This document shows positions 1 to 35,889 of a stretch of DNA of 35,889 nucleotides, in pieces. The stretch is from Gallionellales bacterium RIFCSPLOWO2_02_FULL_57_47 (GTDB taxonomy: Bacteria > Pseudomonadota > Gammaproteobacteria > Burkholderiales > Gallionellaceae): NCBI GenBank assembly GCA_001801175.1, contig MGWZ01000045.1:709-36597 (forward strand), written 5' to 3'. Each line of letters starts with the position of its first letter. Positions within the stretch are counted from its first letter, which is position 1. Both the position numbers and the translations under genes were made by a program. Under the pieces are notes generated by a model that did no database searches, was not told the origin of the DNA, and worked only from the letters and a program-made list of their open reading frames with translations.

Positions 1-18
1 ATCTGGTACTCTCGTCAT

Positions 19-708
19 ATGAAAAAAACCGCCCCGACCAAGCCTGAGATCGCCCTTTTGCAACCATTCGTCGGCCTCACGCTGGAACGCATCCATGTGC
101 CGACCAGCCGGGAAGAGTTTGCATCCGCCGCTGCCGAGATCAAGGCGGCGGGCATCGTTGGATTTGATACCGAATCCAAACCGACGTTTGTCACGGGCGA
201 TGTGAGCGAAGGGCCGCACGTGGTGCAGTTTGCGCTGCACGACAAGGCCTACCTGTTCCAATTGCATCGGGCGGATGGGCGCACCTGTCTGCTCGAGCTG
301 CTGCAATCGGAACAGCTCATCAAGGTGGGCTTCGGCCTTAAATCGGATCGCGGGCATATCTACGCGAAACTGGGCGTGCATTTCAACGCGGTGGTGGATC
401 TCAATACGGTGTTCCGCATGGACGGCTACCACAAGGAGATGGGCGTCCGGGCGGCGGTGGCGATCGTCTTCAGGCAGCGCTTTGCCAAGGCGAGGCATGT
501 GACCACCTCCAACTGGTCGCAGCCCCGGCTCAACCCGCAGCAAATGCTCTATGCGGCCAACGACGCCTATGCGGCGCTGAAGGTGCTGGAGGCCCTGGGC
601 CTGCGCCGCGAGGATTTGCCGATCATGGGGCTGGATACGACATCGGGAACGGGTACGACAGAGGGGAATGAGTCAGGGCCCAGCCTCGACGCCGGGCCAG
701 GCGCTTGA
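19..708 (+). CDS. 3'-5' exonuclease domain protein (RNase D-like, DEDD family)
   Basis: ORF 229 aa; GFDTESKP motif, later NxxxYAANDAYAALKVLEAL (DEDDy-type exonuclease motif III). Confidence 0.8.
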   Translation: MKKTAPTKPEIALLQPFVGLTLERIHVPTSREEFASAAAEIKAAGIVGFDTESKPTFVTGDVSEGPHVVQFALHDKAYLFQLHRADGRTCLLELLQSEQLIKVGFGLKSDRGHIYAKLGVHFNAVVDLNTVFRMDGYHKEMGVRAAVAIVFRQRFAKARHVTTSNWSQPRLNPQQMLYAANDAYAALKVLEALGLRREDLPIMGLDTTSGTGTTEGNESGPSLDAGPGA

Positions 709-712
709 GCCG

Positions 713-1486
713 TCAGGCAGCCCTGCCGTAAAACAGGGCCAGTTGCCGGTGCACACCGGGGCAGCAGTCCTGCAGAATCTCCGGCGCGGTAAAATAATAC
801 TCGCTCGATACCGCAAAAAACTCGGCCGGGCTGGTGGCTGCATAGGCATCGATCGCGGTGGACTCTCCTGCCGCCACCTGCCTGCACAGTGCCTCGTATG
901 CCGAACTCAAATCCTCGGCCCATGTTGTTCTGCTCATTCCGCCATGCAACGGCGGCATGCCATTCGTGGCCCCGTTGAGGCTGTCCAGCTTGTGCGCAAA
1001 CTCGTGTACTACGACATTGCGGCCGGGCTCGGGATGATGGCTGTCCCGCTCCACGTCATCCCAGGACAGGATTACCGGGCCCCTCGACCATGACTCGCCG
1101 GTCAGATCGTCAGTCTCGCTATGCACCAGCCCGATCTCATCCATATGCTCATGCGTGACCCGGAATGCGCCGGGATAGAGGATGACCTCGACCCAGTTAT
1201 CAAAGTAATCAATACCCAGATTCAGGATCAGCAAACAGGCCTGTGTCGCCACCGCCACGCGCATCGGCGGGGTCACCTCCAGTCCCTGCGCCCCGTTGAT
1301 CGACTTGCTGTGCAGGAACCAGGTCGTCAGCTCGCGCAGGTGCGCCATTTGCACGGCGTCCAGCCCCCGCAGCGCCGCGATCTGCCGGGTCACGCCGTGC
1401 CAGAGATCATGGGGTATCGGATGGCGTCGCAGGATGCGGCGCATTTTCCAGTGCCGCAGCCAGTTGCCGAATGATTTCGATTTCAC
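713..1486 (-). CDS. mtfA: Zinc-dependent peptidase, MtfA/M90 family
   Basis: 257 aa; VVHEFAHKLDSLNG (HExxH), SSAYEALCRQV...AATSPAEFFAVSSEYYF typical of MtfA. Confidence 0.85.
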   Translation of the reverse strand: MKSKSFGNWLRHWKMRRILRRHPIPHDLWHGVTRQIAALRGLDAVQMAHLRELTTWFLHSKSINGAQGLEVTPPMRVAVATQACLLILNLGIDYFDNWVEVILYPGAFRVTHEHMDEIGLVHSETDDLTGESWSRGPVILSWDDVERDSHHPEPGRNVVVHEFAHKLDSLNGATNGMPPLHGGMSRTTWAEDLSSAYEALCRQVAAGESTAIDAYAATSPAEFFAVSSEYYFTAPEILQDCCPGVHRQLALFYGRAA

Positions 1487-1560
1487 GTGTTTATAAACAC
1501 TGCAATAAAGGCATCAGTTGCGCAGCCCGGTTGCTTTGATGATGGCATTGCTTGATTGCG

Positions 1561-3711
1561 TCAGCGAACGTCCGGCTGTGGCAAGCTGTTGGCCGCGAGC
1601 CTGGAATTGGTGTTCAGCAGTCCGACTGCATCGCTGAGTACATGAGAGGCTTCGTTCAGAAATATATCCTTGGCGTTTTTATTCGCATTTGCGATGGCCA
1701 GATCGGCACTGAGGTCGCGTTCGCCGGATAACATGCCGTCATCGTGAAGCGCGTGGCTCATGGACACGGCAGATGCCTTGGCCGATTCATTGTTGCCCCT
1801 GTTTTTCTCACGAGCCTTTTCGCGCGCTTCCTGCGCTTCACGCTCTTTGCGGCGGTCCGCTTCATTGAGCGAGATCAGGTTCTTCCGGCGCAGTATGTTG
1901 AACTCGGCAATGTCTTCCCGGAAATATTTGAAGTCTTTATCACTGCCTATGCGCTTGCTGTGGTTCGCGATCAGCGTGGGCATGATGCTTGCCAAATTAG
2001 TGGCTGGCGTATAGTCAGCTGCCTTTATCTGTGTCCAGGGCAAGGCATTGTCGAAGCTGGATTCGCCGAATTCATCCGCGGCGGTCATCGTCGGAAGGCT
2101 TATATCCGGAGTCACGCCGCGCAGCTGGGTGGTGTCGCCATTGATACGGAAAAATTGGGCGATGGTCATGGTGAGTTCGCCGAATACCGGTTTGTCATTC
2201 TTCGCGATTTGATCAAGATCTGCCACGCTTTGTACTGTGCCCTTTCCAAAGCTTCGTTCACCGATCACAACCCCTCGACCGTAATCCTGTATCGCCGCCG
2301 CGAAAATCTCCGATGCCGATGCCGAGGCACGATTGATGAGCACCCCCAGCGGGCCATTCCAGGCAAGACCGGCACTTGTATCGCCTTCAACGTATACCCT
2401 GCCTCCGGAGTCGCGCTGCTGTACCACTGGGCCCTGGTCTATAAACAGGCCGGTCAGTTCGATGGCTTCATTCAATGACCCGCCGCCATTGTTACGCAGG
2501 TCCACCAGCACGCCCTCTACCTTGTCTTTTTTCAGTTCATCAAGCAGGAGCGATACGTCTCTGGTTGCACTCCTGAAATCCTTGTCGCCTCTCAGGCGGG
2601 CAGCAAAATCCTGGTAGAAGCCGGGCAGGGAGATCACGCCGATCTGGCGCGTCACCGCCCCGTCTTTAACCTCGATAATTGATTTCCTGGCGGCCTGTTT
2701 ATCCAAGCTGATCTTTTTCCGGACCAGTGAGACGAGTTTGTGTTTGCCGTCAGCGCCCCCTTCTGCGGGCAGCACATCAAGACGCACCACCGAACCCTCT
2801 TCGCCGCGTATCAAGGCCACCGCATCGTCAATGCGCCAGCCCGTTATTTCGATCATTGGGCCGTTTTCGCCTTGCCCGACACCCACGATGCGGTCACCGG
2901 CTTTCAACTCGCCTGACAGGGCAGCCGGGCCGCCTGCCAACAGTTCCCTGATCGTCGTGTAGTCATCCTTGTCATTAAGCACGGCGCCGATTCCAACAAG
3001 GGACAGTTTCATCGAAATATCAAACTCTTCAGAAGCGCGCACCCCGAAATAATTGGTATGCGGGTCTATGGCCGTCGCATAGGCGTTCATGAAGGTTTCA
3101 AACGCGTCTTCACTTTTGACCTTGGCCAGGCTGTTCAGGGAATTGCGGTAGCGTTTCCCCAGTGTTGCGACGATGCTTTGCTTGTCCTTGCCGGCCAGTT
3201 TGAGACGCAGCCAGTCGTTCTTGACACGCTTGCGCCACAGGTCATTCAACTCGCCTTCAGATTTTGGCCATGGCGCATCTTTGCGGGTGTATTGATAGCT
3301 TTCCTTTTTCTTGAAATCAAACCCCCTGGTCAGCAGGGAACTGGCATAGCTGAAGCGTTCAGTCATCCGCTGCTGGTAGAGATTGTATATGGCAAAAGGA
3401 ATGCTCAAGTCTTCGTCGAGTATTCCATCATCAAGTCTGGTTCGCGCATCGGCGAAATGATCAATGTCAGCCTGCAGGAAAAACACCTTTTCGCTATCCA
3501 GCATCTCCAGATAGTTGTCGAATACCTGCGAAGATAAACTGTCGTCAAGCTTTGCGTGTTTGTAATGATGCCGGGTCAGCATTTTGGCAGACAAAAGGGC
3601 TGCCTGGGGCTGTTGTTCCAGCGGCATGAGCTGCGGGGCAGCCTGCGTTGTATTGAGCGCAGCTAAAGCAAACGCCAGCAATATCCACGATAACTTATTT
3701 TTCATTTGCAT
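1561..3711 (-). CDS. prc: Carboxy-terminal (tail-specific) processing protease, S41 family
   Basis: 716 aa, signal peptide MKNKLSWILLAFALAALNTTQAAP, PDZ region, catalytic region NRASASASEIFAAAIQDYGRGVVIGERSFGKGTVQ. Confidence 0.92.
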   Translation of the reverse strand: MQMKNKLSWILLAFALAALNTTQAAPQLMPLEQQPQAALLSAKMLTRHHYKHAKLDDSLSSQVFDNYLEMLDSEKVFFLQADIDHFADARTRLDDGILDEDLSIPFAIYNLYQQRMTERFSYASSLLTRGFDFKKKESYQYTRKDAPWPKSEGELNDLWRKRVKNDWLRLKLAGKDKQSIVATLGKRYRNSLNSLAKVKSEDAFETFMNAYATAIDPHTNYFGVRASEEFDISMKLSLVGIGAVLNDKDDYTTIRELLAGGPAALSGELKAGDRIVGVGQGENGPMIEITGWRIDDAVALIRGEEGSVVRLDVLPAEGGADGKHKLVSLVRKKISLDKQAARKSIIEVKDGAVTRQIGVISLPGFYQDFAARLRGDKDFRSATRDVSLLLDELKKDKVEGVLVDLRNNGGGSLNEAIELTGLFIDQGPVVQQRDSGGRVYVEGDTSAGLAWNGPLGVLINRASASASEIFAAAIQDYGRGVVIGERSFGKGTVQSVADLDQIAKNDKPVFGELTMTIAQFFRINGDTTQLRGVTPDISLPTMTAADEFGESSFDNALPWTQIKAADYTPATNLASIMPTLIANHSKRIGSDKDFKYFREDIAEFNILRRKNLISLNEADRRKEREAQEAREKAREKNRGNNESAKASAVSMSHALHDDGMLSGERDLSADLAIANANKNAKDIFLNEASHVLSDAVGLLNTNSRLAANSLPQPDVR

Positions 3712-3832
3712 ATCCGGAAGGAGGGTATGGGGCAGGGCATTTAATTTTCACAGGGATAATCGGGTGCCGAGAAGATCAGGTGCCGGCGTCAGATGCTCTT
3801 ATTTTGCCTTTAATTTCTTCCTGCTGCAAAAA

Positions 3833-5323
3833 TCATTTCACGCTTGCCACTGCAACACGCGTCTTGGGCAAGCCTTTACCCAGGAAAAATTGTTCGGCGA
3901 TGCTCACAGCATCTTCCGGGCCGGCGATATAAATATCACCTTTAAGCAGGCTGGTGTCACCGGCATTGATATTGTCAAGCTGCCTGAGCAAGGTCTCTTC
4001 ACGTTTGCCGCTCACGGAGCGCAGATCGAAACCCGCAATATGTTCTTCATAGTGGAAATTATCCAGTGCGTCCCGCCACGCGTGTGCAATGTTCGGGAGA
4101 TAGATGTTTTTCTGGCTCGACCCGAACCAGTGCAGGTAGATGGTTTCCGCTTCGAGTGACAGCGCGTGCTCGATCAGGCTCTTGATCGGGGCGAACCCGC
4201 CGTTGAACGCAAAGAAGTACAGGCGCGGAGACTTTTCATGCAGGATGAATTCACCGTGCGGCCCCTCCATCTCCACCACGTCGTTCTGTTTGAGGCGATC
4301 AAAGACATAATCGGAGAACAGGTTGCCGCTTTGTCTGTGGATGTGAAACAGCACATTGCGATCATCGCAGGGGCAACTGGCGATCGGCAGGTCCGCGCTG
4401 AAGGATTGCCCGACCCGCAGCGTCGCACTCTGTCCCGCCAGAAAACGTAAACGCTGGGTGCGCGGGGTCTGGAGATGCAGCAGGGCCATGTCGTCGGTGA
4501 TATGCCCGACGCTTTTGACCCTGGCGCTGATCTGTTGAAAAGGAATGTCCTGCACACTGCCCGCCACGGCGGCTTCGATAACCACATCGCTGACCGCCGT
4601 GTTGCTGCACAGGAGAATATAGCCCTGGCTTATTTCCGCTTCGGAGATGACAAAATCGTGCAGGCGTGTTTTCTTGACCTCGCCGGACAGCACCCTGGCC
4701 TTGCACAAACCGCAATTGCCGCCGCTGCAGCCGTAATTGAGCGGTATGCCGGAACGTATTGCGGCTTCCAGCAGCGTGTCATGCCCTTCGACCAGGAATT
4801 CCTGTTTGCCGGGCATCACCGTCACCTGGGCGGTGATGATACGCAGGACAGTGTCCTTGATCGTCAACGGGTTGATGAATCCGGGTTCCATAGCCAAGTC
4901 TACCTCATGCTTGATCCATCTCTTCAGATATTCCATCGTCATGCGCGACTCGCTGTTGAGCCGGGATTCGACCTCTGCAAGCTTGTCCCACAGCTTCACC
5001 AACAACGCATTGAATTGCTTTACTTGCCCCTGATTGGTCGCCAGTTTCTTGCTGAGTTCGGTGACGCGCGCTGCCAATACTTCCGCGTCCGGCAAGGCTC
5101 TCTCAAACACACGTTTGCCAAAAGCACGTTCCTTGATTTGAGCGACCCGTCTGGTCTCTGCGGTATCTTCCAATTGCGTATCCGGATAGCATTTCAACAG
5201 ATTTTCGATACTGACCATCCCGTCGTGGGAAATCATCTCGCCGCTCCGGATCTTCTTCTGGAATTCTGTGCGCGTAACGCCAATCAACCTTGCGGCACGC
5301 GTCAGGCTTAGCATCTCACTCAT
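3833..5323 (-). CDS. 2Fe-2S ferredoxin-domain FAD/NAD(P)-binding oxidoreductase with N-terminal HTH-like/coiled-coil extension
   Basis: 496 aa; 2Fe-2S motif NYGCSGGNCGLCKARVLSGE...LLCSN; ferredoxin reductase-like C-terminal part; N-terminus MSEMLSLTRAARLIGVTRTEFQKKIRSGEM resembles a helix-turn-helix segment. Confidence 0.75.
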   Translation of the reverse strand: MSEMLSLTRAARLIGVTRTEFQKKIRSGEMISHDGMVSIENLLKCYPDTQLEDTAETRRVAQIKERAFGKRVFERALPDAEVLAARVTELSKKLATNQGQVKQFNALLVKLWDKLAEVESRLNSESRMTMEYLKRWIKHEVDLAMEPGFINPLTIKDTVLRIITAQVTVMPGKQEFLVEGHDTLLEAAIRSGIPLNYGCSGGNCGLCKARVLSGEVKKTRLHDFVISEAEISQGYILLCSNTAVSDVVIEAAVAGSVQDIPFQQISARVKSVGHITDDMALLHLQTPRTQRLRFLAGQSATLRVGQSFSADLPIASCPCDDRNVLFHIHRQSGNLFSDYVFDRLKQNDVVEMEGPHGEFILHEKSPRLYFFAFNGGFAPIKSLIEHALSLEAETIYLHWFGSSQKNIYLPNIAHAWRDALDNFHYEEHIAGFDLRSVSGKREETLLRQLDNINAGDTSLLKGDIYIAGPEDAVSIAEQFFLGKGLPKTRVAVASVK

Positions 5324-5559
5324 GGCATCCTCCAGTTTTCGTCATTACTCCGGATTCGAGGGCGTCCATATGCGATTTCGGACGGGGCATTTCTTCGAAT
5401 GATGGCCAATTGTCGTTCCTTATCACTGCGGTGTTAACAATTATTCGGTCACACCATACGCATTGAATCTGGACAGGCAGCAATCGAGAATCACCCTGAA
5501 GGATAGCTCAGGCATCAATCCGAAGAAAGCAGTACACTTAAAAAACCATCAGGGTCACG

Positions 5560-6843
5560 TTGATGGCATGCCGTGTGAGAAAAGAAAAACGAAAGGCGCT
5601 GAAAATGGACAATTCGTCTTCACGCATTCCGCCGTCCCCCAACAGCATGCCCGCGCCCTGGCGCGCCCTGCCTCTCGGCATCTGGGCGATGGGTTTCAGC
5701 TCCCTGTTGATGGACGCCTCTTCCGAGATGATCCACAGCCTGCTGCCCGTATTCATGGTCAGCGTGCTGGGCGTTTCGATGGTTACCGTCGGGGTCATCG
5801 AAGGCATCGCGGAAGCAACGGCCGCAATACTGAAGGTCTTTTCTGGCACGCTCAGCGACTACCTCGGCAAACGCAAAATGCTGATGGTGCTGGGCTATGG
5901 TCTCGCTGCCCTTACAAAACCGGTTTTTCCGCTGGCCAGTTCCATCGGCTGGGTGTTCACTGCGCGCTTCGTGGATCGTATCGGCAAGGGGATCCGCGGC
6001 GCGCCGCGCGATGCGCTGATTGCCGACATAACGCAGCCGCGCCTGCTGGGCGCCGCGTACGGTTTGCGGCAGTCGCTCGATTCGGTCGGCGCTGTGATCG
6101 GTCCGCTGCTGGCGGTGGTGTTCATGATGCTGTTCGCCGATGACATTCGCTCGGTGATGTGGGTCGCGGTAATTCCGGCATTCCTCTCGGTGGCGTTGCT
6201 GGTCGTTTACGTACGGGAACCCGAGGGCGCGGCGCCCGCCGGCGCTGTCAGGGCGCCGCTCACGATGGCCGACGCCAGGCGCCTGCCGTTGCGCTACTGG
6301 TTGGTGGTGCTGGTGGGCGCCATATTTACGCTGGCGCGCTTCAGCGAGGCCTTCCTGGTGCTGCGCGCCCTGGATGTCGGGCTCCAGCTCGCCTACATTC
6401 CCGTGGTCATGATCGTGATGAACATTTTTTATGCCGGGGCCGCTTATCCCGCCGGGGCCGCGGCCGACCGCTACAGCGCGCGTGCCCTGCTGTTCGTCGG
6501 GCTCGCTCTGCTGATAGCCGCCGATTTGCTGCTGGCGCTTGTCTCTTCACCGCTCGGCGCGTTCGCGGGTGCGTCGCTGTGGGGCTTGCATATGGCCTTC
6601 ACCCAGGGACTGTTGGCTAAGCTGGTCGCCGACACCGCGCCGGCTGATCTGCGCGGGACCGGGTTCGGCATATTCAGTCTGGTGAACGGCGGTGCGCTGC
6701 TGCTGGCGAGCGTGATTGCCGGATTGCTCTGGAGCACGCTCGGACCATCGTTCACCTTCCTGGCCGGCGCGGGCTTTGCGGGCATTGCGGCTTTAGGGTT
6801 GCTGGTCTCCCTTTGGCTTCGGAAACCTCGTCATGCCCAGTAG
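5560..6843 (+). CDS. MFS transporter (start may be internal ATG at 5605)
   Basis: 427 aa, about 12 hydrophobic segments, MFS-type motif DYLGKRKMLMVLGYGL and DRIGKGIRGAPRDALIAD. Confidence 0.85.
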   Translation: MMACRVRKEKRKALKMDNSSSRIPPSPNSMPAPWRALPLGIWAMGFSSLLMDASSEMIHSLLPVFMVSVLGVSMVTVGVIEGIAEATAAILKVFSGTLSDYLGKRKMLMVLGYGLAALTKPVFPLASSIGWVFTARFVDRIGKGIRGAPRDALIADITQPRLLGAAYGLRQSLDSVGAVIGPLLAVVFMMLFADDIRSVMWVAVIPAFLSVALLVVYVREPEGAAPAGAVRAPLTMADARRLPLRYWLVVLVGAIFTLARFSEAFLVLRALDVGLQLAYIPVVMIVMNIFYAGAAYPAGAAADRYSARALLFVGLALLIAADLLLALVSSPLGAFAGASLWGLHMAFTQGLLAKLVADTAPADLRGTGFGIFSLVNGGALLLASVIAGLLWSTLGPSFTFLAGAGFAGIAALGLLVSLWLRKPRHAQ

Positions 6844-6879
6844 GCATCGCGCGATGCATCTGCACCAGGAGAACAAATC

Positions 6880-6912
6880 ATGAATTCCAAACAGCCTGAT
6901 TCGGTGAGGTAA
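6880..6912 (+). pseudogene. Truncated gene start: SD plus 10-codon ORF (MNSKQPDSVR*)
   Basis: ccaggagaacaaatcATGAATTCC...AGGTAA; good Shine-Dalgarno, immediately followed by a terminator-like hairpin. Confidence 0.35.
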
Positions 6913-6913
6913 A

Positions 6914-6932
6914 CCCCCGGCTTTGCCGGGGG
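6914..6932. terminator. Terminator-like hairpin CCCCCGGC-TTT-GCCGGGGG
   Basis: Perfect 8-bp stem; no strong U-tract. Confidence 0.5.
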
Positions 6933-6997
6933 ACTCCGTTAGGTTTGACCGTTCCGGTGGTCATTAACGAGTAACGTTAAAACTTGGCTACATTATT

Positions 6998-7104
6998 CCC
7001 TCCCCCTTGCAGGGGGAGGGTTAGGGTGGGGGTAGAAATTCAAGCACGGATGCAGTCAAAAGTTTGTACCCCCATCCCAACCTTCCCCCTGATAGGGGGA
7101 AGGA
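6998..7104. repeat. Composite palindrome: two CCC/GGG hairpins that are also inverted copies of each other
   Basis: CCCTCCCCCTTGCAGGGGGAGGGTTAGGGTGGGGGTA ... TACCCCCATCCCAACCTTCCCCCTGATAGGGGGAAGGAG. Confidence 0.8.
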
Positions 7105-7113
7105 GTGGAAACC

Positions 7114-7189
7114 AGCCGCCTTGGGCGGCTCATGGTTTTATCAGCGCCTTTGAGGCGCTCACCCAATAAGCCTCCGGCTTTGCCGGAGG
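7114..7189. repeat. Three consecutive short stem-loops
   Basis: AGCCGCC-TTG-GGCGGCT (7114-7130), AGCGCCT-TTG-AGGCGCT (7143-7159), CCTCCGGC-TTT-GCCGGAGG (7171-7189). Confidence 0.75.
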
Positions 7190-7212
7190 TAATTTAACTT
7201 AACTGGCACGAC

Positions 7213-7371
7213 ATGACAGGGCTCACGCAGGCCGAGGTGGACGATCGGCTTCGCGCGGAAGGCTACAACGATTTGCCGGGAAGCCATCGGCGCACCACGC
7301 TGACGATCGCGCTCGCCAGCATCGCGTGGTTCGAATGGTTCAAGCTGATACACAAACCACGGTTTGGATAA
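7213..7371 (+). pseudogene. Internally deleted cation-transporting P-type ATPase remnant (52 aa, N-terminal motif joined to C-terminal-like end)
   Basis: ATG..TAA reads MTGLTQAEVDDRLRAEGYNDLPGSHRRTTLTIALASIAWFEWFKLIHKPRFG; first ~30 aa match the P-type ATPase cation-transporter N-domain, last ~15 aa look like its C-terminal tail. Confidence 0.6.
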
Positions 7372-7476
7372 ATTTTGCTTCGATACGCGCCATAGGCTTT
7401 GGCGTCCCTGCCTGTTCAGATATCCAAACATGGCGCTTGATGCCAGCTTCTGCGGACCTTGAGAATATTAAATAAA

Positions 7477-7503
7477 CAGGGGGCTGAATCAGCCCCCGTT
7501 TCA
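7477..7503. terminator. Rho-independent terminator-like hairpin
   Basis: CAGGGGGCTGAATCAGCCCCCGTTTC; 7-bp perfect stem, short T run. Confidence 0.6.
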
Positions 7504-7742
7504 TTGATACGTTACCCCGACTAATTCTGCTCAGTACGGTGGGAATTGGAATTTATCAAGGGCGCCACCCGACAGACTTTATTCCTCGCTATCATTTTTC
7601 TACTGTTCCCCGAAATATCTGGCTATTCATAACAAACAACTTTAGCTTGTTTGTGCAATTCATTGCTTTTTAAGCCTATTTGTTTTTCCTTAACTTCCTG
7701 CGCTAACCCCTTGTCCCGTAAAGAAAAAAGCTGTTTTTCTGC

Positions 7743-7804
7743 TTGACTGCCCGGTTTTTTTTCAATATAGTGGGCCTAAGTGGTAAAAAGTGGGTAAAAG
7801 TGGG
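7743..7804 (+). promoter_or_regulatory. mraZ (dcw) promoter with MraZ operator
   Basis: TTGACT-17 bp-TATAGT; four boxes GTGGG/GTGGT/GTGGG/GTGGG at 7770, 7780, 7790 and 7800 with exact 10-bp period. Confidence 0.85.
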
Positions 7805-7814
7805 AGGTTAGGGG

Positions 7815-8261
7815 ATGTTTCAAGGGGCGGCACAACTCAATCTGGACAGCAAAGGCAGGCTCGCGATTCCGGCACGGCATCGCGACATGCTGCTCAGCAC
7901 TTGCGCGGGAAGCCTGGTGCTGACCGCCGATGCCGACGGATGCCTGTTGCTGTATCCGCAGCCCGAGTGGCAACCGATCCGCGACAAGCTGCTCAAGCTT
8001 TCCGCGCTCAATCCGAAAATCCGCGCCTTGCAACGCCGCCTGATCGGTTATGCCGAAGATGTGGTGATGGATGGCGCCGGGCGCGTGCTGATTTCTCCAA
8101 CCTTGCGCAGTTACGCCGCGCTTGACAAGCGCGCGATGCTGGTCGGCCAGGGCAATAAATTCGAATTGTGGGATGAGGCGAAATGGCAGGCGCAGCAGGA
8201 AGCCGGCTTATTTTTCATGGAGGGGGAGTTGCCGCCCGAACTCGAAGGCTTTTCTTTATGA
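7815..8261 (+). CDS. mraZ: Transcriptional regulator MraZ
   Basis: 148 aa, [24 protein letters not shown]; first gene of dcw cluster. Confidence 0.95.
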
Positions 8262-9289
8262 GTGAGGGCCTGGCCCACACCACCGTTTTACTGAATGAAG
8301 CTGTCGAAGCGCTGGCGATCAAACCGGATGGCATTTATGTAGATGGCACGTTCGGGCGCGGCGGGCACAGCGCGCTGATACTGGAGCGGCTCGGCAGCAA
8401 CGGCAGGTTGATTGCGCTGGACAAGGATCCGGCGGCGGTGGCGGCAGGTAAGGCATGGCGCGATGCGCGCTTCCAGATGGTGCATCGCGGCTTCGCGAAG
8501 TTGGCGGAGGTGCTGAGCGAGCTGGGTGTGGCGAAGGTTGACGGCGCGACACGGCGTTGCGAAGCATCCGGGGCGGGAGCGCCGTCATCCACCTTCTCCC
8601 GCACCGGAGGGCTCTGCCCCACCGTGTTGAAGGTGGATGGCATCCTGCTGGACCTGGGCGTGTCATCCCCTCAGCTGGATGATGCGGCGCGCGGTTTCAG
8701 TTTTCGCTTCGATGCGCCGCTGGATATGCGCATGGATACCAGCAGCGGGATGACCGCGGCGCAGTGGCTGGCGACGGTGGATGAGGCTTTACTGGCGGAG
8801 GTGATACGTGATTACGGCGAAGAACGGTTTGCTAAGCAGATTGCAAGGGCGGTTGTTGCGGCGCGCGCAATCGAACCCATCAACACCACGCGGCAACTCG
8901 TCGAGCTGGTTGGTAAAGCGGTACGCACTCGTGAGCCCGGGCAGAATCCGGCGACGCGCACCTTTCAAGCTATACGGATTTATCTCAACGAGGAACTCGA
9001 AGAGCTTGCGCGGGTGTTGCCAGAATGTGTGACGCATATGCAAACCGGAGGCAGGCTGGTGGTAATCAGTTTCCATTCGCTGGAGGACCGCATCGTGAAG
9101 CACTTCATGCGTGATATGGCTGAAGGCGACAAATTGCCGCGCAATGTGCCGATACGCGCCAGCGAGGTGCCGCGCGGCAGGCTGAAGCTGGTCGGCAAGG
9201 CGGTGCGCGCCGGTGAGGCAGAGTTGCAGGCTAATCCGCGCGCACGCAGCGCGGTGATGCGGGTGGCGGAGCGCAGCGATGTTGCCTAG
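8258..9289 (+). CDS. rsmH: 16S rRNA (cytosine1402-N4)-methyltransferase (MraW) with 32-aa in-frame insertion
   Basis: [19 protein letters not shown] start overlapping mraZ stop (ATGA); [39 protein letters not shown]. Confidence 0.95.
8549..8627. repeat. Palindromic cassette (ACACGG...GCGGGAG / CTCCCGC...CCGTGT) inside rsmH
   Basis: Imperfect inverted repeat of ~31-nt arms inside the CDS; related half-copy in murD at 16896-16941. Confidence 0.75.
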
Positions 9290-9761
9290 CGGCAACGCGC
9301 TGAATGTACTGCTGCTGCTGGCCGTGGTGATGTGCGCGCTGAGCGTGGTCACATCCCAGCACAAGGCGCGCAAGCTGTACATCCTGTTGCAGCAGGAAAA
9401 AGAACACGCGCAGCAGATGGATGTGGAATGGGGGCAGCTGCAATTGGAGCAAAGCACCTGGGCTGCACCGGCACGGGTGGAAAAAATTGCGGCGCAACAG
9501 TTGCAGATGCAGCTGCCCAAAAGCGGGCAGATTCAATTCATACGGGTAGAGCCTAACGAGCATGGCAAAGATGCCGCCCCTGAGAATGAAACCAGCCATG
9601 CCCGTTCCCCTCTCCCCAAACCTCTGGTTGAAACAACTAGCCATTCGACTAGGCTGCAAATATCCGCAGCCAAGTCGCTGGTTATCCCGCAAGCGGGCGA
9701 GGGGGCAAACGAATCGCAACGCGAATTTCACATTTACGGCCATATAGATAAACAACCATGA
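9279..9761 (+). CDS. ftsL: Cell division protein FtsL, C-terminus extended by repeat-derived sequence
   Basis: 160 aa; N-terminal TM segment, coiled coil, position between rsmH and ftsI; C-terminal [10 protein letters not shown]...IPQAGEGAN matches the CCCTCTCCC palindrome. Confidence 0.85.
9606..9711. repeat. CCCTCTCCCC...CCCGCAAGCGGGCGAGGGGGCAAACG palindrome interrupted by 60 bp
   Basis: Compare uninterrupted copy in murC at 20824-20867. Confidence 0.7.
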
Positions 9762-11488
9762 ATTACGCGGTCAACGCACCTCCAGACATCACGGCGAAAT
9801 TGCCCGGATGGCGCGCCGCCGTGTTGTTTGCGGGGTTGCTGGCCGGGCTGGCAGGATTGCTCGGGCGCGGCGTGTATCTGCAAGGGATACACAACGACTT
9901 TCTGCAGAAAAAAGGCGATGCGCGCTACAGCCGCGTGATCGAAGTCAGCGCGCATCGCGGCATGATCACTGATCGCAACGGGGAACCGCTGGCAGTCAGC
10001 ACGCCGGTGGAATCGGTGTGGGCAAGCCCTGCGGATGTGGAAGTCGACAGGCGGCAAGTTAAACAATTGGCGCTGATACTCGGTATGGACGTGGAAGAGC
10101 TGAAAAATCGTCTGTTCGACACCTCGCGTGATTTCGTCTATCTCAAGCGTCATCTTCCTCCCGACCAGGCCGAGAAAGTGGTCAGCCTGAATCTTTCGGG
10201 TGTTTCGTTGCAGCGCGAATACCGCCGCTTTTACCCGGCGGGCGATGAGGCCGCGCAGACGCTGGGCTTTACCGGACAGGACGACAACGGGCAGGAAGGG
10301 CTGGAGCTGGCCTTTCAGGAGCATCTGGCCGGCAAACCGGGCAGCCAGCGTGTCATCAAGGACCGGCGCGGACACATCGTCGAGGATGCCGGCAGCCTGC
10401 ATGCGCCCAAGCCGGGCGGCGACATCGCGCTCAGCCTGGACAGCAATCTGCAGCACCTCGCCTTTCGCGAGCTGGAAAGCGCCGTCAGGCAGCATAAAGC
10501 CAAGGCGGGTGCGGTGGTGGTTCTCGATGCGCGCAGCGGCGAGGTGTTAGCGCTCGCCAACTATCCCGCCTATAACCCCAACAATCGTAACAACACCAGC
10601 GTCAAGGCGATGCGCAACCGCGCCATCGCCGATCTGTTCGAGCCCGGTTCGACGATGAAACCGTTCACCGTGGCGACGGCAATCGAGACGGGCAAGGTAA
10701 ACCCCAATACCATCATAGATACCGAGCGCGGCGTGCTGACCGTCGGCAACAGGAAGATTCACGACTCGCATCCGGAATCGATGTTGACCGTGGCGCAAAT
10801 CATCCAGAAATCCAGCAATGTCGGCGCGGCCAAGATCGCCTTGTCGCTGAAATCCGGCACGTTGTGGCAAAGCTTCGCGGACAGCGGCTTCGGCGCGCAG
10901 ACCGGCAGCAATTTCCCGGGCGAAGCGCCGGGCAAACTGCGCGATCCGGATAGCTGGCTGCCGATAGAAAAAGCCACGATGTCATATGGGCACGGTATTT
11001 CGGTGAACCTGCTGCAATTGGCTCGCGCCTATACCATCTTTGCCAGCGATGGCGAATTGAAGCCGATCTCGCTGTTAAGGCTGGATACCCCGGCGACGGG
11101 AAGAAAGGTGTTTTCCGGTCACACCGCGCGTGCCATGCGCAACATGCTGGAATTGGCGGTGCAGCCGGGCGGAACGGCACCGTTGGCCCAGGTGGCGGGC
11201 TACCGGGTGGCAGGCAAGACAGGAACCTCGCACAAGCTGGAGGGTGGTGTTTATGTCGATCGTTATGTCGCCACTTTTGTCGGGTTCGCGCCAGCGTCGA
11301 ACCCGCGACTGGTGGTGGCGGTAATGATCGATGAGCCCAGTAACGGCCTGTATTACGGCGGCGTGGTTGCCGCGCCGGTGTTCAGCAAAGTGACGGGTGC
11401 GGCGTTGCACGCGCTCAATGTGCCGAATGATGCGCCGCTGGATAATGTCATCGCGGCTCCGGTGGATATCGTCAGGGAGGAAGTCTGA
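9758..11488 (+). CDS. ftsI: Peptidoglycan D,D-transpeptidase FtsI (PBP3)
   Basis: 576 aa; SxxK in EPGSTMKPF, KTGT motif. Confidence 0.97.
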   Translation: MNYAVNAPPDITAKLPGWRAAVLFAGLLAGLAGLLGRGVYLQGIHNDFLQKKGDARYSRVIEVSAHRGMITDRNGEPLAVSTPVESVWASPADVEVDRRQVKQLALILGMDVEELKNRLFDTSRDFVYLKRHLPPDQAEKVVSLNLSGVSLQREYRRFYPAGDEAAQTLGFTGQDDNGQEGLELAFQEHLAGKPGSQRVIKDRRGHIVEDAGSLHAPKPGGDIALSLDSNLQHLAFRELESAVRQHKAKAGAVVVLDARSGEVLALANYPAYNPNNRNNTSVKAMRNRAIADLFEPGSTMKPFTVATAIETGKVNPNTIIDTERGVLTVGNRKIHDSHPESMLTVAQIIQKSSNVGAAKIALSLKSGTLWQSFADSGFGAQTGSNFPGEAPGKLRDPDSWLPIEKATMSYGHGISVNLLQLARAYTIFASDGELKPISLLRLDTPATGRKVFSGHTARAMRNMLELAVQPGGTAPLAQVAGYRVAGKTGTSHKLEGGVYVDRYVATFVGFAPASNPRLVVAVMIDEPSNGLYYGGVVAAPVFSKVTGAALHALNVPNDAPLDNVIAAPVDIVREEV

Positions 11489-13065
11489 TGTTCCCTCTCG
11501 AACAATTGAACAGGCTGAAAGTGCCGATTACGCACCTGGTTTCTGACAGCCGCGCGGTGCGGCAGGGCGATACCTTCGTCGCCTATCCGGGTGAAAAAAC
11601 GGATGGACGGCAGTTCATCGCCCAGGCGATTGCGCAGGGGGCGAACGCGGTGATCTACGAAAAGCTTTTATCCGGGCACCCGTTGGAGGCGCAGCATTTT
11701 GCCTGGAACGATGACTGGAAAATTCCCAATGTCGCGGTCAGCGACCTGCGCCACAAGGCGGGCTGGCTGGCAGACGCGGTATATGGCGCGCCTTCGGAAA
11801 AATTGTGGATGGTGGGCATTACCGGAACCAACGGCAAGACTTCGACCTGTCACTGGATTGCACAGGCATTGAGCGATGCCGGAAAATCAACGGCATTGAT
11901 CGGCACCCTGGGCAATGGTTTTACGGGGGGCAGCGGATTTCCCGGCGTGCTGCAACCCAGTGACAACACCACCCCGGATGCGATTCGCGTGCACAACCTG
12001 CTTGGCGAATATCTGCATGACGGCGCGCATGCGGTGGCGATGGAAGTATCCTCGCATGCGCTGGCGCAAGGGCGGGTGAACGGGGTGCGTTTCGATGTGG
12101 CCTTGCTGACCAACCTGAGCCGCGACCATCTCGATTATCACGGCGACATGGAAAGCTACGCGGCAAGCAAACGCAAGCTGTTCGACTGGCAGCATCTGAA
12201 ATTCGCCGTATTGAACCTTGAGGACGCATTCGGGGCAGAACTTGCCGGGCAATTGGGGGATGCGGCTGTTGAAGTCATCGGCTACGGCATGACCGATGCC
12301 GCAATGCAACTGGCCGAACGCCTCGGCCTGCGCATGGTGTATGGCAATCTGGCCGGGATGAGCGGGCAGGGATTGCGTCTGGATGTCCATACGAGCTGGG
12401 GTGGGGCGCAAATTAACAGTGCGCTGGTCGGGCGGTTTAACGCGGCAAATCTGCTGGGGGCTCTGGCGGTGCTGCTGGTGAGCGATATAAGCCTGATCGA
12501 TGCCGCGCAGTCATTGGGCAGGGTGCAGCCGGTCGCCGGGCGCATGCAGCGGGTGAGTGGAGCGGGACAACCGACGGTCATCGTGGATTACGCGCATACG
12601 CCGGACGCGCTGGAAAAAGTATTGCTGGCATTGCGCGAAGTGGGAGCTTCCCAGGCTGACAAACACGGGGGCGGCAAGCTGATTTGCGTGTTTGGCTGCG
12701 GCGGCGATCGCGACCGCGGCAAGCGCGCCATGATGGGTGTCGTCGCGGAGAGATTTTCCGATCATTGCATAGTCACCAGCGACAATCCGCGCAGCGAAAA
12801 TCCGCAGCACATCATTGCCGAAGTGGTCGGCGGCATGAGCGCGAAAAATCACGAGATCATCGTCAATCGTGCCGTTGCCATCGAACGCGCGATCGGCATG
12901 GCGCAGCAATGCGACACCGTGCTGGTGGCGGGCAAGGGGCACGAGGATTATCAGGAAGTCAACGGGGTCAGGTATCCGTTCAGCGATGCCGAGGTTGCGC
13001 AACAGGCGCTGGATATATGGCAGTCACTGCAACCGTCCCGGAACAAGCCCCGGGGGAACGCATGA
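11488..13065 (+). CDS. murE: UDP-MurNAc-tripeptide synthetase MurE
   Basis: 525 aa; GITGTNGKTS, DNPRSENP (meso-DAP specificity), VDYAHTPDALEKVL. Confidence 0.97.
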   Translation: MFPLEQLNRLKVPITHLVSDSRAVRQGDTFVAYPGEKTDGRQFIAQAIAQGANAVIYEKLLSGHPLEAQHFAWNDDWKIPNVAVSDLRHKAGWLADAVYGAPSEKLWMVGITGTNGKTSTCHWIAQALSDAGKSTALIGTLGNGFTGGSGFPGVLQPSDNTTPDAIRVHNLLGEYLHDGAHAVAMEVSSHALAQGRVNGVRFDVALLTNLSRDHLDYHGDMESYAASKRKLFDWQHLKFAVLNLEDAFGAELAGQLGDAAVEVIGYGMTDAAMQLAERLGLRMVYGNLAGMSGQGLRLDVHTSWGGAQINSALVGRFNAANLLGALAVLLVSDISLIDAAQSLGRVQPVAGRMQRVSGAGQPTVIVDYAHTPDALEKVLLALREVGASQADKHGGGKLICVFGCGGDRDRGKRAMMGVVAERFSDHCIVTSDNPRSENPQHIIAEVVGGMSAKNHEIIVNRAVAIERAIGMAQQCDTVLVAGKGHEDYQEVNGVRYPFSDAEVAQQALDIWQSLQPSRNKPRGNA

Positions 13066-14624
13066 TGCTGCTATCGCAAGCCGCGCAGGTGCTCAACGGC
13101 CGTCTGGCCGGACCTGATGTGCGCTTCGCTGCGGTCTCGACCGACAGCCGGAAAATAATGGCCGGCGATCTGTTCATCGCGCTGCGCGGCGAACATTTCG
13201 ACGGCTGCGAGTTTGTCGCAACCGCGATGCAGTCCGGTGCCGCAGCAGCGATGGTCAACGCGGACAGCTACAGGATCGAGGATAGAGGAGCGAGGATCGA
13301 GCAAGAAGCCGGGAGCGATGCTCCCCCCTCAATCCTCAATCCTCAATCCCGAATCCTGAATCCTGATTTCCCGATCCTGCTCGTGGAAGATACCCGCATC
13401 GCGCTGGGGCAATTGGCAGCGTATTGGCGCAGGCAGTTCGATATTCCGCTGGTGGCGATCACCGGCAGCAACGGCAAGACCACGGTCAAGGAAATGCTTG
13501 CCGGCATCCTGCGGGAAGCGGCAGGCAGCGACGAAGCGGTATTGGCGACCAGGGGAAATTTGAATAACGATATCGGCATGCCGCTGACGCTGTTGCAACT
13601 GAACGCGCAGCATCGCTACGCGGTGATCGAGATGGGCATGAATCATCCCGGCGAAATCGATTATCTGACGCGCATTGCCGCACCGGATGTCGCGCTGATT
13701 ACCAACGCCAGCGGCGCGCATCTGGAAGGGCTGGGCTCGGTGGAAGCCGTGGCGCGTGCCAAGGGGGAGATATTTGCCGGGCTTAAGAGCCATGGCGCAG
13801 CGGTGATCAACGCCGATGATGCGCATGCGCCGCTGTGGCGCACTCTCGCAGAGGCACATCAATTGCTCGAATTCGGCCTGGATATCAACGCCGATGTGAG
13901 CGGGACGTGGCATCCAAACAATGGTCATCCGAACGGTTACGGTTTGCAGCTCGAAGTGACTGCGCCGCAGGGAAAGTTTGCCGTCAGATTGCAGGTGCCC
14001 GGTGTGCACAACGCGCGCAACGCATTGGCCGCCACGGCGGCGGCAAGCGTGCTGAACGTGCCGCTGGAAGCCGTCGTTGCGGGTCTGGAAAAATTCAGTG
14101 GCGTGGCCGGGCGCTTACAGCGCAAGGCGGCGCGGCATGGCGCGACCTTGATCGACGACACCTACAACGCCAATCCCGCCTCGCTACGCGCCGCGATCAG
14201 CGTGCTGGCCCAAAGCGGTGCAGGAAAGCCCGGCGGCAGGCGCGTGCTGGTACTGGGCGATATGGGCGAACTGGGCGAAAACGCCGCCGCCTTCCATGCT
14301 GAAATCGGCAGCGAAGCGCGCCGCGCCGGGATTGAAAAACTTTATGCGCTGGGTCCGCTGAGCGGCAACGCGGCGCGCGAATTCGGCAGCGGCGCGCAAC
14401 ACTTCGAGCGTATCGAAGATTTGCTGGATGCCTTGGAAAAGGAACTGGACGCGGACACTACCGTGCTGGTGAAGGGTTCGCGCTTCATGAAGATGGAGCG
14501 CGTGGTGGAATATTTAGTAGTAGGGCGGGACACACCCGCCGCTGCTTCGAACGTTGAAATGGCGGGTGTGACCCGCAAACCGGCGGGTGTGACCCGCCCT
14601 ACGGGAGTCAATAAATGTTATTAG
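13062..14624 (+). CDS. murF: UDP-MurNAc-tripeptide:D-Ala-D-Ala ligase MurF with in-frame heptamer element and repeat-derived C-terminus
   Basis: Start [17 protein letters not shown] overlaps murE stop; [25 protein letters not shown]; insert [34 protein letters not shown]. Confidence 0.95.
13272..13366. repeat. Heptamer-arm inverted element inside murF
   Basis: Left arm AGGATCG AGGATAG AGGAGCG AGGATCG AG (13272-13301); right arm TCAATCC x3, CGAATCC, TGAATCC (13329-13363); core hairpin GGGAGC-GAT-GCTCCC. Confidence 0.9.
14520..14602. repeat. GTAGGGCGGG(A/T)CACACCCGCCG palindrome at murF 3' end
   Basis: 22-nt arms 14520-14541 and 14581-14602 complementary at 21/22 positions, plus partial third copy 14561-14576. 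Confidence 0.9.
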
Positions 14625-15700
14625 CGCTCACACAATGGCTGGCACAGGACATCCGGTTTTTCAGCGTGTTCAATTACATCACGCTGCGCGCCGTGATGGC
14701 GGCGATGACCGCGCTGTTCATTTCATTTCTGGTCGGGCCGGCGATGATACGCAAACTGGCCGCCTACAAGATCGGGCAAGCGGTGCGCAGCGATGGGCCG
14801 CAAACCCATCTGGTCAAGGCCGGCACCCCGACGATGGGCGGCGCACTGATCCTGACCTCGATCGTAATCACCACCCTGCTGTGGGGCGATTTGCACAATC
14901 ATTACGTGTGGGTGGTGCTGCTTTCCACGCTCGGTTTCGGCGTGATCGGCTGGGTGGACGATTACCGCAAGGTGGTTCATCGCAACCCCAAGGGTCTGTC
15001 GGCCAGGGCCAAGATGTTCTGGCAATCCATTATCGCGCTGATTGTCGGCGCCTATTTATGGAATGTCGCCAGCCTGCCCGCGCATACCGAACTCATCGTG
15101 CCGTTCCTGAAGTTTCTGGTGCTCCCGCTTTCGGCGTTCCTGTTTATCGCGCTGACCTATCTGGTCATCGTCGGCACCAGCAACGCGGTGAATCTGACCG
15201 ACGGGCTGGACGGGCTGGCGATCATGCCCACCGTGCTGGTAGGCGGCGCGCTGGCGCTATTTGCTTACGTGGCGGGCAACGCGGTGTTCTCGAAATATCT
15301 CGGTATCCCGTACATCCCGGGTGCGGGCGAGCTGGCGATATTCTGCAGTGCGATTGCCGGCGCAGGGCTGGCTTTTCTGTGGTTCAACGCCTATCCCGCC
15401 GAAGTGTTCATGGGCGATGTCGGCGCGCTGGCGCTCGGCGCGGCGCTCGGCACCGTGGCGGTGATCGTGCGCCAGGAACTGGTGCTGTTCATCATGGGCG
15501 GCGTGTTCGTGGTCGAGGCGGTCTCGGTGATGATCCAGGTGGCCTCGTTCAAGCTCACCGGCAAGCGCGTGTTCCGTATGGCGCCGCTGCACCATCACTA
15601 CGAGTTGAAGGGCTGGAAAGAGACGCAGGTCGTGGTGAGGTTCTGGATCATCACGATGATATTGGTATTGATCGGTTTGGCGACGTTGAAGTTGAGGTAG
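14615..15700 (+). CDS. mraY: Phospho-MurNAc-pentapeptide transferase MraY
   Basis: 361 aa; [32 protein letters not shown]. Confidence 0.97.
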
Positions 15701-15710
15701 AGATGAGCAG

Positions 15711-15802
15711 GTAGCTCGTAGCAAGTAGCAGGTAGCTAATAAGGTGCGCGCTTCGCGCGCGGCAATTTAAAGCTACTGGCTACCCGCTACAAGCTACAAG
15801 CT
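15711..15802. repeat. Heptamer-arm inverted element between mraY and murD
   Basis: GTAGCTC GTAGCAA GTAGCAG GTAGCTA (15711-15738) / GCTACTG GCTACCC GCTACAA GCTACAA GCT (15772-15802), core hairpin TGCGCGCTTCGCGCGC. Confidence 0.9.
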
Positions 15803-15815
15803 TTTAGGAGATACA

Positions 15816-17309
15816 TTGAAACAATGGGCTGACAAAAAGGTGCTGGTGCTCGGTCTCGGTGAGACCGGCCTGTCGATGCTGCGCTGGCTGAGTGCGCAGG
15901 GCGCGCGCCTGCGCGCCGCGGACAGCCGCAGCAAACCGCCCGGTGCAGCCGATGCGGAGCGCTATGTCGATGCCGGACAGATTTTTTGCGGTGCATTCAG
16001 CGACGCACTGCTGGAAGGGATTGAATTGATCGCCATCAGCCCCGGTGTGCCGCTGCGCAACGCAGTTGTGGCAACAGCAGTGGCGCGCGGCATTCCGGTC
16101 GTCGGCGACATCGAGCTGTTCGCGCAACAGCTCAGGATTCAGGATTCAGGATTCAGGGCTAAAGTCATCGCCATCACCGGCGCGAACGGCAAGACTACCG
16201 TGACCAGCATGGTGGAACATTTGTGCAGGGCGGCGGGCAGGGATGCAGTCGCGGCGGGCAACATCTCCCCGGCGGTGCTGGACGTCGTGCTGGAGCGCAA
16301 CGCCAAACAGCCGGAAATATGGGTGCTGGAGCTGTCCAGCTTTCAACTGGAAACCACCTTCAGCCTGAATGCGGATGCCGCCACGGTGCTGAATGTCAGC
16401 GAGGATCATCTGGACCGCTACGCCGGCATGGATGAGTACGCGGCGGCCAAGGCGCGCATCTTTCAGGGCAGCGGCGTGCAGGTGCTGAATCGCGATGATG
16501 CGCGCAGCATGGGCATGGCAATGCCCGGGCGTAAGGTGGTGACATTCGGGCTAACCCCTTCCGGCCTCCCCTTGTCAGGGGAGGAGAATGACGCTTGGGG
16601 TATTGAACATGATGCGAGCGACATCTGGCTGATGCAGGGAAAACAACGCTTGCTCAAGGCGGGCGAGTTGCAGGTCGCCGGGTTGCACAATGCCGCCAAT
16701 GCGCTGGCCGCGCTCGCGCTATGCCGCGCGATCGATTTGCCGCTGCCGGTGCTGCTCGAAGCGCTGCGCAGCTTCAGGGGCTTGCCGCACCGGGTGGAAC
16801 GCGTGGCCGAGATCGGCAATGTCACCTATTACGACGATTCCAAGGGCACCAATGTCGGCGCGACCATTGCCGCGCTGCAAGGGCTGGGCGGTATGACACG
16901 GTGCGCGCAAGCGTCCGGTGCGGGAGTGCCGCCCTCCCGCAAAATAGTGCTGATCGCGGGCGGCGAGGGCAAGGGGCAGGATTTTGCGCCGCTCAATCCG
17001 GTTGTGGCGATGCATGCCCGTGCGGTGGTATTGATCGGGCGTGACGCAGCAAAGATTGCATCCGCCCTGGATGGTTGCGGTGTGACGGTGGTGCGCGCCA
17101 AAGACATGAGCGACGCCGTGCAACAGGCTTCGCGTCTGGCGCACAGTTGCGACGCGGTGCTGCTGTCCCCGGCCTGCGCCAGTTTCGACATGTTCCGCAA
17201 TTACGCGCATCGCGCCGAAATGTTTGTGCAGGCAGTGCATGAGCTAACTCCCCCCAACCCCCCCTTGTCAGGGGGAGAGGCAATCAAGGAGGGCGCATGG
17301 TCTCGCTAG
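15816..17309 (+). CDS. murD: UDP-MurNAc-L-Ala:D-Glu ligase MurD (TTG start) carrying several small in-frame repeat insertions
   Basis: 497 aa; [50 protein letters not shown] aggag upstream of TTG. Confidence 0.95.
16134..16157. repeat. Single heptamer arm AGGATTC x3 in murD
   Basis: AGGATTCAGGATTCAGGATTCAGG, read as RIQDSGFR. Confidence 0.85.
16565..16584. repeat. Palindrome CCTCCCCTTGTCAGGGGAGG in murD
   Basis: 8-bp perfect stem, 4-nt loop, read in frame as GLPLSGEE. Confidence 0.8.
16896..16941. repeat. Half-copy of the ACACGG...GTGCGGGAG cassette in murD
   Basis: ACACGGTGCGCGCAAGCGTCCGGTGCGGGAGTGCCGCCCTCCCGCA versus rsmH cassette at 8549. Confidence 0.75.
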
Positions 17310-18517
17310 CACCCGCAAGGAGTACGCCGAAGGGTGCCCGGGAGGTTCCCCCCCACCCTTTCGCAGTCAAGACGCGCACCCGCACGCCGCAGGCTCAATT
17401 CGACGAGTTGCTGCTATGGGTGTTGACCGGTTTGATCGCGCTCGGCCTGGTGATGGTGTATTCATCCTCGATCGCCACGGCGGAAGCCAACAAATTTACC
17501 GGTTACCAGCCGACGTATTATCTGCTGCGGCATGGGGCGTACATCTGTGTGGGCTTGATTGCAGCGTTGTTTGCCTTTCAGGTGCCGGTGCAGATGTGGC
17601 AAAGCAACGCGCCCTACCTGTTCCTGTTCGGGGCAGCCTTGCTGATGCTGGTGCTGATTCCGGGTCTCGGGCGCGAAGTAAATGGCAGCCGCCGATGGCT
17701 GTCTCTTCTTGTCATCAATCTGCAACCTTCCGAATTGATGAAGCTGTTCGCGGTGCTGTATGCCGCCGACTATACGGTACGCAAGGGCAAGGTCGGCCAC
17801 CTGTTCAGCAAGGCTTTCGTGCCGATGTTCGCGGTGATGCTGCTGGTTGGCTGGCTGTTGCTGCTTGAACCCGACATGGGTGCGGTCGTGGTGATCTGCA
17901 CGATCGCGCTGGCCACGCTGTGGCTGGGCGGCTTCAACCTCAGTGTGTTTGCCGGCCTGATCGTGGCCTTGCCGCTGGGGTTTGCGGCATTGACCGTTTT
18001 TTCGCCCTACCGGATGCAGCGCGTCATCGGCTTCATGGATCCGTGGGCCGATCCTTACGGCAAGGGCTATCAACTGAGCCACGCGCTGATCGCCTTCGGG
18101 CGCGGCGAATGGTTCGGCGTGGGGCTGGGCGGCAGCGTGGAAAAATTGTTCTACCTGCCGGAAGCGCATACCGACTTCCTGATGGCAGTGATTGCGGAAG
18201 AGCTCGGCTTGGTCGGCGTGGCAGCGGTAATCGCGCTGTTCGCGCTGCTGGTGGTGCGTGCTTTCCAGATTGGCCGCTATGCCGCGTTTCTCGAGCGCAA
18301 CTTCGCCGCGCTGGTTGCGCAGGGCATCGGCGTGTGGATCGGCATCCAGGCGGTGATCAACATCGGCGTGAATATGGGCGTGTTGCCGACCAAGGGATTG
18401 ACCCTGCCGTTCCTCAGCTTCGGCGGCAGCGGCCTGGTGGTGAACTGCATTGCGGCCGCATTGCTGCTGCGAGTCGATTATGAGAACCGGCGCATTGCGC
18501 GGGGGTTGCCGATATGA
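17297..18517 (+). CDS. ftsW: Lipid II polymerase / cell division protein FtsW
   Basis: 406 aa; multiple TM segments, [42 protein letters not shown]; overlaps murD 3' end. Confidence 0.96.
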
Positions 18518-18643
18518 ATCAGGAATCAGGAATCAGGAATCAGGAATCAGGGGTTCTGTTGCGGCTGCGCCGCAGTCTTGATATATCGTTCCGCGCAGCG
18601 GCACACAACAATCTGATTCCTGATTCCTGTTCTCTGATTCCTG
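18518..18643. repeat. Heptamer-arm inverted element between ftsW and murG
   Basis: ATCAGGA x4 + ATCAGGG (18518-18552) / TGATTCC TGATTCC TGTTCTC TGATTCC TG (18614-18643). Confidence 0.95.
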
Positions 18644-18659
18644 TGCCGGGAGGCACATT

Positions 18660-19739
18660 ATGAGCAGCTCGATCCTCATCATGGCGGGCGGTACCGGCGG
18701 ACACATCATGCCGGGACTGGCCGTCGCCGACGTGCTGCGCGCGCAGGGCTGGCAGGTTGCCTGGCTGGGAGCGCCGGGCAGCATGGAGGCGGAACTGGTG
18801 CCGAAGCACGGTTATGAAATGGCATGGGTACGCTTTTCGGGTGTGCGCGGCAAGGGTCCTTTACGCAAGCTGATGTTGCCGTTCAATCTGCTGACCGCAT
18901 TGTGGCAAAGCGCAGCCGCAATATTCCGCCACCGGCCCGATGTGGTGCTGGGCATGGGCGGTTACATCACTTTCCCGGGCGGGCTGATGGCGGCATTGCT
19001 GCGCCGCCCGCTGGTGATCCACGAACAGAATTCCATCGCCGGGTTGAGCAACCGGGTGCTGGCGCGATTCGCGCGAAAAGTGCTGAGCGGTTTTCCGGAT
19101 GTGTTGCCCAAAGCCGAGTGGTGCGGCAATCCGGTGCGCAATAGCATCGCAAATTTGCCGGAACCCCGGCAGCGCTATGCAGCGCGTAGCGGCAAGCTGA
19201 ATGTGCTGGTAGTGGGGGGCAGCCTGGGAGCCAGGGCGATCAACGAAGTCATGCCGCAGGCGCTCGCATTGCTGCCGGAAGATGTGCGTCCCAATATTCT
19301 GCACCAGGCAGGAAAACAGCATTTCGAGGCAGTTCAAAAGTTATACCGGCAGGCCGGAATACCGGCCGAGATACGCCCCTTTCTTGACGACATGGCCGCC
19401 TGTTACGCGAATGCCGATGTGGTGATTTGCCGCGCCGGCGCACTGACCATAGCGGAACTGGCGGCGGCGGGCGTGGCGAGCATATTGATCCCGTTTCCGT
19501 TTGCGGTGGACGATCACCAGACGCATAACGCCCGATTCCTTAGCGAGCAGGGCGCGGCTGTGCTGTTGCCGCAGAGCGAATTGAGCGCGGAAAAACTGGC
19601 GCAGTTGCTGCGCGGGTTGATGGAAGGCGAACGGGGCCGCGAAAAATTGCTGGCGATGGCACTACAGGCGCGCAGCCTGGCAAAGCGAGATGCGGCGCAA
19701 CAAGTGGCGCAGGTATGCGCAGGACTGGCAGAGGCATGA
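18660..19739 (+). CDS. murG: UDP-GlcNAc:undecaprenyl-PP-MurNAc-pentapeptide transferase MurG
   Basis: 359 aa; [44 protein letters not shown]. Confidence 0.97.
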
Positions 19740-19757
19740 AATTGGCAAATACATTCA

Positions 19758-19840
19758 GTCCACGAAAAACACGAAAAGCACGAAAGCAACATCTCGCGCT
19801 GCCAACGGTTTGTTCGTGTCATTTCGTGTGTTTCGTGGAC
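19758..19840. repeat. Inverted element with 9-nt arm repeats between murG and murC
   Basis: GTCCACGAAA AACACGAAA AGCACGAAA (19758-19785) / TTCGTGTCA TTTCGTGTG TTTCGTGGAC (19813-19840). Confidence 0.9.
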
Positions 19841-19855
19841 AAGTGAGGCTCCAGG

Positions 19856-21343
19856 ATGAAACATAAAGTCAAACACATCCATTTCGTCGGTATCGGCGGC
19901 TCCGGCATGAACGGCATTGCCGAGGTACTGCTCAATCTCGGCTTTCAGGTGAGCGGCTCGGATCTGAGTGCCAACAGCGTGACCAGACGCCTCAAGAAAC
20001 TCGGTGCTACCGTGTATCTTGGCCATGACGAACAGCATCTGACCGCTGCCGATGCGGTGGTGGTTTCGACTGCCGTGAAACCGGACAACCCCGAGGTGAT
20101 GGCGGCGCGCGCGCGCCGCATTCCGGTCGTTCCGCGCGCGATGATGCTGGCCGAGTTGATGCGCTTGCGCCAGGGTATCGCGGTGGCCGGTACGCATGGC
20201 AAGACCACGACCACTTCTCTGGTTTCCAGCGTGCTGGCCAGGGGCGGCTTCGATCCGACCTTTGTGATCGGCGGCAAGCTGAACAGCAGCGGCACCAATG
20301 CCAGGCTGGGCACCGGCGAATTCATCGTGGTCGAGGCGGACGAGTCGGATGCATCGTTTTTGTATCTGCAACCGATACTTGCGGTGATCACCAATATCGA
20401 TGCCGACCACATGGAAACCTACGGGCACGATTTCGGGCGGCTCAAGCAGGCGTTCGTGGATTTCGTCGAGCATTTGCCGTTCTATGGCATGGCCATGCTG
20501 TGTATCGACGATGCCAATGTGCGCGAGATTCTGCCGCGCATCAGCAAGCCGGTGATGACTTACGGGTTCAGCGAAGACGCACATATCCGCGCGGTGAATG
20601 TGCGCCATCAGGGCGGGCAGATGCACTTTACCGCGCAGTGCAGGCAGAACGGAACCCCTAAGGATCTGGACATTACGCTGAATCTGGCCGGGATGCACAA
20701 CGTGCTGAACGCGCTGGCGGCGATTGCGATCGCCCTGGAAGTGGGTGTGGCAGATGACGCGATTGTCGCGGCGCTGGCGGAATTCCAGGGTGTGGGCAGG
20801 CGGTTCCAGCGGTACGGTGAGATCCCTCTCCCCAACCCTCTCCCGCAAGCGGGCGAGGGGGCAAACGTCGCTGCCGCAGGCGGCAGCTTCACTTTAATTG
20901 ACGACTACGGACATCACCCGGTGGAAATGCAGGCCACGCTGGCCGCGGTGCGCGGCGCATTTCCCGGCAGGCGTCTGGTGCTGGCGTTCCAGCCGCACCG
21001 TTTTACCCGTACCCGCGACCTGTTTGAGGATTTCGTGAAAGTGCTGTGCAGCGTCGACGCGCTGGTGCTGGCGGAAGTGTATGCGGCAGGGGAACCTCCG
21101 ATAGTCGCGGCGGACGGGCGCGCGCTGATGCATGCCTTGCGGGTGGCGGGGCAAAACGAAGCCGTGTTTGTCGAAAATATACAGGATATGCCGCAGGCCA
21201 TCATGCAGATGGCGCGCGATGGCGATGTGGTCGTCACGATGGGGGCGGGTTCGATCGGCGGCATACCGAATAAGTTGCTGGGAAGAAATGACGGCGATGC
21301 AACGGGGCAAATGCCGGTGTTTCAGAAGACAGAGGACAGATGA
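19856..21343 (+). CDS. murC: UDP-MurNAc:L-Ala ligase MurC with in-frame CCCTCTCCC insertion and element-derived C-terminus
   Basis: 495 aa; [35 protein letters not shown]; insert [14 protein letters not shown]; tail FQKTEDR*. Confidence 0.96.
20824..20867. repeat. CCCTCTCCCC-AACCCTCTCCCGCAAGCGGGCGAGGGGGCAAACG palindromic repeat in murC
   Basis: Stem CCCTCTCCCGC-AA-GCGGGCGAGGG; same family as the ftsL copy. Confidence 0.85.
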
Positions 21344-21472
21344 TAGTGTCAAAAGATAGAAGACAGAAGACAGAAGACAGAGGCTTGGTTGCCGCTGGGC
21401 GGCAATCTTTTGATAAAGATGCGGCGGAGCCGTTCGACACTCTGTCCTCTGTCCTCTGTCCCCTGTCATCTG
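21324..21472. repeat. Heptamer-arm inverted element spanning the murC/murB junction
   Basis: AGAAGACAGAGGACAGATGATAG...AGAAGACAGAAGACAGAAGACAGAGG / TCTGTCCTCTGTCCTCTGTCCCCTGTCATCTG; core TTGCCGC-TGG-GCGGCAA. Confidence 0.95.
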
Positions 21473-22425
21473 AATTGCGCGGAACGTTGAGCCACAACGT
21501 GCCGATGAGCAGGCACACCAGCTGGCGTGCAGGCGGCGTGGCGGAGCGCATGTACCAGCCGGCCGATCTGGACGATTTGCTGGTGTTCCTGCGCGGCTTG
21601 CCGGCCGACGAGCAACTGTATGTGGTCGGGCTAGGCAGCAACTTGCTGGTGCGCGACGGCGGATTGCGCGGCACGGTGCTGCTGTTGCATGGCGCGCTAT
21701 GTGAACTGCGCCTGGAAGATGATGGCAGCGTTTATTGCGAGGCAGGGGTGCCCGGTGCCAAGCTGGCGCGCTTCGCCGCCCTGCACAATTTGCGCGGCGC
21801 GGAATTCTGTGCCGGAATTCCCGGCACGGTCGGCGGCATGCTGGCGATGAATGCGGGCTGCTACGGCAGCGAGACCTGGGAAAAGGTGTTGCGCGTGCTG
21901 GTGGTCGACCGGAGCGGTGCGTTGCGTGAACGGACCCCGGCAGATTATGAGATCGGTTATCGGCACGTAACGAGGATCGAGGATCGAGGAGCGAGGAGCG
22001 AGGGAGTCGGAGAGCGATCTGGTTTTTCTCAATCCTCAATCCCCGATCCTCGATCCTCGGAAGAATTCTTCGTCGCCGCATGGTTGAAGTTCGAAGCGGG
22101 CGACGGCGACATTGCGCGGCAGGAGATCAAGGCGCTGCTCGGTAAGCGCATCGCCAGCCAGCCGCTGAATTTGCCCAATGCCGGATCGGTATTCCGCAAT
22201 CCGCAAGGCGATCATGCTGCGCGGCTGATCCAGCAATGCGGGCTGAAGGGCAGGCGCATCGGCGGCGCGCAGGTGTCGGAGAAACACGCCAACTTCATCG
22301 TGAACACGGGCAAAGCGACGGCGGCGGACATCGAGAACATGATTAACGAAGTGCAGGCAGTGGTGCAGCAGCAGACCGGCATCGACCTGCATCCGGAAGT
22401 AAGAATAGTTGGCGAGTACAAATGA
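21340..22425 (+). CDS. murB: UDP-N-acetylenolpyruvoylglucosamine reductase MurB, N-terminus and one loop element-derived
   Basis: 361 aa; [55 protein letters not shown]; conserved part begins about [18 protein letters not shown]. Confidence 0.93.
21971..22060. repeat. Heptamer-arm inverted element inside murB (90 bp, in frame)
   Basis: CGAGGAT CGAGGAT CGAGGAG CGAGGAG CGAGGG / CTCAATC CTCAATC CCCGATC CTCGATC CTCGG. Confidence 0.93.
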
Positions 22426-23366
22426 TGAATACTGAATCCCGAATCCTGAATCCTGAATCCTTCGGCAAGGTCGCGGTATTGTTCGGCGGCAAATCCGCCG
22501 AGCGCGAGGTGTCGCTGAAAAGCGGCGCGGCGGTGCTGGTGGCGCTGTTGCGCAGCGGGGTGGATGCGCACGCGTTCGACCCTGCGGTGCAGGACCTGCA
22601 GGCATTGCGCGACGAGGGATATGACCGCGCTTTCATTGCATTGCACGGGCGTTTCGGCGAGGACGGCACGGTGCAGGGCGCGCTGGAATTGCTGGGCATT
22701 CCCTATACCGGCAGCGGCGTGCTGGCTTCGGCGCTGGGCATGGACAAGTGGCGCACCAAGCTGGTGTGGCAGGCGGCGAAATTGCCCGTGCCGAATTATG
22801 CACTGCTGGACGAGCACAGCGACTGGGCAGGTGTCGTGCGGCAACTGGGCTTGCCGCTATTCGTCAAACCGGCCAATGAAGGTTCCAGCGTCGGTATCAG
22901 CAAGGTGAAAAAGGCCGGCGAATTGCGCAGCGCTTATCTGGCAGCCGCCAAACACGACAAACTGGTGCTCGCGGAAAGTTTCATCGGCGGCGGCGAATAC
23001 ACCGCGGCAATTCTGGGTGACCAGGCGTTGCCGGTGATCAAGATCGAACCGGCCAATGAGTTCTACGACTACGAGGCGAAATACCTGCGCGATGACACGA
23101 GTTACCTGTGTCCAAGCGGCCTGGGCGCGGCGCAGGAAGCCGAAATGCAGCGGCTGGCCAGGCAGGCCTTCGCGTTGATCGGCGGGCAGGGTTGGGGACG
23201 GGTGGATTTTCTGATGAGTGAAACGGGCCAGCCGTATCTGCTCGAAGTGAATACTTCGCCGGGCATGACCGATCACAGTCTGGTGCCGATGGCGGCACGC
23301 CATGCGGGGATGAGTTTCGAGCAACTGGTGCTGCGCATACTGGAGTTGGCGGGGATTAACAAATGA
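22422..23366 (+). CDS. ddl: D-alanine--D-alanine ligase with heptamer arm at N-terminus
   Basis: 314 aa; [54 protein letters not shown]. Confidence 0.96.
22432..22460. repeat. Single heptamer arm at start of ddl
   Basis: CTGAATC CCGAATC CTGAATC CTGAATC C. Confidence 0.85.
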
Positions 23367-23420
23367 TTTTGCGAGCATCCGCGTTGCAGATTGCCTGCTT
23401 ACCCCATTGCACGTTTGTCC

Positions 23421-23455
23421 TTTCTCCCGCTTGCGGGAGAGAGTTAGAGAGAGGG
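23421..23455. repeat. Palindrome TTTCTCCCGCTTGCGGGAGAGA upstream of ftsQ
   Basis: TCTCCCGC-TT-GCGGGAGA stem; trailing GAGAGAGGG lies at SD distance from the ftsQ ATG. Confidence 0.75.
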
Positions 23456-23459
23456 ATGT

Positions 23460-24182
23460 ATGTGGAATAACGCACTATTGATACGCAATACCGCCAACGC
23501 GCTGATCATTTTTAGCGTGCTGGCGATGTTATATGGCGCAGCCTGGTACGTGATGCATTTGCCGGGATTGCTGCCGCTGCAAAGTGTGCGCCTGAGTGCG
23601 CCTCCGCAACGGGTTTCCGCAGCGGAGTTGTTGCGGGTGATGCGCAGCGAAGTGCGCGGGAATTTGTTTACCGTGAATATCGAGCGTCTGAGACAGTCAT
23701 TTGAAAAATTGCCGTGGGTGCGCAGCGTCAGCATACGCCGTGAATTTCCACATCGCCTGGCGGTGCAATTGGAAGAGCATCAGGCAATGGCGCGCTGGAA
23801 CAACAGCGCGCTGGTGAATCAGCAGGGTGAAACGTTTGTTGCGGGCAGCGACCAGGCGCTGCCGGGTTTTATCGGGCAGGAAGGGACATCGGCCGAGATT
23901 GCGCAGCACTATGCCCGATTCAATCAGCAGCTTGTTGCGCTGGGCCTGACGGTGGAGCAAGTCGCACTGTCGCCGCGGCATGCCTGGCAACTCCGCCTGA
24001 ATAACGGCATGGTGCTGGAGCTGGGACGCGAGGACATGCAGCAACGTTTGGCAAGGTTCGTGGCGGTTCAGAGGACAGAGGACAGACGACAGATGACAGA
24101 GGACAGAAATACGGTGAAATATGTGGATTTGCGTTATCGCAACGGGTTTGCAGTCAGGCGGGCTACAAATGATAAAGGTTAG
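23460..24182 (+). CDS. ftsQ: Cell division protein FtsQ with in-frame heptamer arm near C-terminus
   Basis: 240 aa; TM segment, POTRA-like LPWVRSVSIRREFPHRLAVQLEEHQAMARWN, VKYVDLRYRNGFAVR. Confidence 0.92.
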   Translation: MWNNALLIRNTANALIIFSVLAMLYGAAWYVMHLPGLLPLQSVRLSAPPQRVSAAELLRVMRSEVRGNLFTVNIERLRQSFEKLPWVRSVSIRREFPHRLAVQLEEHQAMARWNNSALVNQQGETFVAGSDQALPGFIGQEGTSAEIAQHYARFNQQLVALGLTVEQVALSPRHAWQLRLNNGMVLELGREDMQQRLARFVAVQRTEDRRQMTEDRNTVKYVDLRYRNGFAVRRATNDKG

Positions 24183-24257
24183 GTCGGAGGAGGTGCTGGC
24201 TGATGAATGGAGACAAACTTCTGTCCTCCGTCATCTGTCCTCTGTCTTCTGTCTTCT
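24071..24257. repeat. Heptamer-arm pair straddling the ftsQ end: left arm coding, right arm intergenic
   Basis: Left GAGGACA GAGGACA GACGACA GATGACA GAGGACA (24071-24105); right TCTGTCC TCCGTCA TCTGTCC TCTGTCT TCTGTCT (24220-24254). Confidence 0.93.
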
Positions 24258-24272
24258 GGAACGGAGCAAGCA

Positions 24273-25508
24273 ATGATTAGAAACAAGGAAAGCAAAAACC
24301 TGGTGGTCGGATTGGACATCGGCACGTCCAAGATCGTTGCCATCGTCAGCGAGGTCAAGCCGGACGGGACGCTCGAGGTGATCGGCATGGGGATGCACGA
24401 GTCTTCCGGCATGAAAAAAGGCATGGTGGTTAACATCGAAGCCACGGTGGGCGCGATCCAGCGCGCGCTGGAAGAGGCTGAGCTGATGGCGGACTGCAAA
24501 ATTCTTGAGGTGCATACCGGCATCGCCGGCAGCCATATACGCAGCATCAATTCGCGCGGCATGGTGAAGATCAAGGAAAAAGAAGTTGCCGCTGCCGACA
24601 TCGAACGCGTGATTGAGACTGCCAGTTCGATCAGCCTGCCGAGCGACCAGCAGATTCTGCACATTCTTGAACAGGAATTCAGCATCGATGGACAGGACGG
24701 AATCAAGAAACCGCTCGGCATGAGCGGAATGCGGCTGGATGCCGAGGTGCATATCGTCAGCGGCGCGGTAGCGGCGGTCCAGAACATCATGAAGTGCATC
24801 CATCGCTGCGGCCTGGAGGTCAACGAGCTGATTCTGCAACCATTGGCATCCAGCAAGGCGGTGCTTGCCGAAGATGAAAAAGAACTCGGGGTGTGCCTGG
24901 TGGACATCGGAGGCGGCACCACCGACATCGCGGTGTTCACCGGCGGGGCGATCAGGCATACCGCAGTGATACCGATTGCCGGAGACCAGATCACCAATGA
25001 CATCGCGATGGCCCTGCGCACCCCGACCCAGGACGCAGAAGACATCAAGATCAAGCATGGCTGCGCACTTCGCCAACTGGCAGATAGCGGCGCAATCGAG
25101 GTGCCCGGCGTGGGCGAGCGGGGTCCGCGCATGCTGTCGCGCCAAACCCTGGCGGAAGTGATCGAGCCGCGCGTCGAAGAATTGTATTCGCTGGTGCAGC
25201 AGGAGTTGCGCCGCAGCGGCTTCGAGGATTTGCTGTCATCGGGCATCGTGATCACGGGTGGCAGCAGCTCCATGCAGGGCATGGTCGAGCTGGGCGAGGA
25301 AATTTTCCATCTGCCGGTACGCCTGGGCGCCCCGAAATACGTCGGCGGCCTGTCCGATGTGGTGAAAACGCCGCGCATGGCGACCGGCGTGGGGCTGCTG
25401 TTGTATGGCCTGGAGCACCATCAACGCAGGGAAGAAACGCGCATGCAATCGAATTCGTTTGGCGATGTGCTGGCAAGGATGAAAACGTGGTTGCAGAAAA
25501 ATTTTTAG
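24273..25508 (+). CDS. ftsA: Cell division protein FtsA (ORF opens at 24207; in-frame upstream ATG possible)
   Basis: MIRNKESKNLVVGLDIGTSKIVAIVSEV; VDIGGGTTDIAVF; ITGGSSSMQGM. Confidence 0.97.
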   Translation: MIRNKESKNLVVGLDIGTSKIVAIVSEVKPDGTLEVIGMGMHESSGMKKGMVVNIEATVGAIQRALEEAELMADCKILEVHTGIAGSHIRSINSRGMVKIKEKEVAAADIERVIETASSISLPSDQQILHILEQEFSIDGQDGIKKPLGMSGMRLDAEVHIVSGAVAAVQNIMKCIHRCGLEVNELILQPLASSKAVLAEDEKELGVCLVDIGGGTTDIAVFTGGAIRHTAVIPIAGDQITNDIAMALRTPTQDAEDIKIKHGCALRQLADSGAIEVPGVGERGPRMLSRQTLAEVIEPRVEELYSLVQQELRRSGFEDLLSSGIVITGGSSSMQGMVELGEEIFHLPVRLGAPKYVGGLSDVVKTPRMATGVGLLLYGLEHHQRREETRMQSNSFGDVLARMKTWLQKNF

Positions 25509-25574
25509 AGGTTGGTAGTTTGCAGGGGGCACAGGGTTGTAGTTTTTCAGTAATTTTATATAAAGGAGACGGCG

Positions 25575-26744
25575 ATGTTTGAAATCGTGGAAGCACAAAC
25601 TCAGGAGGCTGTGATCAAGGTGATCGGTGTAGGTGGTTGCGGCGGAAACGCCGTGGACCATATGATCGAGCAGGGTGTGCAGGGAGTCGAGTTCATCGTC
25701 ATCAACACCGATGTGCAGGCTCTCAATCGCAGCAAGGCGCGCACCCAGTTGCAGATAGGCGCGGCCATCACCAAGGGCCTGGGCGCGGGTGCCAAACCGG
25801 CGGTCGGTCAGGCGGCGGCAGAAGAGGATCGCGTGCGCATCAAGGAAATGCTCAGCGGCGCGCACATGGTGTTCATCACTGCAGGCATGGGAGGCGGCAC
25901 CGGAACAGGCGCTGCGCCTATCATCGCGCAAATTGCCAAGGAACTGGACATCTTGACCGTGGCGGTAGTCACCAAGCCGTTTACCTATGAAGGCAATCGG
26001 ATGCGCTTCGCCAAGGCAGGTATCGAAGCGCTGCACGAGCATGTCGATTCGCTGATCATCGTGCCGAATTCCAAGTTGATGGAAGTGCTGGGCAATGATG
26101 TCACCGTGCCGGAAGCCTTCAAGGCCGCCAATGGCGTGTTGCAGGGCGCAGTGGCGGGAATTGCCGAAGTGATCAATGTGCCGGGTTTGATCAACGTTGA
26201 CTTCGCCGACGTGCGCACCGTGATGTCGGAAAACGGCATGGCGATGATGGGTTCGGCGATTGCCTCAGGCCCGGATCGCGCGCGCATTGCGGCTGAACGC
26301 GCGATTGCCAGCCCGTTGCTCGAAGATGTGGATATGACCGGCGCGCGTGGCGTGCTGGTAAATATCACTTCTTCAAGCCAGCTGAAACTGAAAGAAATTG
26401 ACGAGGTAATGGAATGCGTCAAATTTGCCGCAGAAGAAGCGACCGTGATCGTGGGTTCGGTATTCGATGAAACCATGGGAGACGAAATGCGGGTAACGGT
26501 CGTGGCGACCGGCCTCGGCGCACCGCTTGCGCGCAAGCAACCCAAGCCGGAGGTGGTGTATCGGGGTGAAGAAGCTTACCAGCGCACCGGTACGCATGAT
26601 GAGCCGATCTCCAACGTGAATTACGGGGAGCTTGATACGCCGACCATCATGAGGAGCGGGCGCAGGGCAGCGGTAGATGCGATGGAAAAATCCGGAGTGG
26701 ATACTTACGATATCCCGTCCTTTCTGCGCAAACAGGCGGATTAG
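25575..26744 (+). CDS. ftsZ: Cell division protein FtsZ
   Basis: 389 aa; GGTGTGAAP tubulin signature (GMGGGTGTGAAPIIAQ), C-terminal peptide YDIPSFLRKQAD; SD aaggaga. Confidence 0.98.
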   Translation: MFEIVEAQTQEAVIKVIGVGGCGGNAVDHMIEQGVQGVEFIVINTDVQALNRSKARTQLQIGAAITKGLGAGAKPAVGQAAAEEDRVRIKEMLSGAHMVFITAGMGGGTGTGAAPIIAQIAKELDILTVAVVTKPFTYEGNRMRFAKAGIEALHEHVDSLIIVPNSKLMEVLGNDVTVPEAFKAANGVLQGAVAGIAEVINVPGLINVDFADVRTVMSENGMAMMGSAIASGPDRARIAAERAIASPLLEDVDMTGARGVLVNITSSSQLKLKEIDEVMECVKFAAEEATVIVGSVFDETMGDEMRVTVVATGLGAPLARKQPKPEVVYRGEEAYQRTGTHDEPISNVNYGELDTPTIMRSGRRAAVDAMEKSGVDTYDIPSFLRKQAD

Positions 26745-26748
26745 ATGC

Positions 26749-26772
26749 AGGATCGAGGATTGAGGATTGAGC
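26749..26772. repeat. Single heptamer arm after ftsZ
   Basis: AGGATCG AGGATTG AGGATTG AGC. Confidence 0.8.
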
Positions 26773-26839
26773 AAAACACAGAGTAGCGTTTTCGAATTGC
26801 TCATCAAATCCCCTTTGGGGGCTGTGGTAGAATTACCCT

Positions 26840-27775
26840 ATGATTCTAAAGCTTAAGATGCCAATGGTTAAGCAACGCACCTTGAAAAATTCCGTCAGCG
26901 TGACGGGAGTCGGCCTGCACAGCGGCGAAAAGGTCACGCTCGGTTTACGTCCGGCTCCGGTTAACGCCGGTATCGTATTCCGCCGTGTCGACGTGAAACC
27001 GGTCGAGGAAATTTGCGCGCGCGCAGAGGCGGTGCATGACACACGCCTGTCCACCTGTATGGAACAGAATGGCGTGCGAGTCTCCACCATTGAGCACCTG
27101 ATGTCGGCGCTGGCCGGATTGGGTGTGGACAACGCATACATAGACCTGGATAGCGCGGAAGTGCCGATCATGGACGGCAGCGCCGGGACTTTCATCTTCC
27201 TGCTCCAGTCGGCGGGCATCGTCGAGCAATCCGCCGCCAAAAAATTTATCCGCGTGAAAAAAACCGTCGAGGTGAAGCAGGGCGACAAATGGGTGCGCTT
27301 TGAACCCTTCCACGGCTATAAATTGACGTTCACGATCGACTTTACACATCCGGTGTTCACCGGTGCCAGCCAGCATGTGGTGGTCGATCTGGGCGAAGAA
27401 TCCTACGTGCGCGATATCAGCCGGGCACGGACCTTCGGCTTCATGCAGGATGTCGAAAATATGCGCGCGCAAGGCCTGGCCCTGGGCGGCAACCTGGACA
27501 ACGCCATCGTGATGGATGAATACCGTGTGCTGAATGCGGACGGACTGCGTTTCGAGAATGAGTTCGTCAAACACAAGGTGCTGGACGCGATTGGCGATCT
27601 TTACCTGTTGGGGCACCCGCTGATCGGGGCGTTCTCCGGTTACAAATCAGGCCATGCCTTGAATAACGCCCTGCTGCGCGCACTGCTCGCGGACGAACAA
27701 TCCTGGGAATTTGTCACCTTTGACAGCGTGGAAGAGGCTCCGGCATTCCTGCGCCTGCAATTGCAGACTGCCTGA
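26840..27775 (+). CDS. lpxC: UDP-3-O-acyl-N-acetylglucosamine deacetylase LpxC (start could be 26864)
   Basis: [60 protein letters not shown]. Confidence 0.97.
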
Positions 27776-27798
27776 TCTAATAACAGCGTTACAAGCCC

Positions 27799-27999
27799 AT
27801 GTTGATTCTGCGCCTGGTCATAGTTCTGGCTACCTTGCTGCTGGTGATTAACGGCGGGATGTATATCTTCACGCGCAATCGCCGTTATCTTGAATTCGCC
27901 CGGCAGACGCTGAGGTTTGTTGTGTTGCTGCTGCTGGTTTTCGCATTGCTGTTCATATTGGAGCGCTATGTGCTGGCAGGCTGGAAAGTTCTGGTGTAA
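27799..27999 (+). CDS. Small two-TM membrane protein of unknown function
   Basis: 66 aa, two hydrophobic helices separated by TRNRRYLEFARQ. Confidence 0.7.
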   Translation: MLILRLVIVLATLLLVINGGMYIFTRNRRYLEFARQTLRFVVLLLLVFALLFILERYVLAGWKVLV

Positions 28000-28061
28000 A
28001 GGGGATTTTCCGAGGTTTCTACGCAACTGCCACGCTGATTGTATTGCGCAGGGGTATCTGG

Positions 28062-28487
28062 TCAGCCTTTTGTTTTGATCATTTTTTCCAGTGTAAGCTT
28101 GAGTATTGAATCATCCGGCAGGCTGCAACTGAGTTCATTCAGTGAGTTTTGTGCCATTTTGCCAAGTCTGCGAGGCGCGGGTTTGGGTGGGCTGTGATTG
28201 TAGGAAACTTGCACCTTGACGCGGATTCCGCTAATCTCACAGCCCCTGCCCCGTAACAGGGCAGCCAGTTCCGGGCCAAGTTGGCGCAATTTTGCCGCAA
28301 TAGTGGCGTTGGCAACCGCGATGCTGAGCGTCCCCAGTTGCAGGCCCAGCACCTGGCTGGATTGGGCAAGATTAGGGGGGGCGACAGCAATAAAATGGTG
28401 TTGCAATACCTTTAACTCGTGCGCTTTTGTCAGTAGCGGACGGAGTTCCTGATTGCAGATTAGTAATGATTTGAGTTGATGCGTCAT
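28062..28487 (-). CDS. DUF721 / DciA-like protein
   Basis: 141 aa; size, position between lpxC and secA, LGTLSIAVANATIAAKLRQLGPELAALL pattern. Confidence 0.65.
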   Translation of the reverse strand: MTHQLKSLLICNQELRPLLTKAHELKVLQHHFIAVAPPNLAQSSQVLGLQLGTLSIAVANATIAAKLRQLGPELAALLRGRGCEISGIRVKVQVSYNHSPPKPAPRRLGKMAQNSLNELSCSLPDDSILKLTLEKMIKTKG

Positions 28488-28519
28488 TAAGTATTACGAT
28501 TACGCAAATAGGGGAAGAT

Positions 28520-29446
28520 ATGAATATTATTATAGTTTCCAATCGTTTGGCAAAAGCTCGCACCCGCAGCATTACGCTGGGCGGCAGACATTTACTGTTA
28601 TTGATGCCGTTGCTGCTGGGATTGTTGCTGGTTGCTGCGTTTACGATGCAATATGTGCTGATACGTATTGCCCCTGAAAGCCTGGTTGATGATATGCGCA
28701 CCCTGCTATCCGAGGTGCGCAGCGCGGAGCAACTGAAGCAGGAGTCCTATTTGCACAGCAGCCTTGATGCCATGGCGTCCAGGGTTGGTCAGATGCAGGC
28801 GCAGTTGCAGCGCCTGGACGTGCTGGGCGCGCGTTTGGCCAAGTTGTCCGGCATGAAGCCGGAAGAATTCCAGTTTGCCCAGCCGCTCGCCCAGGGCGGC
28901 CCGCTGGTGGTTTTGCCCATGCAGGGAATGTCGGTAACCAATCTGGACCAGCAACTGAGCAGATTGACCCAGGTGGTCAATGACCGCAGCGACAAACTGC
29001 TGGCCCTGGAAACCATGCTGTTGCAGAATCAATTGAGCCGTAAACTGCTTCCTTCTATCCCTCCCGTCAATGAGGCCGTGCATTCCTCGAATTTTGGCTG
29101 GCGAATAGACCCCTTTAACGGCACCGGCGCCATGCATGAAGGAGTGGATTACGTGGCGAACGCAGGAACACCGATTCATGCTTCGGCAGGTGGCGTGGTG
29201 GCATACTCGGATCTCCATCCCCAGTATGGTAATATGGTCGAGCTTGACCACGGTAAAGGCATCATCACCCGCTACGCGCATGCGTCGCGGCTGTTTGTGA
29301 AGGTCGGTCAGGTGGTGCGGCGCGGCGACAAGATTGCCGAGGTGGGGAGCACCGGACGTTCCACCGGCAACCACTTGCACTTTGAAGTACGCTATCAAGG
29401 CGTCGCCCAGAATCCGGTGCGTTTCCTGCAGAAATCCGCCAGCTAA
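28520..29446 (+). CDS. M23 family metallopeptidase (LytM/NlpD-like)
   Basis: 308 aa; N-terminal TM, coiled coil, GWRIDPFNGTGAMHEGVDYVANAGTPIHAS...VGSTGRSTGNHLHFEVR. Confidence 0.9.
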   Translation: MNIIIVSNRLAKARTRSITLGGRHLLLLMPLLLGLLLVAAFTMQYVLIRIAPESLVDDMRTLLSEVRSAEQLKQESYLHSSLDAMASRVGQMQAQLQRLDVLGARLAKLSGMKPEEFQFAQPLAQGGPLVVLPMQGMSVTNLDQQLSRLTQVVNDRSDKLLALETMLLQNQLSRKLLPSIPPVNEAVHSSNFGWRIDPFNGTGAMHEGVDYVANAGTPIHASAGGVVAYSDLHPQYGNMVELDHGKGIITRYAHASRLFVKVGQVVRRGDKIAEVGSTGRSTGNHLHFEVRYQGVAQNPVRFLQKSAS

Positions 29447-29468
29447 ACAGTGGGGGGCGAATCAGGTT

Positions 29469-29499
29469 AGGGTGAGGTAAGGGATTGCCTCACCCTTTA
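29469..29499 (+). terminator. Rho-independent terminator
   Basis: AGGGTGAGG-taagggattg-CCTCACCCTTTATTATTT, 9-bp stem plus T-rich tail. Confidence 0.8.
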
Positions 29500-29528
29500 T
29501 TATTTGTAGATGAGAAAACGAAAATTTT

Positions 29529-32261
29529 ATGATTTCCAGTATGTTGAAAAGTGTTTTCGGCAGTCGCAATGACCGCCTGCTCAAACAGTATCGTTCCTCC
29601 GTACTTTCCATCAACAAGCTAGAAGCAGGCTTCTCCAGGCTGAGCGATGATGAATTACGCCAGAAAACCGACAGTTTCAGGCAGCGTTTTGCGCAGGGAG
29701 AGTCGCTTGATGCGCTGTTGCCGGAGGCGTTTGCCGTGGTGCGCGAAGCAAGTACCCGCGCGTTGGGGATGCGCCATTACGATGTGCAGCTGATCGGCGG
29801 GATGGTTTTGCATTACGGCAAGATTGCCGAAATGCGCACCGGCGAAGGCAAAACCCTGATGGCCACCCTGCCGGTTTACCTGAATGCGATTTCCGGCAAG
29901 GGCGTGCATGTCGTTACGGTGAACGATTATCTGGCCAGCCGTGATGCCGAGTGGATGGGCAAGGTGTATCGATTCCTCGGTTTGTCGGTGGGGGTGATCC
30001 TGTCGCAGATGCCGCATGAACAGAAGAAGGTCGCATACGCTGCCGACGTAACCTACGGCACCAACAACGAATTCGGTTTTGATTACCTGCGCGACAACAT
30101 GGCGACGCATGCCGAGGAACGATACCAGCGCCCGCTCAACTATGCCATCGTGGACGAGGTTGACTCGATCCTGATCGACGAGGCGCGTACCCCGCTGATT
30201 ATTTCCGGGCAGGCCGAAGACAATGTCGACATTTACGTGCGCATCGATAAGCTGGTTCCCCTGTTGCAGCGGCAAGCCGGGGAAGCCGAGGCAGAAGGTC
30301 CGGGTGATTTCAGCGTGGATGAGAAAAACCACCAGATATTGCTGACCGAATCCGGCCACGAACACGCCGAAAACATCCTTGCCCAGGCTGGCTTGCTGCC
30401 GGCCGGCGGCAGCCTGTACGACACCGCCAATATCACGCTGATCCACCATTTGTATGCGGCTTTGCGTGCGCACAACCTGTTTCACCGCGACCAGCACTAC
30501 GTCGTGCAGAACGGCGAAGTCATCATCGTGGACGAATTCACCGGGCGGTTGATGGCCGGGCGGCGCTGGTCGGACGGCCTGCATCAGGCGGTGGAAGCGA
30601 AAGAGGGCGTGGCGATCCAGAAGGAAAACCAGACGCTGGCCTCGATCACCTTCCAGAATTATTTCCGCATGTATCACAAACTGGCCGGCATGACCGGCAC
30701 CGCGGATACCGAGGCCTACGAGTTCCAGCAAATCTACGGCCTGGAAACCGTGATCATCCCGCCTAACCGCCCGACCATCCGCAAGGATATGATGGACAAG
30801 GTATACCTCACCGCCCCGGAAAAATATCGCGCGGTGATCGAAGATATCAAGGATTGCCACAAGCGCGGCCAGCCGGTGCTGGTGGGCACGACATCGATTG
30901 AGAATTCCGAGCTGCTGTCGCATCTGCTGGAAAAGGAAAATATGCCGCACCAGGTGCTGAACGCCAAGCAGCACGCACGCGAGGCGGAGATTGTTGCGCA
31001 GGCCGGGCAGCCCAAAATGGTCACCATCGCCACCAACATGGCAGGGCGCGGCACCGACATCGTGCTGGGCGGCAATGTCGAGAAGCAGATCGAGCACACT
31101 CTTGCCGACGAAAGCACGGACGAGTCCGCCAAAGAGCAGCGCATCGCGCAGCTGAAATCAGAATGGCAACAGTTGCACCAGCAGGTATTGGATAGCGGCG
31201 GGCTGCACATCATCGGTACCGAACGGCACGAGTCGCGCCGCGTGGATAACCAGTTGCGCGGCCGCTCCGGGCGCCAGGGCGACCCCGGTTCCAGCCGCTT
31301 CTACCTGTCGCTGGAGGATCCGCTGTTGCGCATCTTCGCTTCCGACCGCGTCGCGGCGATCATGAATAAATTCAAGCTGCCGGAGGGGGAGGCGATCGAG
31401 CACAGCTGGGTGACGCGCGCCCTCGAGAATGCGCAGCGCAAAGTCGAGGCGCGCAACTTTGACATGCGCAAGCAGATCCTTGAATACGACGACGTGTCCA
31501 ATGATCAGCGCAAGGTGGTTTATCAGCAGCGCAGCGAGCTGCTGGAAAGCTCGGATATTTCCGAGACGATCCAGGCGATGCGCGAGGGGGTGCTGGAAGA
31601 TACCATCAGCCGTTATATTCCGCCGCACAGCATGGAAGAACAATGGGATGTTCACGCGCTGGAAAAAGCATTGGCTGCCGAGTTTCGTTTAGAATTGCCG
31701 CTGGTGCGATGGCTGGAAGATGATAAACAATTGAATGAAGCGGGCTTGCGTACCCGCGTCATCGAACATGCCCAGCAGCAATACCAGGCCAAGATCGATC
31801 TGGTAGGAGGGGAAGCGCTGCATCACTACGAGCGTGCAATCATGCTGCAAAGCCTGGATGTGCATTGGCGCGAACATCTGGCCGCACTGGATCATTTGCG
31901 CCAGGGGATACATTTGCGCGGTTATGCGCAGAAAAACCCCAAGCAGGAATACAAACGTGAAGCGTTTGAATTGTTTTCCGCCATGCTGGACTCGATCAAG
32001 CGCGAAGTGACGGAGACGTTGATGACCGTGCAAGTGCGAAGCGAGGCGGAAGCCGAGGCGGTAGAAGCTCCGCCCGCACCGGAAAATGTGCAGTATCATC
32101 ACTCGGATTACGACGAGGCGCTGGGGCACACAGCCGGTGCCGACCCAACCGGTGAAGACCATAAACCGTTTGTGCGCGGCGGGCAAAAAGTGGGGCGCAA
32201 TGACCCGTGCCCATGCGGGTCTGGCAGGAAATACAAGCAATGTCATGGAAAATTGAGCTAA
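29529..32261 (+). CDS. secA: Preprotein translocase ATPase SecA
   Basis: 910 aa; [40 protein letters not shown]-terminal [14 protein letters not shown] zinc motif. Confidence 0.98.
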
Positions 32262-32279
32262 TTGGCAAAGGAGAATTTG

Positions 32280-32765
32280 ATGTCACTGATAATAGATACG
32301 CTGCGTACCTCGACGATTACCGAGGAATTGAATGATGCCGAAGTGGAAATCATCGCAAAATTGTTCGAGATTCAGGATTTCAAGGCAGGTCAGGCAATTA
32401 TCCGTCCGGGATACGATCAGCCGGACAATCTGTATATTCTTGCGCATGGCGAGGTACAGGTGAAAATTCAAAGCAGCGAGGGAGAAGCCGCGATCCACGT
32501 GCTCAAACCCGGCGACCTGGCCGGCATCATCACGTTTGCGGGCGGCACCTCCGCCCACATCAGCGCGACCCTTACCGCGGTCGGCGCTACCAAGGTGCTG
32601 AGCATGCCCAGGGCCAAGTTTGAGACCCTGATCAATACCCATCCGATGATCGTATACAAGGTGATGCGCGGCGTGGTGCGCGATGTGCATGGGATCGTGC
32701 GCCGCATGAACGCCCAATCGGCGGAGCTGAGCAATTACATCTACCGCATTCACGGCCGCTACTAA
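32280..32765 (+). CDS. Cyclic nucleotide-binding domain (Crp-like effector domain) protein without HTH
   Basis: MSLIIDTLRTSTITEELNDAEVEIIAKLFEI...GQAIIRPGYDQPDNLYILAHGEVQV; SD aaggaga. Confidence 0.8.
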   Translation: MSLIIDTLRTSTITEELNDAEVEIIAKLFEIQDFKAGQAIIRPGYDQPDNLYILAHGEVQVKIQSSEGEAAIHVLKPGDLAGIITFAGGTSAHISATLTAVGATKVLSMPRAKFETLINTHPMIVYKVMRGVVRDVHGIVRRMNAQSAELSNYIYRIHGRY

Positions 32766-32885
32766 AAATCCAGATTTCATCCCAACTGCTGCGTTGCGGA
32801 AAAAATTTCTTGCTTGCATATAAGACATATGCGGCGCAGCGAAATTTTTTCCGCGCCTTGCATTTGGGCGAACTCTGAATTTTAG
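32762..32885. repeat. Large imperfect palindrome (about 50-nt arms) between CNB gene and argJ
   Basis: CTAAAAATCCAGATTTCATCCCAACTGCTGCGTTGCGGAAAAAATTTC ... GAAATTTTTTCCGCGCCTTGCATTTGGGCGAACTCTGAATTTTAG; apex GCATAT-aagac-ATATGC. Confidence 0.85.
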
Positions 32886-32912
32886 TGGCGTTCAACAGTT
32901 AAAGGAAACCTT

Positions 32913-34142
32913 ATGCCGGTCAATCTGACACCGCCCGCCGCGGCACAACTGTTGCCCGTTGCGGGCGTTTCTCTGGGCGTCACCGAAGCGGGCATCAAGC
33001 GCGAAAACCGCAAGGATTTGCTGGTGATGCAATTGTGCGCTGGCGCGCGGGTTGCCGGTGTGTTCACCCAGAACCGGTTTTGCGCCGCCCCGGTGATCGT
33101 CGCGCGTGAACACCTTGCTCAAGCGGATGGCATACGCGCACTGGTGATCAACACCGGCAACGCCAATGCCGGAACCGGCGAGCAGGGCATGCAGGATGCG
33201 CGTGCCACCTGCGCGGCACTGGCGGGCCTGCTGGACTGCAAGGCTACCGGGATACTGCCGTTTTCCACCGGCGTCATCATGGAGCCGCTGCCCGTGGCGA
33301 AAATTGCCGCGGGATTGCCCGGTGCAGTGGCGAACATGCGTGCCGACAACTGGTATGACGCGGCACAGGCGATCATGACCACCGACATCGTCGCCAAGGC
33401 TGTTTCCAGACAAGTGCACATCGGCGGCGTGCAGATCACCATCACCGGTATCGCCAAAGGTTCCGGCATGATCCATCCGAACATGGCGACCATGCTCGGC
33501 TACATCGCTACCGATGCCGCGATTGCGCAGCCGTTGTTGCAGCAGATGGTTGGCGAAGCTGCCAACTGTTCGTTCAACTGCATCACCGTGGACGGCGATA
33601 CCTCCACCAACGATGCGCTGATGCTGATCGCCACCGGCCAGACCGCCTTGCCGGAAATCCGCGATGCAGCCGGCGCGGGCTTCGCCACACTGCAGGCTGC
33701 CGTTACCGAAGTTGCCGTTTATCTGGCGCAAGCCATCGTGCGCGACGGCGAAGGCGCCACCAAATTCATCACCGTGCAGGTCGAAGGCGGCAGGAACGAG
33801 GCCGAATGCAAACAGATCGGCTATGCCATCGCGCGCTCGCCGCTGGTGAAGACCGCGTTCTTCGCCTCCGACCCCAACCTCGGGCGCATCCTTGCCGCGA
33901 TAGGCTATGCGGGCGTAGACGATCTGGATGTCGCCGCGCTCAGGCTTTACCTGGACGAGGTGCTGGTCGCCGAGAACGGCGGCCGCGCCGCCAGCTACCG
34001 CGAGGAAGACGGCCAGCGCGTGATGCAGCAAAGCGACATCACCATCCGCGTGGTGCTGAATCGCGGGGCGGCGAAGGCGACGCTGTGGACTTGTGATTTT
34101 TCTTACGATTACGTGAAGATCAACGCGAGCTACCGGAGTTAG
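32913..34142 (+). CDS. argJ: Bifunctional ornithine acetyltransferase / N-acetylglutamate synthase
   Basis: 409 aa; [43 protein letters not shown]. Confidence 0.97.
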
Positions 34143-34152
34143 TTTGCCTCTT

Positions 34153-35263
34153 GGTGGATTCTAATTCCAAGTGCACCATGTAAGAAATTAAGCGGACATG
34201 ATGAATAAGTCTTGATAGTGTGGGCAGTGCGACCCAACCACACTACAGGAGAAAGCCATCATGTCCTATGTACAGCTTACATCAGAAGAGCGCTATGTGA
34301 TCTACCATTTGAAGCTCTACCGGCTAAGTATCAGGGAAATCGGGCGGCGTCTTGGCCGCTCCCACACCACCATCAGTCGCGAACTCAAGCGCAATGGGCC
34401 GGCCTTCCCAACCTGGCCGTACTGGCATCAAGGCGCACACCAACAGGCCATGCAGCGCAGAAAGAAGCCGCGCCACTATCGGCGCCATGCCCATGCACCG
34501 CTGCGGCACTACGTCGAACGCAAACTACGCGACGAATGGTCGCCCGATGTTATTGCGGCAAAGCTGAAGCAGGACTATCCGGGCAATACCAAAATGCGCG
34601 TCAGCATCGAGACGATTTACCGCTGGGTCTACCGGGATACCAGTCAGGGTGGCCGGCTATTTCAATGTTTATGCCGATGCCACAAAAAGCGTCGCAGACA
34701 GCGTCGTTATGGGACGGGGCGTGGCCTGATACCTGGGCGAACCAGCATTCATTTGCGGCCTGATCTGGTCGCCACACGCCAACGCTTCGGAGACTGGGAA
34801 GGCGACACAATAGAAGGCGCAAAAGGCAGCGGGCACATCACCACGCATGTCGAGCGCAAAAGCCGTTATCTCATCGCCGGCAAGCTCGTCAACAAAACAG
34901 CGGCGGAGACAGCCCAAGTGGCCACCTCTGCGTTTGAGCGAGTACCCAAGACATTACGGCACACATTGACATTGGACAACGGTAAGGAATTTGCACGCTT
35001 CCGCGATATTGAAAGGGGCGCAGGGTTGACGGTTTATTTCGCTGCCCCTTACTCTGCATGGCAGCGCGGGACAAACGAAAATACTAATGGCCTGCTGCGA
35101 AGATATTTCCCGAAGGGCATGGACTTCAGAGCTGCTACCGAAAAATCACTTGCAGAAGTTGTGAAAAAACTGAATCATCGCCCTCGCAAGTGCCTAGGCT
35201 ACCGGACTCCTCATGAGGTCTTCATGGATGCTAAACGTGGTGCGATTGCAATGTGAATTCACC
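34153..35263 (+). mobile_element. IS30-family insertion sequence, about 1111 bp
   Basis: Terminal inverted repeats GGTGGATTCTAATTCCAAGTGCACC (34153-34177) and GGTGCGATTGCAATGTGAATTCACC (35239-35263), 19/25 complementary; encloses an IS30 transposase. Confidence 0.8.
34261..35256 (+). CDS. IS30 family transposase
   Basis: 331 aa; LSIREIGRRLGRSHTTISRELKRN HTH, FGDWEGDTIEGAKGSGHITTHVERKSRY, TLDNGKEFA, DDE-type end FAAPYSAWQRGTNENTNGLLRRYFPKG. Confidence 0.95.
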   Translation: MSYVQLTSEERYVIYHLKLYRLSIREIGRRLGRSHTTISRELKRNGPAFPTWPYWHQGAHQQAMQRRKKPRHYRRHAHAPLRHYVERKLRDEWSPDVIAAKLKQDYPGNTKMRVSIETIYRWVYRDTSQGGRLFQCLCRCHKKRRRQRRYGTGRGLIPGRTSIHLRPDLVATRQRFGDWEGDTIEGAKGSGHITTHVERKSRYLIAGKLVNKTAAETAQVATSAFERVPKTLRHTLTLDNGKEFARFRDIERGAGLTVYFAAPYSAWQRGTNENTNGLLRRYFPKGMDFRAATEKSLAEVVKKLNHRPRKCLGYRTPHEVFMDAKRGAIAM

Positions 35264-35276
35264 TACCCACGAACCC

Positions 35277-35321
35277 TCATCCCCAGCCCTTACTCCCGCC
35301 TGCGGGAGAAGGGAGTCCCAG
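35277..35321. repeat. CCC/GGG palindrome downstream of the IS
   Basis: CTCATCCCCAGCCCTTACTCCCGCCTGCGGGAGAAGGGAG. Confidence 0.7.
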
Positions 35322-35356
35322 CTCAGCCCCGCAATACTGTTTCCAGCTCACCCGAT

Positions 35357-35378
35357 AAGGCTCCGGTTTTGCCGGAGG
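35357..35378 (-). terminator. Terminator-like hairpin at trxC 3' end
   Basis: CTCCGG-TTTTG-CCGGAG, near-copy of 7157-7192. Confidence 0.55.
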
Positions 35379-35382
35379 CAAT

Positions 35383-35859
35383 CTACTTCTTGCCGCGCGC
35401 CCACCTGACGATGCCGCCGGCATCCATCGCACCGGCTTGCCGCGCAATCTCGCGTCCGTTCCTGAACAGTGCCAGGGTGGGGATGCTGCGGATGTTGTAG
35501 CGCGCTCCCAGTTCCTGCGCCTCCTCGGTGTTCAGTTTGGCAAGGCGCATTTCCGGCTCAAGCTGCGCGGCAGCCTGCACAAACGCGGGGGCCATCATGC
35601 GGCACGGGCCGCACCACGGCGCCCAGAAATCCACCAGCACGGGAATGTCATTGCGGTTGATGTGCAATACAAAATTGCTGCTGTTCAGTTCCACGGGGTG
35701 CGCATCGAACAGGGTTCGCCTGCACTTGCCGCAAGCGGGTTGGTCGCGCAACTTCGCGGCGGGCAGGCGGTTGATGCCGTCGCAATGCGGGCAGACGATA
35801 TGCAGGGCGGTTTCAAGCACCAAGTGCAAAAAGTGCAGCGTGATGCTGCCTAAAATCAA
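35383..35859 (-). CDS. trxC: Thioredoxin 2 (TrxC-like, N-terminal zinc-finger); native start uncertain
   Basis: HIVCPHCDGINRLP...ACGKCRRTLF zinc motif pair; WAPWCGPCRMMAPAF active site. Confidence 0.88.
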   Translation of the reverse strand: MILGSITLHFLHLVLETALHIVCPHCDGINRLPAAKLRDQPACGKCRRTLFDAHPVELNSSNFVLHINRNDIPVLVDFWAPWCGPCRMMAPAFVQAAAQLEPEMRLAKLNTEEAQELGARYNIRSIPTLALFRNGREIARQAGAMDAGGIVRWARGKK

Positions 35860-35889
35860 ATGCGTCTGGCGTGAACAACTGCGCAGGAC

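Follow-up and report, generated by a model that had tools for sequence, protein, structure and literature searches.

The dcw cluster in the window, the whole 35,889-nucleotide stretch of DNA analysed here, is interspersed with tandem heptamer arrays, and we estimate a probability of about two in three that these are non-autonomous, MITE- or REP-like palindromic elements of several related families, filtered by selection to tolerated sites. Each element would comprise a purine arm of about 4.5 7-nt units (about 32 nt), a short hairpin core and a complementary pyrimidine arm. Copies would arrive by insertion without target duplication, as the sharp ends and the lack of target-site duplications in one family suggest, and would persist where they are tolerated, in tight operon junctions and in flexible loops or termini of essential proteins. 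Within proteins, where in-frame inserts occur in every genome examined, only frame-keeping, stop-free copies would survive. As tolerated sites are few, they would be refilled repeatedly by different families.

The host is an iron-oxidising, Gallionella-type betaproteobacterium, the relatives of its MurC (76–90% identity) being Gallionella, Sideroxydans, Candidatus Nitrotoga or Nitrosomonadales by name, and the genes from mraZ to lpxC follow the usual dcw order. Between positions 13,327 and 26,771 an exact lag scan detects 12 strict arrays of period 7 and one of period 9; across periods 4–13 only 7 and 9 are present in the window, and 20 dinucleotide-preserving shuffles gave no period-7 array. 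Tandem Repeats Finder (TRF) agrees on these arrays and picks up weaker second arms. A preliminary description, based on the letters alone, had placed period-7 arrays at these dcw loci and none in 1–13 kb or 27–36 kb of the window, and both statements hold. It had also proposed a constant architecture. The order of the arms is indeed constant across loci, purine-rich first and pyrimidine second, but ftsQ/ftsA is not a simple arm-core-arm element, because its arms (24069–24107 and 24223–24258) enclose real C-terminal FtsQ codons. Paired loci form hairpins, with folding z-scores of −2.6 to −11.2 against shuffles. The features are as follows.

13272..13366, + strand: in-frame hairpin within murF, with AGGATCG-type and CCTCAAT-type arms (lag scan, TRF); empty or different in relatives
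15710..15802, + strand: mraY/murD junction element, arms GTAGCNN, core GGTGCGCGCTTCGCGCGCGGC, hairpin z −4.5
16132..16157, + strand: single in-frame arm (TCAGGAT)n in the inter-domain linker of murD (lag scan)
18516..18643, + strand: ftsW/murG junction element, arms AGGAATC, two-hairpin core of family R1
18554..18611, + strand: R1 core (58 nt) within the ftsW/murG element (R1 search, 72.8 bits)
19759..19840, + strand: murG/murC junction element with the 9-nt unit CACGAAAAN (lag scan, hairpin fold)
21323..21472, + strand: murC/murB element, arms AGGACAG, R1 core
21382..21440, − strand: R1 core within the murC/murB element (R1 search, 52.7 bits)
21971..22059, + strand: in-frame murB loop element, arms AGGATCG/AGGAGCG, encoded peptide ...SSIPDPRSS
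22426..22461, + strand: single pyrimidine arm (TGAATCC)n that forms the N terminus of Ddl (lag scan)
24069..24107, + strand: in-frame purine arm (CAGAGGA)n near the 3′ end of ftsQ (lag scan)
24223..24258, + strand: pyrimidine arm (TCTGTCC)n in the ftsQ/ftsA gap (lag scan)
26749..26771, + strand: single arm (AGGATTG)n directly after the ftsZ stop codon (lag scan)

Six to seven of the ten loci overlap coding sequence wholly or in part (murF, murD, the murC/murB ends, murB, ddl and ftsQ), all in frame; the murC/murB element encodes the MurC C terminus and an N-terminal extension of MurB. The window also holds other C-rich palindromes of the CCCCTCTCCC...GGGAGAGGGG type (16555–16590, 17245–17285, 20821–20865 and 23400–23455), some of them within coding sequence and present in relatives too; in two relatives such a palindrome is the core between heptamer arms (L116, 12492; L121, 10029). 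An intact open reading frame at 34261–35256, IS30-family transposase-like by eye, lies just downstream of an argJ-like one.

We compared the window with 40 further dcw clusters from the same genus and with one collinear relative (L031), whose genes are 77–89% identical to it at the nucleotide level and which has no strict array in 21 kb. About a dozen sites recur: the murF interior, murF/mraY, mraY/murD, the murD linker, ftsW/murG, murG/murC, murC/murB, the murB loop, the ddl start, the ftsQ end, ftsQ/ftsA and ftsZ/lpxC. At these junctions and loops within proteins, some species have an empty site and others a filled one, usually with another heptamer, and units vary by species (AGGATCG, AGGACAG, AAGTGGG, GAGAAGG, GTGAAAC, GGACTGA and others). 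At the murF site, for example, other heptamers are present in L165, L174, L176, L178, L189, L190, L195, L201 and L202, and the murD linker holds CGACTNN heptamers in L033 and L039. Empty junctions are tight stop/start overlaps and filled ones contain at least five unrelated palindrome families. The mraY/murD junction measures 11 nt when empty, as in many relatives, and in relatives ftsW/murG has either unrelated palindromes or overlapping stop and start codons. About ten species share the 9-mer element at murG/murC, with its sequence and position conserved, so that some insertions must be old.

Elements of a different type (TTTCGGYG...CCGAAACC, or CGTTAGCGTTGGGGGAGACTC...) seem to insert along with a duplicate of the final codons of the gene upstream (ftsW RRIARGLP; mraY RFWIIT..LKLR), which leaves both gene ends intact. 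They are found at ftsW/murG in L170, L172, L178, L182, L184, L187, L190, L198 and L201, and at mraY/murD in L187, L201 and L202. A further repeat, GGTGRAACAACTAGCCATTCGACTAGGCTG...CAGCCAAGTCGCTGGTTAT, recurs at permissive loops (the murB loop of L180; murD of L174, 8427–8579).

The MurB loop illustrates both occupancy and frame-keeping. Among 41 genomes, nine have a loop of 30–36 nt (empty), three of 39–48 nt and 29 of 75–174 nt, and the length is a multiple of three in all 41. Where the insert lies, a solved MurB (PDB chain 9dtk_A) has only about five residues between two aligned blocks. Eighteen genomes have a strict heptamer array here and three have an unrelated CTCCCCTCTACCGC palindrome instead. 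Unit classes, as assigned by eye, are scattered on a species tree of eight concatenated dcw proteins (FastTree, without topology tests), where sister taxa often differ; given this scatter, we reject as a sole explanation that a single murB element was inherited vertically while its units gradually changed. Some neighbours (L197/L199 and L163/L164) clearly share one decaying murB element.

Dispersed copies with fixed ends are best seen in the R1 family, in which a 58-nt two-hairpin core lies between arms of about 34 and 32 nt. The core of the ftsW/murG element is 74–88% identical to five other loci of the genome, and the arms at the core matches displayed form a hairpin, mostly of AGGACAG units. 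Fifteen cores align over 62 columns as two GC hairpins and an AT-rich linker. A model of the core has 10–11 matches in the host genome, some of them opposite-strand readings of one element, and matches in 30 of 76 genomes of the genus, with up to 30 per genome; a search of 274 genomes of the class returned no strong match outside the genus, only marginal ones, and Rfam gave no match. In 39 R1 elements the modal purine arm is 34 nt and the pyrimidine arm 32–33 nt, with sharp ends CAG...CTG, and direct flanking repeats occur in 4 of the 39 against 3.4 expected from permuted pairs, that is, without target duplication. The core also occurs, in a few copies, with AGGACTG, AGGAATC or AGGATCG arms, and one copy (L242) has different units in its two arms. 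The ftsW/murG core of L179 is inverted relative to that of L165, either because the two were inserted independently or because the segment between the arms was inverted.

These properties bear on the possibility that the arrays are simple sequence repeats grown in situ by slippage, the mirror arms being made by hairpin-templated repair with no mobile element involved. Species do differ in the unit at one site, the two arms change together and some long arrays exist, all of which slippage would accommodate; a 58-nt core common to dispersed, unrelated loci and across species, a modal arm length with sharp ends, and periods of 7 and 9 only, rather than a spectrum, make it unlikely. The joint change of both arm units on a retained core or site could reflect either replacement or slippage followed by hairpin-templated repair, and probably both new-insertion replacement and such concerted repair occur. 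In L130 (12543–12799) and in contig C74 of genome G000 (bases 2–117), very long arrays of the heptamers GGATTCA or AGGACAG lie next to assembly gaps or contig ends, and their length is possibly underestimated.

It is also conceivable, if improbable, that the elements form a distinct class of mobile palindromes in which a novel activity rewrites the arms in concert and leaves the core as it is, producing complementary 7-nt (rarely 9-nt) arms of stereotyped length around varied hairpin cores. If so, arm sequence would be re-made rather than inherited, giving different units on the same core and site.

Returning to insertion of palindromic elements as the preferred reading, copies are found genome-wide: three AGGANNN units have 142 matches in the host genome. 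In a sample of 672 kb from 40 stretches of this genome, some picked for having matches, there are 33 strict arrays, or 0.49 per 10 kb, compared with 12 arrays in 13.5 kb of the dcw stretch, about 18 times the sample density (Poisson P about 1e-11). One relative (G041) has 13 arrays in 16.7 kb of dcw and 3 in 74 kb elsewhere (0.41 per 10 kb). The unusual dcw density claimed in the preliminary description is therefore borne out against the rest of the genome and in this relative, and its view of the repeats as mobile-looking palindromes of a known general type gains support from the genome-wide copies and from the empty and filled orthologous sites among collinear relatives, the two checks that it had proposed. 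Its concern that all relatives might carry identical sequences is answered by the differences among them, and its concern over assembly artefacts is countered by elements of the same kind in independent assemblies, some of them single-contig.

Because elements occur genome-wide, the dcw cluster is a concentration of them and not their sole home. Outside it, in the 672-kb sample, they lie in or adjoin housekeeping genes, whose names we read from translations: DNA polymerase III alpha, methionyl-tRNA synthetase, EPSP synthase, dihydrofolate reductase, GyrA, GuaA/GuaB, Pyk/Pgk/Gap, LipB, TruB and BioH. The cluster thus marks the far end of a broader distribution. Over half of the dcw loci are coding, and in the sample, on an informal count, many are coding or at gene ends. 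The unit of GTAGC-type elements includes TAG, and five of five such elements lie at junctions; stop-free units are found in coding DNA, as expected if the reading frame is the filter. The dcw enrichment may arise because insertion favours busy co-directional operons or because conserved genes retain copies better.

The same enrichment, seen in two genomes, could instead mean that the elements are REP-like regulatory hairpins kept by selection in dcw junctions because they uncouple translation or shield mRNA, their density reflecting function, and the stability of the hairpins and the many elements exactly between stop and start codons would fit. We judge this quite unlikely, since close relatives have overlapping stop and start codons at the same junctions, unrelated palindromes substitute for one another, and many copies sit inside coding loops or consist of one arm only. 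An influence on dcw expression, if any, would be secondary.

Arms have a median of four to five units and measure about 32 nt for units with GGG, with GG and with neither: the 14 arrays whose units lack any GG have a median arm of 33 nt, against 32 nt. As arms below about 19 nt escape detection at the threshold used, the length distribution is informative on its upper side only. These lengths weaken the view that G-quadruplex requirements fix heptamer repeats at four units. A G-quadruplex origin of the kind proposed for Xanthomonas and Nostoc, with four units for four G-tracts, would suit the unit number, the purine-rich arms and the circular dichroism (CD) data published for GGGAATC repeats (PMC4692102), but is very improbable here given that arm length is indifferent to GG, that most units have GG only and that 9-mer arms without G-tracts exist.

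Several points sit uneasily with mobile palindromic elements, which we nevertheless favour. The single-arm loci and ftsQ/ftsA misfit a simple arm-core-arm unit, some arrays reach 60–120 nt as slippage would give, the units are too different for one transposase reading arm sequence, and the strong concentration in essential genes is unlike pure selection against insertions. The mover would most likely be a trans-acting, single-strand enzyme that recognizes hairpins, a tentative suggestion. The genome has five to six copies of RAYT-type (Y1 transposase) genes. Stretches of 17–20 kb around them have no heptamer arrays, and their flanks hold other, mostly GTAG-type, repeats. Across 76 genomes, with kinship ignored, Y1 transposase copy number correlates with R1 (rho 0.38) and with heptamer arrays (0.44), IS110 with R1 (0.33) and genome size at 0.26–0.28. 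We therefore rejected the RAYT transposase as the mover, its flanking repeats not being heptamer arms and the correlation being only moderate; as IS110 correlates with R1 too, Y1 transposase is a weak lead only. A GTAG-type REP/REPIN palindrome (GTAGGGCGGG...CCCGCCCTAC) is present at the 3′ end of murF (14518–14600) and also flanks a RAYT-type gene in L134.

REP and REPIN elements with RAYT transposases are dispersed, non-autonomous inverted GC hairpins that make no target duplication. The R1 core resembles them in its two inverted GC hairpins, but the elements described here lack the GTAG foot, have heptamer arms and are absent beside RAYT-type genes. They share with MITEs in general the dispersed, near-identical copies with defined ends, whereas R1 lacks the target-site duplication of DDE-type MITEs. 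The STRRs of heterocystous cyanobacteria are tandem heptamers near start codons with a patchy distribution, but are direct repeats with one unit per genome and no core, and have no known mover. The TAACTGA repeats of Beggiatoaceae (PMC4679880) are likewise tandem heptamers near start codons, patchy and with no known mover; they differ in being direct and almost never inverted (one case in 170 sets), with one unit per genome and no core.

STRRs and Rickettsia palindromic elements (RPEs) had been named in the preliminary description as the nearest analogues. RPEs are palindromes of about 100–150 bp in several families that occur in frame in unrelated genes (PMC10969869), a habit also seen here. 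Their insertions are described as encoding a conserved peptide, whereas here the peptide follows the heptamer and varies by unit and site (RIEDRGS, RTEDRGQ, KWKVESGK, EKGEGRRE), and tandem heptamer arms do not figure in the RPE description (PMC10969869). Nearer are the convergent GGGAATC pairs of Xanthomonas. Rehm et al. 2015 (PMC4692102) describe GGGAATC/GGGGATT heptameric repeats in Xanthomonas and Nostoc with a four-unit preference, attributed to G-quadruplexes, and 70–75 convergent inverted pairs in each of two Xanthomonas genomes, 83% of them conserved in context. Those repeats share with ours the 7-nt tandem units, the preference for about four units, the convergent inverted pairs and the genome-wide dispersal. 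The Xanthomonas repeats are mostly between co-directional genes with no tie to known mobile elements, and the Xanthomonas and Nostoc repeats have one unit type per genome, where we find many, and a length tied to G-tracts, where ours is independent of them and most units lack the GGG. They are also under-represented in coding DNA and have no described counterpart of the R1 core; the elements studied here include in-frame copies in essential genes and show fast same-site turnover.

The architecture itself is therefore already known, as convergent heptamer pairs in Xanthomonas (PMC4692102) and as in-frame palindromes in Rickettsia (PMC10969869); a search of the open-access literature, which does not extend to subscription papers, found no description in Gallionella. 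What is new is the combination of heptamer pairs with in-frame invasion of essential genes, with many units in one genome, a definable core family, different arm units on one core, recurrent occupation of the same sites and an arm length independent of G-tracts. In a free-living bacterium, palindromes have repeatedly entered essential cell-wall and division proteins in frame and at the same loops; for MurB, MurF, MurD, Ddl and FtsQ this amounts to an insertion scan performed by nature in about 40 species. With the defined ends, core and many empty sites of R1, the spread of heptamer repeats becomes directly testable.
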